64,000 nt of DNA from Pseudoalteromonas sp. A25. GTDB taxonomy: Bacteria; Pseudomonadota; Gammaproteobacteria; Enterobacterales; Alteromonadaceae. Under the pieces are notes generated by a model. The model did no database searches. It had not been told where the DNA came from and was given only the letters and a program-made list of their open reading frames with translations. The DNA is taken from positions 1,272,001 through 1,336,000 of the forward strand of contig NZ_AP021846.1 of the NCBI RefSeq assembly GCF_009176705.1. Reading direction: 5' to 3'. Positions within the stretch are counted from its first letter, which is position 1. Every line of letters begins with the position of its first letter. The position numbers and the translations under genes are program-made. Below are positions 1 through 64,000 of this stretch, one piece after another.

Positions 1-174
1 GAGGGTACATTATTGAGTGTATTTTCTACCACGACTGCGGATGAGCTTAGTACTAGTGCAGGTAAAGAAACATTGCGCTTGTCAGCCGTTGATAAAGTCC
101 AACAAGCCATGGAAGGGGTTGAAGGCAGTAAAGTTATTGAGCGAGTGCTGTTCGTCGGCTTTGTAATGCAGTGA
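1..174 (+). CDS. fliL: Flagellar basal body protein FliL, C-terminal part (5' end outside window)
   Basis: The window opens in an open frame that ends with a TGA at 172-174 and gives 57 residues. They end in RVLFVGFVMQ, the typical C-terminus of FliL, a periplasmic stator-associated protein with one membrane anchor that influences motor torque. The stop lies 8 bases before fliM, the usual fliL-fliM order. Only the end is visible, so the membrane segment and the start cannot be judged. The call rests on the short C-terminal match and on the position. Confidence 0.85.
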   Translation, partial: EGTLLSVFSTTTADELSTSAGKETLRLSAVDKVQQAMEGVEGSKVIERVLFVGFVMQ

Positions 175-182
175 GGTCTTAA

Positions 183-1274
183 GTGAGTGATTTATTATCC
201 CAAGATGAAATTGATGCGCTATTACACGGTGTTGATGAAGTCGAAGAAGAAGAGATAAGTGACGGTGATGAAGGGGATTCTAACGCACTGCAATATGACT
301 TTTCTTCACAAGACCGTATCGTTCGTGGTCGCATGCCGACCTTGGAAATTGTTAATGAGCGATTCGCCCGACATATGCGGATAAGCTTGTTTAACATGAT
401 GCGCCGAACAGCTGAAGTATCTATAAACGGTGTTCAGATGTTGAAATTTGGAGAGTACATTCACACGTTGTTTGTACCCACCAGTTTGAATATGGTGCGC
501 TTTAGACCGCTAAAGGGAACAGGTCTGATCACCATGGAAGCTCGGCTAGTTTTTATACTTGTGGATAACTTTTTTGGTGGCGATGGTCGATATCACGCCA
601 AAATCGAAGGTCGAGAGTTTACCCCGACTGAGCGACGTATCGTTCAAATGCTACTAAAAATCATTTTTGAAGACTACAAAGAAGCTTGGGCGCCAGTGAT
701 GGACGTATCATTTGAGTACCTCGATTCTGAAGTTAACCCTGCAATGGCGAATATTGTAAGTCCAACAGAGGTTGTAGTTATTAGCTCCTTCCATATTGAG
801 TTAGATGGCGGCGGGGGCGATTTTCATATTTCGTTGCCATATTCAATGTTAGAGCCTATCAGAGAATTGCTTGATGCAGGGGTTCAATCAGATACCGAAG
901 ACACTGACTTGCGATGGAGTAAGGCGCTGCGCGATGAGATCATGGATGTAGAAGTAGAGCTATCAACACAGTTGTTGGAAATCGACTTAACGCTTGCTCA
1001 AATTATGGAGTTAAAAGCAGGTGATGTTATCCCAGTTGAAATGCCTGAATACATTACCGTGTTTGTTGAAGAACTGCCTACCTTTAGAGCTAAAATGGGA
1101 CGTTCAAGGGATAATGTTGCTTTACAAATTAGTGAGAAGATTAAGCGCCCAGAGTCTGTTAAGTCTGAGCTTCACGTGTTCACCAAAGGTGGCAAAAAAC
1201 TCGATTCAGATGCTGAACTGGCAGAATTAGAAGAAGACTTACATCTGTCTGAAGGTGTAGACTTAGATTGGTAA
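183..1274 (+). CDS. fliM: Flagellar motor switch protein FliM
   Basis: FliM forms the middle layer of the cytoplasmic C-ring and receives phosphorylated CheY to reverse rotation. The 363-aa product has the usual length. Residues 5-15 (LSQDEIDALLHG region) are the CheY-binding peptide, followed by an acidic linker, the central CheC-like domain and a C-terminal SpoA domain that pairs with FliN. The start is GTG at 183, placed so that the conserved N-terminal peptide begins at residue 2. It follows fliL by 8 bases and precedes fliN by 28 bases in the same operon. Identity is secure. Confidence 0.97.
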   Translation: MSDLLSQDEIDALLHGVDEVEEEEISDGDEGDSNALQYDFSSQDRIVRGRMPTLEIVNERFARHMRISLFNMMRRTAEVSINGVQMLKFGEYIHTLFVPTSLNMVRFRPLKGTGLITMEARLVFILVDNFFGGDGRYHAKIEGREFTPTERRIVQMLLKIIFEDYKEAWAPVMDVSFEYLDSEVNPAMANIVSPTEVVVISSFHIELDGGGGDFHISLPYSMLEPIRELLDAGVQSDTEDTDLRWSKALRDEIMDVEVELSTQLLEIDLTLAQIMELKAGDVIPVEMPEYITVFVEELPTFRAKMGRSRDNVALQISEKIKRPESVKSELHVFTKGGKKLDSDAELAELEEDLHLSEGVDLDW

Positions 1275-1302
1275 AGATTGATTATATTAAGGTTTTGATA
1301 GT

Positions 1303-1704
1303 ATGAGCGATGATCAAGATACAATGGATGAATGGGCAGCAGCATTGGCCGAAGCTGAAGAGTCCGATACATCAGGTGGTGAGCCAGAAGTAGCAGAGTT
1401 AGATGAACTAAAAGATTCTACTGCTAACTTGTCGCCCGACGAAAAACGTAAACTCGATACGATTTTGGATATACCGGTCACCATATCAATGGAAGTTGGT
1501 CGTTCTAAAATTAATATTCGTAACTTGTTACAGCTAAATCAGGGCTCTGTTGTAGAGTTAGATCGTGTCGCAGGGGAACCGTTAGATGTGTTAGTTAATG
1601 GTACTTTGATTGCGCACGGTGAAGTTGTTGTGGTAAACGACAAATTTGGTATTCGCTTAACTGATGTGATTAGCCAAGTCGAGCGCATAAAAAAACTACG
1701 ATGA
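1303..1704 (+). CDS. fliN: Flagellar motor switch protein FliN
   Basis: FliN builds the lower part of the C-ring with FliM and docks the export ATPase complex through FliH. The 133-aa protein has an acidic N-terminal tail rich in Ala and Glu (about residues 1-45) and a SpoA domain (about 55-130) containing the conserved LLQLNQGSVVELDRVAGEPL stretch. Its last codons overlap the start of fliO by 4 bases (ATGA), which points to translational coupling. Length and motifs are normal for the family. Confidence 0.97.
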   Translation: MSDDQDTMDEWAAALAEAEESDTSGGEPEVAELDELKDSTANLSPDEKRKLDTILDIPVTISMEVGRSKINIRNLLQLNQGSVVELDRVAGEPLDVLVNGTLIAHGEVVVVNDKFGIRLTDVISQVERIKKLR

Positions 1705-2102
1705 AAAAGTTATTAATAGGGCTGTGCTTGTTTGTCGCACAGCCAGTGCTCGCAAAACAGCAAGCGGTAGGGCTAAGCTCAGAATTGCTGTCGGTTGGGT
1801 TATCATTGATGCTGGTTGTTTTACTGGTTATTGGGTTGGCTATTCTAGTGAAAAAGTTTAACCCTAACATTGGTAATAACGAAGACTTTAAAGTGATAAG
1901 GAGTCTTCCTCTAGGTACCAAAGAACGTCTAATGGTTATAGAGATAGATAACAAGCAACACCTGCTTGGCGTAACTCCTCACAGTATAAATTATCTGTAT
2001 CAACTCGAACTGCCGCTGGAGCAGGCCCAGATGCCCGCATTTGCAAAAGAGTTGAGTCGGTATTTAGGCAAACAAAATAAAAAGAATAATGTTCATGATT
2101 AG
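1701..2102 (+). CDS. fliO: Flagellar export apparatus protein FliO
   Basis: FliO is a small membrane protein that helps assemble the FliP ring of the flagellar export gate. The 133-aa product starts with a hydrophobic signal-like segment (residues 1-18), has a transmembrane helix at about 30-50, and a small cytoplasmic domain with the family pattern '[13 protein letters not shown]'. FliO is poorly conserved, so the call leans on this pattern, the topology and the position between fliN and fliP. Overlaps of 4 bases with fliN and 14 bases with fliP indicate a tightly coupled operon. Confidence 0.92.
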
Positions 2103-2835
2103 ATTACTAGTATTGCTGATTGGTTTTGGGTTTTTCCCGTATGCAAGTGCTGAAGGTATCGAGGCCTTGAGTGTGACAACGAACCCAGACGGCTCTCAAG
2201 AGTATTCAGTGACATTGCAAGTCCTTGCAATTATGACCGCGCTGAGTTTTATACCAGCTGCAGTGATAATGATGACTTCTTTTACGCGTGTCATTGTTGT
2301 CCTAGCGATTTTAAGGCAAGCGATAGGACTGCAACAAACACCGTCAAATCAAATTTTGTTAGGTATGTCTTTGTTTATGACTTTTTTTATTATGGCCCCG
2401 ATATTTAGTCAAATAAATGACAAAGCTGTACAGCCTTATTTAAATGAGCAATTAACGTCAATCCAAGCATTGCAGGAAGCTAAAGAGCCCTTGAAAACGT
2501 TTATGTTGTCACAAACGCGAATTAAGGATTTAGAAACATTCGCAAAGATTGCTGGTTACGATAAACTAGATACACCGCAAGACACTCCTTTTATCGTTAT
2601 TATTCCAGCATTTGTCACCAGTGAATTGCAAACCGCTTTTATCATTGGTTTTATGTTTTTTATCCCATTCTTGATTGTTGATTTAGTTGTAGCAAGTGTG
2701 CTTATGGCGATGGGTATGATGATGCTATCGCCAATGATTGTATCGTTACCGTTTAAGATCATGTTGTTTGTATTGGTTGATGGTTGGGGACTGGTTATGG
2801 GCACACTCGCTAGAAGCTTTGGATTAGGGGTGTAG
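2089..2835 (+). CDS. fliP: Flagellar export gate protein FliP
   Basis: FliP forms the pentameric core of the type III export gate with FliQ and FliR in the inner membrane. The product is about 248 aa, with a cleavable signal peptide (ending near ASA-EG), hydrophobic segments, and the family hallmarks '[19 protein letters not shown]' and '[14 protein letters not shown]' near the C-terminus. Two in-frame ATG codons are possible, 2089 and 2095; neither has a strong ribosome-binding site, and the second gives a cleaner signal peptide ([10 protein letters not shown]). The 14-base overlap with fliO suggests coupling. Confidence 0.96.
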
Positions 2836-2836
2836 T

Positions 2837-3106
2837 ATGGAGCCAGAGGTATTTGTCGATATTCTCAGTGACTCTTTATTTATCGTAATAAAATTAGTGG
2901 CTGCGATAGTACTGCCAGGGTTAATGGTTGGTTTAGTTGTCGCTGTTTTCCAAGCCGCAACATCCATCAACGAACAAACGTTGAGCTTTTTGCCTCGTCT
3001 TATCATTACAATTCTTGCGCTTATCGTTGGCGGTCATTGGTTTACACAAGTACTTATGGACTTTTTTACTGGTATTGTCATGCGCATACCCGAAATCGCA
3101 GGCTAG
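2837..3106 (+). CDS. fliQ: Flagellar export gate protein FliQ
   Basis: FliQ is the small two-helix subunit of the export gate, packed around the FliP/FliR core. The 89-aa product has two hydrophobic hairpin segments (about 15-40 and 52-75) and the family motif 'AVFQAATSINEQTLSFLP'. It starts one base after the fliP stop. Length and topology are as expected. Confidence 0.96.
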   Translation: MEPEVFVDILSDSLFIVIKLVAAIVLPGLMVGLVVAVFQAATSINEQTLSFLPRLIITILALIVGGHWFTQVLMDFFTGIVMRIPEIAG

Positions 3107-3108
3107 GT

Positions 3109-3888
3109 ATGGAGTTTCCTCTCGCTATTGTCATTCAGTGGCTAAGTGATTTGTTGCTACCTTTAGTGCGCATCAGTTCGATGCTGATGGTGATGGCGGG
3201 TCTTGGAGCAAAAACAGTGCCAGCCCGAGTCAAAATGGCGTTGTCAGTGGTTATCACCTTGGCTGTTATGCCGGCGCTGCCCAAAGCGGAGTTTACAGCA
3301 CTGTTTTCGTTTGAGATGGTGTTGGTCGTGATCCAGCAAATGATCATTGGCGTTTCAATTGGCTTTGCCTCGTTACTACTGTTGAATACGTTCATTATTG
3401 CGGGCCAAATCTTAGCAATGCAAACAGGTTTGGGTTTTGCGTCTGTTGTTGACCCAGCGAATGGCCTCAGCGTTCCTGCAATAGGTCAGTTTTACCTTAT
3501 CTTATCTACTTTGCTATTTTTTGTTTTTAACGGTCATTTAATGATGTTACAGATGATCGTTTTTAGCTTTGAGACATTTCCAATTAATGGCCAATGGTGG
3601 GTTGTTGATAATTATTGGCAAATTGTCAACTGGGGAGGCTGGATGTTTTCTACTGCTTTAGCGTTATCTCTAGCGCCTTTAACAGCAATGTTGGTGATTA
3701 ATATCTCATTCGGTATTATGACAAGGGCATCTCCACAAATGAACATTTTCTCGGTGGGCTTTGCTTTTACGTTGATAGCAGGTTTAGCTATTATTTGGGC
3801 AACGCTTGGCAATTTTATTGTTCAGTTTGAATTCCAATGGTTAAAGATGACGGAACTCATGTGTAACTTAATCGGGTGCACGGTATAG
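3109..3888 (+). CDS. fliR: Flagellar export gate protein FliR
   Basis: FliR completes the FliPQR gate core. The start is taken as ATG 3109 (MEFPLAIVIQW), two bases after the fliQ stop, giving 259 aa, the normal length; the frame is open further upstream but that part lies inside fliQ and is not a FliR sequence. About six hydrophobic segments are visible, with the conserved stretch 'MQTGLGFASVVDPANG' near the middle. It is followed 3 bases later by flhB. Confidence 0.95.
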   Translation: MEFPLAIVIQWLSDLLLPLVRISSMLMVMAGLGAKTVPARVKMALSVVITLAVMPALPKAEFTALFSFEMVLVVIQQMIIGVSIGFASLLLLNTFIIAGQILAMQTGLGFASVVDPANGLSVPAIGQFYLILSTLLFFVFNGHLMMLQMIVFSFETFPINGQWWVVDNYWQIVNWGGWMFSTALALSLAPLTAMLVINISFGIMTRASPQMNIFSVGFAFTLIAGLAIIWATLGNFIVQFEFQWLKMTELMCNLIGCTV

Positions 3889-3891
3889 AGT

Positions 3892-5022
3892 ATGGCAGAA
3901 GATTCAGGTCAAGAACGCACCGAGGAGCCCACGCAGAAAAAAATCAGTGAGGCGCGTAAAAAAGGTCAAATAGCCCGGTCTAAAGAACTGGGTACAACCT
4001 TTGTATTGATTTTTTCAGCGATTGCTCTGTTACTTTATGGTCCTGCCCTCGGAAAAGGGTTGTATAACATTATGGGCCGTATGTTGACATTAAACCGCAA
4101 TGAAACCTATGACACCACCAAGATGTTTTCAGTGTGGGACATTGTGTTTGCGGAATTGTTATTTCCATTTTCTATGTTTGTGTTGATCATTGCACTGGCT
4201 GGGATCATCGGCAATACATTGCTCGGTGGATTTAATTTTAGCTGGCAAGCCGCTGCACCAAAGGCGAGCAAGATGTCGCCTTTGAAAGGGCTAAAGCGCA
4301 TGCTTGGGCCTCAAGCTGCCATTGAACTTTTAAAGTCCATGCTCAAATTTATCCTTGTTGCTGGGTTTGCTATTTTCCTGATCAATACTTTTTTTTATGA
4401 AATACTGCATTTAAGTATCGAGTCAATACCTAACAGTGTGGTTCATGCTCTTGAAATTTTAGCTTGGATGTTTTTGGGGTTGAGTTGCACCATGATTATT
4501 ATCTCTGCTATCGATGCGCCTTATCAAAGCTACAATCATCACAAACAGTTAAAAATGACTTTGCAAGAAGTAAAAGATGAATACAAAAATTCAGAGGGTG
4601 ATCCGCAAATTAAAGCTCGGATCCGCCGAACGCAAAGAGAAATGTCACAACGGCGAATGATGCAAGATGTGCCTGATGCGGATGTGGTAGTTACGAACCC
4701 TACTCACTATTCAGTCGCACTGAAGTATGATACCGAAAAGGCGGGAGCACCTATGGTTATAGCCAAAGGTGTAGATGAACTTGCTATGCAAATTCGTAAA
4801 GTTGCGATTGGTAATGAAGTGCCAATTGTAGAATCACCCGCTTTAACTCGTTCCTTATATCACACCACTGAGGTCGGAGAGCAAATTCCTGATCAATTGT
4901 TTACTGCGGTTGCGCAAGTGCTGGCTTACGTTTTTCAGCTTAAACGATTTAAAAAAGGGCGTGGGCGCAGGCCAACCTCTCTAAATAAAGATCTTCCTAT
5001 TCCCGATAATTTAAAGCATTAG
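3892..5022 (+). CDS. flhB: Flagellar export specificity switch protein FlhB
   Basis: FlhB changes export from rod/hook to filament substrates after self-cleavage. The 376-aa protein begins with the conserved 'ERTEEPTQKKISEARKKGQI' segment, has four transmembrane helices (about 30-210), and a cytoplasmic domain with the autocleavage site NPTH at residues 269-272 (cleavage between N and P). The basic tail after residue 350 is usual. It ends the first flagellar gene block; a sigma-54 type promoter lies in the 65-base gap before flhA. Confidence 0.97.
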   Translation: MAEDSGQERTEEPTQKKISEARKKGQIARSKELGTTFVLIFSAIALLLYGPALGKGLYNIMGRMLTLNRNETYDTTKMFSVWDIVFAELLFPFSMFVLIIALAGIIGNTLLGGFNFSWQAAAPKASKMSPLKGLKRMLGPQAAIELLKSMLKFILVAGFAIFLINTFFYEILHLSIESIPNSVVHALEILAWMFLGLSCTMIIISAIDAPYQSYNHHKQLKMTLQEVKDEYKNSEGDPQIKARIRRTQREMSQRRMMQDVPDADVVVTNPTHYSVALKYDTEKAGAPMVIAKGVDELAMQIRKVAIGNEVPIVESPALTRSLYHTTEVGEQIPDQLFTAVAQVLAYVFQLKRFKKGRGRRPTSLNKDLPIPDNLKH

Positions 5023-5033
5023 ACGATGATTTT

Positions 5034-5049
5034 TGGCTCATAACTTGCA
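5034..5049 (+). promoter_or_regulatory. Sigma-54 (RpoN) promoter of flhA
   Basis: The sequence TGGCTCATAACTTGCA carries the -24 GG and -12 GC elements with exactly ten bases between them, matching the sigma-54 consensus TGGCAC-N5-TTGC except at one position. It sits in the flhB-flhA gap, 38 bases before the flhA start, so transcription would start near 5060. Sigma-54 control of the flhA-flhF-flhG-fliA block is established in Vibrio and Pseudomonas with polar flagella. The binding sites of the activator (FlrC/FleQ type) were not identified. Confidence 0.75.
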
Positions 5050-5087
5050 TTTTGAGGATAGTGTCAATATTTTGCAGTTGTTAAGTT

Positions 5088-7184
5088 ATGGAATTTAAAG
5101 CGTTTTTATCGCAATTAAACAGAGACAAAAAAGAATATGCTAAAGGGGTAGGTACGCCGGTACTGGTTCTTGCAGCGTTAGGTATGGTTATTTTACCGTT
5201 ACCTCCTTTTCTGTTAGACATTCTATTCTCTTTTAACATTGCTCTGGCATTAGTTGTTCTTTTGGTGACTGTTTACACCATGAAACCGCTAGAGTTTGGC
5301 ATGTTTCCAGCTGTATTACTTATTGCAACTATTATGCGTCTTGCTTTGAACGTAGCAAGTACCCGAGTGGTGCTCTTAGAAGGGCATAATGGTGGAGATG
5401 CTGCGGGTAAAGTTATCGAGGCATTTGGCTCGGTAGTTATTGGTGGTAACTATGCTGTTGGTTTAGTGGTTTTCTTAATTCTCATTATTATCAATTTTGT
5501 AGTAATTACTAAGGGTGCTGGGCGTATTTCAGAAGTATCAGCACGTTTTACGTTAGATGCGATGCCCGGTAAGCAAATGGCAATAGATGCAGATTTGAAT
5601 GCAGGCTTTATTAGTGCTGAAGACGCTAGAGCGCGCCGTGAGGAAGTTACCAGAGAAGCTGATTTTTACGGTTCAATGGATGGTGCCAGTAAGTTTGTTA
5701 AGGGCGATGCAATCGCTGGTATTGTGATTTTAGCCATCAATATCATTGGTGGTTTATTTGTTGGTATGATCCAACATGATTTGTCGTTCAGCAGAGCGAT
5801 GGAAGTATATACCTTACTAACTATTGGTGATGGTTTAGTTGCTCAGCTTCCTTCGCTACTTTTATCCATTGGTACTGCGATTGTTGTTACGCGTCAAAAT
5901 GAGTCTCACAACATGGGAGACCAATTTAAAACGCAGCTAGGTAATGAAAAGTCGTTATTTATTGCTTCAGGGATCTTGATTGTTATGGGAGTTGTACCAG
6001 GTATGCCCCATATTGCATTTTTAAGTTTAGGCGCATTGCTTGGTTATCTCGCTTATTTCACTCAAAAACAGAAGAAAGAAGCTGCTGAAAGTACGGCAGA
6101 TCAAAGTAATAAAGGCGTTGATGTTGCGAGCAAGCAAGAGCAAAAAGAACTTGGATGGGATGATGTCCAGCCAGTGGATGTGATTGGTTTGGAAGTGGGT
6201 TATCGATTAATACCTTTAGTGGACCAATCTCAAGGTGGCGAGCTACTTAGTCGTATCAAAGGGGTGCGTAAGAAGTTATCCCAAGAACTTGGCTTTTTGA
6301 TTCCACCGGTACACATTCGTGACAATTTAGAGCTAGACCCAAATGCCTATAACATTACTTTGATGGGTGTTGGTTCGGGTGAGGGGGAGCTAAAGCATGG
6401 CGATGAGCTTGCTATTAATCCAGGGCAAGTATTTGGTCCTATCAAAGGAATAGAAACAAAAGACCCTGCTTTTGGTTTAGATGCGGTATGGATAAAACCA
6501 GAGCAAAAAGATGAAGCGCACTCGTTAGGTTATACGGTTGTTGATGCGGCTACTGTGGTTGCAACACATATCAGTCAGCTATTAACGAATAATGCATCAC
6601 TTTTACTTGGTCATGAAGAAGTACAAAACTTACTAGATATGTTAGCTAAGAGCCACCCACGCCTAGTTGAAGGGTTGGTGCCAGATGTTTTACCGCTTAC
6701 TACGGTAGTAAAAGTATTACAAAACTTACTAAATGAAGGTGTGGCAATTCGTGATATGCGCTCCATTGTTCAGACTCTTGTTGAATATGGGCCACGTAGC
6801 CAAGACCCTGATGTATTAACGGCTGCAGTAAGAATTTCACTACGCAGATTAATAGTTCAAGATGCTGTGGGCAACGCAGATGAAATCCCTGTCATAACAT
6901 TGGCGCCTGAGTTGGAACAGATGTTGCATCAGTCACTTCAGAACGCAGGTGATGAAGGGGCTGGTATCGAACCAGGTCTTGCAGAGCGACTTCAAAGTTC
7001 ATTAAGAGAAGCTCATCAAACGCAAGAAATGCTTGGAGATCCTTCCATTTTATTAACCTCAGGTATGTTAAGAAGTGTGCTTTCAAGATTTGTTAAACAT
7101 ACGATCCCCGGCCTTCGCGTGATGTCATATCAAGAAGTGCCAGATGAAAGACAAATTAAGATTGTGAGCTCAGTTGGACAGTAA
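5088..7184 (+). CDS. flhA: Flagellar export gate protein FlhA
   Basis: FlhA is the large export-gate subunit that couples proton flow to export and binds chaperone-substrate complexes through its cytoplasmic nonamer ring. The 698-aa product has the N-terminal membrane part with about eight helices and the FHIPEP-family stretch 'MRLALNVASTRVVLLEGH' (about residues 85-100), a charged linker near 330-360, and the soluble domain to the end. Length is normal. It heads the second transcriptional block behind the sigma-54 promoter. Confidence 0.97.
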   Translation: MEFKAFLSQLNRDKKEYAKGVGTPVLVLAALGMVILPLPPFLLDILFSFNIALALVVLLVTVYTMKPLEFGMFPAVLLIATIMRLALNVASTRVVLLEGHNGGDAAGKVIEAFGSVVIGGNYAVGLVVFLILIIINFVVITKGAGRISEVSARFTLDAMPGKQMAIDADLNAGFISAEDARARREEVTREADFYGSMDGASKFVKGDAIAGIVILAINIIGGLFVGMIQHDLSFSRAMEVYTLLTIGDGLVAQLPSLLLSIGTAIVVTRQNESHNMGDQFKTQLGNEKSLFIASGILIVMGVVPGMPHIAFLSLGALLGYLAYFTQKQKKEAAESTADQSNKGVDVASKQEQKELGWDDVQPVDVIGLEVGYRLIPLVDQSQGGELLSRIKGVRKKLSQELGFLIPPVHIRDNLELDPNAYNITLMGVGSGEGELKHGDELAINPGQVFGPIKGIETKDPAFGLDAVWIKPEQKDEAHSLGYTVVDAATVVATHISQLLTNNASLLLGHEEVQNLLDMLAKSHPRLVEGLVPDVLPLTTVVKVLQNLLNEGVAIRDMRSIVQTLVEYGPRSQDPDVLTAAVRISLRRLIVQDAVGNADEIPVITLAPELEQMLHQSLQNAGDEGAGIEPGLAERLQSSLREAHQTQEMLGDPSILLTSGMLRSVLSRFVKHTIPGLRVMSYQEVPDERQIKIVSSVGQ

Positions 7185-7205
7185 TAGGATTTAAGGGGTT
7201 GTAAC

Positions 7206-8699
7206 ATGAAAATTAAACGTTTTTTTGCCAAAGATATGCGCACTGCACTTAAAGAAGTGAAAGAAGAACTGGGTGTTGATGCGGTTATTATGTCAAATAA
7301 AAAGTTGGCTGATGGCGTAGAAATTGTTGCTGCAATTGATAATGACCGTGCGCCAGCAACACCTAAACCTACTATGTCAGAGCAGCCAGAGCCGCAGTCT
7401 AAGCCTAACTCGACAGCTGCACGCTTTGTTCGCCCTCAACCCCAAACAGCGCGTCCTGAGCCTCAAGCTCAGGTAGCCGATAGCTTAGAAGCATTACTTG
7501 AGCGTCAGGCTCCTCGTCCACGCTCTCCCCAGCTGGCTTCAATGTTCTCACAATCTGGTATAGATACAGATCACGTATTCAAACAGCGTCAGCAAGCATC
7601 AGCTAGCGATAATCATCGCGAGCAATCAACCCCTAAGTTTTCACCTAACATGAATAAACAGCATGGTGCGCGCCATGAGCAACCTCGTATGGAGTCAGAT
7701 TGGCAATTTGAAGATGAGCTTGAATCTGGATTTGGAGATGAAATGCATCATGGTGCTGATGAAACTAATGAGATGGTGTCTATGCGTGAAGAAATGAACG
7801 CGATTCGCCAACTGTTAGAGCACCAAGTATCAGGTTTGATGAAGCAGGAAATGGCACGCCGCGATCCAACACGAGCGTGTTTAATTGACCGATTACAAGG
7901 CATGGGTATTGACCCAGAAGTTGCGCAGCAAATGGCTTGTTTTATTCCTGATGATGTATCTAGAAAAGAAGCATGGAATGCGCTATTGAACATGGTTATT
8001 AATCAAATGCACACTACTAATAACGATATCCTTCGTCAGGGTGGTGTATACGCGTTCGTTGGCCCAACGGGTGTTGGAAAAACGACGACCGTTGCCAAGC
8101 TTGCAGCATTAGGTGCTCAAAAATTTGGCGCTGATAAAGTGGCCTTGATCACAACGGATACCTACCGTATTGGCGCATATGAACAGCTATCTACTTATGG
8201 TCGGATCATAGGGTGCCCTGTTAAACAGGTTAAAGATGCGAACGAACTTGCAGAAGTTTTGTATCACTTACGTAATAAACGACTAATATTAATAGATACA
8301 GCTGGTATGAGCCAAAGAGATTTGCGTTTAACTGAGCAATTAAATACTTTGATGAGAAGTACTCGGGTTGATATTCGCAGTTACCTTGTATTAAGTGCAA
8401 CATCGCAAATGCATGTGTTGCAAGAAACTGTACGCCACTTCCAAAAGGTAAATTTAAGTGGATGTATCTTTACTAAACTTGATGAATGTCTAAGTTTAGG
8501 TGAGATTATTAGCATAGCGATTCAAAATCGCTTGCCAATAGGGTATCTTACCAATGGTCAGCGAGTTCCTGAGGATATTCGCGTTGCAAATGCTCAAAAG
8601 TTAGTCAAAAAAGCTGAGCAATTGTATTTAAAAAGAATAAAAGCACAACATTCGAGACCTGTAGCAGTAGCGTCTCAGACAGTAGGAATGTATGATTAA
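7206..8699 (+). CDS. flhF: Flagellar biosynthesis SRP-type GTPase FlhF
   Basis: FlhF is the SRP/FtsY-family GTPase that sets the polar site of the flagellum. The 497-aa protein has the N-terminal B domain (residues 1-45), a long poorly conserved Pro/Gln-rich linker (about 50-180), an N domain, and the NG GTPase domain with the P-loop GPTGVGKTTT at about 286-295. Later GTPase signatures such as DTAGM and TKLDE are visible. Its last 8 bases overlap flhG, its partner, so their synthesis is probably coupled. Confidence 0.97.
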   Translation: MKIKRFFAKDMRTALKEVKEELGVDAVIMSNKKLADGVEIVAAIDNDRAPATPKPTMSEQPEPQSKPNSTAARFVRPQPQTARPEPQAQVADSLEALLERQAPRPRSPQLASMFSQSGIDTDHVFKQRQQASASDNHREQSTPKFSPNMNKQHGARHEQPRMESDWQFEDELESGFGDEMHHGADETNEMVSMREEMNAIRQLLEHQVSGLMKQEMARRDPTRACLIDRLQGMGIDPEVAQQMACFIPDDVSRKEAWNALLNMVINQMHTTNNDILRQGGVYAFVGPTGVGKTTTVAKLAALGAQKFGADKVALITTDTYRIGAYEQLSTYGRIIGCPVKQVKDANELAEVLYHLRNKRLILIDTAGMSQRDLRLTEQLNTLMRSTRVDIRSYLVLSATSQMHVLQETVRHFQKVNLSGCIFTKLDECLSLGEIISIAIQNRLPIGYLTNGQRVPEDIRVANAQKLVKKAEQLYLKRIKAQHSRPVAVASQTVGMYD

Positions 8700-9552
8700 T
8701 ACAGTATTAGATCAAGCAAGTGGCCTGCGTAAAATGAGTCAAAATAGTAATCACGGTGTTAAAGTTATCGCGGTAACAGGTGGAAAAGGTGGAGTTGGCA
8801 AAACCAATGTGTCTTTGAACACCGCAATAGCACTTGGCCAGCAGGGAAACCGCGTGTTGGTACTCGATGCCGATTTGGGTTTGGCTAATTGTGATGTTAT
8901 GTTGGGCCTTAGGGTTGAGAAAAACCTTTCACATGTGCTTTCAGGTGAGTGTGAATTAGATGAAATTTTAGTGGAAGGCCCAGCTGGAATCAAAATTGTT
9001 CCAGCTACGTCTGGTTCGCAAAGCATGGTTGAGCTAACACCAGCTGAGCACGCAGGATTGATTAGAGCGTTCAGTGAACTCAATACCGAATTTGACATAC
9101 TGATTGTAGACACCGCTGCGGGCATCTCAGATATGGTACTTAGTTTTTCTCGTGCCGCCCAAGATGTGGTTGTTGTGGTTTGTGATGAGCCAACCTCCAT
9201 TACTGATGCCTATGCATTAATCAAAGTGCTTAGTAGAGAGCACGGGGTTTATAAATTTAAAATTGTTGCCAATATGGTGCGCAGTTTACGCGAAGGACAA
9301 GAATTGTTTGCTAAGCTCTCAAAGGTGACGGATAGGTTTTTAGATGTAGCGCTTGAGCTTGTCGCAACAATACCGTTTGATGAAAACATGCGAAAGTCTT
9401 CAAGACGTCAGAAAACAATTGTTGAGTTATTTCCTAACTCACCAGCAGCGGTGGCTTTTAGAGGCCTTGCAAGCAAAGCCGTAAAATGGCCTATCCCACA
9501 TCAACCCTCGGGTCATTTAGAGTTTTTTATTGAACAACTTGTCAATGGTTAA
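8692..9552 (+). CDS. flhG: Flagellar number regulator FlhG (FleN), MinD-like ATPase
   Basis: FlhG limits the number of flagella by acting on FlhF and on the master activator. The 286-aa protein carries a deviant Walker A motif KGGVGKT at residues 32-38, and upstream of it an N-terminal DQASGLRKM motif (residues 7-15), the short helix that in this family stimulates FlhF GTPase. The C-terminus ends in a short amphipathic stretch (EFFIEQLVNG) of the membrane-targeting type. It overlaps flhF and is followed 2 bases later by fliA. Confidence 0.95.
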   Translation: MINTVLDQASGLRKMSQNSNHGVKVIAVTGGKGGVGKTNVSLNTAIALGQQGNRVLVLDADLGLANCDVMLGLRVEKNLSHVLSGECELDEILVEGPAGIKIVPATSGSQSMVELTPAEHAGLIRAFSELNTEFDILIVDTAAGISDMVLSFSRAAQDVVVVVCDEPTSITDAYALIKVLSREHGVYKFKIVANMVRSLREGQELFAKLSKVTDRFLDVALELVATIPFDENMRKSSRRQKTIVELFPNSPAAVAFRGLASKAVKWPIPHQPSGHLEFFIEQLVNG

Positions 9553-9554
9553 TT

Positions 9555-10289
9555 ATGGCATCATCGGTGAGTAAAGCCATGGGGTATCAGACATCTGATA
9601 ATATACACAAAGTGGTGGAACGTCATGCATCACTTGTCAAAAAAGTGGCGTGTCATTTATTGGCGCGTTTACCTGCCAATATTCAACTAGATGATTTGGT
9701 ACAGTCTGGCATGATCGGGCTAATCGAAGCGACAAAGAATTTTGATGCCTCGAAAGGTGCTAGTTTTGAAACATTTGCGGGTATCCGGATACGCGGTGCA
9801 ATGTTGGATGAAATTCGCAGAGGAGACTGGGCTCCCCGCTCAGTGCACCGCAAAAGCAGAATGGTTGCCGAAGCCATTGCAGAGCTTGAGTCTATCCTTA
9901 ATAGAGAACCAAAAGACACTGAAATTGCTGAAAAACTTGATATTACGCTAGATGAGTACCATCATATTCTTAGTGATGTTAATTGCAGTAAAGTCATAGG
10001 TATAGAAGATTTAGGTGTAGATGAAGATGTCATTTCGCCTGCAGACAATGATTTATCGCTAGACAAACCATTTAATAACGTTAAAAATGAACGCTTTAAC
10101 GAATCGTTAGTGGCAGCGATAAAATCTTTGCCAGAAAGAGACGCCCTAGTGTTGTCGCTTTATTACAACGATGAAATGAATTTAAAAGAAATCGGGCAAA
10201 TACTAGATGTAAGTGAATCTCGTGTTAGCCAAATTCATGGGCAGGCAATGATAAGGCTAAGAGCTAAAATCAATGACTGGGTCAATTAG
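9555..10289 (+). CDS. fliA: Flagellar sigma factor FliA (sigma-28)
   Basis: FliA directs RNA polymerase to late flagellar and chemotaxis promoters. The 244-aa product has sigma region 2 (about 25-100, with 'GAMLDEIRRGDWAPRSVHRK'), region 3, and the C-terminal region 4 helix-turn-helix ('LKEIGQILDVSESRVSQIHG'). It follows flhG immediately. An anti-sigma gene (flgM) is not in the window, as is usual for this gene order. Confidence 0.97.
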   Translation: MASSVSKAMGYQTSDNIHKVVERHASLVKKVACHLLARLPANIQLDDLVQSGMIGLIEATKNFDASKGASFETFAGIRIRGAMLDEIRRGDWAPRSVHRKSRMVAEAIAELESILNREPKDTEIAEKLDITLDEYHHILSDVNCSKVIGIEDLGVDEDVISPADNDLSLDKPFNNVKNERFNESLVAAIKSLPERDALVLSLYYNDEMNLKEIGQILDVSESRVSQIHGQAMIRLRAKINDWVN

Positions 10290-10327
10290 AGTAAAAATAA
10301 TAGGTTCAAACCTCACTGGAGGATGTT

Positions 10328-10711
10328 TTGGATAAAAACATGAAAATTCTCGTGGTTGATGATTTTTCTACAATGAGGAGAATAATCAAAAACCTGCTTA
10401 GAGATTTAGGCTTTACCAATGTACAAGAAGCTGACGATGGTAGTACTGCGCTTCCAATGCTACAAAATCAAGAGTTTGATTTTGTGGTCACTGATTGGAA
10501 TATGCCTGGCATGCAAGGTATAGATTTGCTCAGAGCAATTAGGGCGGATGAAAACCTTAAGCACATCCCAGTGTTAATGGTGACAGCGGAAGCCAAGAAA
10601 GAGCAAATTGTAGCAGCAGCGCAAGCTGGGGTTAACGGTTATATCGTCAAACCTTTTACTGCAGGAACACTAAAAACTAAGTTAGAAAAAGTGTTTGAAC
10701 GTTTAGGCTAA
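10328..10711 (+). CDS. cheY: Chemotaxis response regulator CheY
   Basis: CheY is the single-domain receiver that carries the phosphoryl signal from CheA to FliM. The 127-aa protein has the acid pair DD near residues 14-15, the phospho-acceptor Asp in VTDWNMPG, the conserved Thr of MVTAEAKK and the Lys of VKPF. The start is taken as TTG at 10328 because GGAGG lies about 5 bases before it; the next ATG at 10340 (MKILVVDD) would be 17 bases from that site. This N-terminal extension (MDKNMK) is also usual in Vibrio CheY. Confidence 0.96.
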
Positions 10712-10731
10712 GAACTAAGAAGGAGAGGCTA

Positions 10732-11514
10732 ATGTCAACGCCTTCTGTGCCGCAGATCAGCCTTGAACAGGCGAAACAGCTTGTTGCTTATTTAGAACAA
10801 GGCGAACAAGAAAAAGCAGATCAATTAATTTTAGAAGCTGCGAACAAAGAGCAATCAGAGTTGTTTGCAGAGGTCGGTAAGTTAACACGACAGCTGCATG
10901 AATCTTTGAAAAACTTTGAACTCGATACGCGTCTTGCTGATTTGACGACTGAAGCCCTTCCTGATGCAAAGCAACGTTTAAATTATGTCATGGAAATGAC
11001 AGAAAACGCTGCAAATAAAACGATGGATGCCGTAGAGGCAAGCTTGCCTTTGGCCCAACAGTTAGCGGATGACCTGTCAAGCATAAAACCAACTTGGGAT
11101 CGTCTCATGAGACGTGATATCCAACTAGGTGAATTTAAATCTCTATGTCATGATTTAGATAAGTTTATGCAAGGGTCTCAAACGCGAACAGATGAGTTAC
11201 AAAGCTTGATGACGAACGTGTTGATGGCGCAAGACTATCAAGACTTAACAGGGCAAGTGATCCGTCGAGTGATCGAGCTGGTTAGAGAAGTTGAAGATAG
11301 CCTTATCAATTTGTTGACCGTATTTGGCACGTCAGACGAACTACCCAGCAAAAACAAACAAGTTCAAAGCAATGTTAGTTCGCAAAATGATGTTGATGTT
11401 GACGTTAATGAAATCTCGGGGCCAGAAGGTCCAATTATTGATGCAGATCAGCGAGATGATGTTGTGTCTGGTCAAGATGAAGTTGATGATTTGCTATCAA
11501 GTTTAGGCTTCTAA
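10732..11514 (+). CDS. cheZ: CheY-P phosphatase CheZ
   Basis: CheZ removes phosphate from CheY-P as a long four-helix-bundle dimer. The 260-aa product is largely helical with the catalytic region 'MAQDYQDLTGQVIRRVIEL' (catalytic Gln in the QDLTGQ segment), an acidic flexible linker (about 200-245), and the C-terminal CheY-binding peptide DEVDDLLSSLGF (249-260). A purine-rich ribosome-binding site (AAGGAGAGG) precedes the ATG. It sits 20 bases after cheY and 13 before cheA. Confidence 0.95.
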   Translation: MSTPSVPQISLEQAKQLVAYLEQGEQEKADQLILEAANKEQSELFAEVGKLTRQLHESLKNFELDTRLADLTTEALPDAKQRLNYVMEMTENAANKTMDAVEASLPLAQQLADDLSSIKPTWDRLMRRDIQLGEFKSLCHDLDKFMQGSQTRTDELQSLMTNVLMAQDYQDLTGQVIRRVIELVREVEDSLINLLTVFGTSDELPSKNKQVQSNVSSQNDVDVDVNEISGPEGPIIDADQRDDVVSGQDEVDDLLSSLGF

Positions 11515-11527
11515 TAGGAGAGTATGC

Positions 11528-13738
11528 ATGAGCTTTGAAGTCGATGAAGATATCCTACAAGACTTTCTCGTAGAAGCCGGGGAAATTCTAGAGCTGCTGT
11601 CGGAGCAGCTTGTTGAGTTGGAAAATAACCCTGAAGATAAAGACCTACTGAATGCAATTTTTAGAGGTTTCCATACTGTAAAGGGTGGTGCTGGCTTTTT
11701 AAGTATGACTGAGTTGGTCGATGCCTGTCATGGTGCCGAAAACGTTTTTGATGTATTACGCCAAGGACAGCGAAAAGTCACTTCAGAGCTGATGGATGTT
11801 ATTCTCCAATCGCTTGATACTATCAATGAAATGTTCGGCCATATTCAAAACCGTGAACAACCGGAGCCAGCAGATCCTGCTCTTCTTGAAACATTACACC
11901 AGCTTAGTAAACCTCAGTCAGAGGATGAAGTCATAGACTTACCGGATGTAGCTGAACCAGAGGTACCGGTATCAGAAAGCCCTAGCCAGTCAGAAATGAT
12001 TGATGCAGATGATGTTTTGTTTGATATTGATTCAGCGGGTGATGGTACTGAGCAAGATGGTGGTATTGATGAAATAACTGAAGATGAATTTGAAAGCTTG
12101 TTAGATGAGCTACATGGAACTGGAAACGGCCCAGCTAAGGCGGCAAAGGAACCACAAGCTAGCGATTCGCAAAGTGATGGTGATATCACAGATGATGAAT
12201 TTGACAGCTTGCTTGATGAACTTCATGGTGTAGGCAGTTTTGGTACCATTAAGAAAGATGACTCACCAGCACCTGCCCAGGCATCGAGTGAAGCTGCTTC
12301 GAACTCTTCGACAGATTCCGATGACGAAATTAATGACGACGAGTTTGAAGCTTTGCTTGATGAGTTACACGGAAAAGGCAGTGCGCCTCGTTCGGTTGAA
12401 ACGAATCAAGATAAACCAAAGCAAGCAGCATCTCCTCAGCCTGCAAAGCCAGTTGAGGCGCCAAAGCCACCTCCGGCTGCTAAAGCGCCATCACCAGCGC
12501 CAGCATCCAAAACGCCTGTATCAGAGCCTGCAGCGGCTCCACCAGCTGCGAAAAAGGCACCTGCACCTCAAGCTGAAACAACTGTTCGAGTGGATACCAA
12601 ACGACTTGATCAGATTATGAATATGGTTGGTGAGTTAGTATTAGTTAGAAACAGGTTGGTTAGCCTAGCCAACAACACCAACAGTGAGGCAATGGGTAAG
12701 GCAATATCAAATCTTGATGTTGTTACGGCAGATTTGCAGGGTGCAGTAATGAAAACCCGGATGCAGCCAATTAAGAAGGTTTTTGGTCGTTTTCCTCGAG
12801 TCGTGAGAGATTTGGCAAGAAGCCTTAAAAAAGATATCAACTTAGTTTTGGAAGGTGAAGAGACAGATTTAGATAAGAATCTTGTTGAGGCTCTTGCTGA
12901 TCCGCTTGTTCACCTTGTTCGAAACTCTGTTGATCATGGTATAGAAATGCCAGATGTACGTGAAGCTGCAGGAAAAATCCGTACAGGTACGGTCACATTA
13001 GCAGCCTCGCAAGAGGGCGATCATATCTTGTTGACTATCAGAGATGATGGTGCAGGTATGGACCCTGAAAAACTTAAGAAGATTGCGATAAACAAAGGTG
13101 TAATTGACTCTGATCAGGCTAGTAGACTGTCAGATACAGAAGCTTATAACCTCATATTTGCACCAGGATTTTCGACTAAAGAGGAAATCTCAGACATATC
13201 TGGTCGTGGTGTGGGCATGGATGTTGTGAAGACAAAAATCACTCAGCTTAATGGTTCCATTAATATTCAGTCTGAGCTGGGTGTGGGAACTGTACTAGAG
13301 ATTAAAGTACCACTGACACTGGCTATCTTACCGACATTAATGGTTGTGGTTGGTCAACAAACATTTGCTCTGCCTTTGGCAGGTGTAAGCGAAATCTTCC
13401 ATTTAGATTTAACTAAAACCAACATTGTTGATGGGCAATTAACCATCATTGTTCGTGAAAAAGCGATACCCCTATTCTATTTAGAGCATTGGCTGGTTAA
13501 AGGCGCTGATAGAAGTACTCGTAAAGCTGAAGGGCATGTTGTTATTGTGCAAATTGGAACTAAACAAGTTGGTTTTGTTGTTGATTCATTAATTGGTCAA
13601 GAAGAAGTTGTTATCAAGCCCCTTGATGCGTTGCTACAGGGTACACCAGGTATGGCTGGTGCGACCATTACATCAGATGGTGGTATTGCCCTTATATTGG
13701 ATGTACCTAATATGCTTAAGTATTATGCGGGCAAATAA
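11528..13738 (+). CDS. cheA: Chemotaxis histidine kinase CheA
   Basis: CheA autophosphorylates in response to chemoreceptors and passes phosphate to CheY and CheB. The 736-aa protein has a P1 Hpt domain with the phospho-accepting His49 (FRGFHTVKGG), a long acidic and Pro/Ala-rich region (about 130-350), then P3 dimerisation, the P4 ATPase domain with the N box (LVRNSVDHGIE, 463-473) and G box (DDGAGMD, 506-512), and the P5 CheW-like domain. No ordinary P2 domain is obvious. Instead three near-identical 15-residue copies of I-[TN]-[ED]-D-E-F-[ED]-x-L-L-D-E-L-H-G lie at 183-197, 220-234 and 268-282. Confidence 0.96.
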   Translation: MSFEVDEDILQDFLVEAGEILELLSEQLVELENNPEDKDLLNAIFRGFHTVKGGAGFLSMTELVDACHGAENVFDVLRQGQRKVTSELMDVILQSLDTINEMFGHIQNREQPEPADPALLETLHQLSKPQSEDEVIDLPDVAEPEVPVSESPSQSEMIDADDVLFDIDSAGDGTEQDGGIDEITEDEFESLLDELHGTGNGPAKAAKEPQASDSQSDGDITDDEFDSLLDELHGVGSFGTIKKDDSPAPAQASSEAASNSSTDSDDEINDDEFEALLDELHGKGSAPRSVETNQDKPKQAASPQPAKPVEAPKPPPAAKAPSPAPASKTPVSEPAAAPPAAKKAPAPQAETTVRVDTKRLDQIMNMVGELVLVRNRLVSLANNTNSEAMGKAISNLDVVTADLQGAVMKTRMQPIKKVFGRFPRVVRDLARSLKKDINLVLEGEETDLDKNLVEALADPLVHLVRNSVDHGIEMPDVREAAGKIRTGTVTLAASQEGDHILLTIRDDGAGMDPEKLKKIAINKGVIDSDQASRLSDTEAYNLIFAPGFSTKEEISDISGRGVGMDVVKTKITQLNGSINIQSELGVGTVLEIKVPLTLAILPTLMVVVGQQTFALPLAGVSEIFHLDLTKTNIVDGQLTIIVREKAIPLFYLEHWLVKGADRSTRKAEGHVVIVQIGTKQVGFVVDSLIGQEEVVIKPLDALLQGTPGMAGATITSDGGIALILDVPNMLKYYAGK

Positions 13739-13765
13739 CGTTATTAATTTTAGCCTGATAGACAC

Positions 13766-13790
13766 AGTGGTGCCTTGCGCACCACTTTTT
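13766..13790 (+). terminator. Intrinsic-terminator-like hairpin between cheA and cheB
   Basis: AGTGGTGC (13766-13773) and GCACCACT (13779-13786) form a perfect 8-base-pair stem with a 5-base loop, directly followed by a run of five T (13786-13790). It lies 27 bases after the cheA stop and before cheB. As the genes on both sides belong to one chemotaxis cluster, this could act as a partial terminator that lowers expression of cheB and the genes after it, or as a transcript-processing or stability element. Confidence 0.55.
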
Positions 13791-13817
13791 AGATCTGAAT
13801 TTTAAACGAGCGTGCCA

Positions 13818-14930
13818 ATGGCAGTTAAAGTATTAGTTGTAGATGATTCGAGCTTTTTTAGACGTAGAGTCAGCGAAATTCTTGAATTGGATAGTGACAT
13901 CAAAGTAATCGACTTTGCCGTTAATGGTAAAGAGGCTGTGGAGAAAGCGGCATCTTTGAAGCCTGACGTGATCACTATGGATGTGGAAATGCCCGTGCTA
14001 GATGGTATTAGCGCGGTAAAGCAGATAATGGCATCTAATCCAACACCAATATTGATGTTTTCGTCTTTAACTAGAGAGGGGGCAAGTGCCACCCTAGATG
14101 CGCTCGATGCAGGTGCTTTGGATTTTTTACCTAAAAAGTTTGAAGATATTGCTCGCAATAGTGATGACGCGATAAAGTCTTTACAGACAAAAGTAAAGGA
14201 AATCGGTCGTCGAAGATTGTCAAGGTTCTCAACTATTGCGCCAACTCGACAATCGACAAGACCTGCTGCCGGTAGTAAAACAAGTATAAGTCAACCCGAT
14301 AGAACCTTTCAGCGTGCAGGGGCGTTAAGTACCTCTGGCAGTACTGCTAAGGCATCTGGTAAAAAGTATCAATTAGTCGCAATTGGTACTTCAACAGGTG
14401 GGCCTGTTGCTTTACAAACTATCTTGACACAGTTACCTGCAAATTTCCCATATCCCATTTTACTGATTCAGCATATGCCTGCGGCATTTACACCTGCATT
14501 TGCCAGTCGCTTAAACAGCCTTTGTAAAATACGAGTAAAAGAAGCACAACAGGGGGACAGGCTCGAAGCAGGGGTTGCCTATCTAGCTCCCGGTGGACAA
14601 CAAATGATGGTTGAATCTCGTGGCACCCTCAAAGTTTTTGAAGATGACAGCCCGCGTATCACTTATAAGCCGAGTGTGGATGTTACTTTTGCCAGTGCTG
14701 CAAAGGCTTATCAAGGTGATGTATTGGCTGTTGTACTCACTGGTATGGGGGCCGATGGACGAGATGGCGCTCGCATGCTTAAGCAAGCTGGTGCAACTAT
14801 TTGGGCACAAGACGAAAAAACATGTGTCGTTTATGGTATGCCTCAAGCAATTGCTAATGCAGGCTTAGCCAGTGAGCACATAGCGCTACCTGATGTAGCT
14901 GTGCGTATAACTAAAGAGGTAGGTTGTTAA
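13818..14930 (+). CDS. cheB: Chemoreceptor methylesterase/deamidase CheB
   Basis: CheB demethylates and deamidates chemoreceptors when its receiver domain is phosphorylated by CheA. The product (370 aa from ATG 13818) has a receiver domain (phospho-Asp in TMDVEMPV), a linker near 140-190, and the C-terminal esterase with the Ser of GTSTGGP, the His of QHMP and the Asp in MGADGRDG. The frame is also open from GTG 13812, adding two residues (MP); the ATG is preferred because family members begin MA-[VI][14 protein letters not shown]. There is no cheR nearby. Confidence 0.95.
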
Positions 14931-14998
14931 CTATTAGCACTTTAATGCCTAAAAACAATAATAACAACAAGCTCATAATCTGGAGATAGCATTAGGTC

Positions 14999-15769
14999 GT
15001 GAAAATTTGGACAGTAGCAAACCAAAAAGGCGGAGTAGGGAAAACCACTACGACAGTGAGTTTAGGGGGGATATTAGCACTACAAGGTAAACGAGTATTG
15101 CTTATCGATACCGACCCGCATGCTTCATTGACCTATTATTTTGGCATTGACTCTGAAGAATTAGAGATCAGTGTTTATGATATTTTTGCACGTGGTAGTG
15201 CAATGCAAGGTGAAGAGATTTTGCAAGCACTTTGCCCGTCAACCATTGATAATTTAGATATTTTGCCCGCAACGATGGCAATTGCCACATTAGATAGAAG
15301 CTTGGGAAACCGAGCTGGTATGGGGCTGGTATTAAAGAAGGCTTTGGAAAAAATAAGTGAACATTATGACTATGCAATATTAGACTGCCCGCCTGTGCTT
15401 GGTGTGCTCATGGTTAATGCTCTGGCTGCGAGTGAGAGAATTCTGATCCCCGTGCAAACAGAGTTCTTGGCGCTAAAAGGGTTGGATAGAATGATGCGTA
15501 CGATGGAATTAATGCAAAGTTCGCAATCGAAGAAATATCAATATACCATAATACCAACAATGTACGATAAACGTACCAAAGCATCTTTAGAAGCATATAA
15601 AACTTTGTTGACGACTTATAAAAATTACGTATGGCCAGGTGTAATCCCTGTTGACACTAAGTTTCGAGACGCGAGTTTGGCACAAAAGGTGCCTATAGAA
15701 TACTGTCCTAAATCAAGGGGCGTATTTGCTTATCGCGCACTACTAGATTATTTGTTGCAGGTCAAATAG
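14999..15769 (+). CDS. parC: ParA-like ATPase for polar chemotaxis arrays, ParC
   Basis: The 256-aa product is a ParA/Soj-type ATPase with a deviant Walker A motif KGGVGKTT at residues 10-17 and the downstream 'DTDPHASLTYYFG' and 'DCPPVLG' motifs. In Vibrio the ParA-like protein encoded between cheB and the CheW-like parP is ParC, which directs chemotaxis arrays to the cell pole and ensures that both daughters inherit one. The identical neighbourhood here supports the same role. It must not be confused with topoisomerase IV ParC. The start is GTG 14999, needed to keep the N-terminal beta strand (MKIWTVANQKGG). Confidence 0.88.
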   Translation: MKIWTVANQKGGVGKTTTTVSLGGILALQGKRVLLIDTDPHASLTYYFGIDSEELEISVYDIFARGSAMQGEEILQALCPSTIDNLDILPATMAIATLDRSLGNRAGMGLVLKKALEKISEHYDYAILDCPPVLGVLMVNALAASERILIPVQTEFLALKGLDRMMRTMELMQSSQSKKYQYTIIPTMYDKRTKASLEAYKTLLTTYKNYVWPGVIPVDTKFRDASLAQKVPIEYCPKSRGVFAYRALLDYLLQVK

Positions 15770-15777
15770 AGGTATAA

Positions 15778-16548
15778 ATGAGTAAACATTTGTTTGCTAA
15801 TGAAAAAGTAATGAAGCAGTATCTTGGGGCGCTACTTTCAGAGGAAGAGCCTGAAGATAAATCATTGCTGCCTGTAGCCAAATTACTAGAACAGGTGTCT
15901 GATGTTTCTGAATTAAAACAAGCTGAGCCGAAAAAAGTTGCGCAGACCCAAGAGGCTGAAAAGGTCAAAGCTGACTTTGTTGAAGAGCAGGAAATCCCTG
16001 AAGAACAAACAAAAAATCTTGAGATAACAGAAAATAATACTATTATCAAAGAAACAGCCGAAGCTTTAAATCAATTAGTTAGCGCGAAAGAAGCTTATGG
16101 TGAAAATGAATTCCAAGCGTTATTTTTTGAAGTGGCTGGTTTAACGCTTGCAGTACCTTTAAAGTCTCTGGGTGGTATTCATCAGCTTGGTGAAGTTAAC
16201 CAGTTGTTTGGCAAACCAAAGTGGTTCAAAGGCGTGATGTTAAATCGCGACGAAAAGTTAAACGTTGTTGATACTGCTCGTTGGGTTATGCCTGAAAAGT
16301 ATACTGCAGAATTGGAAGCTGGCCTCAATTATCAGTATTTAATCACTTTAGGTGATAGCCCATGGGGATTGTTGGCGGAAAACTTGGTAAATAACATTAC
16401 TTTACAGCCTGATGATGTAAAATGGCGAACAGGTGATGGTAAAAGACCATGGCTAGCTGGCGTAATAAAAGAAAAAATGTGCGCTTTGATTGATGTAGAA
16501 AACTTAAACCGCTTGCTTGAGCAAGGCCTCGATAGTCGAGAGCAGTAA
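15778..16548 (+). CDS. parP: CheW-like polar array protein ParP
   Basis: The 256-aa protein has an acidic, Glu/Lys/Gln-rich disordered N-terminal region (about 1-105) and a C-terminal CheW-like domain (about 110-250, with 'FEVAGLTLAVPLKSLGGI'). In Vibrio this gene, between parC and cheW, encodes ParP, which binds ParC with its N-terminal part and CheA and receptors with its C-terminal part, so that arrays are held at the pole. The gene starts 8 bases after parC. Name and role come from synteny and domain layout. Confidence 0.87.
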   Translation: MSKHLFANEKVMKQYLGALLSEEEPEDKSLLPVAKLLEQVSDVSELKQAEPKKVAQTQEAEKVKADFVEEQEIPEEQTKNLEITENNTIIKETAEALNQLVSAKEAYGENEFQALFFEVAGLTLAVPLKSLGGIHQLGEVNQLFGKPKWFKGVMLNRDEKLNVVDTARWVMPEKYTAELEAGLNYQYLITLGDSPWGLLAENLVNNITLQPDDVKWRTGDGKRPWLAGVIKEKMCALIDVENLNRLLEQGLDSREQ

Positions 16549-16572
16549 ACAAGATCTTTTTGGAGTTAAACC

Positions 16573-17070
16573 ATGAGCCAAGATAGACTACTTTCCGCAG
16601 ACAAAAATGCCGATAGTAATGATGAAGTTCTTCAATGGGTGACCTATAAACTCGAGGATGAAACTTACGGTATTAATGTAATGCAGGTACAAGAGGTATT
16701 GCGTTATACAGAAATTGCACCCGTTCCAGGCGCACCCGCATATGTTTTAGGAATAATCAATCTGCGTGGTAACGTTGTAACAGTTATAGATACGCGTGCT
16801 CGCTTTGGGTTGGTCAGCTCGGAAGTAACCGATAACTCTCGTATCGTTATAATTGAAGCTGAAAAGCAGGTTATTGGTATTTTAGTTGATAGTGTTGCTG
16901 AAGTAGTTTACCTGCGAAGTTCTGAGATAGACAGCGCGCCGAATATTGGTACTGAGGAGAGCGCAAAATTCATCCAAGGCGTATCTAATCGTGAAGGTGA
17001 GCTGCTTATTTTGGTTGATTTGAATAAGCTGCTCAGTGATGACGAGTGGGATGAGTTGAGTCACATATAA
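16573..17070 (+). CDS. cheW: Chemotaxis coupling protein CheW
   Basis: CheW links CheA to chemoreceptors in the array. The 165-aa protein is a single CheW domain with 'WVTYKLEDETYGINVMQVQE' near the N-terminus and 'IINLRGNVVTVIDTRARFG' in the middle, plus a short N-terminal extension. A good ribosome-binding site (TTTTTGGAG) precedes ATG 16573. It is followed 3 bases later by the DUF2802 gene. Confidence 0.95.
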   Translation: MSQDRLLSADKNADSNDEVLQWVTYKLEDETYGINVMQVQEVLRYTEIAPVPGAPAYVLGIINLRGNVVTVIDTRARFGLVSSEVTDNSRIVIIEAEKQVIGILVDSVAEVVYLRSSEIDSAPNIGTEESAKFIQGVSNREGELLILVDLNKLLSDDEWDELSHI

Positions 17071-17073
17071 ACT

Positions 17074-17496
17074 GTGGAAGTTGTAAACAATAATCTGGTT
17101 TTACTGGTAGTAATAGCTTCTTGCTTACTAACTTTGGTCTGCTTAGGGCTGGTATTTATGCTAAGCAAGCGTTTAGGTATTAGCCATCAAGAGATCCACT
17201 CCCTTAAGCATAAAGTTAAGGATGCTCATGATCAAACAGCCATTTTGCGCAGTGAAGTGGCTGAAGTAAGAAGTAGCTTGATGAACATAGGTAAACGTCT
17301 TGTTGCCTGTGAAAATTATGCAAAAGATATTGCGCAGCAGCAGGCTGCCCAAAAGTATGATGATCCAGACGCAAAAATTTACTCCCGAGCAGTTAAAATG
17401 ATTGAGCTTGGCGCAGACTTAGAAGAAATAATGCGCGAGTGTGAGCTACCTCGTGCAGAGGCCGAGCTACTGATGTCTTTACATCAAAAGTCTTAA
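17074..17496 (+). CDS. DUF2802 membrane protein of the chemotaxis cluster
   Basis: The 140-aa product has one N-terminal membrane helix (about residues 7-30), a probable coiled coil (about 35-95) and a small C-terminal segment with 'MIELGADLEEIMRECELPRAEAELLM' character, resembling a short helix-turn-helix-like fold. This matches the DUF2802 family found after cheW in Vibrio, Shewanella and relatives; its function is not established. The start is GTG 17074, three bases after the cheW stop. Its stop codon directly abuts the stop codon of the convergent gene at 17497. Confidence 0.85.
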   Translation: MEVVNNNLVLLVVIASCLLTLVCLGLVFMLSKRLGISHQEIHSLKHKVKDAHDQTAILRSEVAEVRSSLMNIGKRLVACENYAKDIAQQQAAQKYDDPDAKIYSRAVKMIELGADLEEIMRECELPRAEAELLMSLHQKS

Positions 17497-17793
17497 CTAG
17501 GCTTTGATATCAAGTTTACTGCTAAAGCCTTTCCAGCCTGGTGGAAATTTCCCACGCAAGACATATGAAAACGCAATAAGCTCTGCTATTACATAGTAGA
17601 GCTCTTTTGGGATCTCTTGATGCAAATCTAATTGGCTGAGCGTGCTTGCTAGCTGGGCATCTTCATGGATCATGATGCCTTTTTCTTTAGCTAGTTTGAT
17701 CACTTCATCAGCCAGCTCGCCAAAACCTTTACATGCAACATGCGGTGAGCTTCCTGCCTCATATAATAATCCGATTGCGGTTTTTTGCTCCAT
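17497..17793 (-). CDS. Stand-alone FlhB C-terminal-domain protein (EscU/YscU/HrcU family)
   Basis: The 98-aa protein resembles only the second half of the FlhB cytoplasmic domain, the part that follows the NPTH cleavage site: it has 'ACKGFGELADEVIKLAKEKG', 'IHEDAQLASTLSQLDLHQEIP' and 'YYVIAELIAFSYVL'. There is no NPTH motif and no membrane segment. Full-length flhB is present at 3892, so this is an extra copy of the switch domain. It is 8 bases downstream of a FliK-like gene on the same strand, suggesting that the two act together. Role unknown; comparable small proteins (FlhX type) can support FlhB function in some bacteria. Confidence 0.85.
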   Translation of the reverse strand: MEQKTAIGLLYEAGSSPHVACKGFGELADEVIKLAKEKGIMIHEDAQLASTLSQLDLHQEIPKELYYVIAELIAFSYVLRGKFPPGWKGFSSKLDIKA

Positions 17794-17801
17794 GTTCGCT
17801 C

Positions 17802-20249
17802 CTAGACTTTAATGTTAACAATAGCGTGTTGCTCGTAAAAAGTATGAAGTTGCTGTTCATCCTCAGTGAGTGTGATCTCGTTTACTTGCAGACCATGGGC
17901 GCACAATTTTCTGCGCAAAGCGTCCAAGTGGGGTTTCGCTAAGTCGCAAATTTGTGTGCTATTTCCGATTATTTCACATTCCAGCGCTTTGTCCATTAGC
18001 TCAGCATGAGCACTAAGCTTACCAAGGTGAGCATAGTCAAAATTTAGGCGAACAAACCAAACTGTTTTTTCTGGCATTTTAGCTTTAGCTGGCTTTTTAT
18101 AGTTGCCAATTTGCAATTCTGTCTGCTTACATTCAGCTGGTACTTTCATTGGCATCAGCAGACTTAGTAAAAGCTGTGTTTCGCTGTCTACTTTTTGAGG
18201 GCTAGTTTGTGTTACTTGTACGCTGGTTGAAAAATTATTTTGCAGTTGTGACAACTCACTCAGCAAGTTGGTATTTAGTTGTTGAAGGTGAGGTAACAAT
18301 TGCTTCGCAGATACATTTTTTGCGCTGGGTAGTAAGGTCTCTAATAATGCGCTTAAGCGTTGCGACGGCTCATTTCCATCGATGTTTGAGGCGCCTGTGA
18401 TAGCCTTAGGGGAGGCCAGTAGAGTCACCAATAGCTTATCGAGTGCTTGAGTGAAGTTATTGCTTACTAAAGTAGGAGCTGAAGCAGAGTGTGCAGGAAC
18501 CAAGCCTGGTATTAGAGTGTTTATTTCGCTGGCTATCAGGCTCGCTGATACATTATTGGCATCTATCATTCGGCTAAACGCTTGATTGACCAGTTTTGTC
18601 ATATCGATAGACTGCGGATGTTTATACTGACTAAATTTTACAATCTTTTCAGTGATTATATGGCTGTTTGATGGCTTTTTTACATCAACGGCAGGTTGCT
18701 CACCGAGCTTCAGTAGTGGACCCAACAAAGCGCGCTCAATAGGCAAGCTGGTTTTAAAAAGGTTGTCAGCTTGCGGCATAGGTAATAGCTTACTCGCTGT
18801 GCTCTGAGTGAGAGGTGTTACTAAGTTGCTTGGGATTTGCTGTTTATCAACAAATTTGTGCGGTGAAGTATTAGTCGTGTGAGCAACCTGCTGGGCCTCT
18901 TTGGGCTTTGTTAAAGTATCCATGAATTGTGATTGGAACTTTTGAGGTTTCGCTACATCACCTTTAGGCACAGCCTCGAACTTATGAGCTTTTATTAAAG
19001 TAGCGGCGAACTCGGGTTGCACTTTTTGTGATTTGACCGCACCTTCTTTAAGTTCAGTGGGCTGAGAAGTATTAGCGGCATCGTTGCGATTAATTGGCAA
19101 TTCGGATAATGCTGTTTTTATTTGTGCAATAAGTTTTACGATGGGTGGTAAATCTTGGCGCAGCTGTGGTTTTAGCATTAAAGGAAGGTCAATTTGCTTA
19201 ACCAAACTCTGAACAGTATTTTGCGTATTAATAGAGAGCTGATTGGTGGTCGCAATAGGTTGTTTAAATGGCTTAGTAAGCCACTGGTTTATTGCTTGTT
19301 CAACCGCTTTTTTAATATCTTGAAATGTTATATTAAATATTGGTTTTGCATAGTTTAAAGTATTTAATTTGTGCGTAGGTGGTGCCGACTTTTGTTGTGC
19401 ATCAAACTGAGGTATTTGGTCAAATTTACCTTTTATGGATTGCTTTAAATCGACGCTATATTGCTCAGTCAAAGTTTTTATTTGCACACCTTGAATACTA
19501 CTTTGAAGTTTTGCACTTTGCCATTTCGCTGGGCCGCTTTGAGGCTGACTAATTAAATTATTGAGTGTGACCGATAGCGGTTTTTGCGGTGCAGAAAATT
19601 TGATCTGAATCGCGTGTTTGTCTATGTATAACAGCGGGCCCTTTCCCTGCGTTGCCAGTTGTTCGGCAATTTTTTGCTTACTTAATACACTGCTAAATAG
19701 TTGATCGGCGAATCCATTAACCAGTTTGAGTTGCACCTTGTTTGGCGTCGCCTGTAACTGGGCAATTAGCTTATGCTCATCTTTAAGGATTTTGGCAAGT
19801 GAAGGGTCTAACGCTAATTTGATGCCTATTTGCTCAAGTAGAAGCTGCGGATTGCTGCCGGAAATGACCCGAGCTTGTGTCGATAACCCCGTTTGTGCAC
19901 TCCCAAGCTTTAAAAGCGTCAGTAAAGAAAGTAGCTCATTAGGCGCCTTAATATTGACGACTTGATCGGCACTTTTTATGCTCAGTGATTGGCCGTTATC
20001 ACTGAGGGTAACAATGGCTTCATTTAATCGTAATGGGGCTAAATTGCTTTCTTTTGTCGCCAAACGAATTGTTTGCCAGCGACCGTCAATTTCTACCTCC
20101 ATCTGCAACGAACCCGGTTTGATTTGCACGTTATGCGCAACAAACTGACTAGGCTGTTTACTTAGCTCAGTATTTGTTCGGCCTTCGTTTAAAACTGAGT
20201 TTGTATCAGTTGTTGTCGAATATTGAATAGAAATCGGTGGCTTATTCAT
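17802..20249 (-). CDS. FliK-like flagellar hook-length control family protein
   Basis: The 815-aa protein is Gln/Lys/Ser/Pro-rich and low in complexity over most of its length, with a compact C-terminal part (about 715-800) containing 'WFVRLNFDYAHLGKLSAHAE' and 'LRRKLCAHGLQVNEITL', typical of the FliK C-terminal domain that contacts FlhB. Most FliK proteins are about 400-600 aa, so this one is long. A classical fliK would be expected upstream of fliL, outside the window, so this may be a second paralogue. It is the first gene of a unit with the FlhB-C-like gene and is divergent from ccmA. Exported substrate or cytoplasmic partner cannot be decided from sequence. Confidence 0.75.
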   Translation of the reverse strand: MNKPPISIQYSTTTDTNSVLNEGRTNTELSKQPSQFVAHNVQIKPGSLQMEVEIDGRWQTIRLATKESNLAPLRLNEAIVTLSDNGQSLSIKSADQVVNIKAPNELLSLLTLLKLGSAQTGLSTQARVISGSNPQLLLEQIGIKLALDPSLAKILKDEHKLIAQLQATPNKVQLKLVNGFADQLFSSVLSKQKIAEQLATQGKGPLLYIDKHAIQIKFSAPQKPLSVTLNNLISQPQSGPAKWQSAKLQSSIQGVQIKTLTEQYSVDLKQSIKGKFDQIPQFDAQQKSAPPTHKLNTLNYAKPIFNITFQDIKKAVEQAINQWLTKPFKQPIATTNQLSINTQNTVQSLVKQIDLPLMLKPQLRQDLPPIVKLIAQIKTALSELPINRNDAANTSQPTELKEGAVKSQKVQPEFAATLIKAHKFEAVPKGDVAKPQKFQSQFMDTLTKPKEAQQVAHTTNTSPHKFVDKQQIPSNLVTPLTQSTASKLLPMPQADNLFKTSLPIERALLGPLLKLGEQPAVDVKKPSNSHIITEKIVKFSQYKHPQSIDMTKLVNQAFSRMIDANNVSASLIASEINTLIPGLVPAHSASAPTLVSNNFTQALDKLLVTLLASPKAITGASNIDGNEPSQRLSALLETLLPSAKNVSAKQLLPHLQQLNTNLLSELSQLQNNFSTSVQVTQTSPQKVDSETQLLLSLLMPMKVPAECKQTELQIGNYKKPAKAKMPEKTVWFVRLNFDYAHLGKLSAHAELMDKALECEIIGNSTQICDLAKPHLDALRRKLCAHGLQVNEITLTEDEQQLHTFYEQHAIVNIKV

Positions 20250-20302
20250 TATTTTAAATCAAATTTCCGCTAATCGGTCGCAAGGCATTATTCGTATTAC
20301 CA

Positions 20303-20315
20303 TACCATTATGGTA
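20303..20315. promoter_or_regulatory. Perfect 13-base palindrome in the fliK-like/ccmA divergent gap
   Basis: TACCATTATGGTA is a perfect dyad with a single central base, placed in the 88-base gap between two divergent starts (20249 and 20338). Its left arm is repeated just upstream (TACCAT at 20298-20303). Such a dyad between divergent genes is a typical operator position, but I do not recognise the regulator. Confidence 0.3.
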
Positions 20316-20337
20316 GACTAACGCCCAATTTTGGGTA

Positions 20338-20973
20338 ATGAGAATAACCAATTTGCTAGAGATTAAATCTGTTACTTGTACAAAACAAGAGCGCTGTCTG
20401 TTTGAATCGCTGAGCTTTTCTTTGCAAGCTGGGCAGATCATGCAAATTGAAGGCCCAAATGGCGCAGGCAAGACCTCGTTGCTAAGGATCATTGCTGGAT
20501 TTGCTCGACCAGATGAAGGTGATATTCATTTTGAAGGCAAATCAATCAGTCAAAATTATGATGAATTTGCTGCGCAGTTACTCTTTATAGGTCACAAAAC
20601 GGGAGTTAATGGCCAGCTTAGTGCCCATGAAAATGTGTGTCATTGGCTGCGTGTTCACGGCTGCAAAGTAGATGCACAAGCATACGACTTGTTAGCTGAC
20701 CTTGGTCTGGTTGGTCTTGAGGATGTTCCGGTTAGAACACTTTCAGCAGGACAGCAACGTAGGGTTGCTTTGGTCCGATTATGGCTTAATAACGCAAAGT
20801 TGTGGATCTTGGATGAGCCATTTACTGCGTTAGATAAAAAAGGGGTGGCCTTGTTACAAGCTCAATTTAAAAGACACCTAGAACACGGTGGTGCTATTTT
20901 ATTAACTACCCACCAAGATCTCACCACTCATTTTGACGCGCTCAAAACGCTTGTCTTGGAGTATCAATTTTGA
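20338..20973 (+). CDS. ccmA: Cytochrome c maturation ABC transporter ATPase CcmA
   Basis: CcmA hydrolyses ATP in the CcmABCD complex that releases haem-loaded CcmE. The 211-aa protein has Walker A GPNGAGKT (39-46), the ABC signature LSAGQQRRVAL (about 136-146) and Walker B LWILDEPF. It is the first gene of a complete ccmABCDEFGHI operon with overlaps or very short gaps throughout. ATG 20338 is used; a TTG fifteen bases later would give a slightly shorter form. Confidence 0.96.
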   Translation: MRITNLLEIKSVTCTKQERCLFESLSFSLQAGQIMQIEGPNGAGKTSLLRIIAGFARPDEGDIHFEGKSISQNYDEFAAQLLFIGHKTGVNGQLSAHENVCHWLRVHGCKVDAQAYDLLADLGLVGLEDVPVRTLSAGQQRRVALVRLWLNNAKLWILDEPFTALDKKGVALLQAQFKRHLEHGGAILLTTHQDLTTHFDALKTLVLEYQF

Positions 20974-21656
20974 TGACTCAACACTCCTACTGGCAACTAT
21001 TTATTAGTGTTTATCGAAAAGACATAACATTGTCGTTTCGCCAACGCTCGGAAATTGTTAATCCGCTGCTATTTTTTTTAATTGTTATTACTTTGTTCCC
21101 ATTGGCAATCGGGCCAGAGCCTGCGTTGCTAACACGAATGGCTCCGGGGATTATTTGGGTCGCAGCATTGTTATCTACTATGTTAGGGCTGGATAAGTTG
21201 TTTAGAGACGATTTTAATGATGGCTCATTGGAGCAGTTAATTGCTTCTCCTTACCCTTTGCCTTTATCGGTATTGGCAAAAGTATCAGCCCACTGGACTA
21301 CAACGGGGTTACCCATGGTTATTATGGCGCCCATGTTTGCGTTATTAATGAATTTAGAAGCTCAGGCGCTTGGCGCAACGGTGCTTACCTTACTTATTGG
21401 TACACCGTTATTAAGCTTTATTGGAGCTATTGGCGCCGCGCTTACTGTAGGATTACAAAAAGGGGGAATTTTAATGAGTCTGCTAGTATTACCCCTTTAT
21501 ATCCCAGTCTTAATTTTTGCTACCTCCGCTATTGACACAAGCAGCATGGCTTTGGCTTATGGTGGACAGCTAGCAATCCTTGGTGCCATGTTGGCGTTAG
21601 CCTGTGTATGTGCACCAATTGCGATATCTTCAGCTTTAAAAGTGAGTGTAAGTTAA
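20970..21656 (+). CDS. ccmB: Cytochrome c maturation ABC permease CcmB
   Basis: CcmB is the membrane subunit partnered with CcmA. The 228-aa product has six hydrophobic segments and the family stretch 'FRQRSEIVNPLLFFLIVIT' near the N-terminus, followed by 'DFNDGSLEQLIASP'. It overlaps the ccmA stop by 4 bases. Two consecutive ATG codons are available at the start (20970 and 20973). Confidence 0.96.
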   Translation: MMTQHSYWQLFISVYRKDITLSFRQRSEIVNPLLFFLIVITLFPLAIGPEPALLTRMAPGIIWVAALLSTMLGLDKLFRDDFNDGSLEQLIASPYPLPLSVLAKVSAHWTTTGLPMVIMAPMFALLMNLEAQALGATVLTLLIGTPLLSFIGAIGAALTVGLQKGGILMSLLVLPLYIPVLIFATSAIDTSSMALAYGGQLAILGAMLALACVCAPIAISSALKVSVS

Positions 21657-21657
21657 C

Positions 21658-22398
21658 ATGTGGAAATGGTTACATCCCTATGCAAAAGCAGAGCGAGCAT
21701 ATCAGTTATGCAATACGCTACTGCCTTATTTTGCAGTTATTACCGTTGTATGTTTGGCTGTCGGTTGGGTTTGGGGGCTTGCATTTGCGCCTGCAGATTA
21801 CCAGCAAAAAGACAGCTATCGCATCATATTTATTCATGTACCATCGGCGATTCTGTCAATGGGAGCTTATTCGTCTATGGCAATTGCAGCCATTATCGCT
21901 CTGGTTTGGCAGATCAGAAATGCTGAACTTGCGGTTATTTCTATCGCGCCGGTAGGCGCTGCGATGACAGCAATCGCTCTAATAACTGGTGCTGCTTGGG
22001 GCAAACCAATGTGGGGCGCTTGGTGGGTATGGGATGCTCGACTAACCTCGGAATTAATTCTCTTATTTTTATACCTAGGCGTATTGTCTTTGTATCATGC
22101 ATTTGAAGATAAAAAGTCAGCCGGTCGCGCTGCATGTATTTTAGCCATTGTTGGCGTAATAAATTTGCCTATCATCCACTTTTCGGTCGAGTGGTGGAAT
22201 ACCTTGCACCAAGGCGCGACTATCACCAAATTTGATACTTCAGCAATTGATCCATCGATGCTTTGGCCGCTACTGATCAATATCGTTGCATTTGCGGGTT
22301 TTGTTGGGGTAATTACATTGATTAGGTTGAAAAATGAAATTCTACAACGTGAAAAGCACCGCCCATGGGTGCGTGAACTGGTTGGTCGAGGTGAATAA
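21658..22398 (+). CDS. ccmC: Haem handling protein CcmC
   Basis: CcmC binds haem in the periplasm-facing WWD domain and presents it to CcmE. The 246-aa protein has six membrane helices and the tryptophan-rich segment 'WGKPMWGAWWVWDARLTSE' (about 117-135). Haem-ligand histidines are expected in the flanking loops (HVP and HFSVEWW segments are visible). It begins one base after ccmB and its stop overlaps the ccmD start. Confidence 0.96.
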   Translation: MWKWLHPYAKAERAYQLCNTLLPYFAVITVVCLAVGWVWGLAFAPADYQQKDSYRIIFIHVPSAILSMGAYSSMAIAAIIALVWQIRNAELAVISIAPVGAAMTAIALITGAAWGKPMWGAWWVWDARLTSELILLFLYLGVLSLYHAFEDKKSAGRAACILAIVGVINLPIIHFSVEWWNTLHQGATITKFDTSAIDPSMLWPLLINIVAFAGFVGVITLIRLKNEILQREKHRPWVRELVGRGE

Positions 22399-22601
22399 TG
22401 CAATTTGATTCATTTAGTGATTTTTTGGCCATGGGTGGGTACGGATTTTATGTCTGGTTATCCTTTGGTAGTTGTAGCGCCATTTTATTGGCCATATTTA
22501 TCAGTTCATTACGAGATAGCAAGAAGCTTCGTGAAGAAGTTCGTGCTCAGATGCGTCGAGAAGAGCGAATTAAAAAGGCAAAGCAACAGGAGCAAACATG
22601 A
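22398..22601 (+). CDS. ccmD: Haem exporter small subunit CcmD
   Basis: CcmD is a short one-helix protein needed to release holo-CcmE from CcmABC. The 67-aa product has a membrane helix (about 15-38, including '[20 protein letters not shown]') followed by a highly basic and Arg/Glu-rich cytoplasmic tail, the usual layout. It overlaps ccmC by one base and ccmE by 4 bases. Confidence 0.92.
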
Positions 22602-23077
22602 ATCCAAGAAGAAAGAAACGTTTACTGACCATTGTTGCGATTGTATTCGGTGTAGGGTCAGCGATTGGTTTGATGCTATACGCGTTACAAGAAAATATTA
22701 ACTTGTTTTATACCCCAACGGAGCTGATCGATGGAAAGGGGGATACCAAAGATAAGCCTGTTATTGGTCAAAAGCTTAGAATTGGAGGAATGGTTGTACC
22801 TGGCTCTGTAGTTAGAGATGAAGATAGCCTAGATGTGAGTTTTAAACTAATGGATACGGGTCCTACTGTGACAATTCGTTATCACGGGATTTTGCCAGAC
22901 CTGTTCAGAGAGGGACAAGGAATTGTTGCGCAGGGTACGTTAGTTGAGCCAAATGTGATAGAGGCATTTGAAGTGCTGGCTAAGCATGATGAAGAGTATA
23001 TGCCTCCAGAAGTTGCAGAAGCGATGAAGGGCATCAAGCATGAAAAGCCAAAGTATAATTTAAATAACGAGAACTAA
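22598..23077 (+). CDS. ccmE: Periplasmic haem chaperone CcmE
   Basis: CcmE binds haem covalently and hands it to the CcmF/H ligase. The 159-aa protein has an N-terminal membrane anchor (about 9-30), a beta-barrel domain, and the haem-attaching His130 in VLAKHDEEY, with the haem-ligand Tyr134 four residues later. Numbering of the key residues matches the E. coli protein. It overlaps ccmD by 4 bases. Confidence 0.97.
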
Positions 23078-23078
23078 T

Positions 23079-25049
23079 ATGATCCCAGAGATAGGCTACT
23101 TTTCACTTGTTCTGGCAATGGCATTGAGTTTACTGTTGTGTATATTCCCATTGTGGGGCGCACATACCGGTAATTTACGGCTGATGCGTGCTGCTCCATC
23201 TTTAGCTGTCGGTCAATGCTTGTTTGTGCTGTTTGCTTTCGCAATTCTCATCTATATCACTTTGACTGATGACTTTACTGTGGCTTATGTTGCTCATCAC
23301 TCCAGTAGCACGCTGCCTTGGTATTACAAAGTTACTTCAACTTGGGGTGGACATGAAGGTGCTATCTTACTTTGGTTGGTGATGCAGGCTTCGTGGACTG
23401 CTATAGTTGCGTTAATGTCTCGGTCGTTACCTTGGATATTAAGAGCTCGGGTATTAGGAGTGCTGGGCTTTTTGGGTGTAGGGTTTATGCTTTACACGCT
23501 TTGGATGTCGAGCCCGTTTGAGCGCTTACTGCCTTACTACCCCGTTGAAGGTCGGGATCTGAATCCATTATTACAAGACCCAGGCATGATTATTCACCCA
23601 CCGCTGCTGTATATGGGTTATGTCGGTTTATCTGTATCGTTTGCTTTTGCAATCGCAGCGCTGTTGACAGGCAAACTTGATAATACCTGGGCTAAATGGT
23701 CGCGTCCATGGACGATGGCTGCGTGGGGCTTTTTAACGTTAGGTATTACGATAGGAAGCTGGTGGGCGTATTCAGAGCTTGGTTGGGGCGGCTGGTGGTT
23801 TTGGGATCCGGTTGAAAATGCCTCATTGATGCCTTGGCTTGTCGCAACTGCGCTACTGCACTCACTTGCAGTTACAGAGAAGCGCGGTGTTTTTAAATCT
23901 TGGACAGTCTTGCTTGCTATAACAGCCTTTAGTTTATGTTTACTTGGTACCTTTATTGTGCGCTCTGGGATTATCGTATCGGTGCATGCATTTGCAACTG
24001 ATCCTGACCGAGGGCTTTACATATTACTATTCTTAGCGGTTGTTGTAGGCGGAAGCTTAGCGCTTTATGCAGCCCGTGTAGCGCAAGTGAAAAGTGAAGG
24101 TCGCTATCAGTTTTTTTCGCGCGAAGTGGCGTTATGGCTCAATAATATCTTCTTAGTGGTTGCTACGTTAGTTGTGTTTTTGGGAACGATGCTACCTATG
24201 ATCCACAAAGAACTAGGCTTAGGCTCTATATCGATAGGTGTGCCATTTTTTAACCAGATGTTTGCAATTTTAATAGTCCCTTTTGCTATTTTGCTTGGCT
24301 TAGCGCCTATGCTGCGCTGGAAGCAAAACAAACTCTCTCCTTTGTTAAAAAAATGCGCAGCGATCACCAGTGCAACATTACTCTTAACCGCACTCTGGTT
24401 ATATGGAAGCTATGAGGTAGTTGCACCAATTACTTTTATTGGTACTGCTTTGGCGATTTGGATTGTGCTATTTACCATGTTGGATCTTGTACAAAAGGTT
24501 AAGGTTCAAAATACCATCTCCGAAGGTGTAAAGCGTTTGGGCATTAGCTATTGGGCTATGATTTTTGGTCATATAGGTATTGCGTTTGTTATTGCTGGCG
24601 TAACGTTAACATCAGCGTATTCAGTGGAGCGTTCGGTGCGAATGCAACCTGGGGATACTGCAGCTTTAAACGAGTATGTTTATCGTTTTGAAGGCGTTAA
24701 AGAAATTGTTGGGCCCAACTATACAGGCCATGCTGGGGTGGTAACGGTTTTGAAAAACGACAAAGTCGTGACCGAATTACTTGCCGAAAAGCGTTTATAC
24801 AATATTGGCATGCAATTTATGACCGAAGCTGCCATAGATGATGGATTTTTCCGAGATCTTTACCTCGCTTTGGGAGAGCAATTAACCCAAGGTGCTTGGT
24901 CGTTACGTATCTATCACAAACCTTACGTTCGTTGGATGTGGCTAGGGGGATTACTTATTTCCTTAGCTGGCTTCATTGTATTGATAGATAAGCGATATAG
25001 AAAATCTTCAACACGTAATAATGCTAAAGGAGTAGGACATGAATCGTAA
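23079..25049 (+). CDS. ccmF: Cytochrome c haem lyase subunit CcmF
   Basis: CcmF reduces and transfers haem from CcmE to apocytochrome CxxCH motifs. The 656-aa product has many membrane helices and the WWD domain 'WGGWWFWDPVENASLMPWL' at about residue 236-254. The family pattern 'TSTWGGHEGAILLW' is seen near residue 87. The 3' end overlaps ccmG by 11 bases. Length is normal. Confidence 0.97.
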   Translation: MIPEIGYFSLVLAMALSLLLCIFPLWGAHTGNLRLMRAAPSLAVGQCLFVLFAFAILIYITLTDDFTVAYVAHHSSSTLPWYYKVTSTWGGHEGAILLWLVMQASWTAIVALMSRSLPWILRARVLGVLGFLGVGFMLYTLWMSSPFERLLPYYPVEGRDLNPLLQDPGMIIHPPLLYMGYVGLSVSFAFAIAALLTGKLDNTWAKWSRPWTMAAWGFLTLGITIGSWWAYSELGWGGWWFWDPVENASLMPWLVATALLHSLAVTEKRGVFKSWTVLLAITAFSLCLLGTFIVRSGIIVSVHAFATDPDRGLYILLFLAVVVGGSLALYAARVAQVKSEGRYQFFSREVALWLNNIFLVVATLVVFLGTMLPMIHKELGLGSISIGVPFFNQMFAILIVPFAILLGLAPMLRWKQNKLSPLLKKCAAITSATLLLTALWLYGSYEVVAPITFIGTALAIWIVLFTMLDLVQKVKVQNTISEGVKRLGISYWAMIFGHIGIAFVIAGVTLTSAYSVERSVRMQPGDTAALNEYVYRFEGVKEIVGPNYTGHAGVVTVLKNDKVVTELLAEKRLYNIGMQFMTEAAIDDGFFRDLYLALGEQLTQGAWSLRIYHKPYVRWMWLGGLLISLAGFIVLIDKRYRKSSTRNNAKGVGHES

Positions 25050-25611
25050 ACTGTTAGGGTTAATCCCGTTCCTGATTTTTATTTTGCTGTGCGTGTTTTT
25101 GTATCAAGGCCTATTTGGGAACCCGCGTGAGCTGCAAACTGGTCGTATTGGGCAGACGATGCCAAGTTTTACATTGCCGGACCTAATGGATGAGAAAAAG
25201 CAATGGCAGGATAAAGACTTGCTTGGCGATGTTTATCTACTAAACGTGTGGGGAACTTGGTGTCCAACTTGTGTTGCCGAGCTGAGTTATTTAACCGAAC
25301 TCAGAGAGCAGGGTGTGAAGATTGTAGGATTATATTATGAGCAAGCCTACGACCCAGATTTTGGCGATCAGTTTGACATCAATAAACTGCGCGCTGAAGT
25401 ACAGGCGATGTTGGCACGTACCGGTAATCCTTATCAGTTTAATATTTTGGACTTAAATCGAACGCTAGCCTTAGATTTAGGTGTATCAGGAGCTCCTGAA
25501 ACGTTTTTAGTCGACAGGCAAGGAAAGATATTGCTACATCATACAGGTGATATAAATCAGCGTGTTTGGCGGGCTAAGTTTGCGCCTAAATTCATGGAGT
25601 TAACTCAATGA
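25039..25611 (+). CDS. dsbE: Thiol:disulfide oxidoreductase CcmG (DsbE)
   Basis: CcmG keeps apocytochrome cysteines reduced through CcmH. The 190-aa protein has an N-terminal membrane anchor (about 5-25) and a thioredoxin fold with the active site WCPTC (Cys75 and Cys78) and the cis-proline in SGAPET. The family insertion is present. It overlaps ccmF and ccmH by a few bases. Confidence 0.96.
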   Translation: MNRKLLGLIPFLIFILLCVFLYQGLFGNPRELQTGRIGQTMPSFTLPDLMDEKKQWQDKDLLGDVYLLNVWGTWCPTCVAELSYLTELREQGVKIVGLYYEQAYDPDFGDQFDINKLRAEVQAMLARTGNPYQFNILDLNRTLALDLGVSGAPETFLVDRQGKILLHHTGDINQRVWRAKFAPKFMELTQ

Positions 25612-26063
25612 AGTTTGTAATGATATTACTGTTAATGTTGTGTGGCACTGTTGCTGCTACACAAGATAAATACGAATTTGCTAACGAAGAGCGCGCTGCA
25701 ACTTTTAAAGAGCTTACGCTTGAGCTGCGTTGTCCAAAGTGTCAAAACCAGAACATTGCAGACTCAGATGCCGTTGTTGCTAAAGACCTTAGAGAAAAGG
25801 TACTAAGCCTAGTTAACGAAGGTAAAAGTAAGCAAGAAGTCATTGACTATATGATTGATAGATATGGTTATTTTGTACACTATCAACCTCCAGTGACACC
25901 TGCGACAATCGTATTGTGGGTATTGCCCGTGTTAATCGTCATTATTGGTTTTGGTTTTATTGTTTTTAGACAAAAAAAGGCATCGCGAAAACAGGCCTGG
26001 AGTAGTGAAGACGAGCAACAACTGGCCAAGCTAATTCAACAATATCAGCGTAGGGAGCAATAA
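25608..26063 (+). CDS. ccmH: Cytochrome c maturation protein CcmH
   Basis: CcmH is a periplasm-facing thiol protein that works with CcmG and CcmI on apocytochrome c. The 151-aa product has a signal peptide, the LRCPKCQNQ motif (Cys42 and Cys45) and one membrane helix (about 98-120), with a short basic tail. It corresponds to the N-terminal half of the fused E. coli CcmH; the other half is the separate ccmI that follows. Confidence 0.96.
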   Translation: MKFVMILLLMLCGTVAATQDKYEFANEERAATFKELTLELRCPKCQNQNIADSDAVVAKDLREKVLSLVNEGKSKQEVIDYMIDRYGYFVHYQPPVTPATIVLWVLPVLIVIIGFGFIVFRQKKASRKQAWSSEDEQQLAKLIQQYQRREQ

Positions 26064-27328
26064 TGATGACAGGTCTTTTGCAAATGTGGAGTATGTTTGC
26101 ACTACTCACATTATTAGCTGTACTGTTTGTTGTTGTACCATTTTTGCGTAGAGAAAAAATACTACAAGTTGACAATGAAGCGAATGCACAACGCATTGAT
26201 ATTTATCAGCAGAGACTCACTGAATTGAAAGTTGATTTAGATAATCAACGTATAGACCCACAAATGCATCAAGAGTCTGTACTTGAGTTAAAGCGACGCT
26301 TACTTAATGAGCTTTCTCCGGAGAAGCAGCTTAATAGCCGTGGGAATAACCGTATATTTGCGCTGACAGGCTTTTTATTTACCTTGGCGGTGAGCGGGGT
26401 TTTTTACTATTTTACAGGCAGTCAGCAGCAAGTCGCCAATTGGTATGAAGCGATTGAGAAGCTCCCTGAATATGGTGAGCGAGCAGTGTTGCAGCAAGGT
26501 GAGTCACTTTCAGCTAATGAATTGCAGGCGTTTGCATTAGGTTTACGCACAAAGCTTGCAAATAGCGGTGATGATGCCGTTGCATGGATGCTGCTAGGGC
26601 GTGTAGCAATGTCACTCAATGACTTTGAAATGGCCAAACAGGCATTTGAAAAAGCGCTGAAAATGGAGCCTAGCAACCATAATGTGTTAATTAATTACAG
26701 CCAAGTGTTATTAGTGGAAGGTTCTGAGTCTGCCATGAATAAAGCTGCTCGGCTTTTAGCTAAGGTATTAAAGAGTAATCCAAGTAATGTTGATGCGATT
26801 TCGCTTTTGGCACTTATTGCATATGAGAAGCAAGACTGGTTAGAAGCTAAAACGGCTTTTGAAGTACTACTTGCTAATATGGAAAGCAACGACCCGCGTT
26901 ATAGCATGATAGAACAACGCATTGACGAAATTGCGCAAAAAATCGCTCCAGAACAAGCACAAAATATTCAAAGCTTAACGGTTAATGTTACGTTAGATGA
27001 AAGCTTGCTATCGGACATGCCACAGGGTGGTACGTTATTTGTGTTTGCAAAAGCAGCCAATGGACCTGCAATGCCTTTGGCAGTTGCAAAACTTACAAAT
27101 TTTAACTTGCCTTTGACGGTGACTCTCGATGATAGTATGGCAATGATGCCTGACTTAAAGCTTTCAAACTATCAAGAAGTTATCGTTACTGCTCGTATCT
27201 CTATAGATAATAGTGTGATGCCTCAAGCAGGAGAGTTGGAAGGGCAAAGTGATGTTGTTTCTTTATTGGCGGATAGCAACGAGGTTGTGGTGCACGTCAA
27301 TCGAATTATATCAAGTACAGGAAAGTAA
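26063..27328 (+). CDS. ccmI: Apocytochrome c chaperone CcmI
   Basis: CcmI captures the C-terminus of apocytochromes with TPR repeats. The 421-aa protein has two N-terminal membrane helices (about 5-25 and 93-112), TPR units at about 155-280 ('AWMLLGRVAMSLNDFEMAKQ' and following), and a periplasmic beta-rich C-terminal domain. The start ATG 26063 overlaps the ccmH stop by one base, and mlaA begins directly after the stop. Confidence 0.92.
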   Translation: MMTGLLQMWSMFALLTLLAVLFVVVPFLRREKILQVDNEANAQRIDIYQQRLTELKVDLDNQRIDPQMHQESVLELKRRLLNELSPEKQLNSRGNNRIFALTGFLFTLAVSGVFYYFTGSQQQVANWYEAIEKLPEYGERAVLQQGESLSANELQAFALGLRTKLANSGDDAVAWMLLGRVAMSLNDFEMAKQAFEKALKMEPSNHNVLINYSQVLLVEGSESAMNKAARLLAKVLKSNPSNVDAISLLALIAYEKQDWLEAKTAFEVLLANMESNDPRYSMIEQRIDEIAQKIAPEQAQNIQSLTVNVTLDESLLSDMPQGGTLFVFAKAANGPAMPLAVAKLTNFNLPLTVTLDDSMAMMPDLKLSNYQEVIVTARISIDNSVMPQAGELEGQSDVVSLLADSNEVVVHVNRIISSTGK

Positions 27329-28060
27329 ATGTTTAAGCCTATATTAGCTGCTTTTGCAGCCATCGTTATCAGCGGCTGTGCGAGCGTACCCGCTGAAAAA
27401 GAAGACGAGCGTGACCCATTACAGTCACTCAACCGTCCTATTTACGATTTCAATATGGAGGTGTTGGATACTTATATTCTAAGGCCGCTAACTGTGGGTT
27501 ATGTAGAAATAACACCTCAGCCAGTGCGCACTGGCTTAGTTAATTTTAGTACCAATTTGACGACTCCAACGGATGCAATTAATGCAGGTTTACAAGGTAA
27601 ACCTGCTAGTATGGGCATCAATGTTGCTCGTTTTCTTGTCAACTCTACAGTGGGTATTTTTGGTATATTTGATGTTGCCAGCAGCTTAGGCCTCAAACAT
27701 CAAGATGAAGATTTTGGCCAGACGCTGGGTGTCTGGGGAGTTGGTGATGGTGCTTATCTGATGTTACCAGGTATGGGGCCTTCAACAGTGAGAAACTTAT
27801 CTGGTGATATTGTTGATAACTTTGTACTACCAGAAATAGCACTGAGTTCACCGCAGACGATAGGGTTATTTGCAATTAAAGTGCTTGAAGCGAGAGCATC
27901 TTTAATGGCGCAAGAAAAGCTGCTAGAAGAGTCTTTAGACCCATATATTTTTGTAAAAGACGTTTATTTTCAACGTCAGCTTTATGAACTATATGACGGT
28001 AACCCCCCAATCAAAGAAGAGCCAACGGATTTTGATGAGGACTTCCTAGAAAATCTGTAA
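27329..28060 (+). CDS. mlaA: Outer-membrane lipid asymmetry lipoprotein MlaA (VacJ)
   Basis: MlaA removes phospholipids from the outer leaflet of the outer membrane and passes them to MlaC. The 243-aa protein has a lipoprotein signal with the lipobox ISGC (Cys17), then 'DPLQSLNRPIYDFN' and 'FGQTLGVWGVGDGAYLMLPG', both typical of the family. It follows ccmI with no gap, so it is probably read from the ccm transcript; the other mla genes are not in the window. Confidence 0.95.
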   Translation: MFKPILAAFAAIVISGCASVPAEKEDERDPLQSLNRPIYDFNMEVLDTYILRPLTVGYVEITPQPVRTGLVNFSTNLTTPTDAINAGLQGKPASMGINVARFLVNSTVGIFGIFDVASSLGLKHQDEDFGQTLGVWGVGDGAYLMLPGMGPSTVRNLSGDIVDNFVLPEIALSSPQTIGLFAIKVLEARASLMAQEKLLEESLDPYIFVKDVYFQRQLYELYDGNPPIKEEPTDFDEDFLENL

Positions 28061-28083
28061 GTTGTTTTGATTTTAGGAAAGAG

Positions 28084-28113
28084 ATAGGCTGGCGACGGGC
28101 AGTGCCAGCCTAT
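28084..28113 (+). terminator. Hairpin after mlaA
   Basis: ATAGGCTGGC (28084-28093) and GCCAGCCTAT (28104-28113) form a perfect 10-base-pair stem with a 10-base loop, 24 bases after the mlaA stop and between convergent genes. A second smaller stem (GGGAG...CTCCC) follows. There is no clear T run, so it may be a 3' stabilising hairpin rather than a strict intrinsic terminator. Confidence 0.45.
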
Positions 28114-28148
28114 ATTGGTTGGGAGAGTAGGCTCCCACAAATTCTGTT

Positions 28149-28436
28149 TTAGTGCATAGCACCGCTTTGCTTGCGATAAAAGCCTAAATCATTAAGCTTC
28201 TCGACTAGTAATGAGGGGTCTTCTATTTTTGACGGGACAGATTCATCTCGTAAAAAGTGGTCATCTGGCACGTTGTGTAAATCCAACATTTTGTTAAAAA
28301 GAATACTGCGCATTGTCAGCGCTGTCATTCCGCTGTTTTGGATCTCGTCAAGACGATTTTGTAGATCAGAAAATGGCCTAGATTGTACATCATCAACAAC
28401 CGCAGCGAAGTGATTTACCTGTTTGTTTTTTAGCAT
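28149..28436 (-). CDS. Small uncharacterised protein (95 aa)
   Basis: I do not recognise this protein. The start is set to ATG 28436 because AGAAGG lies 5 bases upstream of it; a longer in-frame start at 28463 lacks such a site. The product is soluble, without signal or membrane segment, and has a predicted helical middle ('DLQNRLDEIQNSGMTALTMR') and a C-terminal 'SLLVEKLNDLGFYRKQSG'. It stands alone between mlaA (convergent) and an antiporter gene. That it is a real gene is supported by the ribosome-binding site and the absence of any competing frame. Confidence 0.6.
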   Translation of the reverse strand: MLKNKQVNHFAAVVDDVQSRPFSDLQNRLDEIQNSGMTALTMRSILFNKMLDLHNVPDDHFLRDESVPSKIEDPSLLVEKLNDLGFYRKQSGAMH

Positions 28437-28663
28437 TTTGGCCTTCTCCCGAGAAACATCCAATTGTTATTGTTAGTAACATCCATCATATTTTTGTGTT
28501 AAAAATAGATACTTACCTCTTTCAAGATGAAAACAGTGTACTCTGTTTTAATGGTAGATTACTAACTTCGATGTAAAGCTTTGTAAATCGAGTAAAGTCT
28601 AAATTTAGAATATTTTATGAAGGAAGTTTGGATGTCTAGAAGTAAGATATTGATGTTCAAATA

Positions 28664-28705
28664 AAAATAATTCTCAGTACCTTTTATGGTACTGAGAATT
28701 ATTTT
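28664..28705 (-). terminator. Strong intrinsic terminator of the antiporter gene
   Basis: An 18-base-pair perfect stem (28664-28681 with 28688-28705) and a 6-base loop lies 5 bases beyond the stop of the antiporter gene. On the - strand the 3' arm ends in TTTT and continues TATTTG, so it terminates leftward transcription. Confidence 0.85.
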
Positions 28706-28710
28706 GTAAA

Positions 28711-30282
28711 CTAAGAAAATAAATTTTGTTTTACGTGCTCAGCAAAACCACTACCAGCCTCAAGATAGAAGTTATAAGTCGAGTTTACTCCCATTTCTTC
28801 TAACTCTCTTTGCTGATCGGGGTAATTTGCGATAGCGGTCACTTGGCCCTTAAAGCCAGACGCTTTGAGTTGCTCTAACGCATAGATATTTTGCATATGC
28901 TTGGGCATAGCAAGCATAACCATATCAACACGAGAGTGATTTACTCGCTGCCAAAAGTCAGGATCTGTAGCGTCGGCAAGTAGCACTCTGCGGCCTCTTT
29001 GCACATGTTTATCGACGACTTCGGGTTTTATATCTATACCGGCAATAGAGCCAGGATGTGTTGCTTCAATTGTTTCATAGGCACCGGTTCCAATGCGGCC
29101 CATACCAAAGATCACAATACGCGTGTCGGTTAGGTTGACAGGTAGCTCCTCTTCAAGGCGTTTGTCACTCTCAAATTTTAGTAATAATGGTTCAAGCTTG
29201 ACGTAAATACCATTGGCGCGTTTGTTCAATGGCGAAGCGATTACAAAGGTGATTGATACTGCAATAGCTACGACCGCCAACCAATCTGCAGCAATTGCAC
29301 CACTGCTTGCGGCAACGGCACATACGATGAGTCCGAACTCACTGTAATTGGCCAGCGTAAATGCGCTTAATAAGGAGGTTCTAGCGCGTAGTTTAAATAA
29401 ATTTGTGAGGAGATAATAAAAACATACTTTAATTGGCAATACTAATGTGAGTAGGCAGGCAATGAGTAACGCATCAAAGCTCATATTGGCATTGAGGCCA
29501 ATGTTTAAAAAGAATCCAACAAGTAGTACATCTTTTAAATTCATTAAGGATTTAGAGAGCTCACCTGCTTTTTTATGTGGCGCAAATAGCATACCAATTA
29601 TAAGCGCACCTAAGTCTCCTTTGAGCCCTGCAAATTCAAACGCGTGATAGCCAATGACGAGGGCGAAGAAGAAGCCAAATAGGGGCAGTAGTTCGCCATG
29701 CTTTGAGCGGTTTAGTATCCATAACATTACTGGCCTGAACACCGGGAGAGCAACAAGTAAGACTAAAGCCCATACGTTAGGTGCTTTGCCTGTACTAATT
29801 GCTAAAAATACGACCGCGAAAATGTCTTGCATAACCAAGATGCCAATAGATATTTTGCCATGTAGGCTCGACATCTCTCCACGCTCTTCTAGTACTTTTA
29901 CAGCAAACACAGTGCTTGAAAAACTAAATGCGAAACCAACTAAAAGCGCACTCGACATAGTTAAGTCGGTAAATAACGGCAGGCTCATGGCGCCAAGCAA
30001 TAGTAGCAGGGAGGCAAAAAATGCACTGCTTAATACAATATGCAAGGTAGCTGGTGCCCAAACTTGTGCTTTCACCAAATTACCAATCTTTAGCTTAAGG
30101 CCAATACTGAATAGCAATAAGGTTACGCCCAAGTCAGCTAGTTGGTTTAATAGTTCAGTGCTCCTATAACCAAGTAGGTTTAGGATAAACCCCGCCATTA
30201 AAAAGCCAATAAGCGGTGGCAGCTTTAATTGGTATACCGAAAAACCGCATGCGAATGCTGCGGCGAAAAACAAAAGTTCCAT
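28711..30282 (-). CDS. CPA2-family cation:proton antiporter with RCK domain (KefB/YbaL type)
   Basis: The 523-aa product has a membrane part with about 12 helices (residues 1-370) beginning 'LKLPPLIGFLMAGFIL', the usual CPA2 pattern, and a cytoplasmic RCK/TrkA-N domain (about 390-510) with the nucleotide-binding motif IFGMGRIGTGAYE. The family exchanges K+ or Na+ for protons across the inner membrane. It is shorter than KefB/KefC (about 600 aa) and lacks their long C-terminal extension. The ion cannot be read from sequence. No clear ribosome-binding site precedes ATG 30282. Confidence 0.85.
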   Translation of the reverse strand: MELLFFAAAFACGFSVYQLKLPPLIGFLMAGFILNLLGYRSTELLNQLADLGVTLLLFSIGLKLKIGNLVKAQVWAPATLHIVLSSAFFASLLLLLGAMSLPLFTDLTMSSALLVGFAFSFSSTVFAVKVLEERGEMSSLHGKISIGILVMQDIFAVVFLAISTGKAPNVWALVLLVALPVFRPVMLWILNRSKHGELLPLFGFFFALVIGYHAFEFAGLKGDLGALIIGMLFAPHKKAGELSKSLMNLKDVLLVGFFLNIGLNANMSFDALLIACLLTLVLPIKVCFYYLLTNLFKLRARTSLLSAFTLANYSEFGLIVCAVAASSGAIAADWLAVVAIAVSITFVIASPLNKRANGIYVKLEPLLLKFESDKRLEEELPVNLTDTRIVIFGMGRIGTGAYETIEATHPGSIAGIDIKPEVVDKHVQRGRRVLLADATDPDFWQRVNHSRVDMVMLAMPKHMQNIYALEQLKASGFKGQVTAIANYPDQQRELEEMGVNSTYNFYLEAGSGFAEHVKQNLFS

Positions 30283-30422
30283 AGCATGTATGTATTGATT
30301 CTACCTAACTTCAGTGTATCAGAACTATATGATTTATAAATTGAAAATTTATTCTACAAGCGATGAAAGGGGGAGTTTCTGAGTCAATTGAACAATAATG
30401 TGAGTATTATGACAAATTTTCG

Positions 30423-30452
30423 CTGACAAGTATTAAAAAATGTGGTTAAGAT
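30423..30452 (+). promoter_or_regulatory. Possible sigma-70 promoter of the Spo0M-like gene
   Basis: CTGACA (30423-30428) and TAAGAT (30447-30452) are separated by 18 bases, 31 bases before the gene at 30484. The match is moderate (5/6 and 4/6), so this is a tentative assignment. Confidence 0.3.
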
Positions 30453-30483
30453 GCCCTAAAGAAACATTTCTACAGGAGAAGTA

Positions 30484-31227
30484 ATGTTTAAAAAGATTCT
30501 CGCATCTGTCGGAATTGGTGCGGCAAAAGTGGATACTGTATTAGAAACTGAGCACTTATATCCAGGGCAAATATTTCAAGCTAAAATCGTTATAAAAGGT
30601 GGAGACATAAGCCAAGAAGTTTCAGGTTTAGAAATGGCTTTGATGACTCGAGTGAAAGTGGAAAATGACGAAGGCCACTACTTTGTTAACCATGTCATTG
30701 AGAAATGGAAAATTGGTGAGCGTTTTGTGATTGATGCACAACAAAGTAAAGTGATCCCGTTTGAGGCTCGATTGCATTCAGAAACTCCAATTACCGAGTT
30801 AAATGCAGGTTATAATCACTGTCATGTTTGGTTGGAAACTGGACTCGATATTGACCTAGCGTTAGACCCCACTGACCGAGATACACTGCATATATATCCT
30901 AATGATGCGATAAAAACTTGTATGTTGGCGATGGAAAGGCTCGGTTTTGGACTGGTTAAATCAGATGTGGAGAGAGGGCATTTAAGGGCTAGTAACTTTC
31001 ATACAGTTTCTGGCTGCTATCAGGAGTTAGAGTATCGACCGCAAAATAGTACTCTGTTTGGTATACAGGAAGTTGAGCTTTCCTTTGTACCAGAGGCTCA
31101 CCGCACGCATGTTTTAATCGAACTAGATAGGGCGTTTCAAAGTGATGGGTATGTCGACCTAACGATTGAACATGATCATGTAAACTTGTCACAACTTTGC
31201 GATCAATTAGAACGCTTGTTTGCATAA
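30484..31227 (+). CDS. Spo0M-like (sporulation-control family) protein
   Basis: The 247-aa protein starts with 'MFKKILASVGIGAAKVDTVL' and continues with an arrestin-like beta-sandwich pattern ('LYPGQIFQAKIVIKGGDISQEV'), the signature of the Spo0M family. In Bacillus Spo0M influences sporulation and cell division; in non-sporulating gammaproteobacteria its role is unknown. A strong ribosome-binding site (AGGAGAAGT) precedes ATG 30484 and a strong terminator follows, so it is a single-gene transcript. Confidence 0.85.
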   Translation: MFKKILASVGIGAAKVDTVLETEHLYPGQIFQAKIVIKGGDISQEVSGLEMALMTRVKVENDEGHYFVNHVIEKWKIGERFVIDAQQSKVIPFEARLHSETPITELNAGYNHCHVWLETGLDIDLALDPTDRDTLHIYPNDAIKTCMLAMERLGFGLVKSDVERGHLRASNFHTVSGCYQELEYRPQNSTLFGIQEVELSFVPEAHRTHVLIELDRAFQSDGYVDLTIEHDHVNLSQLCDQLERLFA

Positions 31228-31242
31228 AAATTTGTTGACTAG

Positions 31243-31276
31243 AAAATGCCCAGGGTCTCTGGGCATTTTTGTTTTT
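31243..31276 (+). terminator. Intrinsic terminator after the Spo0M-like gene
   Basis: AAAATGCCCAG (31243-31253) pairs with CTGGGCATTTT (31259-31269) around a 5-base loop, followed by TTTTTGTTTTT. It begins 15 bases after the stop codon. Confidence 0.9.
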
Positions 31277-31440
31277 AAATGAACTCAGAAATGGATAAGG
31301 GCGTTCCAGTTGTTGCTATTTTTAAAGTCGGCAGCACTTACAATGGTCGTTTTTTATCCCATAATCAATATCTTGAATAAGTAGGGCTATTGAGAACATG
31401 CGCTTATTCATCGCTGAGGTGAAATAGATAGGGGTCGCGG

Positions 31441-31893
31441 ATGCAATGGTTGGTGAAGAGATTTTCAGATCTTGATATAAATTTAATGTTTGATGTTTTA
31501 AAGGCTCGTGTAGATGTATTTGTTGTAGAACAACAATGTCCATACCCTGAATTAGATGAGGTGGACAGGCATAAGCTGACCCGACACCTTATGCTGGTCG
31601 AACAAGGGCAGGTTTGTGCCTATGCGCGCGTTTATGCAAAATCGGCTCATGAATGTGCAATTGGTAGAGTATTAATCGTTAAAGAACACCGTGGAAAAGG
31701 GTTGGCTAAAGATTTAATGCGGCAGGCGCTTGAGATCTGTAATTCAGAGTTTAAGGAAAGAGACATTGTTCTTTCAGCTCAAGTATATTTATTGCCTTTT
31801 TACAGCTCTTTGGGATTTGTGCCACAAGGGGATGAGTACTTGGAAGATGGTATAGCTCATAGAGATATGCGCTTGGGTAGAGCACTTGCCTAA
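31441..31893 (+). CDS. elaA: GNAT acetyltransferase, ElaA family
   Basis: The 150-aa protein is a GCN5-type N-acetyltransferase of the ElaA subfamily: 'LKARVDVFVVEQQCPYPELD' near the N-terminus, the acetyl-CoA pyrophosphate-binding pattern in 'GRVLIVKEHRGKGLAKDLM' and 'FYSSLGFVPQGDEYLEDGI' near the end. The substrate is not established for this family. It is a single gene between two terminators or gene ends; the 170 bases before it show no clear promoter. Confidence 0.9.
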   Translation: MQWLVKRFSDLDINLMFDVLKARVDVFVVEQQCPYPELDEVDRHKLTRHLMLVEQGQVCAYARVYAKSAHECAIGRVLIVKEHRGKGLAKDLMRQALEICNSEFKERDIVLSAQVYLLPFYSSLGFVPQGDEYLEDGIAHRDMRLGRALA

Positions 31894-31915
31894 CATGCAA
31901 GTGCTCTTATTTTAT

Positions 31916-33262
31916 TTATTGCGAGTGAATAAATACCAGAGCAATGGCTAATGGGCATACAAATTTGATATACCATGGCCATATTTTCCAAAAAATGCTC
32001 GAATCAGCCTCTTCGTAGCCACTCTTGATTTCTGTGAGTAGCTTATGTCGGCTCCAGATCCAGCCTACAAAAATACAGCACAACATACCGATAAGTGGTT
32101 GTCCAAACTGAGTTGTTAGACTTACCACGAAGCCAAATAAGCTATTAAAGTTAAAGATAATGGTAAAGCTAATTAAGGAGATCAGACCGCCGATCACCCA
32201 CGTTGCTTGTAAACGCGATAATGCAAATCGCTCAACGGCGTACGATACGGGTGCTTCAAGCATTGAAATTGAAGATGTTAATGCAGCAATGCTCATGAGC
32301 GCGAAAAATGCAAATCCTACAAATAGACCAACATCGCCCATACTTTCAAATAAGGCTGGTAATACTTGGAATACTAAGGTGTCTTCTGATAATAATTGGC
32401 CGTTGGCACTGAAGATCTCAACACCTTGAGCTTGTGCTACATACATTGCTGGGATAATTAAAAGTCCCGCTACAAATGCAATAAAAACGTCGATGAGGGT
32501 TACATATGCGCCCAGAGAAACGAGGTTTTCTTGTTTGCTAATGTAAGAGCCATAAATGATCATTACACTGGTGCCCAGAGATAATGAGAAAAATGCTTGG
32601 CCCAGCGCGCTTACTAGTAATTCGGGGTTTAAGATAGAGGAAAAATCCGGCACCAAATAGGCCTTTAAACCTTCACTGGCGCCATTTTGCATAAGCACAT
32701 AGGCGATAAGTAAAAATAGGATCCCTAGCAGGGCTGGCATCAGGCGTTTTGACCACTTTTCTATGCCGTTTTCTACGCCTTTACTGATAATTGAAATGGT
32801 TAGTAGCACAAATAAAGTAGTGAAAATTAAGTCGCGCGCTAGCGATTGGTTATTTAACCAATTTGCGGTATCAGACAACCCCGAGAGTGTGGCAATAGGT
32901 TCAAGGGTTGCACTAAACATCCATCCAGCAACAATCGCATAAAAACTTAAAATTAAGCCTGCACAAATAATGCCCCCAAAGCCGACAATGAAAGCGAAGC
33001 GTTTATTGAGCGGGTTGTTAGATAATTTTTGTAATGAAGAAACGGCATTTGCTTGGCCGTGGCGACCGATAACCAGTTCGGCCATTAATGCTGGGTATGC
33101 TAAACAAAACGCCAGTACTAAATAAACCAGTACAAAAGCGGCTCCACCATTACTTGCTGTTTGGGTAGGAAAGCCCCAAATATTACCTAAACCTACGGCA
33201 GACCCTGCTGCTGCCATGATAAATCCAAAGCGAGAACTAAATTCTCCGCGCACACTGCTCAT
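31916..33262 (-). CDS. Sodium-dependent transporter, NSS (SLC6) family
   Basis: The 448-aa protein starts with 'FSSRFGFIMAAAGSAVGLGN', the conserved first helix of sodium:neurotransmitter symporters with the unwound Na+/substrate site, and shows 11-12 hydrophobic segments. Bacterial members take up amino acids (for example tryptophan, tyrosine or leucine) with Na+. The substrate cannot be assigned. A purine-rich site (AGAGAAG) precedes the start by about 10 bases. Confidence 0.92.
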   Translation of the reverse strand: MSSVRGEFSSRFGFIMAAAGSAVGLGNIWGFPTQTASNGGAAFVLVYLVLAFCLAYPALMAELVIGRHGQANAVSSLQKLSNNPLNKRFAFIVGFGGIICAGLILSFYAIVAGWMFSATLEPIATLSGLSDTANWLNNQSLARDLIFTTLFVLLTISIISKGVENGIEKWSKRLMPALLGILFLLIAYVLMQNGASEGLKAYLVPDFSSILNPELLVSALGQAFFSLSLGTSVMIIYGSYISKQENLVSLGAYVTLIDVFIAFVAGLLIIPAMYVAQAQGVEIFSANGQLLSEDTLVFQVLPALFESMGDVGLFVGFAFFALMSIAALTSSISMLEAPVSYAVERFALSRLQATWVIGGLISLISFTIIFNFNSLFGFVVSLTTQFGQPLIGMLCCIFVGWIWSRHKLLTEIKSGYEEADSSIFWKIWPWYIKFVCPLAIALVFIHSQ

Positions 33263-33494
33263 ATTATTTATACTTCTCTATTTTTTTACGGCGGCTGACA
33301 ATCTACTGTAAATAATGACAAATAAAAAGCGCTAATTGTCATTAGAATGCCATGATCTAGCACAACTTTTTTGTTATTTATTGATTGTAACTTTATCTCT
33401 CCAAGGCAATTTGTATGCTTTTAGGAGAAGCTCTTGCTTTATCAGTAGATTAACAGCCGAGTGTTAACCTTGTGTGGCTATTACTTTACGCTGC

Positions 33495-34805
33495 TCACTG
33501 TGCTTTACAAGGCAAAATTAAGGTGAATTTTGCACCGCGTAACACTTCTGATTGTGACACAGACACCTTTCCATGGTGCCAATCGACCACTTTTGCAACG
33601 ATGGCAAGGCCTAATCCATAACTTTTTTGGGCCCGATTGCGATGTGATTGCTCTTGAAAAAACGGGCTAAAAACTTTGTGCCAATTTTGAGGTGCAATAC
33701 CTGGCCCATCGTCTTCAATATGAATGTAGACATGTTGTTCGTCACTTTGGACCCTGACAAGTATCGTCATAGTTGCAAAGTCGGCCGCATTGCTTAGTAA
33801 GTTAGTAACTGCACGGGCGAGCCAGTGAAGGTCTGCAGTAATTGACAATGAGGACTCAATTTCATGCTCCACCTTTAACCCCGCACCTTGCAGTTTGGGG
33901 GCGACTTGTTCAATTAAGGCCAGAAAGTAGTCAGTTGCAGATGTTTGTTCGAATTTGAGTAAATGAGCCTTTTGTTCTAGCGTTGCAAAAGATAAGTAGC
34001 TTGCGAGCATGTCTTCCATTTGATCTAAGTCTTTTTCCATTCTGTTCAAGAGACTGTAAATTTTGTTGATATCACCCTCATCCAATGCGGCATCAAGTCC
34101 AAATCTTAAGCATGCAACTGGGGTTCGAATATCATGCGATAGACTAGATGCTAGTAGTTTGTTTTCAGCTAGTAGCTTTTCTATTTGGCTCGCCATGCGA
34201 TTAAACGTTAATTCAACATCTTTAATATAGGTAAATTTGTCAGTGGCGATTCTGGCGCTGAAGTTACCGCTTGCAAATTGTTTTGCCGCATCAGTAAGAA
34301 TAGATAAACGCTTAGCAAGTGGCGAAAGAATAAACCACATAAATGTGCATACGCCAGTGTAAAACAGTAGTGTTAAGAAGGCGTCGTTGTCTTTTTGCTC
34401 TGGGGGTTTTGCTAGCCGCAGCTCTAGGTAGTCTGGTAAAAGTTTTTGATTTGTTTTTAATAAATAAAAGCCTTGTTGGTCTTCTAAGATCAGGCCTTTA
34501 CTTTGTAGCATTTGCACTTTTAACTCTGAAGGCACTGCTAGAGTGTCACCTTTTTTGTAGCTTATTTCTAGCTCGTAGTCAGCACTTAAGGTTTCTATGA
34601 AGCTGGCTCTTTGCCCCAGAGATTGTCTTGCAACTTGTTTAGCTGCACCACTGGCGAGCGTACTTTGCCAACCAAAGTGATTCTCGGTTTCGAAAGTTTG
34701 TTCGCTAAAAAGGTCAATGAGCCAACCTAATACGACGATAGAGACTAATGCACTGGTAAGTAGATATATGTAGAGCTTTCTCACTGCGTTAGCTCTACCA
34801 TGCAC
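33495..34805 (-). CDS. Sensor histidine kinase of an OmpR-type two-component system
   Basis: The 436-aa kinase has two membrane helices (about 10-32 and 143-163) around a periplasmic sensor of roughly 110 residues, a HAMP linker (about 165-215), the H box with His224 (SLSHDIRTP) and a C-terminal ATPase domain with DDGPGIAP and GLGLAIV. The start is GTG 34805, overlapping the regulator gene by 11 bases; a second GTG at 34784 is possible. Its partner is the response regulator immediately upstream. The stimulus is unknown. The neighbourhood (mipA/ompV) recalls the VprAB/CarSR system next to ompV in Vibrio cholerae. Confidence 0.92.
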   Translation of the reverse strand: MHGRANAVRKLYIYLLTSALVSIVVLGWLIDLFSEQTFETENHFGWQSTLASGAAKQVARQSLGQRASFIETLSADYELEISYKKGDTLAVPSELKVQMLQSKGLILEDQQGFYLLKTNQKLLPDYLELRLAKPPEQKDNDAFLTLLFYTGVCTFMWFILSPLAKRLSILTDAAKQFASGNFSARIATDKFTYIKDVELTFNRMASQIEKLLAENKLLASSLSHDIRTPVACLRFGLDAALDEGDINKIYSLLNRMEKDLDQMEDMLASYLSFATLEQKAHLLKFEQTSATDYFLALIEQVAPKLQGAGLKVEHEIESSLSITADLHWLARAVTNLLSNAADFATMTILVRVQSDEQHVYIHIEDDGPGIAPQNWHKVFSPFFQEQSHRNRAQKSYGLGLAIVAKVVDWHHGKVSVSQSEVLRGAKFTLILPCKAQ

Positions 34806-35502
34806 TCGGAACCAATAAGTAGCCTTTACCCCATATTGTTTTTATTTTTTCAGGGTGTTGAGGGTCATCATTGAACTTCTTTCTTAGGGCTGAGATTAAA
34901 ACATCAACGCTGCGGTCTAATCCATCGTACTCTCTGCCTTTGGTTGCTTTAAAAACCGCGTCACGCGATACGACTTCTCCAGCGTTTGAAGCAAGGAAAT
35001 GCAACAACAAATACTCGGCACTTGAGATATTAACTTCCTCGCCTTGCAAAAGTACTTTGCGGGCTTGCGTATCAATGCTTAAATTGCCAACTCGAATTGA
35101 ATTGTCATCATCATTGTTGCCAGCTGCTGAGTCGTTAGATGCACGCAACATCGCTTTTATTCTCGCAAGTAATGCCCTTGGTCGAACAGGTTTGATCACG
35201 TAGTCACTCGCACCTACTTCTAAGCCAATAACTTCATCCATCTCTTCATCTTTTGCGGTAAGCATCACGATAGGCTTTTGGTAGAATTGGCGTAATTCGC
35301 GACAGACGCTAATACCATCTTGTCCGGGTAACATAACATCGAGTAAGACAATATCTGGTGAGAGAGATTTGACCATTGCGATGACTTGATCGCCACGCAC
35401 ACACACGTGGGTTGTATACCCTTGATTATTTAAATAATCAGCTACCCACTGGGCAAGAGACTCATCATCCTCTACCAGTAAAATTGTACCGTAGTTATCC
35501 AT
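34795..35502 (-). CDS. OmpR-family response regulator
   Basis: The product (236 aa) has a receiver domain with the acid pair in LLVEDDES and phospho-Asp in VLLDVMLPG, Lys in VIKPVRP, and a C-terminal winged helix (about 135-232). ATG 35502 is chosen because GGAGG lies 5 bases before it; the frame is open a little further upstream but only to a TTG that lies within that ribosome-binding site region. It precedes its kinase gene with an 11-base overlap. The targets are not known; the adjacent mipA-family gene is the obvious candidate. Confidence 0.93.
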   Translation of the reverse strand: MDNYGTILLVEDDESLAQWVADYLNNQGYTTHVCVRGDQVIAMVKSLSPDIVLLDVMLPGQDGISVCRELRQFYQKPIVMLTAKDEEMDEVIGLEVGASDYVIKPVRPRALLARIKAMLRASNDSAAGNNDDDNSIRVGNLSIDTQARKVLLQGEEVNISSAEYLLLHFLASNAGEVVSRDAVFKATKGREYDGLDRSVDVLISALRKKFNDDPQHPEKIKTIWGKGYLLVPSAW

Positions 35503-35653
35503 ATTTACCTCCAACTTATTTTGATGCTAGTAGCGATGATTGGGACTTTTGAAACAAATTTCAATTTTGCCTGAGTAATACATCACTGTCACTTTTTAAA
35601 TTAGCCTTTACTGGCTTACTCGTATTCTGTTGATTTGCAGTGACGAATTTATG

Positions 35654-36496
35654 CTAAAAAACGTAACGGACACTTAACTTCGCCTTGTGTTGATGGTTTT
35701 GTCTCACAATGGGGCTTTGGTAAATCTGCTTAGAAAACCATGTCGACATCCATCCAGCTAAAAATACCCAGTTTTCATTTAAAGGGTACTCTGCATGAAA
35801 CTCATAGACTAAACTATATGCACTTTGAGGGCGGTATACTGGGCGGCCTTGGGCTTGTTCATGTGCTTTGATGCCAAAATAATAGTTGCTAAAGTCATCG
35901 GAGTATTTGGATACCCCGAATGCACTTCTGAGCTCCCAGTTATGCCAAGGAATAATTTTGCTGAAATACGCACTCATGATCCAGCCGTTATGTCGGCTAC
36001 TAATATCTTGAAGTAATTCAAATGATAACTGACTATCAGCGTTAAACAGCCGGCTCAAACGAAGCCCTGAAGTTAAATCAAATTTTCGTTCATCAATACC
36101 ACTGAGTTCAGGTATCTTATTTGAATTATACAAATCAAATCCATTTTCACTAATGCCATCTTGTGCTTGCGTAAAAATGAGGTCTAACCCCCAATCAAAT
36201 TTATCAATTAAGCTGTACCCAACAATCACTCCGCCTGTTAGTTGACTATGGTCAACGTCTAAATACCAATTTCCATATGTTGCCGACACATTGATATTAA
36301 AAACTTCTATGCCTTCTTGATACGCATGAGAGCCAATGAGATATGAATTATCAAAAATCAGTCCAAACCCGAGGCTAACGTCGTAGTAAAGTTGATCACT
36401 GGGGTGTAACGTGTTATCTGCATATAGTCGGTTACTCGCATGCAAAGAGAAAGAGAGATATAAGCAAAGCAATGTAAAGAAAAAGGCGCGTGACAT
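35654..36496 (-). CDS. MipA/OmpV-family outer-membrane protein
   Basis: The 280-aa protein has a signal peptide (about 1-20, SLHA-S) and alternates short polar and hydrophobic beta strands, ending in the aromatic C-terminus SVRYVF typical of outer-membrane barrels. The pattern 'NYYFGIKAHEQAQGRPVY' and 'SPIV' near the end match the MipA/OmpV family. In relatives these proteins take part in envelope stress or osmotic and antimicrobial peptide responses. The ribosome-binding site GGTGAG is inside a perfect hairpin (36499-36528). The gene precedes a two-component system on the same strand. Confidence 0.8.
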   Translation of the reverse strand: MSRAFFFTLLCLYLSFSLHASNRLYADNTLHPSDQLYYDVSLGFGLIFDNSYLIGSHAYQEGIEVFNINVSATYGNWYLDVDHSQLTGGVIVGYSLIDKFDWGLDLIFTQAQDGISENGFDLYNSNKIPELSGIDERKFDLTSGLRLSRLFNADSQLSFELLQDISSRHNGWIMSAYFSKIIPWHNWELRSAFGVSKYSDDFSNYYFGIKAHEQAQGRPVYRPQSAYSLVYEFHAEYPLNENWVFLAGWMSTWFSKQIYQSPIVRQNHQHKAKLSVRYVF

Positions 36497-36498
36497 AT

Positions 36499-36528
36499 AT
36501 ACTCACCAACAAGACAGTTGGTGAGTAT
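36499..36528 (-). promoter_or_regulatory. Hairpin sequestering the mipA-family ribosome-binding site
   Basis: ATACTCACCAAC and GTTGGTGAGTAT (read on either strand) form a perfect 12-base-pair stem with a 6-base loop, ending two bases before the start codon at 36496. The 3' arm on the - strand contains GGTGAG, which is the only Shine-Dalgarno-like sequence and is 5 bases from the ATG. No T run follows, so it is not a typical terminator of the lipoprotein gene upstream. It could be an RNA thermometer, or be opened by an sRNA or protein. Confidence 0.6.
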
Positions 36529-36569
36529 TATATTGAGATTGTTTTATTGAACTGTAAAAAAGTGTTGTA

Positions 36570-37373
36570 TTAAAGTACGTTGATTTTATCGATTAAAATC
36601 GCAGTGAGCTTTTGGTGCATGGCACTAGTTAGCGCGCTGACTTCTGTTTCTGTGCATGCGCCAGCAGACTTCTCAGGTCCGCTGATCGCCTCTTCTACTT
36701 TGTATTCAGGCAGTTGCACCGGCTCTTGGGCACGCGCAATTCTGGCTTGCTCGCTATTTTGCTCAACAACAAAAGAGATAACATCATGCTCGTTGGTTAG
36801 CTTTTGTTCTTTAGTGTAACTAAATTGCAGTGGGGTGCCTTGGAAGCTGGCGCTGTCGATAGAAGACTTAGCAAACCAAACAACATCTGAAGACGCAACG
36901 TGCGTTAAGCGCATGCTTACACTGGCAATAATATTACTGCATTGATAACTCGGCGCTTGTTGAGTAACAAGCTTATAAAGCGGATGAGATGCTTTGGGCC
37001 TGTTGAGTAGATAGGTTTTATCAGGCCCAAATGAAAGGTCTAATTGATGTACGTTTAGAACGTAATCAGCGCCACGTTTTTCAGTGACAGATAAGCCTTG
37101 ATTTTTGAGTGATTGAGTAATGTAAGACTTTAATGTATCGGTCATCGCGACTTTGTCAGCAACAATACGCACTGTATTATTTTTTTCGATGGGATGCGCT
37201 GGCAGCTGCACTGATTTTATCCTTGCTGAGTCGAGTTCAGTACTATAGCTAAGTTGATAGATTTCTTTACTTAATAATGGCTTAGGTGGCACATTAAGTT
37301 TTGGTGCCATCTTTGGTGTTAATGAGCACCCAAAAGATAAAGCCAGAATGAAAAATATAAGTAAAAAACGCAT
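36570..37373 (-). CDS. Uncharacterised lipoprotein (267 aa)
   Basis: The protein has a lipoprotein signal with lipobox SFGC (Cys16) and no membrane segment afterwards, so it is probably anchored in the envelope. The mature part has the pattern 'VRIVADKVAMTDTLKSYITQ' and 'GADYVLNVHQLDLSFGPDKT', a fold type seen in envelope lipoproteins with a small alpha/beta domain; I cannot name a family. GAGG lies 8 bases before ATG 37373. It is upstream of the mipA-family gene by 73 bases and divergent from the beta-lactamase-family gene. Confidence 0.75.
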   Translation of the reverse strand: MRFLLIFFILALSFGCSLTPKMAPKLNVPPKPLLSKEIYQLSYSTELDSARIKSVQLPAHPIEKNNTVRIVADKVAMTDTLKSYITQSLKNQGLSVTEKRGADYVLNVHQLDLSFGPDKTYLLNRPKASHPLYKLVTQQAPSYQCSNIIASVSMRLTHVASSDVVWFAKSSIDSASFQGTPLQFSYTKEQKLTNEHDVISFVVEQNSEQARIARAQEPVQLPEYKVEEAISGPEKSAGACTETEVSALTSAMHQKLTAILIDKINVL

Positions 37374-37470
37374 CCAAGTACCTCAAATAGTAATTAAAGT
37401 ATTAATTGGTAATACAAACAACGCCAAATTTCGTGATAAACTTCAATCAATTCGAGCTTACAGAGTTATT

Positions 37471-38610
37471 ATGAAGTATTTAGTTGTTGTTGTATTTTGG
37501 CTATTTACGACAAAAGTCCATGCATTAGAAGACGCAAAGCAGCAGTGGCACCAATTTTTGAACAGCTATTCTAAGCAAGTCGAGCGAAAACTAAAAGAAA
37601 AATCAATTCCTGGCGCCGCTTTAAGCATCGTGCACGGAGATTTTGGCGATTTAGCTAAAGGCTATGGTAAAACTCAGGTGCGAAAAGGGCATGCTGTAGA
37701 TAAAAACACTCGGTTTCGATTAGCGTCGGTGTCAAAAACCTTTGCTGGTTCTTTGACTGCAAAGTTAGTGAGTCAGGAATACTTGCAACTAGATGATTAC
37801 GTGGGCGCCTACTTACCTTATTTAGAAAATACCGATTACCGATCACTCAAAGTATTCCACCTATTGAGCCATTCCAGTGGACTGGTGCCCAATGCCTATG
37901 ACAATTTAATTGAGTCTAGAATGTCTTATGGCGAAATCATTGAACGTTTAGTGAAAGTAGAACGGATATGTTCGCCTGGCCAGTGCTATGGCTATCAAAA
38001 TGCCATGTTTAGCCTAATTTCTGACGTTATTCACAGCGCAACAGGAATGCCTTATGAGCGCTGGTTAGCCGAGTTTATATTTAAGCCTTTAAAAATGAGT
38101 GATGGTGGCGTTGGTATCGATAATATGCAAAAAGACAATAACTATGCATTACCTCATGTTTTAGGGCGAAAGCGTTGGCATACAGCAAGGTTGAAGTCAC
38201 ATTATTATAAAGTAGTGCCTGCAGCAGGCATAAATGCAAGTGCTCAGGATATGGTGCAATGGCTGAAAGCGCAATTAGGGCATTACCCCGACGTATTGTC
38301 TCTTGATGCATTGACGATACAAGGTCGTCCATATACGCACACAAAGCGAGAACTAAGGCGCAGAATATGGCGTAACCACGTAGATGAAGCTTATTACGGG
38401 CTAGGGTGGCGCATATATGATTACGATGGTGAGCATTTGATGTATCACAGCGGGTGGGTACAAGGTTATAGAACTGATGTTGTTGTTATTCCAGCATTAA
38501 ATGTGGGCTTTAGCTTATTGCTCAATGCAGAAAGTGGTGTGATAAATGAATTAACAACGGATTTTATTTCTCAGGTTATTGCGTTGTATAGAATGGCGCC
38601 ACCGCAATAA
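37471..38610 (+). CDS. Secreted serine beta-lactamase-family (class C/PBP-like) hydrolase
   Basis: The product (379 aa from ATG 37471) has a signal peptide (MKYLVVVVFWLFTTKVHA), then the active-site SxxK tetrad (S86-V-S-K89 in RLASVSKTF), the second motif Y-x-N (Y175-Q-N177) and a third motif HSG in 'LMYHSGWVQGYRTDV'. The frame is open from 37348, but those 41 residues are not signal-like, so the later ATG is used. Members include AmpC enzymes, esterases and D-amino peptidases; the substrate is not decided by sequence, and resistance should not be assumed. Confidence 0.85.
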   Translation: MKYLVVVVFWLFTTKVHALEDAKQQWHQFLNSYSKQVERKLKEKSIPGAALSIVHGDFGDLAKGYGKTQVRKGHAVDKNTRFRLASVSKTFAGSLTAKLVSQEYLQLDDYVGAYLPYLENTDYRSLKVFHLLSHSSGLVPNAYDNLIESRMSYGEIIERLVKVERICSPGQCYGYQNAMFSLISDVIHSATGMPYERWLAEFIFKPLKMSDGGVGIDNMQKDNNYALPHVLGRKRWHTARLKSHYYKVVPAAGINASAQDMVQWLKAQLGHYPDVLSLDALTIQGRPYTHTKRELRRRIWRNHVDEAYYGLGWRIYDYDGEHLMYHSGWVQGYRTDVVVIPALNVGFSLLLNAESGVINELTTDFISQVIALYRMAPPQ

Positions 38611-38633
38611 ATTGATGGCGCTCGATATGCGAA

Positions 38634-38930
38634 TTAAGAACGAGGTAGTTGAATTTTCTTTTCTTCGCTTTGGCGGTACAAAACGATTGTATGGCCAATT
38701 GTTTGCACCTTGTGCGCACCAGTTTCACGCACAATCGCATCAAAGATAAGCTGTTTCGTCTCACGATCGTTAGTTGGCACTTTTACTTTGATGAGTTCAT
38801 GGATGTTTAAACATTGGTCTATTTCAACCAAAACACCTTCTGTTAAACCATTTGCACCGAGTAAAACTACTGGTTTAAGTGGGTGTGCTAACCCTTTAAG
38901 ATACTGCTTTTGTTTATTTGATAAAGTCAT
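38634..38930 (-). CDS. yhbY: Ribosome assembly RNA-binding protein YhbY (CRM domain)
   Basis: YhbY binds the pre-50S ribosome. The product is 98 aa from ATG 38930 (MTLSNKQKQYLKGLAHPLKP), closely matching the E. coli protein with 'VVLLGANGLTEGVLVEIDQ' and 'VPTNDRETKQLIFDAIVRET'. A longer frame to 38981 exists but would add residues not seen in the family and overlaps the rlmE promoter. It is divergent from rlmE, the classical arrangement in gammaproteobacteria. Confidence 0.95.
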   Translation of the reverse strand: MTLSNKQKQYLKGLAHPLKPVVLLGANGLTEGVLVEIDQCLNIHELIKVKVPTNDRETKQLIFDAIVRETGAHKVQTIGHTIVLYRQSEEKKIQLPRS

Positions 38931-38955
38931 ATTGGTACAATTTACTAAATGTAGG

Positions 38956-38983
38956 CTTGAATTTTCATATTCTACCGCCATCT
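38956..38983 (+). promoter_or_regulatory. Heat-shock (sigma-32) promoter of rlmE-ftsH
   Basis: CTTGAA (38956-38961) and CGCCATCT (38976-38983) are separated by 14 bases, matching the sigma-32 consensus CTTGAA-N(11-15)-CCCCATnT with one mismatch. It lies in the divergent yhbY/rlmE gap, about 30 bases before the rlmE start. In E. coli the rlmE-ftsH operon is a known heat-shock transcript, so this fits. Confidence 0.7.
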
Positions 38984-39013
38984 AGACAATATTACTAATG
39001 AGTTGCAGTTAAT

Positions 39014-39643
39014 ATGGCAAATAAAAAGCACTCAGCGAGCTCAAAGCGCTGGTTAAAGGAACATGTAGACGACCCATATGTTCATGAGGCACAAAAGCGA
39101 GGGTTTCGTTCTCGCGCAATTTTTAAGCTAGAAGAGATACAACAGCGGGATAAGTTGATTAAGCCCGGTATGAGTGTGGTTGACTTGGGTGCCGCGCCGG
39201 GAAGTTGGTCGCAGTACTTAGCAGAACAAGTAGGCGATAAAGGGCAAGTCATTGCCTGTGACATTCTACCGATGGACTCATTGGCAGGTGTTGATTTTTT
39301 GCAAGGTGATTTTCGTGAAGAAGCCGTGCTTGATGCTTTGCTTCAACGCATTGGCGGTAAGACAGTCGATGTTGTTTTTTCAGATATGGCCCCCAACATG
39401 AGCGGTAATATGTCGACTGATCAAGCGGGTAGCATGTATTTGGTTGAGCTTGCGCTCGATATGTGTCATCAGGTACTTTGTAAAAATGGCGCGTTTGCAG
39501 TAAAAGTTTTTCAAGGCGAAGGTTTTGATCAGTTTGTGCAAGAGGTTCGTAAATGTTTTAACGTGGTTAAAATAAGAAAGCCAAAAGCTTCTCGTCCACG
39601 TTCTCGTGAAGTTTATATAGTGGCGACAGGATACAAACTGTAG
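39014..39643 (+). CDS. rlmE: 23S rRNA 2'-O-methyltransferase RlmE (FtsJ)
   Basis: RlmE methylates U2552 of 23S rRNA, a late step in 50S assembly. The 209-aa protein has the SAM-binding '[20 protein letters not shown]' motif and the catalytic K-D-K-E residues in [22 protein letters not shown] and REVYIV. It is followed 59 bases later by ftsH, the usual heat-shock pair. Confidence 0.97.
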
Positions 39644-39702
39644 TACAGTTGAAAGGCATTAAAGTTGAATTTAAATAATTTTGGATACAAGAGGTTAACC
39701 CC

Positions 39703-41646
39703 TTGAGCGATATGGCGAAGAATTTAATACTCTGGTTAGTTATAGCTGTCGTGCTTATGACTGTCTTTCAGAGCTTCAATAGCGGCGATTTAACAGATCG
39801 TCAAACGAGTTACACGCAGTTTGTAAAAGAAGTGCGCAGCGGAGCGGTTAGGGATGTAAACATTGATCGTTCGTCAGGTACTATTACAGGTATGAAGGGA
39901 AATGGAGAGCGTTTCCAAACCATTATGCCGATGTATGATGAAGACCTGATCAATGATTTATTAAAAAATGATGTAAATGTAAAAGGCGTTGCGCCGGAAG
40001 AGCAATCTTTCCTTGCTAACATTTTCATCTCTTGGTTCCCTATGCTGTTGCTTATTGGTGTGTGGATATTCTTCATGCGTCAAATGCAAGGCGGTGGCGG
40101 TAAAGGCGCGATGTCGTTTGGCAAGAGTAAAGCGCGCTTAATGAGTGAGGATCAAGTTAAGACAACTTTTGCGGATGTTGCTGGGTGTGACGAAGCAAAA
40201 GAAGATGTAACAGAGCTTGTTGACTTCTTACGCGACCCGTCAAAGTTTCAAAAGCTTGGTGGTAGTATACCAAAAGGTGTCCTGATGGTAGGGCCTCCCG
40301 GTACTGGTAAAACGCTACTTGCCAAGGCTGTTGCTGGTGAAGCAAAAGTGCCATTTTTCACAATTTCAGGGTCTGATTTTGTGGAAATGTTTGTAGGTGT
40401 TGGTGCATCGCGCGTTCGTGACATGTTTGAACAAGCTAAAAAGGCGGCGCCTTGTATTATCTTCATCGACGAAATTGACGCTGTAGGGCGCAAACGTGGT
40501 GCTGGTATGGGTGGTGGTCACGATGAACGTGAGCAAACGCTTAACCAAATGCTCGTTGAGATGGATGGCTTTGAAGGTAACGAAGGTATTATCGTTATTG
40601 CCGCAACTAACCGTCCAGATGTACTTGACCCTGCACTGTTACGCCCTGGTCGATTTGACCGCCAAGTTGTAGTCGGTTTACCTGATATCCGTGGCCGTGA
40701 ACAAATCCTTAACGTTCATATGCGTAAAGTTCCACTAGATGATAATGTTGAAGCGTCACTGATTGCTCGAGGCACGCCAGGCTTCTCAGGTGCTGATCTG
40801 GCAAACTTAGTGAATGAAGCCGCGTTATTTGCAGCGCGTGGTAATAAACGCAAAGTAAGCATGGCTGAATTTGATGCTGCGAAAGACAAAATCATGATGG
40901 GCGCAGAGCGCAAGTCTATGGTAATGAGCGAGCATGAGAAAGAGATGACTGCTTATCATGAGGCAGGGCACGCTATTGTGGGTCGTTTGGTACCAGAGCA
41001 TGATCCTGTTTATAAGGTATCAATTATTCCTCGTGGTCGTGCGCTTGGTGTGACTATGTATTTACCAGAGCAAGACCGTGTTAGTCACTCTAAAGAGCAT
41101 TTAGAGTCTATGCTATCAAGTTTGTATGGTGGTCGTATCGCAGAAGCACTTATTTACGGTGAAGATAAAGTCACGACCGGTGCAAGTAATGATATTGAGC
41201 GTGCGACAGACATCGCTAAGAAGATGGTTATGCAGTGGGGATTAAGTAGCAAACTTGGTCCACAAATGTACCTTGAAGAACAAGGTGAGATGTATATGGG
41301 CGGCGGCTCGCACCGTACGGCAGGTATGTCTGACGAAACTGCAAAGCTGATCGATTCAGAAATCAAAGACTTTATAACTCGCAACTATCAACGTGCAGAG
41401 CAAATCCTAAAAGACAATATGGATATTTTACACAGTATGAAAGATGCGCTAATGAAGTATGAAACAATCGATGCAGGTCAGATTGATGACTTGATGGCAC
41501 GTACAGAAGTTCGTCCTCCGCGTGATGCGCACGATAGAAAACCGGATAACAAAGAACCGAAACAGGAAAAGTCGGTACCTGTAAGTGACGAAAAGCCGGA
41601 AGAAAAGCCACAAAATTCATCTGAACTTGATGATAGGCCTGAATAA
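39703..41646 (+). CDS. ftsH: ATP-dependent zinc metalloprotease FtsH
   Basis: FtsH is the inner-membrane AAA+ protease that degrades LpxC, SecY, sigma-32 and other proteins. The 647-aa protein has two membrane helices (about 5-25 and 102-125), Walker A GPPGTGKT (197-204), the second region of homology with '[19 protein letters not shown]', and the zinc motif HEAGH (419-423). The start is TTG 39703; GAGG is 8 bases before it, while the ATG at 39712 is 17 bases away. The Gln/Glu/Lys-rich tail after 610 is normal. Confidence 0.97.
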
Positions 41647-41670
41647 CGGTTAAAATAGCTAATAGTTTTT

Positions 41671-41699
41671 AAAGCCCCGCGATGACGGGGCTTTTTCTT
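41671..41699 (+). terminator. Intrinsic terminator after ftsH
   Basis: AAAGCCCCG (41671-41679) pairs with CGGGGCTTT (41686-41694) around a 6-base loop, followed by TTTTT. It lies 24 bases after the ftsH stop and separates rlmE-ftsH from folP. Confidence 0.92.
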
Positions 41700-41799
41700 A
41701 CCATAATCAACAATTATAGGTGAATATTTCGCCTAGTTTTAATTACCAAACACAGCGTTTTGGTAATAATTACGATTACTCTCAGTTGAGTAAAAAACA

Positions 41800-42648
41800 A
41801 TGAAAACCACAATTTGTTTACCCCGAGGCCGTGAATTATGCCTCGATACGCCCCAAATAATGGGGATTGTTAATGTCACTCCTGATTCTTTTTCAGACGG
41901 TGGGTTTTACTACCAAGCTGACAACGCTGTCAATCAAGCGCTATCTTTATTAGAACAAGGTGCAACTATACTGGATGTTGGAGGTGAGTCTACCCGCCCT
42001 GGTGCACCTGATGTTGCCTGTGAAGAAGAGCTAAAACGAGTGATCCCTGTTATCGAACAGATCCGACGTCACAGCGATTGTGTGATTTCTGTTGATACCA
42101 GTAAGGCCGAAGTCATGCGTGAAGCAATTAAAGCAGGGGCTGACATTGTTAATGATGTCAGAGCGCTTCAAGAGCCTGGTGCTTTGGAGGTTGTCGCACA
42201 ATATCCTGAGGTGGCTATCTGCTTGATGCACATGCAAGGCCAACCTAGAACAATGCAGAACAACCCGACTTATACTGACTTGGTAACAGACATAAAGGCA
42301 TTTTTCAGTGCGCGTATTTTGGCTTGTAAAGACCATGGTATTGATACGCAACGCTTGATACTCGACCCCGGATTTGGGTTTGGCAAAAATTTGGCCCACA
42401 ATTATGAGTTACTGGGAAGCTTTGATAGCTTCCAGTCTTTTGAATTACCCCTTTTGGCTGGACTATCACGTAAGTCTATGTTTGGCCATTTATTGAATAG
42501 AGAAACAAATGAACGCCTAGCAGCTAGCCTCGCTGGGGCTTTGTTGTGTGCACAAAAAGGTGCCCACATCATACGAGTTCATGACGTACAACAAACTGCT
42601 GATGTGCTAAAAGTATGGCATGCAGCGTGTAATGGAGTAACCATATGA
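41800..42648 (+). CDS. folP: Dihydropteroate synthase FolP
   Basis: FolP joins p-aminobenzoate to the dihydropterin pyrophosphate in folate synthesis. The 282-aa enzyme has '[14 protein letters not shown]' at the N-terminus, '[11 protein letters not shown]', 'DPGFGFGKN' and 'SRKSMFG', the standard substrate-binding motifs. It overlaps glmM by 4 bases, as in E. coli. Confidence 0.97.
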
Positions 42649-43985
42649 CAACTAGAAAGTATTTTGGCACTGATGGAGTCAGAGGATTAGTGGGGCAGTT
42701 TCCTATCACCCCTGAATTTGCGCTGAAATTAGGCTGGGCAGCCGGTAAAGTTTTATCTAAAACAGGCACTAAAAAAGTAATTATAGGTAAAGATACACGT
42801 ATATCTGGTTATCTGTTGGAAACTTCTTTAGAAGCAGGCTTGATTGCCGCTGGTATTGATGTTGTGTTGCTGGGGCCGATGCCTACACCTGCAGTTGCCT
42901 ATCTCACACAAACGTTTAGAGCAGAAGCTGGAATAGTGATCAGTGCATCTCATAATCCATATCACGATAATGGCATTAAATTCTTCAGTGGTAACGGTCT
43001 TAAGTTAGCAGACAGTGTAGAGCTTGAGATTGAAGCTATGATGGACGAAGAGATGACCTGCGTTCCATCAGAGAAATTGGGAAAAGCACGACGCTTAGAA
43101 AATGCAGATGGTCGTTACATTGAGTTTTGTAAAAGTCAGTTTCCAAAAGAGCTATCACTTGAAGGCTTAAAAATAGTTCTTGACTGTGCTAATGGTGCCA
43201 CCTATCACATTGCGCCAGCAGTTATGCGAGAGCTGGGTGCAACAGTGATTTGTCATGCTTGTGAGCCAAACGGCGTAAACATAAACCATGAGTGTGGTGC
43301 AACACATGTTGATAGCCTGAAGCGCCAAGTTTTAGAGCATAAAGCAGATGTTGGTATCGCTTACGATGGCGATGGTGATCGCGTCATGATGGTTGACCAT
43401 AAGGGACATGTCTTTGACGGTGATGATATCGTGTACATCATCGCTTGTTTAGCTCACGCTAATGGCACACTTAGAGGTGGTGTTGTCGGTACCGTCATGT
43501 CAAATATGGGGCTGGAAAATGCGCTGATCGCGAAGGGGATTGAGTTTGCGCGCAGCAAAGTTGGTGATCGCTATGTGATGGAATTACTGAGCCAGAATGG
43601 TTGGACGCTAGGTGGCGAAAGCTCTGGTCACGTGCTAAATCTAGATTTGATCTGTACTGGGGACGGTATTATATCTAGTTTGCAGGTGCTTGCTGCTATG
43701 GTGTCACAAAATAAGACTCTACAAGATTTAGGTAATGGCTTTACCAAATACCCAATGAAGATGATTAATGTTCGCTATACAACCAGTAACGATCCAACTG
43801 AGCAGGAGATTGTTAAGAAGGCGGTTGAAGAGGTTGAGCAGCAATTGGCGGGCAAAGGTCGTGTGTTATTACGAAAATCAGGTACAGAGCCGGTGATCAG
43901 AGTCATGGTTGAAGCAGAGCAAGAGAAGCAAGTTATCGACTTTGCTACAAAAATTGCTGAAGTTGTTGAATCTGTGAGCAATTAG
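42645..43985 (+). CDS. glmM: Phosphoglucosamine mutase GlmM
   Basis: GlmM converts glucosamine-6-phosphate to glucosamine-1-phosphate for cell-wall synthesis. The 446-aa enzyme carries the phospho-Ser102 loop '[17 protein letters not shown]', the Mg2+ site '[13 protein letters not shown]' and the sugar-phosphate site '[14 protein letters not shown]'. It forms a unit with folP, and tpiA follows 78 bases later. Confidence 0.97.
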
Positions 43986-44063
43986 TCTGCTTTTTAATTT
44001 TATTTCTTGTAAATCAGGGTGAGTCAAGTTAGTATCTCACCCGCTTCTGACGCGGAGTATCGT

Positions 44064-44813
44064 ATGACACAGCGTAAGCCTATTGTTGCAGGTAATTGGA
44101 AAATGAACGGCTCATTCGAGCTAGTAGCCGAAATTTGCAGCGAAGTAAAAAAGTATAAAAATCTGAATGTAGATGTAATTATTTTTCCACCCGCTTTATT
44201 GCTAAGTGAAGTGGTAAAAAATGGCATTGAATCTGGTACGCAAACGATATCAGAATTTGACGCAGGTGCTTATACGGGTGAAATTCAGGCACAACTGGCG
44301 CACGAATTAGGTGCCAAGTATACCTTGATTGGTCACTCAGAAAGACGCAGTATTTTCAATGAGTCAGACCAGCAAGTTGCTGATAAGTTTGCTCAAGCAC
44401 AAAAGTCTGGCTTAACGCCTATTTTGTGTGTAGGTGAAACAGAAGCTGAGCGGGAAGCCGCCCAAACTGAACAAGTTGTTGCTAGGCAAATAAGAGCAGT
44501 TATCGATAAATTAGGTATAGCAGCACTGAATGATTCTGTGATAGCATACGAACCCGTTTGGGCTATAGGGACTGGTAAAACAGCAACTCCTGAACAGGCT
44601 CAGGCGGTACATAAGTTTATTCGTGATATGCTTAACAGTTATGATAAGCAGGTCGCAAGCTCGCTGCGGATCCTTTATGGTGGCAGTGTGAATGAAAAGA
44701 ACAGTGAATCATTATTTGCACAAGCAGATATAGACGGCGGACTCATTGGTGGCGCAAGTCTAAAAAAAGATGCTTTTACTAGCATCTGCAATAGTGCAGT
44801 AGGGAACGTATAA
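44064..44813 (+). CDS. tpiA: Triosephosphate isomerase TpiA
   Basis: TpiA interconverts dihydroxyacetone phosphate and glyceraldehyde-3-phosphate in glycolysis. The 249-aa protein has the catalytic Lys (GNWKMNG), His (LIGHSERR) and Glu (AYEPVWAIGTG). The start is ATG 44064 with GGAG 7 bases upstream; the frame is open to a GTG at 44019, but those 15 residues are not part of the family. It lies between glmM and secG, unlike in E. coli. Confidence 0.96.
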   Translation: MTQRKPIVAGNWKMNGSFELVAEICSEVKKYKNLNVDVIIFPPALLLSEVVKNGIESGTQTISEFDAGAYTGEIQAQLAHELGAKYTLIGHSERRSIFNESDQQVADKFAQAQKSGLTPILCVGETEAEREAAQTEQVVARQIRAVIDKLGIAALNDSVIAYEPVWAIGTGKTATPEQAQAVHKFIRDMLNSYDKQVASSLRILYGGSVNEKNSESLFAQADIDGGLIGGASLKKDAFTSICNSAVGNV

Positions 44814-44814
44814 A

Positions 44815-45162
44815 ATGTACGAAATATTATTAGTTGTTTACTTGATTGTTGCATTAGCACTGGTTGGTATGGTGTTGGTTCAACAAGGCAAAGGCGCAGA
44901 CATGGGCTCGTCGTTTGGCGCAGGTGCATCAGCAACAGTTTTCGGCTCGTCAGGTGCTGGCAACTTTATGACAAAGACAACCACCATTTTGGCAACCGTT
45001 TTCTTTGTTTTGAGCATCGTGCTTGGTAACTTAACCGCCGGTCAAATCAAAAAGACTGATGAGTGGGAAAACCTTGAAGCACCAGCTGCAACCGTAGTGC
45101 CGGCTGAATCAGATGTACCAGTGTCATCTGAAGATAACAAAAGTTCAGACGTACCAAATTAA
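44815..45162 (+). CDS. secG: Preprotein translocase subunit SecG
   Basis: SecG is the small subunit of the SecYEG channel. The 115-aa protein has two membrane helices (about 3-22 and 55-75) around a Gly/Ser-rich loop ('MGSSFGAGASATVFGSSG'), the usual family pattern, and an acidic tail. It starts one base after tpiA and is probably co-transcribed with the tRNA gene that follows 63 bases later, as secG-leuU in E. coli. Confidence 0.95.
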   Translation: MYEILLVVYLIVALALVGMVLVQQGKGADMGSSFGAGASATVFGSSGAGNFMTKTTTILATVFFVLSIVLGNLTAGQIKKTDEWENLEAPAATVVPAESDVPVSSEDNKSSDVPN

Positions 45163-45225
45163 TAGATTAGTAGCCTTAAGTTACTCGGTAGTTTGATTCC
45201 TCAATCAAGCAATAAACCGAAAAAT

Positions 45226-45310
45226 GCGGATGTGGTGGAATTGGTAGACACGCCATCTTGAGGGGGTGGTGGCTTCGGCCGTGGGGGTTCAAGTCCCCCC
45301 ATCCGCACCA
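45226..45310 (+). tRNA. tRNA-Leu (anticodon GAG)
   Basis: The sequence folds into a complete class II tRNA: acceptor arm GCGGATG / CATCCGC (45226-45232 and 45300-45306), the anticodon arm CCATC-TTGAGGG-GGTGG with anticodon GAG at 45260-45262, a long variable arm with a TTCG loop, a T arm GGGGG-TTCAAGT-CCCCC, and an encoded CCA end (45308-45310). It reads CUC and CUU leucine codons. It sits after secG, the conserved position of leuU in gammaproteobacteria. Confidence 0.97.
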
Positions 45311-45320
45311 ATTTATTAGA

Positions 45321-45347
45321 AACCAGCCTGTTGGCTGGTTTTTTTTT
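45321..45347 (+). terminator. Intrinsic terminator after tRNA-Leu
   Basis: AACCAGCC (45321-45328) pairs with GGCTGGTT (45333-45340) around a 4-base loop and is followed by a long T run. It ends the secG-tRNA transcript. Confidence 0.92.
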
Positions 45348-45406
45348 GCCTGACGTTTCTAGCGTATTAGCGCGTACTAAAGCTAATACCAATCCGCAAT
45401 AACACT

Positions 45407-45660
45407 TATACCAATTTTATTAATACATTGATCATTCTAGCGAGCTAAATAACTCATTAACTGCGTTAAAAATTTCTCATTTAGAACAACTAAATAACGA
45501 AATTTTACCTTGTTATCGACAAGGTTTCCTTGCTTTAAAATAGACCACTTAGTTATTTAGACAGTCATTGCTGGCATGGACTCGCTATATTTCATCATTG
45601 TTGATTTGTTACTTAGTTGCTTTTCAAAGCTATGATTGCTCAATACAACTTGTATAATCA
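45407..45660. mobile_element. Palindromic non-coding repeat, MITE-like
   Basis: The 418-base gap between tRNA-Leu and helD contains no gene but a large interrupted palindrome. Arms include TAGCGAG (45438-45444) with CTCGCTA (45581-45587) and CTAAATAACT (45445-45454) with AGTTATTTAG (45551-45560); a further CTAAATAAC copy is at 45490-45498, and a central hairpin ACCTTGT/ACAAGGT is at 45507-45525. The ends show imperfect inverted repeats (TTATACCAA at 45408 and TTGTATAA near 45650). I associate this pattern with repeats scattered in Pseudoalteromonas and relatives. No transposase is present. Boundaries are approximate. Confidence 0.6.
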
Positions 45661-45728
45661 CCTAAATTTCAGTTCATTGCTGCTTTTGATGTGTCGACAA
45701 ATATCCGCGCCTTTTTAGAGTATCTCTA

Positions 45729-47732
45729 TTGAATATTATTAACTTTGAAATAAAAAGTGTAATCGCTAAGCATGTAAAGCTCGTCTTGCAAAATGATGGT
45801 ATACAGCTGTATGGCAAACAACAGCACAAATTTTATTTGTGGCGAGATATGCTGTCACCACCAAGGTTATCAGCGGGAATGTTTTTCTGTGATGTGAAAA
45901 TATCACTCTTAGCTTGCGGCACAGTTGATTGCGTTAAAGTTGAAAAAGGCAAGTTTAGTCAAGCTAATTTCCAAGCGTTATGGGTTAGCCAAAATGCAGC
46001 GCATTTGATCAGCACAATCGGCAAAATAGAACGATTACTTCAAGCTCGGTATTTGTCAGCCAGTAATTTAGTGCTAGTGCGTGATATTATCTCATCTTTG
46101 GCTCCGCGTTGGCTAAGTTGGCAGCCTGATGTCAAATTAACAGAACCCCTCCTACAGGCGATTTATACGTTGCGCGAGCTAGCGCAATGGCAAGCCAACG
46201 ACATAGAAGCGTTTCGTGATGCATATATTCTTTACCAAGAAAATAAATATGAACAGTTTTTTGCCAATGTAGAACGTCAACCTTTAACCTCAGCTCAAAG
46301 ACGTGCCTGTATTGTTCAAGATAATCGGCAGTTACTATTGGCGGGAGCTGGTACAGGCAAAACGAGTGTAATGGCTGCGCGTGCAAAATTTTTGGTTTGT
46401 AGTTCGGGTGAAAAAGCTGAAAATATACTGTTACTGGCATATGCAAGTGAAGCTGCTAATGAGCTTCAACAAAGAGTAGGAGCTGATTTTAACTGTTTCA
46501 CATTCCATGCTTTAGGGATGCATATCATTGAGGCGGTTGAAGGGCACAAGCCGAAGATAAGCTCACTGGTTACTGAACAGCAAAAGAAGCTACAGTTCAT
46601 TAGTGATACAATACAAGCACTTTGCCTTGCGCCCCACTATTACAGCCAATTTAAGCAGTTTTGTTTACAAGAGTGTCAGACCCCGATCGGAGAGATCACC
46701 GAGTTTTTTTCGAGTGTTAATTGTTCTACCGTACTGAAACATATTGCCGTTTTGATTGGTCATTATAAAAATACCAGTGTGTTAAAACAGCTATCAAAAA
46801 TAGAGTTGCACCATGCGTCACTATTAGAGTGTTTGAAGCCGATTGTTGGGGAATACCAGCTTTACTTAAAAAATGAACAAGCAATCGACTTTGAGGACAT
46901 GATAGCCAAAACCATCGCGTACCTAGAGCAAGGTAAGTTTATTGTTCCATGGCGCCACATTATGGTTGATGAGTTTCAAGATTTATCGCCTGTTAGAGCC
47001 AAATTACTTCAAGCTTTATTAAAGCATGCCAACCAATCTCAGTTGTTCGCCGTTGGCGATGATTGGCAATCGATTTATCGTTTTAGTGGTGCTGATGTTT
47101 CATTGATAACTCATTTCAAGGAGTATTTTGGGGCTGCAACAGTAGGCCAGCTCGATCAAACTTTCAGATACCCTCAACAAATTCTAGATGTCTCAAGTCA
47201 GTTTGTATGCGCAAATCCAAGTCAACTCGTTAAGCACATGCGTGCTCATATCGATTATGACCACAACTCGTTTGTCAAATGCCCCGTAGATAATGAGCAT
47301 GACGCATTGAAAGCGATATTGAATCAGCTAGCGCAACAATATGGTCAGTTGAGTGTATTGCTGCTTGCTCGGAATCATAAAATGTTGCCGAGCAAGCAGC
47401 AGTTAAAGCAATTAAAAAGTCAGTTTAGTGGCCTTGAATTAAAAGCGATGACTTTTCATGCTTCAAAGGGTAAAGAGGCGCAGTTTTGTATTATTATGGG
47501 GTTGTATGACGGTAAAGGCGGGTTTCCTGCTCAGAGCAGAACTCAACCGCTGTTAGAGAGTATGCTAGCAAGCCAAGAGCCTTACCCTCACGCAGAAGAA
47601 CGTCGGCTATTCTATGTCGCTTTAACGCGGGCAAGGCAGCAAGTTATATTGCTTGAACCAAAAACTAACGCCAGTCCATTTTTGCAAGAGCTCAATATTG
47701 ATTGTGTAATGGATATACAGTCAGAAAAATAG
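45729..47732 (+). CDS. helD: DNA helicase IV (HelD), UvrD/Rep superfamily 1
   Basis: The 667-aa protein resembles E. coli helicase IV across its length: an N-terminal accessory domain (about 1-190), the Walker A segment LAGAGTGKTS (about 204-213), the Ia/Ic motif 'TFHALGMHIIE', Walker B DEFQDLSP, 'AVGDDWQSIYRFSGADVS', 'TFHASKGKEAQ' and the C-terminal 'ERRLFYVALTRARQQV'. It unwinds DNA 3' to 5'. The start is TTG 45729, the only start codon near the beginning of the conserved domain; no ATG is available before the 40th residue. It is a single gene behind the repeat. Confidence 0.92.
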   Translation: MNIINFEIKSVIAKHVKLVLQNDGIQLYGKQQHKFYLWRDMLSPPRLSAGMFFCDVKISLLACGTVDCVKVEKGKFSQANFQALWVSQNAAHLISTIGKIERLLQARYLSASNLVLVRDIISSLAPRWLSWQPDVKLTEPLLQAIYTLRELAQWQANDIEAFRDAYILYQENKYEQFFANVERQPLTSAQRRACIVQDNRQLLLAGAGTGKTSVMAARAKFLVCSSGEKAENILLLAYASEAANELQQRVGADFNCFTFHALGMHIIEAVEGHKPKISSLVTEQQKKLQFISDTIQALCLAPHYYSQFKQFCLQECQTPIGEITEFFSSVNCSTVLKHIAVLIGHYKNTSVLKQLSKIELHHASLLECLKPIVGEYQLYLKNEQAIDFEDMIAKTIAYLEQGKFIVPWRHIMVDEFQDLSPVRAKLLQALLKHANQSQLFAVGDDWQSIYRFSGADVSLITHFKEYFGAATVGQLDQTFRYPQQILDVSSQFVCANPSQLVKHMRAHIDYDHNSFVKCPVDNEHDALKAILNQLAQQYGQLSVLLLARNHKMLPSKQQLKQLKSQFSGLELKAMTFHASKGKEAQFCIIMGLYDGKGGFPAQSRTQPLLESMLASQEPYPHAEERRLFYVALTRARQQVILLEPKTNASPFLQELNIDCVMDIQSEK

Positions 47733-47818
47733 TGCATTGAATTAGCTCGTCATAGTGATTATTAAACTATTCTTGGGAGGAAACCGTACTGTAAACCAGT
47801 AAAAGTTTAGGAGTATTC

Positions 47819-49108
47819 ATGAGCGAAAAAAACATTTTGCAAGATGCATTAACAAGGCTTAGTAATATCGCCAAGACGAACAAAGAATATAACGCGATAT
47901 TAGAAGCGTTGAGCCAACCTCAAAGCACCCTGACCAGCCATATAGCCATTAGGAAAGATAACGGCAGCACTGCCTATTTCAAAGCATATCGTTGCCGATA
48001 TAACGACTTACTTGGTCCTACAAAAGGGGGGATCCGATTCCATCAAGATGCAGATCAAAGTGAAGTAGAAGCATTGGCATTATGGATGACGTTAAAATGT
48101 GCGGTGGTAGGGGTACCTTTCGGTGGTGCAAAGGGCGCTGTTACCGTAGACCCCAAAAAGCTGTCTCCTATGGAGCTTGAACGTTTAGCCCGAGCCTACA
48201 TAAGAGCCAAAGCTGACTTCATTGGTCCACAACTTGATATTCCGGCACCTGATGTATACACCAATGCTCGTATCATGGGTTGGATGATGGATGAATACGA
48301 AAAAATTACCCGTACAAAATGTCCTGCGGTGATAACAGGAAAGCCGATTGCCTTTGGTGGTAGTCTTGGCCGTGATAGTGCTACTGGTCGCGGTGCGTTT
48401 TTATGTATAGAAGCATTGGCGAGAAAACTCGGCTGGGATGCTAAGGAGAAAACCGTCGCTATTCAAGGTTTTGGGAATGGTGGTTACCATTGCGCTAAGT
48501 TGCTACAAGACGCTGGTTTTAAAGTTGTGGCAGTGAGCGACTCTAAAGGAGGCATTTATAGCAAACAGGGCCTAGATATAGAAAGCGTATATAGCGAGAA
48601 GCAACGAAGCAATACACTAAAAGCGGTTTATTGCCAGCATTCGGTGTGTGAGGATGTAGAGCATACTCGCATTAATAATGAGGAGTTACTCGCACTCCAA
48701 GTAGACATTTTAGTGCCCGCCGCTTTAGCGGGTGTGATTAATGCTAAAAATGTCAGCCAAATTCAGGCCCAATATATTGTTGAGATCGCAAACGGACCCA
48801 TTACAGCTGAGGTCGATGGTCAGCTAAAAGAACAAGGTACCCATGTTATTCCTGACATACTTGCGAATGCGGGGGGTGTAATAGTGAGCTATTTCGAATG
48901 GTGTCAAAATCGGCAAGGAGAGGCATGGCCTGAGGAAAAAGTGTATGACAAACTTGCAGCGTACATCAATAGTGCGTTTGAGAGAGCGTGGCAGCGTTAT
49001 CAACAACACGATGACTCAATGCGTGTGGTTGTTTATAAGCTCGCTCTCCAACAACTCACAGAGGCGCTAGAGGCACATGGCACGGCAGATTACTTCTCAG
49101 TTAACTAG
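47819..49108 (+). CDS. Glu/Leu/Phe/Val dehydrogenase family enzyme (probable glutamate dehydrogenase)
   Basis: The 429-aa enzyme has the ELFV dehydrogenase hallmarks: 'LLGPTKGGIRFHQDADQSEV', the catalytic Lys region PFGGAKGAV, and the nucleotide-binding GFGNGG in 'VAIQGFGNGGYHCAKLLQ'. These oxidatively deaminate an amino acid with NAD(P)+. Length and the 'KGGIRFH' region fit a hexameric glutamate dehydrogenase, but leucine-type members share the motifs. A good ribosome-binding site (TTAGGAG) precedes ATG 47819. Confidence 0.9.
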   Translation: MSEKNILQDALTRLSNIAKTNKEYNAILEALSQPQSTLTSHIAIRKDNGSTAYFKAYRCRYNDLLGPTKGGIRFHQDADQSEVEALALWMTLKCAVVGVPFGGAKGAVTVDPKKLSPMELERLARAYIRAKADFIGPQLDIPAPDVYTNARIMGWMMDEYEKITRTKCPAVITGKPIAFGGSLGRDSATGRGAFLCIEALARKLGWDAKEKTVAIQGFGNGGYHCAKLLQDAGFKVVAVSDSKGGIYSKQGLDIESVYSEKQRSNTLKAVYCQHSVCEDVEHTRINNEELLALQVDILVPAALAGVINAKNVSQIQAQYIVEIANGPITAEVDGQLKEQGTHVIPDILANAGGVIVSYFEWCQNRQGEAWPEEKVYDKLAAYINSAFERAWQRYQQHDDSMRVVVYKLALQQLTEALEAHGTADYFSVN

Positions 49109-49144
49109 CACTTCAGATGAACTAATCAACATAACTATTTTTAG

Positions 49145-49369
49145 TTAGAGCTTTTTAAATTGCTCTTTTAATGCGTAGCCATCGTCAGTGACGATTTTCT
49201 CAAGGGTGGCTACGCGCTCTTTTAACGCATTTAGCTCCGTTTGCAAAGCATCGTTTTGTTTACTTTGCAGTGATTTCTGTTGAGATAAGTACTGGTTAAA
49301 CATTTTGCTTATTACGCTAAAACCAACAGCAATGAACACAATTAAGACTATCATAGTAGTGCCAGACAT
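49145..49369 (-). CDS. Small membrane protein with coiled coil (74 aa)
   Basis: ATG 49369 is used, with GGAG 6 bases upstream; a longer frame to a TTG at 49381 covers that site. The protein has one N-terminal membrane helix (about 5-25) and a heptad-like coiled coil (about 30-62, 'LQTELNALKERVATLEKIV'), a layout similar to PspB of the phage-shock system but without clear PspB signatures. Function unknown. It is convergent with the dehydrogenase gene. Confidence 0.7.
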   Translation of the reverse strand: MSGTTMIVLIVFIAVGFSVISKMFNQYLSQQKSLQSKQNDALQTELNALKERVATLEKIVTDDGYALKEQFKKL

Positions 49370-49513
49370 TACGTTCTCCAAGATTATTGTTAATATGACA
49401 CGCTAAACACGTGTATTAGTTAGGATTTAATCTAACACAAAGAGAGTTGATGGGAAGTGGCATTTGCTAGAGTGTTTGCCTTAGGGGAGGAGCCAAAGGC
49501 TCCTGTAACTCAA

Positions 49514-50173
49514 TTAGGCTTCGTAGCTAAGCGGGTCTTGTGCTTTGTTTAAAGCGAATGCTTCTAAGCGCTCTTGGCAGGCACCGCACTTTCCACACGC
49601 TTTCTCACGACCGTTGTAACACGTCCATGTATCTGAGTAATCTAATCCCATTTTTAAGCCATCGGTTAAGATATCAATCTTGCTACTATTTAGGTACGGA
49701 CAGACAATTTCGATTTCTTCATAGTTAGCAATTCTGCAAACATCATCCATTTTCTTTACGAATTCAGGGCGACAGTCTGGATAGATGGCATGATCGCCAG
49801 AATGAGCACCATAAAATACTTTATTGGCTTTCAACGATACGGCATACCCAACAGCTAAGGATAATAAGATCATATTGCGATTTGGCACAACCGTGCTTTT
49901 CATACTCTCTTCTTCGTAGTGGCCCTCTGGTACATCTATATCGTCAGTGAGTGAGGAGCCACCAATAAGCTGATTAATAGCCGAAATATCAACTACCTTA
50001 TGAGCTATGTTGAGTTTTTCGCATACTTGTGCAGCTACAAGTAGCTCTTTTACGTGACGCTGACCATAATTAAAAGACAGCGCATAGACCTCATAGCCTG
50101 CACGAACAGCCTTGTTTAATACGGTGTATGAGTCCATACCGCCTGAATAAATGACAACAACTTTTTCGCTCAT
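49514..50173 (-). CDS. queC: 7-cyano-7-deazaguanine synthase QueC
   Basis: QueC makes preQ0, the precursor of the tRNA nucleoside queuosine. The product (219 aa from ATG 50173) has the PP-loop SGGMDS (residues 10-15) and a Zn2+ site of four Cys near the end (C-x-N..., CGKCGAC region). The frame is open far upstream, to 50419, but that part overlaps queE and shows no family similarity, so it is not used. It is divergent from queE, a common pairing; queD and queF are not in the window. Confidence 0.95.
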
Positions 50174-50296
50174 AGGTGTTTTGCCTCGATTTTGATAGAG
50201 GTTTACTTTAGGGCGCGATATACTACACGGCCGCTGAGGAAATAACAATTTCCATTGGTGTTTTTTTGAGTTTGTGAAGTTGTTTACGGAGCCGTT

Positions 50297-50962
50297 TTGT
50301 ACAAAATAAACGAAATTTTTGAAACCATACAAGGTGAAGCTAGTTTTACTGGTGTGCCTTCGATTTTTTTGCGTCTGCAAGGCTGCCCTGTGGGTTGTGC
50401 TTGGTGTGATACCAAGCAAACTTGGGATGTAAACCCGACTTATTTAGTTTCGTTAGATAAAACGGTAGAAAAGAAAGCTGACTCAGAGTGGTGGGCTGAG
50501 GCTACTTCGCAGCAAATATTGGAATTGTTCAAGCAGCGCGGATATCAAGCTAAGCACGTTGTGATCACCGGTGGTGAGCCATGTATGTTCGATTTAATAC
50601 CACTGTGTGAGTTGTTGCATGCGGCAGGTTACAGCACGCAAATAGAAACCAGCGGAACTTTTGAAATTAAAGTGCCGGAGCAAACTTGGGTAACAGTATC
50701 TCCAAAAATCAATATGCGCGGAGGCTATGAAGTTTTAACAAGTGCTATGCAAAGGGCTGACGAAATCAAACACCCAGTTGCTATGCAAAAGCATATTGAA
50801 GAACTTGAAGCGTTGTTCGAACAAACGGGCGTTACGCCAAAGCTAGTTTATTTACAGCCCATTAGCCAAAAGGCTAAAGCAACTAAGTTAGCGATTGACA
50901 CTTGCATGAAGAAAAACTGGCGTTTATCAGTACAAGTGCACAAATATATTGGTATTAATTAA
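50297..50962 (+). CDS. queE: 7-carboxy-7-deazaguanine synthase QueE
   Basis: QueE is the radical SAM enzyme before QueC in queuosine synthesis. The 221-aa protein has the radical SAM cluster CX3CX2C ([12 protein letters not shown]) and '[15 protein letters not shown]', closely resembling the E. coli enzyme. The start is TTG 50297 with GGAG 5 bases upstream; no ATG is nearby. The gap to queC (123 bases) contains a GGAAAT-AACA-ATTTCC hairpin but no recognisable preQ1 riboswitch. Confidence 0.95.
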
Positions 50963-50979
50963 CTGATATTGGGTAGTGG

Positions 50980-51005
50980 GTTGGATAGGCTTATGGTCAT
51001 CCAAC
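50980..51005 (+). terminator. Hairpin after queE
   Basis: GTTGGAT (50980-50986) pairs with ATCCAAC (50999-51005) around a 12-base loop, 18 bases after the queE stop and between convergent genes. No T run follows, so confidence is low. Confidence 0.3.
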
Positions 51006-51018
51006 TCTGCGTGTCGGC

Positions 51019-51948
51019 TTATAGCTTTGTTTTGAGCCACGTGTTCATATCTTTTATCACTAACGGCAATTGGCTTTCACCCTGACTGTCTTTGAATTTA
51101 TGGTCCAACCCTGAGTAATATTTAAATTCAATATTGGGCTTTGCTATTAAACTAGATTGCAATGATTTTACCTGTGAGGGAGAGACATTTGAGTCTGCCT
51201 GCGCTTGTATAATTAACATGGGTTGACTGATTGCTTTTACCGTATTTAGCTGATCCATTGATAGCATTTCATGCCACCATTTGTATCCGTGTCCGCTAAC
51301 AGTGATATGCTTTTCTGCACCGCTAAGAATATAGTTGCTAAAGCCAATAAATTCATTGATATCTTTTTGTGCATCAACGTCGTTCTGATACTGTGACCTG
51401 ATGTTGTGTTTTATGTCATCTATAAACCAGCGACCACCGCCGTTAAAAGTTATTACAGCGTCTATATCGGTATTTTGTGCGGCAACTAAGTTTGCGATCA
51501 CCGCTCCCTCGCTCCCCCCTAAAAGCGCGATTGTTTTGTAGCCAAACTCTTGTTTAACTTTATCTAGAACAATGCTCGTATCTGCTAAGCGAGTTTGAGG
51601 TGAGTCGTTGAGTAAGTATGCATACGGGCAGTCATTACGCTCTGGGTTGTCACTATAGGGTAATTGCTCATCCAGCCCGTACTTTTCTATGAGTAATAAA
51701 TCAGAATTAGGTAGTACATTTCTGTATTGGCTAGTAATAGAGTCGATATTCAAAACACTGTTACAACTTGAGCCTTGCAAAATCAATAATAGAGTGTGGG
51801 CGCTTTTGTCTGTATTATTTTTTAAAAGATGATAAATAATACTCGAACCGTCTGTTCTTTGTGCTTGATAAGTGTTGCGCAGTAACTCGCTCGCATTGAT
51901 GCTGCTAGATAAAAACCAGAGCAAAGTAAGCGTCAGCTTTAGAGGCAT
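51019..51948 (-). CDS. Exported alpha/beta hydrolase
   Basis: The 309-aa protein has a signal peptide (about 1-19, SINA-S) and an alpha/beta hydrolase fold: nucleophile elbow GGSEG with Ser146, the acid in 'AQADSNVSPS' and the catalytic His in GLDHKF. It resembles dienelactone-hydrolase or BAAT-type peptidase-like enzymes but the substrate is not clear. The 246-base gap to bcp shows a CGGGG/CCCCG hairpin near 52156 and no gene. Confidence 0.82.
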   Translation of the reverse strand: MPLKLTLTLLWFLSSSINASELLRNTYQAQRTDGSSIIYHLLKNNTDKSAHTLLLILQGSSCNSVLNIDSITSQYRNVLPNSDLLLIEKYGLDEQLPYSDNPERNDCPYAYLLNDSPQTRLADTSIVLDKVKQEFGYKTIALLGGSEGAVIANLVAAQNTDIDAVITFNGGGRWFIDDIKHNIRSQYQNDVDAQKDINEFIGFSNYILSGAEKHITVSGHGYKWWHEMLSMDQLNTVKAISQPMLIIQAQADSNVSPSQVKSLQSSLIAKPNIEFKYYSGLDHKFKDSQGESQLPLVIKDMNTWLKTKL

Positions 51949-52152
51949 AATCCTGTCCTTAATGTGTTTTATAGTTCTTTTAAGTGGTTTGATAGGTCAA
52001 AATATAGATTGTATATAATACAAATAGTTCAGCTCAACTTAGTGGAGTTACTGCGCTGGGTGAGAGGTTTTTGTAAAGTATTTAAAGGTAAGTCGTTTTA
52101 TTGAGATAGAAGTTTGACAAAGTGTTTTCAACGATTTATTCGATTTGTTAAG

Positions 52153-52176
52153 TAGCGGGGCAAGTACACCCCGTTA
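52153..52176 (-). terminator. Hairpin after bcp
   Basis: TAGCGGGG (52153-52160 region) pairs with CCCCGTTA (52169-52176) with one G-T pair and an 8-base loop. It begins about 20 bases beyond the bcp stop on the - strand. There is no T run, so terminator function is uncertain. Confidence 0.35.
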
Positions 52177-52194
52177 CCAGAAAGCAATGATAGC

Positions 52195-52665
52195 TTAGTT
52201 GGTTTGTAAGTAGTCAATCACTACTTGGTGGTGTTCTTTAGTTTTAAACTTGTTGAATACATGTTTGATTGTACCGTCTTGACCCACCAAAAAACTGATG
52301 CGATGAATACCATCGTATTCTTTACCCATAAACTTTTTAAGCCCCCACACACCAAAAGCGTCTGCAATGGCATGATCTTCATCAGACAGTAAGTCAAAGT
52401 TCAGCTCTTTTTTAGTTTCAAAGTTTTTTAGCTTTTTAACTGGATCTGGGCTAATCCCAACAGCAACCGTATTAAGTTCTGCAAGTTGTGCCTTGTGATC
52501 TCTTAGCTGCTCAGCTTGTACTGTGCACCCTGGTGTAAGGGCTTTAGGGTAGAAGTAAACTAAAACCTGATTTTCCTCTAGTAATGTGGCCAAAGAGACG
52601 GTGTCATCGTTTTGGTTTTTTAACGTAAAAAGAGGGGCTTGCTCACCAGCTGTTAATGTTTTCAT
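52195..52665 (-). CDS. bcp: Peroxiredoxin Bcp (1-Cys type)
   Basis: Bcp reduces organic peroxides with thioredoxin. The 156-aa protein has the peroxidatic Cys47 in PGCTVQAE. The resolving Cys of the E. coli enzyme (PGCTVQAC) is replaced by Glu and there is no other Cys in the protein, so it must work as a 1-Cys peroxiredoxin with an external thiol. AAGGA is 5 bases before ATG 52665, and gcvR ends 8 bases upstream, so both are one operon. Confidence 0.93.
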   Translation of the reverse strand: MKTLTAGEQAPLFTLKNQNDDTVSLATLLEENQVLVYFYPKALTPGCTVQAEQLRDHKAQLAELNTVAVGISPDPVKKLKNFETKKELNFDLLSDEDHAIADAFGVWGLKKFMGKEYDGIHRISFLVGQDGTIKHVFNKFKTKEHHQVVIDYLQTN

Positions 52666-52673
52666 GTTAATCC

Positions 52674-53207
52674 TTAGCGAATTCGTCTTAAAATGTAGTC
52701 TACGTTGAGCGCGTGAGAAAGATCTTCAAAACGGATCTTAAATTCGTCTGCGTTTACATCACTTGGAATATTAAACTCAATTTCACAACGCATATTCAAC
52801 TGCTCACCTTGCTCGAAAGTATCTGACTTTAGAGAACAGATGCTTACATGTTGTTCAGCGAAAAAACGTGTCACTTTACTGAGCGTGCCTGGCGTATCAA
52901 GGCCTTCATATTCCAGCGTATAGCCTGCACTAAAGTTGCCTTGCTGATGTGAGCTTGTGCGTTTCATCATAGTCAGCAGTCCAAGCTCCATCCCTTTAAC
53001 AGGTAGGCTATGCTCGACACGGCTGATAGCAGACATATCTCCACTGAGCAACATAATAAAAGTGAACTCGTTCCCTAAAATCGCGATACGACTGTCGATA
53101 ATATTACAGTGACAATCACTCACAAGCTGTGTCAGCTCGCTTACTATTCCTGAACGGTCTTCACCTATTGCAGTTAATACCAGTTGTTGATTGGCAAATG
53201 CAGTCAT
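52674..53207 (-). CDS. gcvR: Glycine cleavage system transcriptional repressor GcvR
   Basis: GcvR is a two-ACT-domain protein that antagonises GcvA. The 177-aa protein has an N-terminal ACT domain ('LTAIGEDRSGIVSELTQLV') and a second one ('GLDTPGTLSKVTRFFAEQHV'). It lies directly upstream of bcp, the classical gcvR-bcp pair. The gcvA and gcvTHP targets are elsewhere. Confidence 0.93.
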   Translation of the reverse strand: MTAFANQQLVLTAIGEDRSGIVSELTQLVSDCHCNIIDSRIAILGNEFTFIMLLSGDMSAISRVEHSLPVKGMELGLLTMMKRTSSHQQGNFSAGYTLEYEGLDTPGTLSKVTRFFAEQHVSICSLKSDTFEQGEQLNMRCEIEFNIPSDVNADEFKIRFEDLSHALNVDYILRRIR

Positions 53208-53558
53208 TAATGAAATCTAACCTCTGTAAATGTACTTTATTATCCACCCAAGCGAGCGCTGTGAAGAATACATTGAACAATTGATATTTAACCAAAAATA
53301 GTACCACAGAATTTTTAGCTAAACATGCCTGTTTTATAATTTATTGCTCTAGAGCGGGATTATTGTATGGCTTTCTTGTGTTTATGCCCATTGGAAAGTA
53401 CCATAGTTGCAAATTTTTTGGTTAATCAGAACTAACCCTATAATTTCCAAAGAACTTACCCTCTTTTGGAAAATTTTGAATTGACAGTGAACCAAACCAG
53501 CATTCCCCACTCATAGTAATGAAATAACAATTAATGGGTCTGCTAAGGAGAATAATCA
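53208..53558. other. 351-base intergenic region between gcvR and bamC
   Basis: Nothing here can be read as a gene. In E. coli dapA stands in this place, but no DapA remnant can be seen. A perfect -10 hexamer TATAAT is at 53439-53444 (+ strand) with TTTTGG at a 17-base spacing, a possible bamC promoter. A GGAG is placed 8 bases before the bamC start. The region also carries the gcvR promoter region, which I could not define. Confidence 0.6.
53439..53444 (+). promoter_or_regulatory. Possible sigma-70 -10 element for bamC
   Basis: TATAAT matches the -10 consensus exactly. The -35 region is poor (TTTTGG at a 17-base spacing or TTGGTT at 15). It is 115 bases before the bamC start, giving a 5' leader of about 100 bases. 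Confidence 0.35.
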
Positions 53559-54620
53559 GTGCAGTATTGGATCCCAAAAACGTTGGCTATCAGCGTATTA
53601 CTTGGTTTATCTGGATGTAGTGTTTTTACAAATGATGCGCATCATGAGCGTAATTATCGTGTAAATGAGCCTGTTAAAGTACCAGCGAACCTACAGCAGC
53701 CAGCTCAAGATCCGACCTATAAAATGTCAGTGGCTCGTTTTAATAGCGATGCAGAAGCCAAAGGTTATCGCCCACCGCAACAAGTATTGACCGTTGCAAA
53801 GGGAAGCTGGGTTGAGGAAAATGATGAGAAGGCGCGTGTTTACTTCGATAAAAATGATGGTATCGAAGACTTGGTCGATTTTATCTGGCAATCAGTTGAA
53901 GGTGTTATGGAGCGCCATAACACCTCTCTACTTGATGATAGCCGCGCACAGGGGTCAGTGAGTACAAATTGGTATTCATTGATCAAACCAGCAGAAGGCT
54001 GGTTTTGGGAAGACGAAGAGCAGATTTCAAAGCAGAAGTTTCGCTTTGTTGTTGAGCAAAAAGAGCATCAGAGAACGGCCTCATTACATGCAGAGTTGCT
54101 AGATTATCAAAGCGACAAAGTGGAGCTGACAGATATGCTTAAGCAGCAACTTGAAGCCCGGGCCGTGAACGAGGTTGTATCAGAGTTTGACTATTTATAT
54201 CGCATTTTAGAAGTACAGATGCGAAAACAGCAAGGCATATTATCCCTAGCGCTAGGCTTTGATAGCGAAGGCAACGGTGCCATGATAACTGAGCAAGCAG
54301 CAGATATCGTGATAGATAGGTTTTCGAGCTTCTTGGAACGTGTCAACTTCACCATTATTAAAATTGATAATGACACTGGAGAAATCGCTACGCGTTATGA
54401 AAAACCAGACGACAGCGTTTGGGACTCTATTTGGGGTGATGAATCTGTACAGTTACCGCTAGAAAGTGGTGATTACAAGGTCACAGTTGCAACAACCAAT
54501 GATGGTAGCACATCATTAACGTGGAAAGATGCGCAAGGAAATGTGTTAGATACCGATGTTATGGCGCAGTTACAACAAGTATTATTACAAGTATTGCGTG
54601 ATAAGGGCCTAACTATCTAA
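53559..54620 (+). CDS. bamC: Outer membrane assembly lipoprotein BamC
   Basis: BamC is a lipoprotein of the beta-barrel assembly machinery. The 353-aa protein has the lipobox LSGC (Cys20) and, after an unstructured N-terminal region that normally binds BamD, two helix-grip domains (about 95-220 and 230-350). The start is GTG 53559 with GGAG 8 bases upstream. In many gammaproteobacteria dapA is upstream and purC downstream; neither is here. Confidence 0.92.
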   Translation: MQYWIPKTLAISVLLGLSGCSVFTNDAHHERNYRVNEPVKVPANLQQPAQDPTYKMSVARFNSDAEAKGYRPPQQVLTVAKGSWVEENDEKARVYFDKNDGIEDLVDFIWQSVEGVMERHNTSLLDDSRAQGSVSTNWYSLIKPAEGWFWEDEEQISKQKFRFVVEQKEHQRTASLHAELLDYQSDKVELTDMLKQQLEARAVNEVVSEFDYLYRILEVQMRKQQGILSLALGFDSEGNGAMITEQAADIVIDRFSSFLERVNFTIIKIDNDTGEIATRYEKPDDSVWDSIWGDESVQLPLESGDYKVTVATTNDGSTSLTWKDAQGNVLDTDVMAQLQQVLLQVLRDKGLTI

Positions 54621-54642
54621 TCAGTGGGTCGTTTTTCAATGA

Positions 54643-54674
54643 GAAAAGAGCTGAGGCTCTTTTCTTTGTTTTTG
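54643..54674 (+). terminator. Intrinsic terminator after bamC
   Basis: GAAAAGAGC (54643-54651) pairs with GCTCTTTTC (54656-54664) around a TGAG loop, followed by TTTGTTTTT. It begins 22 bases after the bamC stop. Confidence 0.9.
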
Positions 54675-54687
54675 TAGGCTAAATATA

Positions 54688-56061
54688 ATGACAACACAAA
54701 CAAGTCGTACTGCGGCGCTAGACTGGCGCACGCTTTTTGCTTTTATCGTTCCTTCTTTAATCGGTGTATTTTTATTTATGACACCCGTTGCTATTGGCGA
54801 GGCGATGACCATCCCTATCGCTGTTATGGCAAAAGCGTTGCAAGGTTTTGTGGGGCCATTTGTTGATACACTGCTGCTTAGCATTATTTGTATTACGGGG
54901 GTAATGAGCTTACTTGTATCCCTATTTAAGCCTGCACCACTAATGAAAGTAGAGTTAATCAAATACTTATTTCAAGTAAGCTGGATTTGGTTGATAACGC
55001 GTGTAGCAGGTATGGTGTTCATCTTAATGACGTACTTCAAAGTAGGTCCGGCTATCATCCATTCAAGCCACACAGGAGCCCTTGTGCTCAATGATTTACT
55101 TCCTGTACTGTTTTCGGTTTTTATCCTAGCTGGTTTGCTTTTACCTTTGTTACTTAACTTTGGATTGCTTGAGTTGGTAGGGACGCTGTTAACAAAAGTG
55201 ATGCGTCCATTGTTTGGTGTTCCTGGACGCAGTGCGGTGAACTGCGTAGCGTCTTGGCTGGGTGACGGTAGTGTGGGTATATTGATGACAGCTAGGCAGT
55301 ACGAAGAAAAGTACTATACACAAAAAGAAGCTGCGATTATTGGCACTACTTTCTCGGCTGTGTCTATCACGTTTTGTTTAGTTGTGATCGGGCAGGTTAA
55401 ACTTGAGCACTTGTTTGCACCTTTCTATTTAACAGTATGCTTGGCAGGCTTTGTTGCTGCCATTATTGTACCTCGGCTACCTCCTTTACGATTTAAAAAA
55501 GACACCTATGTTGATGGGACTGAAGCGGACGTTGATGCTGAGGCTGTTCCTGCAGGTAAAACTTTGTTTAAACATGCGCTTGATGTTGCTTTGTCTAAAG
55601 CACAGAAAGCACCTGGGGTGAAAGGTACCTTGCAAGAGGGGGTGCATAACGCGCTAGATATGTTGTTTGCTGTGTTACCGGTGGTTATGGCTGTGGGTAC
55701 GTTGGCTTTGATTGTTGCTGAGCACACGCCTATCTTTCAAGTGTTGGGTACGCCATTCGTACCTTATTTAGAGCTTTTGCAAGTGCCTGAAGCTGCTCAG
55801 GCTGCACAGACTATCGTGGTAGGCTTTGCTGATATGTTTATCCCCTCGATTTTAGCTGCCAGCAATATAGAAAGTGATGTTACACGTTTTATTGTTGCTG
55901 CAATGAGTGTGACTCAGCTGATCTATATGTCAGAAGTTGGGGCGCTGCTACTAGGGAGTAAAATACCCGTCAATTTATTAGAGCTATTTGCAATTTTTAT
56001 TTTACGAACGCTAGTAACCTTGCCGGTAATTGCGCTGATGGCCCATTGGTTAGTCGGCTAA
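54688..56061 (+). CDS. YjiH-family membrane protein (nucleoside-recognition/GATE domain)
   Basis: The 457-aa product has about 10-12 hydrophobic segments and the family patterns 'FIVPSLIGVFLFMTPVAIGE' near the N-terminus and 'VNCVASWLGDGSVGILMTAR' in the middle, with a second half-repeat near 'VVGFADMFIPSILAAS'. This is the YjiH family with Gate domains; the transported compound is not known. It starts 14 bases after the bamC terminator and no strong ribosome-binding site is visible. Confidence 0.85.
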   Translation: MTTQTSRTAALDWRTLFAFIVPSLIGVFLFMTPVAIGEAMTIPIAVMAKALQGFVGPFVDTLLLSIICITGVMSLLVSLFKPAPLMKVELIKYLFQVSWIWLITRVAGMVFILMTYFKVGPAIIHSSHTGALVLNDLLPVLFSVFILAGLLLPLLLNFGLLELVGTLLTKVMRPLFGVPGRSAVNCVASWLGDGSVGILMTARQYEEKYYTQKEAAIIGTTFSAVSITFCLVVIGQVKLEHLFAPFYLTVCLAGFVAAIIVPRLPPLRFKKDTYVDGTEADVDAEAVPAGKTLFKHALDVALSKAQKAPGVKGTLQEGVHNALDMLFAVLPVVMAVGTLALIVAEHTPIFQVLGTPFVPYLELLQVPEAAQAAQTIVVGFADMFIPSILAASNIESDVTRFIVAAMSVTQLIYMSEVGALLLGSKIPVNLLELFAIFILRTLVTLPVIALMAHWLVG

Positions 56062-56096
56062 TTTAGGGACGAAGTAGCAAAGATGAGGGATAAGGT

Positions 56097-56276
56097 TTAA
56101 TCCTCATCTTTACTACTGGGCTTACTTTTCTGCGGATCTTGTTTAGTCTGTTTATCAACCTTGCTTCTAAGATCAAACTTAGTTGAATATTTAAGTAAGG
56201 CGATATTACTCCAAACTACGCCTAGCACGGCAGCAATGATTAAAACGATATGCCAAGTCTCTAACTGTTCCTGCAT
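56097..56276 (-). CDS. DUF2897 family small membrane protein (59 aa)
   Basis: The frame encodes 59 residues: an N-terminal membrane helix (about 8-28, 'WHIVLIIAAVLGVVWSNIAL') and a charged tail with 'LLKYSTKFDLRSKVDKQ', ending in KDED. GAGGG lies 5 bases before ATG 56276, good support for translation. This fits the DUF2897 family of very short membrane proteins in Alteromonadales. Function unknown. A hairpin (AAAGATGAGG/CCTCATCTTT, 56079-56111) overlaps its stop codon and lies between this gene and the convergent yjiH-type gene. Confidence 0.75.
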   Translation of the reverse strand: MQEQLETWHIVLIIAAVLGVVWSNIALLKYSTKFDLRSKVDKQTKQDPQKSKPSSKDED

Positions 56277-56494
56277 TACAACCCTCGGTGTTTTTTAATA
56301 GTATATGTATAACGTTCATGCTTTACATTTATTGTAGAGTCTTTAGTGCTTGAGTGACAATTAATCTAGTTAATGTATTAGATTTAATTAAGCATTTTTA
56401 ACACTATATTGGTATCATTCACTCAACAGTCAGGCTTTGCAACTTAGTCTGGCTAAGTCAGTGTATTGGTTTTATAAAAGGTGAAAACTTGCTC

Positions 56495-57829
56495 ATGGAA
56501 CATGTTTTAATTTGGCCAGCTCAGTACCCGTTGTTACTGCGTGGATTGATAGAGCAAAATGGCGCATTTATATTGGATGCGCTTGAGTCTTGGCCTGATT
56601 GTGCAACGAGTAAAGATGAACAAGGTGTCGAAACTACGGTACTACCGCCTTTGTTTTACTTACAGTGGTTAAAACCGCTGGAACCATTTGAGTCATGCTA
56701 TTTTCAACATATTGATGAGTATGACGAGCAACAGCAAAACTACACTCAACAGTTGTTTGCTCATATTGAGCATTCAGGTATGACCCGACAAGAGCTCACT
56801 ATTATGTTGCTCGAGCGATTTGCGCAATATAGCGATCTTACGTTGCAAAAAGATTCGGTTACTTACCCAAATTATTTTGAGCTGTTAGTGTCATTAAAAT
56901 ATGAGCAAGTTTTTGCTTGGTGTTTAGCGTCGGGGATGACATTGACTGCCGAAGAAACATGCAGTTTGTGGGGAGAAAGTGACTTCAAACCTGCGATAGA
57001 ACAACACATCACAACATGCATCAGTGATACTCAGGCTGTTTCTGAGCTGGCCACAGGAAAATTACTGCAAAATGGTGGCGAGTATTATCGATTACTAGAG
57101 TTGCTGTTTGATGATAAAGCGCAAATAACCCAGTTGCTTGAGCAAGCACTTTTGAACCAAGTAATGTTAGCAGATGTAAAGCAGCCTGCACTTATGACTT
57201 TGTTAGCACAAGGCGCAACGGGTACTGAACGTGATACACAAGGCCGCTCAGTGCTAATGTGGGCCATTGAAAAGGGGTTTGTTAACGTTGTTGAGAAACT
57301 CTTAGCGCATCACAATGTGCACGACACGGATGAACAAGGACAGACTCTGATGCATTTTGCCGTCAAGTCTAACCTAGCGAGCATGATTGACTTGTTGATA
57401 AGCCATGGTGTTGACCCTTTAAAAGAGGATAACGCAGGACAAACACCATACCGATTAACCCTGAAACTCTCTTTGTTAATTGCAAAGAAGACGCTTGAAC
57501 AACATGGAATTAAAGAACTCTCTGAGCAAGGTAAATTGTTGAAAATTAAGCAAGTGCATTTTCTTTATGCGTTGGTTACGCTGTTACTTCCTGTTCAGCT
57601 AGTGCTGTTTTTTAGTGAACAGATCGAAGATAAATCTCTCGTTGTATGGGCCGCAACAGGGCTTGGCTTAGCATTATTTTGGTCGGCGCGAAATGTTAGA
57701 AGAGGGCTGCTTTACCCAAATATGCCACATCCTTGGTCTCTTAAAGGGCTTAGTGCATTGAGTTGGTTTAGCGTGAGCGCACAAGTTTTGTTTGCATTGT
57801 TAATATTAACAACCTTGCTACGTGGGTAA
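56495..57829 (+). CDS. Ankyrin-repeat membrane protein
   Basis: The 444-aa protein has a helical N-terminal part (about 1-235), two or three ankyrin repeats (about 245-335: 'DTQGRSVLMWAIEKGFVNVV', 'DEQGQTLMHFAVKSNLASMI' and 'DNAGQTPYRLTLKLSL'), and two to three C-terminal membrane helices (about 365-440). ATG 56495 is used; a TTG at 56489 lies at a better distance (5 bases) from AAAGGTG and is also possible. Ankyrin repeats bind proteins, so it may tether a partner at the inner membrane. Role unknown. Confidence 0.75.
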   Translation: MEHVLIWPAQYPLLLRGLIEQNGAFILDALESWPDCATSKDEQGVETTVLPPLFYLQWLKPLEPFESCYFQHIDEYDEQQQNYTQQLFAHIEHSGMTRQELTIMLLERFAQYSDLTLQKDSVTYPNYFELLVSLKYEQVFAWCLASGMTLTAEETCSLWGESDFKPAIEQHITTCISDTQAVSELATGKLLQNGGEYYRLLELLFDDKAQITQLLEQALLNQVMLADVKQPALMTLLAQGATGTERDTQGRSVLMWAIEKGFVNVVEKLLAHHNVHDTDEQGQTLMHFAVKSNLASMIDLLISHGVDPLKEDNAGQTPYRLTLKLSLLIAKKTLEQHGIKELSEQGKLLKIKQVHFLYALVTLLLPVQLVLFFSEQIEDKSLVVWAATGLGLALFWSARNVRRGLLYPNMPHPWSLKGLSALSWFSVSAQVLFALLILTTLLRG

Positions 57830-57855
57830 ACCAGTAGCAAGGTATTGCGAGTGAT

Positions 57856-58296
57856 TTAGTTTTTTTCGTTGCTATCGTGGGCTGCCTTTTCTTCTGCAAG
57901 CTCCTCTTTTAATTTACGAATTTTTAGCCCCAACTCTTGGCCTCTATGACGCGCATAGTAAGTACAGCCAATAAACATGGCAGTGGCAAAAATCAGTTCA
58001 AGCGCCACCCATAGTATTTCCTCAGGTGACACCCAAAGTAGGCTTAGGCCATGAATGAAGTAGATCATGACAATAAAGTTAGCCCACGCGTAGGTGTAGG
58101 GCTTGTCTTGCACGATCCCTTTTAGCGGTAACAACAAAGGTAAAATATATACAGCGAAGACAAAACCTGCGCTGTAGCCTTCACGTGGTGCGAGAATAAA
58201 CAGCCAAGTTGGCATCAGGAACAATAGCCCAATATAGCCAAACAGTGCTAAACGTTGATAGGTTAGAGTAATAGGTTTTTTACTGGGTTTTGTCAT
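57856..58296 (-). CDS. DUF2069 membrane protein
   Basis: The 146-aa protein has four hydrophobic segments and a basic, helical C-terminal tail ('KIRKLKEELAEEKAAH'). It matches the DUF2069 family, whose function is unknown. It is the last gene of a unit with the arsC-like and wrbA-like genes and overlaps the latter by 4 bases. Confidence 0.82.
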   Translation of the reverse strand: MTKPSKKPITLTYQRLALFGYIGLLFLMPTWLFILAPREGYSAGFVFAVYILPLLLPLKGIVQDKPYTYAWANFIVMIYFIHGLSLLWVSPEEILWVALELIFATAMFIGCTYYARHRGQELGLKIRKLKEELAEEKAAHDSNEKN

Positions 58297-58844
58297 TTTA
58301 GTTTACTTGCAATGTTAAATAGTCTGGTTCCGACCGCGCGACAAATTCTCTTCTCGCATTCACTTAATTGGCTAGAGTTATCTTTGCCAGCAACATGGCT
58401 GGCGCCGTAAGGGGTGCCACCTGTTGTTGTGCTCAGTAATTCTGGTACATCATAAGGTACGCCCAGTAACATCATGCCGTGATGTAAAAGTGGTAATGAT
58501 AGGTTTAAGAGAGTCGCTTCGTTACCACCATGCATACTGCTTGAAGAAGAAAATACACAGGCAGGTTTATCAATAAGTTGACCTTTTAACCATAAATCGC
58601 TGGTGGTTTCCCAAAACGTTTTTGCTTGTGCGGCCATCATGCCAAAGCGGGTTGGGGTGCCAAATGCTAAGCCATCACAATCTATGAGATCTTGCTTAGT
58701 TATTACTTGGTCATAGTCGTTTTTTTTCTCAAATGTTCTTAGTTTTACGTCTGCGCCATGAAATTCCAAGGTGTCACTGATCTCGTGTGCCATGGCTGCA
58801 ACTGAGCCATGACTAGAGTGATAAAGAACAACAACGTTAACCAT
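58293..58844 (-). CDS. WrbA-like NAD(P)H:quinone oxidoreductase (flavodoxin fold)
   Basis: The 183-aa protein binds FMN: the phosphate loop is YHSSHGSVAAMA, with 'GTPTRFGMMAAQAKTFWE' and 'FSSSSSMHGGNEATL' as in the WrbA/NQO family. Such enzymes make two-electron reductions of quinones and so avoid semiquinone radicals. It shares one base with the arsC-like stop and four with DUF2069, implying a single transcript. Confidence 0.88.
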   Translation of the reverse strand: MVNVVVLYHSSHGSVAAMAHEISDTLEFHGADVKLRTFEKKNDYDQVITKQDLIDCDGLAFGTPTRFGMMAAQAKTFWETTSDLWLKGQLIDKPACVFSSSSSMHGGNEATLLNLSLPLLHHGMMLLGVPYDVPELLSTTTGGTPYGASHVAGKDNSSQLSECEKRICRAVGTRLFNIASKLK

Positions 58845-59191
58845 TAAAGGATATTCAATACAGATTCAGGTGGGCGGCCTAGCGCAGCTTTTTGCTGCTT
58901 TACCACAATGGGTCGCTCTATAAGCTTAGGGTTATCGACCATTGCTTGCCTAAGCGTTGCTTCATCAGTCTCTTTGCTCAAACCAAGCTCTTTAAATAGC
59001 GTTTCTTTACTTCTAACCAGTTGGTGTGCTGAGTCAAAACCAAGTTGTTGGACTAGCTCGTTGAGCGTATCTAGACTCATTGGAGTTTTTAAATATTCAA
59101 CAACACGCGGAGTAAAGCCTTTCTCTTCTAGTAAAGCAAGCGTTTCACGCGACTTTGAACAACGTGGATTATGATAAATAGTAACTGACAT
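58844..59191 (-). CDS. yfgD: ArsC-family thioredoxin-fold protein (YfgD type)
   Basis: The 115-aa protein has the ArsC motif with Cys11 (HNPRCSKSRE) and the C-terminal 'ERPIVVKQQKAALGRPPE' arginines that bind oxyanion in arsenate reductase. It sits next to bepA, where E. coli has yfgD, a paralogue for which arsenate resistance has not been shown. A ribosome-binding site AGGA is 7 bases before ATG 59191. An ars operon is not present, so arsenate reductase activity is possible but unproven. Confidence 0.88.
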   Translation of the reverse strand: MSVTIYHNPRCSKSRETLALLEEKGFTPRVVEYLKTPMSLDTLNELVQQLGFDSAHQLVRSKETLFKELGLSKETDEATLRQAMVDNPKLIERPIVVKQQKAALGRPPESVLNIL

Positions 59192-59239
59192 ATCTATTCC
59201 TATTGGTTTTTGTCTATTTTAATAGATGTGACTTATGAC

Positions 59240-60694
59240 TTAAAGCTTAGCGAGCTCTTTTTGCATTTGTCGATATTGGCTCAATAATGCCTTCAGTCTG
59301 GTTTCTTTTACGGATTCTTGTTCACTGGTGTGATTTAAAGCACGTTGGATCTCGTCTGCGGCTTTGATATATGCGCCATACTGGGCCAATAAGCTCGCAT
59401 GCATTTCATGATAAGCAGCTTTATCACCTTGCTCTTTGTACACTTTAGTTAGTAAGTCTTTGGCAAGAGCATGATCTGGCTTTTCAAGCAAAAACAATTT
59501 TAATAGCTTTTCTGCGTTTTCCAGTTGTTCAGCTTCGATTGCGGCATTGGCCAAATTAAGTGTGATAACTTGATTGTTCGGGCGAAATTCATGTTTGAGC
59601 TGTAAAAGTTTAGTGGCTTGCTCAGGTTTTTTTTGTGCGATAAGTAAATCAGTGTATGCGTCTAAATAGAACAGGTTGTTCTCGTCTTCTTTGAGCAGCT
59701 TATCCAGTAAGCGCTGTGACTGCTCTAACTTACCTTGATCAAGTAAACTCAGCGCAAGTCCGTACTCCAAAGCTTGTTTATTTAGTTCTGTGGCTTTTAG
59801 TCGTAATTGGTTTTCAAAATAGCTTTGAGCTTGCGGGCTTTCAAACTGATAACGGGCAAGAACACGACTTTTAGCCAATTCAAACTTTAAACTTACAGGT
59901 ACGTATCGTGGTTCAAATTGCTGTGCTCTTAATCGCACATCTGAGATACGAGAATCAGGTAATGGGTGCGTAAGCAAAAACGCGGGCGGTTTGGTTTGGT
60001 ATCTGACTTGCGCGGCGAGTTTAGCTAAAAACTCACTCGATTGTGTGGGGTCAAAGCCCGCTTCATACAGCGTTTGCATGCCAAAACGGTCGGCTTCCTG
60101 TTCAGCTTTTCGGCTATGAGATAGTTGACTCAATTGCTGTTGAGTTGAACTGGCAGAAATTATAGCCATGCCCGCATCAGGTGCAACAATGGTGGTTAAT
60201 ATACCAGCAATCATGCCTGCAAGGCTCAACGCGCTGTTGTCTTTGGCTTGTTGCATTCGCCTTGCTAGGTGACGTTGCGTAACGTGAGCCACCTCGTGTC
60301 CAAGTACTGATGCGAGTTGTGATTCATTGTCGGCTTGAGCAATTAAGCCAGTATGTACACCAACGTGACCGCCGTAAAAGGCAAATGCGTTAATGGCTTG
60401 ATTGTTAACCCAAAAGAATGAAAAGCCAAAACGAACATCATTGGCATTGGCAACGAGCCGATTGCCCAGGCTGGTTAAGTATTCATCAAGCACCGGGTCT
60501 TGCACTAATGGCAGGCGACTTCTGATCTGCATCATCATCACTTCCCCAATAGCTTGTTCTTTTTCTAGCGGCAAGGCTTGCAGGGCTGATGTGCCCAAAT
60601 CGGGAAGCTTTAAAGCACTTTGTCCATGACTGGTGTGACTTGCTATTAGCATTATCGACCCGACTACACCATGGAACAGAGGTTTTAATCTCAT
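59240..60694 (-). CDS. bepA: Periplasmic beta-barrel assembly protease BepA (YfgC)
   Basis: BepA is an M48 metalloprotease/chaperone that monitors LptD and BAM substrates. The 484-aa protein has a signal peptide (about 1-24), the zinc motif HEVAH (133-137), the third ligand Glu198 in EQEAD, and TPR repeats in the C-terminal half (about 300-450). AAGGA lies 5 bases before ATG 60694 and overlaps the end of the upstream gene, so they are translationally linked. Confidence 0.94.
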   Translation of the reverse strand: MRLKPLFHGVVGSIMLIASHTSHGQSALKLPDLGTSALQALPLEKEQAIGEVMMMQIRSRLPLVQDPVLDEYLTSLGNRLVANANDVRFGFSFFWVNNQAINAFAFYGGHVGVHTGLIAQADNESQLASVLGHEVAHVTQRHLARRMQQAKDNSALSLAGMIAGILTTIVAPDAGMAIISASSTQQQLSQLSHSRKAEQEADRFGMQTLYEAGFDPTQSSEFLAKLAAQVRYQTKPPAFLLTHPLPDSRISDVRLRAQQFEPRYVPVSLKFELAKSRVLARYQFESPQAQSYFENQLRLKATELNKQALEYGLALSLLDQGKLEQSQRLLDKLLKEDENNLFYLDAYTDLLIAQKKPEQATKLLQLKHEFRPNNQVITLNLANAAIEAEQLENAEKLLKLFLLEKPDHALAKDLLTKVYKEQGDKAAYHEMHASLLAQYGAYIKAADEIQRALNHTSEQESVKETRLKALLSQYRQMQKELAKL

Positions 60695-60695
60695 A

Positions 60696-61361
60696 TTAAT
60701 CCTTGTTTATATTTTCACCGAGCATAAGGCGAGCGACATCCACTTCGTCATTACAGGCTCGACTATCTCTTTCACACATTTGATAAAAATCTTTAATTGT
60801 GACCCCATCAGTCGAGACTATGTTCATTTCAGAGTGTAAAAAACTGATAATTTTGTGTACTACTTTATGAGCATGTAAAATAAGCGCTTTATCTGCTGCA
60901 TCGCCACGCTCAAAGAAAAAGGCGATGAACTTGTGCAACTGATTAATTCTAATTAGGTTTTTCATACTGTGGGGATCCCACACATTAAACTCAATTAACC
61001 GGTTGTCTTTTACGTATTGGTCTATTTGAGTATGTTTGGCAAAAGGGTAAGCCCATAATTCAAAACCTCTATCGGTAAAGACTTGATGCAGCGCCAAACG
61101 AGGCGGGGTTTCGCAGTGGATCAAACCATTGTCGTCTTCGTAACCGCCTAACAATTCTATATTCCAATTACGTTTGTCGAGTACTCTTTTTACCGCATTA
61201 TCAAAGCCGTGATGTAATATACCTTCCGTTTCACTGATTGAAGAAGCAACCATATGATAGAAAGGTGGTAGTTCACCCCAGTTTATTTGTTTTTTGTACC
61301 AGTTGATTTCTTTGAGTGTAGGGTTGGCTGGCAAAGTGGCCTTACTATTTGCTTTTGGCAT
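60696..61361 (-). CDS. Uncharacterised protein coupled to bepA (221 aa)
   Basis: I do not recognise a family. The protein has no signal peptide or membrane helix and is probably cytoplasmic. It contains 'EINWYKKQINWGELPPFYHM', 'RLALHQVFTDRGFELWAYPF' and a helical C-terminal part with 'HAHKVVHKIISFLHSEMN'. Its stop is one base from the bepA start and it carries bepA's ribosome-binding site. The start ATG 61361 has GGAG at 11 bases, which is a little far. Its conservation outside Alteromonadales is unknown to me. Confidence 0.65.
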   Translation of the reverse strand: MPKANSKATLPANPTLKEINWYKKQINWGELPPFYHMVASSISETEGILHHGFDNAVKRVLDKRNWNIELLGGYEDDNGLIHCETPPRLALHQVFTDRGFELWAYPFAKHTQIDQYVKDNRLIEFNVWDPHSMKNLIRINQLHKFIAFFFERGDAADKALILHAHKVVHKIISFLHSEMNIVSTDGVTIKDFYQMCERDSRACNDEVDVARLMLGENINKD

Positions 61362-61505
61362 GGCAAGCCGTACTCCGAATTTATTCTTATTTTTAAGGAT
61401 AAACCAAAGCGGGATTTCAAGCCACAGGAACTGGCTTTTTGTTACTTAGTCTTAATGCTAACATGCTACACTCGGATGAATATGTGGTCGGAGGCAACTT
61501 AAAGT

Positions 61506-61739
61506 ATGACGTTAGCAGTAAAAGTGGATCTATCAAGCTATCAGTGTCCACAGCTATTCGTTCAATTCAAATGGCAACTCAAACAAGCACAACAGCGCAA
61601 AGTTAAAAAATTGCATCTTTATTATCTTTGTGAACAAGACATTAGTGATATAGTACGCTACCTAGAGCAGCACAAATTTACCTATTCACGTCAGCAAGGC
61701 TCAGCGCCATTTTTAGAGGTAAGTATTGACCATGTTTGA
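61506..61739 (+). CDS. TusA-like (SirA-family) small protein
   Basis: The 77-aa protein has a TusA/SirA-like beginning ('VDLSSYQCPQLFVQFKWQL') with the conserved Cys14-Pro15, but the usual CPxP motif is CPQL here. The rest has the alpha/beta pattern of the family. TusA-type proteins carry sulfur as a persulfide; with the changed motif the role is uncertain. It overlaps perM by 8 to 14 bases, depending on the perM start. Confidence 0.72.
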   Translation: MTLAVKVDLSSYQCPQLFVQFKWQLKQAQQRKVKKLHLYYLCEQDISDIVRYLEQHKFTYSRQQGSAPFLEVSIDHV

Positions 61740-62814
61740 TATTGTAAAAACCTGGTACCAAAATAAGTTTTCTGATCCGCACTCGGTAACATTGCTATTT
61801 ATGCTAATTACATCTATCGCAATGTTATATTTCTTTGGACCTTTTGTAGTTCCGGTTCTTATTGCATTAGTGATTGCATATTTACTCGATTGGCCCGTTA
61901 CTAAGTTGCAGCAATTTGTACCGAACAGAACGCTTGCTACAACACTTGTTATCTTGCTGTTTTTAGGGCTGTGTCTTGCCACATTGCTTGGCATTGTGCC
62001 TGTGCTTTGGCAGCAAATGAGTAACCTGTTACAAGAAAGCCCGCATATGATTGAGCAGGGGAAAGAGTTTTTACTGCACTTACCTGAGACCTACCCAGCA
62101 TTGATATCAGCCGAACAAGTAAAAGCTTTGGTTACTAGCGTAGAGTCAAAAGTAATTGAATTTGGGCAAGTACTGGTGTCTATCTCATTGACTTCACTTA
62201 AAGACGCAGTGGCTTGGTTAATTTACCTGATACTTGTACCACTTTTGGTGTTTTTTATGCTCAAAGACAAAAAGGTTTTAACGCGTGGCATAGAGTCTAT
62301 GATCCCAAAAGAGCGACGCTTGATAACTCAAGTTTGGTCGGAAATGGACCATCAGATCATGAATTATATCCGCGGTAAAGTATTTGAAATTGGGATAGTG
62401 GGCAGTGCAAGTTTTATTGCATTTTCTTTCTTAGACCTGCGTTATTCTGCATTACTTGGCGCGCTAGTTGGTCTGTCAGTTTTAATTCCGTTCGTAGGCG
62501 CAGCGTTAGTTACGATTCCTGTTGCAGCGGTTGCTATGTTTCAGTTTGGTATTGAAGCGCAGTTTTGGACTGTTGTGATTGTATATGGTGTTATTCAAGC
62601 ACTTGATGGGAATGTACTAGTGCCATTACTGTTCTCTGAGGCGGTTGATTTAAACCCGGTTTATATCATCGTTGCCGTGCTATTTTTTGGCGGTTTATGG
62701 GGCTTTTGGGGGGTGTTTTTTGCTATTCCATTGGCTTCGTTAGTCAAAGCACTCGTAAATGCTTGGTCAACTCAGCGGGTTGATGAAAACCCACTGGTGG
62801 AAAAAGGCACATAA
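61732..62814 (+). CDS. perM: AI-2E family transporter PerM
   Basis: The 360-aa product (from ATG 61732) has seven to eight hydrophobic segments, with 'FGPFVVPVLIALVIAYLLD' in the first part, a central soluble loop, and the family 'GLSVLIPFVGAALVTIPVAA' and 'LDGNVLVPLLFSEAVDLNP'. Some relatives export signalling compounds or act as Na+/H+ antiporters; the E. coli PerM substrate is unsettled. A TTG at 61726 is 6 bases from GAGG and could be the true start. In many gammaproteobacteria perM, bepA and gcvR-bcp are neighbours, as is partly the case here. Confidence 0.88.
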   Translation: MFDIVKTWYQNKFSDPHSVTLLFMLITSIAMLYFFGPFVVPVLIALVIAYLLDWPVTKLQQFVPNRTLATTLVILLFLGLCLATLLGIVPVLWQQMSNLLQESPHMIEQGKEFLLHLPETYPALISAEQVKALVTSVESKVIEFGQVLVSISLTSLKDAVAWLIYLILVPLLVFFMLKDKKVLTRGIESMIPKERRLITQVWSEMDHQIMNYIRGKVFEIGIVGSASFIAFSFLDLRYSALLGALVGLSVLIPFVGAALVTIPVAAVAMFQFGIEAQFWTVVIVYGVIQALDGNVLVPLLFSEAVDLNPVYIIVAVLFFGGLWGFWGVFFAIPLASLVKALVNAWSTQRVDENPLVEKGT

Positions 62815-62824
62815 TTGTGCCTTT
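62803..62824. terminator. Bidirectional terminator between perM and the LacI-type gene
   Basis: AAAGGCACA (62803-62811) pairs with TGTGCCTTT (62816-62824) around a TAAT loop and overlaps the perM stop. On the - strand the stem is followed by TTTTT, so it works for the LacI-type gene; on the + strand the T run is short. Confidence 0.7.
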
Positions 62825-62867
62825 GTTGGGCAGGCCCGTTACTGTTGTTGGGCAGGCCCGGTACTTT
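62824..62867. repeat. 22-base tandem duplication at the end of the LacI-type gene
   Basis: Two adjacent 22-base units (62824-62845 and 62846-62867) differ at two positions and share TGTTGGGCAGGCCCG. The second unit encodes the last residues (TGPAQQQ) and the first contains the stop region, so the 3' end of the gene has probably been changed by a recent slippage or duplication that shifted the frame near the stop. Confidence 0.85.
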
Positions 62868-63876
62868 CGCGAACGACTAAGCTTGGCGTAAATGTGGTTT
62901 TGATATCCTTATCTTGTGTACGAGAGCCTCGAGCTTTACTAAATAATAATCTAGCAGCATGTTCAGAAATGACATCGTTAGCTTGATGCGCAGTGGTCAA
63001 TTTAGGCCAAGTTTGTCGAGAGAACGGAGAGTCTTCAAATCCTGTGATTGATAGCTCAGCGGGGATGTCAATGTTCATTAGTCTGGCTGCAAATAAGGCA
63101 CCAGCCGCAACCTCATCGTTACCACCCAAGATGGCGGTGATATTATTTGGGTTACCGTCTTTTAGAAGTGCTTTAGCGCCATTTACTCCCGATTCAAAGG
63201 AGTAACTGCCTTCGTAAATCAGTTCATCTGCGGGTTCAATATTGTGGTCTTTAAGTGCTTGATGGTATCCAGCTAGCCGCTCTGATGTTGATTTGTGCTC
63301 TTTGTCACCCAACACAAAAGCGATTTTTTTGTGGCCAAGAGACACTAAGTGCTCGGTAATTTCGTAGGCTGCCGCGAAATCGTTTACTAAGATACAATTG
63401 TTTTTTTGTGTGAGATCCGTATCGCGCCCAGATAGCAGCCGTACATAATGCACACCTAGCTCATCGAGCATATCAATAATACTCTGCTGCTCAGATAGCG
63501 GAGGAGTCAGAACAAGACCTGCAAGGCGAGAACGTTTAATCATCGTTTTAAAGTCATCTTGCATATTGTCATCAAGATAACTACAAGGGTGGATTACAAG
63601 CTCATATCCTTCTTCTTTACATCGAGAAAGAACACCATTTTGCATATCTATTACGTAGTAAGCGTTCGGATTGTCATAGACAAGGCCAATAGCAAACGAA
63701 GAGGTGCCAGCGAGGTTACGCGCAGCAATGTTAGGCTGATAATTCAACTCATTTACTGCACTCATTACTAAGTCATAAGTTTTTTTGCGAACCGATGGTT
63801 CTTTGTTGATCACCCGAGAGACGGTTTTCATTGATACACCGGCTAACTTAGCGACATCGTTTATGGTGACTTTCAT
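62839..63876 (-). CDS. LacI-family transcriptional regulator
   Basis: The 345-aa protein has an N-terminal LacI helix-turn-helix (residues 3-23, TINDVAKLAGVSMKTVSRVI), a hinge with the 'AARNLAG' helix and a periplasmic-binding-protein-like effector domain with 'TSFAIGLVYDNPNAYYVIDM' type start. The effector is probably a sugar or sugar derivative, but no transport or catabolic genes are in view; the genes it controls probably lie beyond the right end. The C-terminal tail GPAQQQ is altered by the 22-base tandem repeat. Confidence 0.9.
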   Translation of the reverse strand: MKVTINDVAKLAGVSMKTVSRVINKEPSVRKKTYDLVMSAVNELNYQPNIAARNLAGTSSFAIGLVYDNPNAYYVIDMQNGVLSRCKEEGYELVIHPCSYLDDNMQDDFKTMIKRSRLAGLVLTPPLSEQQSIIDMLDELGVHYVRLLSGRDTDLTQKNNCILVNDFAAAYEITEHLVSLGHKKIAFVLGDKEHKSTSERLAGYHQALKDHNIEPADELIYEGSYSFESGVNGAKALLKDGNPNNITAILGGNDEVAAGALFAARLMNIDIPAELSITGFEDSPFSRQTWPKLTTAHQANDVISEHAARLLFSKARGSRTQDKDIKTTFTPSLVVRESTGPAQQQ

Positions 63877-64000
63877 TTTTTTATTCTTTTATGTGCGTGA
63901 GCTTATGTAAATTGCTCAAAATTCATTAAATGATCATGTGAGTAGCTTAGTCTATCTAATCTAAATTAAAAATAGCAGTATAAATATCACAAATAAATGA
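63877..64000. other. Upstream region of the LacI-type gene, cut by the window end
   Basis: These 124 bases are AT-rich and hold no gene. An 8-base palindrome ATGATCAT is at 63930-63937, which could be a half of an operator but is too short to claim. The right neighbour of the regulator, probably a divergent gene, is outside the window. Confidence 0.4.

Follow-up and report, generated by a model that had tools for sequence, protein, structure and literature searches.

The flagellar chemotaxis cluster of Pseudoalteromonas sp. A25 raises the question of how a CheA kinase in which no P2 domain is detected might hold CheY, and whether three copies of a short peptide in its linker could serve in place of that domain. 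The cluster lies in the window, by which we mean the whole stretch of 64,000 nucleotides analyzed here, part of a 4.74-Mb genome in two contigs. The genes run in the order fliM ... flhF-flhG-fliA-cheY-cheZ-cheA-cheB-parC-parP-cheW and are followed by a DUF2802 gene at 17074; the names fliM, flhF and flhG were assigned by eye. We take the cheYZ-cheA-cheB-parCP-cheW cluster to be class F6 in the published nomenclature. The encoded CheA carries the Hpt, H-kinase_dim, HATPase_c and CheW domains of Pfam. Its features and those of its neighbors are as follows.

195..230, plus strand: FliM N-terminal peptide LSQDEIDALLHG, residues 5-16 counted from the GTG at 183, a known type of CheY-binding peptide.
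10328..10711, plus strand: cheY, the proposed ligand, which retains the basic residues on the face that binds FliM (Pfam, residue comparison).
11476..11511, plus strand: CheZ C-terminal peptide DEVDDLLSSLGF, residues 249-260 (cheZ from 10732; Pfam PF04344, E 5e-75).
11528..13738, plus strand: cheA, 736 aa, with P1 (Hpt), a linker holding three repeats, P3, P4 and P5, and P2 undetected (Pfam, hhalign, AlphaFold).
11549..11824, plus strand: P1 (Hpt) domain, CheA residues 8-99 (Pfam PF01627, E 4e-16).
11909..12577, plus strand: P1-P3 linker, CheA residues 128-350, predicted unstructured save at the repeats (AlphaFold; conservation averages 29% where there is no repeat).
12074..12118, plus strand: repeat 1, ITEDEFESLLDELHG, CheA residues 183-197, predicted helix 185-195.
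12185..12229, plus strand: repeat 2, ITDDEFDSLLDELHG, CheA residues 220-234, predicted helix 222-233, the best-conserved copy.
12329..12373, plus strand: repeat 3, INDDEFEALLDELHG, CheA residues 268-282, predicted helix 270-280.
12578..12757, plus strand: P3 dimerization domain, CheA residues 351-410 (Pfam PF02895).
13812..14930, plus strand: cheB, receiver domain and methylesterase, a possible second ligand (Pfam).
14999..15769, plus strand: parC, ParA-like ATPase (Pfam and cluster position).
15778..16548, plus strand: parP, with a C-terminal CheW-like domain and a KRPWLAG stretch, the rival ligand (Pfam, sequence).
16573..17070, plus strand: cheW (Pfam).

The sequence-only reading had described three 15-residue repeats in CheA, and all three were recovered in the translation at the residues it gave; its interval for them, 12074..12376, begins correctly but runs past the third copy, which ends at 12373. 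It had also pointed to the FliM peptide D-E-I-D-A-L-L-H-G at residues 5-15, where the letters are right but the residues are 8-16, the FliM of the window beginning M-S-D-L-L-S-Q-D-E-I-D-A-L-L-H-G, and to a related peptide at the end of CheZ, which is indeed there (DEVDDLLSSLGF). The common core it proposed, D-E-[FIV]-[ED]-x-L-L, was borne out in a loose form, since all five sites match the pattern [DE][DE][FILVMY][DE]x[LIM][LIM]. This pattern occurs five times in the window (six frames, at least 60 aa), at the three repeats, FliM and CheZ; because it matches those five sites and nothing else there, the repeats are not a product of chance. Over the 4.74 Mb of the genome, D-E-[hydrophobic]-[DE]-x-L-L written as a DNA pattern gave 14 matches versus 2 for the reversed pattern used as control, with three in CheA, one in FliM, one in CheZ, three in a HubP protein and six elsewhere. 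HubP, the polar landmark protein of the same genome, carries peptides similar to the repeats.

The repeat consensus is I-[TS]-[DE]-[DE]-E-F-[ED]-x-L-L-D-x-L-H-G, and its Phe-6 corresponds to F188, F225 and F273 in the window CheA. Third codon positions make up 26 of the 36 pairwise differences among the three DNA copies, as expected if selection acts on the protein sequence. A 15-position repeat profile found 270 copies across 160 linkers; at the same threshold, 8000 shuffled linkers yielded no copy. The seeds of this profile were chosen by an expression that fixes Phe-6 and restricts positions 5 and 7, and its own letter frequencies, thus pre-set, were not used as evidence.

The spread of the repeat was followed in two sets of CheAs. 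The window CheA served as query against 149 genomes from the class to which the window belongs, and 83 gave a match at E 1e-60 or better, from which 80 CheA stretches were taken as the best matches, some lower ones being skipped. To these were added 80 named loci from a contig scan, comprising Pseudomonas, Vibrio, Shewanella, Alteromonas, Marinobacter, Dyella, Allochromatium, Helicobacter, betaproteobacteria and others; L109 was dropped because the best CheA there was that of L086. The resulting table has 153 rows, from which L065 and L075 (cut or masked), L158, L190, L199 and L206 (near a contig start) and L182 (a complete linker of 31 residues) are excluded, and in which L057 and L145 probably are one genome entered twice, having the same CheA length and gene scores. 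The repeat is borne by 101 of the 153 CheAs, as one copy in 9, two in 30, three in 49 and four in 13. The three copies of the window CheA are not a special number. The repeat-bearing loci belong to the window's class or to records titled gammaproteobacteria, Acidithiobacillus or, in one case, Proteobacteria. The repeats are old and conserved in the CheA of many gammaproteobacteria.

Conservation within the linker is concentrated at the repeats. In 42 aligned window-type CheAs, the commonest residue had a mean share of 81% over the repeats, on a par with the 79% of P3-P5, against 29% elsewhere in the linker. The linker has 24 columns conserved at 90% or more; 22 of them fall inside repeats, and the other two sit 2 residues behind repeats 2 and 3. 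The core is near invariant in repeats 2 and 3 and less so in repeat 1, with Phe at residues 188, 225 and 273 in 93, 100 and 100% of the 42. The repeats are under strong selection.

We then asked what else the linker contains. AlphaFold2, given 42 sequences, modeled the window CheA with a mean pLDDT of 75, the last P1 helix ending at 126 and P3 starting at 357. The sole elements predicted between these points are the helices at 185-195, 222-233 and 270-280, which are the three repeats; as parts of a free chain, they have mean pLDDT values of 61-77 in their main ten-residue blocks, while pLDDT is below 50 over most of the linker outside them. No folded domain was predicted between P1 and P3 in this single-chain model.

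Pfam detected no P2 in 56 or in 42 window-type CheAs, nor in any of 24 CheAs of other types, and since it is blind in the latter too, Pfam alone was rejected as proof of absence and hhalign with controls was used instead. Against a P2 profile made from 16 CheAs, the 96 repeat-type linkers together scored a probability of 0.1%, whereas five other P2s together scored 93.9%. Single P2 controls ranged widely (L110 97.9, L195 90.9, L203 88.8, L204 49.1, L183 13.7 and L095 0.7%). The second CheA of the window's genome (L001) matches the P2 profile at E 6e-40. The linker of a Photorhabdus CheA (L204) matched solved CheA chains, among them 2lp4, which comprises P1 and P2 with CheY according to the available part of PMC7184735; the window linker, compared with solved chains, matched kinesin alone, at E 0.4. 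The claim that the window CheA has no ordinary P2 thus stands on hhalign with controls and on the predicted linker, and a P2 elsewhere in the linker, the finding that the sequence-only reading had set against its docking idea, was sought by profile and by structure prediction with none recognizable.

Repeat and P2 were never found together among the 153 CheAs: 101 have the repeat without P2, 24 have P2 without the repeat, and 28 have neither. The Fisher p of 7e-14 for this table is overstated, the rows being related. The 24 P2-bearing rows comprise 20 found by profile at E below 0.01, 16 of them the profile's own seeds, and four added by hand: L204 by its match to solved chains, L183 and L196 as members of the five-row set, and L095 by eye only. 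Among the 28 with neither, six betaproteobacterial CheAs beside cheY-cheZ carry another element, which reads PDWxxLHxxV in four of them and has a looser form in the other two; of four CheAs from Campylobacterales, three carry [ML]SxxxVEAEIxRLL. The repeat linker shares with P2 the location between P1 and P3 and the proposed role in CheY binding. P2, however, is a folded domain, and the repeat linker has neither a predicted fold nor a match to the P2 profile.

The C-terminal end of CheZ binds CheY. The FliM N-terminus also has a role in CheY binding (PMC7355467, as far as its available text goes), and we compared the repeats with both peptides. A 10-position profile was built solely from the FliM N-termini of the surveyed loci and run over 3237 frames of at least 100 aa from 56 loci, FliM and CheZ being left out. 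CheA supplied 42 of the best 60 matches, with an AUC of 0.98, and for 46 of 54 linkers the best site outscored shuffles of its own linker (p<0.01). The top two matches outside CheA were a divergent CheZ end (L096) and a FliN N-terminus (L034), both identified by Pfam; FliA came third, a frame that resembles FliR by eye fourth, and another FliN (L074) fifth. A CheZ profile in the same scan placed CheA at 12 of the best 60 and passed p<0.01 in 6 of 54 linkers, while with a 9-position CheZ profile over 5658 frames CheA took 22 of the top 60 places and p<0.01 was passed in 35 of 98 linkers, some of the CheA matches lying outside the repeats. The likeness to FliM suggested from the window alone is thus strong and specific by the FliM-only profile; that to the CheZ end is present but modest, and clearly weaker than that to FliM.

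In register, the repeats share with the FliM peptide [LI]-[ST]-x-[DE]-E-[hydrophobic]-[DE]-A-L-L, including an acid that matches FliM Asp12, and they fit the FliM core [LI][ST]x[DE]E[IV][DE]ALL except that the hydrophobic position is Phe. FliM has Ile or Val there, whereas the CheA repeats have Phe and continue into D-x-L-H-G; moreover, the CheA peptides come as 1-4 copies inside a kinase linker, where CheY docking is putative. With the CheZ peptide the repeats share [hydrophobic]-[DE]-x-L-L-x-x-L in register, but that peptide is a single copy at the chain end, with G-F, and its statistical likeness to the repeats is much below that of FliM.

Part of the FliM likeness is a common helix-capping pattern, because the Pfam domain SHOCT (PF09851) matches the same stretch. 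SHOCT contains a T-x-E-E-F capping stretch, and it is this stretch that the match in the CheA repeats covers. The matches are mostly weak, reaching E 0.01 or better in 28 of 56 and 30 of 42 CheAs and exceeding the Pfam cut-off in 1 of 7; they cover only positions 11-28 of the 28 in the profile, and in the proteins displayed no stretch passes by itself. SHOCT, GemA and similar Pfam matches were therefore rejected as the identity of the repeats, being partial and mostly below cut-off, and are read as likeness in helix capping.

In an alternative reading, the partner of the helices would be a different receiver (CheB, CheV) or some other protein of the array, and they resemble FliM by convergence on a capped acidic amphipathic helix. 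The capping pattern common to SHOCT and the repeats is in its favor, as is the presence of similar peptides in HubP; because FliM-like peptides occur in HubP, such a peptide need not mean CheY. On the other hand, the best matches of the FliM profile are CheA, CheZ and FliN and not helices at large, FliA and other frames following, and every CheA found to bear the repeat is one in which P2 went undetected. We consider convergence unlikely.

A different partner, ParP, was the rival idea of the sequence-only reading. ParP binds a stretch of CheA, the LID, which was placed in the P2-P3 interval and described as confined to species with ParC and ParP (PMC7534058, PMC5706961, from the parts available). 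With P2 unseen here, the LID has to be sought in this same linker, and the repeats might be the LID or part of it, the stretch through which ParP would anchor CheA at the pole. In Vibrio, whose CheA is of the same type, the LID is likewise part of the P1-P3 linker, and loci with ParP hold more copies of the repeat, a mean of 2.9 in 67 loci versus 2.1 in 15 loci without (Mann-Whitney 6e-4, kinship uncorrected); the 67 were scored with a profile built from the same set and include the weak matches L087, L080 and L081 at 27, 55 and 57 bits.

The repeat nevertheless occurs where ParP is undetected, in contrast to the published description of the LID. We searched with the ParP profile 16 repeat-bearing genomes picked for a ParP-less locus, and 15 had no match above 31 bits, the exception being G134 at 68 bits. 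Four ParP-positive control genomes scored above 270 bits, although these are rows of the search profile; their CheW-level matches lay at 22-29 bits. This genome-wide check covered the 16 chosen genomes, the other ParP-less calls being made at the level of the locus, and some of the assemblies are incomplete (G001, 91%) or of uncertain completeness (L150, 2.7 Mb). The 15 ParP-less genomes keep 1-4 copies each, and Phe-6, the acid at 7, Leu-10 and Asp-11 are retained in all 31 copies that the profile found in them. In L150, a Photobacterium MAG, the end of cheB at 5252 is followed directly by the start of cheW at 5278; parC and parP are absent, and CheA still has three copies. Since 15 genomes whose ParP matches do not rise beyond the CheW level keep the repeats, with an unchanged core, ParP binding is improbable as their only role.

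Copy number was also compared with ParP along a tree of P3-P5. This was a quick tree of 86 rows (85 different), on which the positions of four long branches (L170, L087, L084 and L083) are uncertain. ParP status changes 9 times, at least 4 of them on well-supported branches, and after correction for kinship no link with copy number was found in 4 supported independent pairs, which have little power. A survey of copy number against P2 and ParP, as the sequence-only reading had proposed, found repeat and P2 apart throughout, and the association between ParP and copy number was no longer seen after kinship correction, in a comparison of little power. The ParP alternative is weakened as sole function, less so as a second one: one or two copies might dock CheY while another serves ParP, or CheY and ParP might compete for the same peptides. 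The unequal conservation of the copies, with repeat 1 less constrained than repeats 2 and 3, would fit a division of labor, as would the uncorrected excess of copies in ParP loci; the lack of any link in the kinship-corrected pairs, low in power as they are, tells against it. We regard such a dual role as doubtful, and no better a prospect than convergence.

The docking of CheY accounts best for these results in our view. Because the repeats are conserved and predicted to be helical, P2 is undetectable, repeat and P2 were never found together, the likeness to FliM is specific and the repeats persist where ParP is undetected, we propose that they probably are FliM-type peptides that would dock the CheY receiver on a disordered linker instead of a folded P2, and we assign this reading a probability of about 0.62. 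The binding of CheY, the face used, any preference for phosphorylation and the effect on transfer are inferences. Perhaps CheB is docked as an additional receiver.

The proposed ligand was examined as well. A CheY scoring above 170 bits is present in 95 of the repeat-bearing loci, and a comparison of these CheYs found Lys109 in 95, Lys119 in 94, Lys or Arg122 in 93, Lys or Arg91 in 87 and Lys or Arg92 in 90. In E. coli CheY, K119 contacts D12 of FliM and K122 contacts N16, and the same surface binds FliM, CheZ and CheA (PMC2883070, available text); the face is common to CheZ and FliM, and a V. cholerae FliM peptide was docked at helix 4 - strand 5 - helix 5 (PMC3774744, likewise). Conservation of these lysines is no independent proof of contact with CheA, because these CheYs also meet FliM and CheZ. 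CheY residues facing P2, including R92K, were changed upon takeover of CheY by a class F7 CheA, according to the available part of PMC7184735. Position 92 is Arg in 73 of the 95 repeat-bearing loci and Lys in the P2-bearing Photorhabdus locus.

In the mechanism we envisage, each repeat would form a short amphipathic helix with a capped end that lies against helix 4 - strand 5 - helix 5 of CheY, the face used by FliM and CheZ, with the acid at repeat position 7 replacing FliM Asp12 as partner of CheY Lys119. The copies, spaced by about 40 residues between P1 and P3, may together hold CheY, and perhaps CheB, near the phosphohistidine of P1, and CheY so held would receive phosphate faster. FliM peptides prefer phosphorylated CheY. 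This is a difficulty for docking, as the dock of a kinase should release its product; Phe-6 and the D-x-L-H-G end, absent from FliM, may alter the preference. Also counted against docking are the dispensability of P2 in some cases, as described in the available text of PMC10782961, and the 28 of 153 CheAs with neither P2 nor repeat.

A broader and more speculative extension, which we hold to be possible though not likely, is that throughout these polar chemotaxis systems one interchangeable peptide code for CheY is shared by the kinase CheA, the phosphatase CheZ, the motor protein FliM, FliN in certain species and, where the HubP branch is concerned, that polar landmark, so that CheY would be passed along graded competing sites with no P2.

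In the open-access literature, as far as its text was available (subscription papers mostly lie outside it), we found no description of these CheA repeats. A large survey found P2 to be missing from over half of its CheAs, and the available part of that survey proposes no substitute dock (PMC10782961). P. putida CheA was described with five domains like that of E. coli (PMC11978298, available text); the Pseudomonas CheAs of our survey set have the repeats and no P2 match. If docking on the repeats is true, a multivalent peptide tether takes the place of P2 in the flagellar CheAs of Pseudomonas, Vibrio, Shewanella and their relatives, and accounts that place P2 in such CheAs (PMC7534058 and PMC11978298, judged from their available text) would need a second look. 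Point mutations at F188, F225 and F273 make the sites testable.

FliM-like peptides, resembling the N-terminal peptide of FliM, were found in the acidic region of a HubP/FimV-type protein of Pseudoalteromonas sp. A25, encoded outside the window, and close to the N-terminus of two FliN proteins.

L127:3786-7883 (genome C1:1145785-1149882), HubP/FimV-type protein gene, FimV_Cterm E 3.7e-15
L034:18934-19437, FliN, FliMN_C match, peptide NQDDIDALL
L074:1593-2129, FliN, FliMN_C match, peptide SQDDVDSLM

The A25 HubP/FimV-type protein carries four FliM-like sites above 12 bits, compared to 0.46 in shuffled sequences. Such sites were absent from 15 of the 20 homologues fetched, and were counted in those from genome G122 (L241; 9 versus 0.29 in shuffles), Shewanella (L242; 5 versus 0.2) and Vibrio (L243; 2 versus 0.3), as well as in homologues L239 (2 versus 0.14) and L225 (1 versus 0.04). 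One published account places acidic repeats in HubP of Vibrio and Shewanella and describes them as missing from P. putida FimV (PMC12918733).

The chemotaxis cluster of a Photobacterium MAG was found to be missing parC and parP, and ParP had no match in that assembly.

L150:4137-5778, cheB followed directly by cheW

Both the 15-residue repeat of the window CheA and a P2 match were missing from the CheA linkers of six betaproteobacterial loci (L184, L185, L187, L191, L198 and L201), in each of which the cheA gene adjoins cheY-cheZ. The linker element PDWxxLHxxV is common to the first four, with a looser form in L198 and L201. Among four Campylobacterales CheA linkers compared, [ML]SxxxVEAEIxRLL was present in L173, L174 and L180, the last having two copies, and not in L178.

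The A25 genome encodes a second CheA, of another type than the window CheA.

L001:475-2565, second CheA, matches the P2 profile

A single genome therefore holds both kinds of linker.
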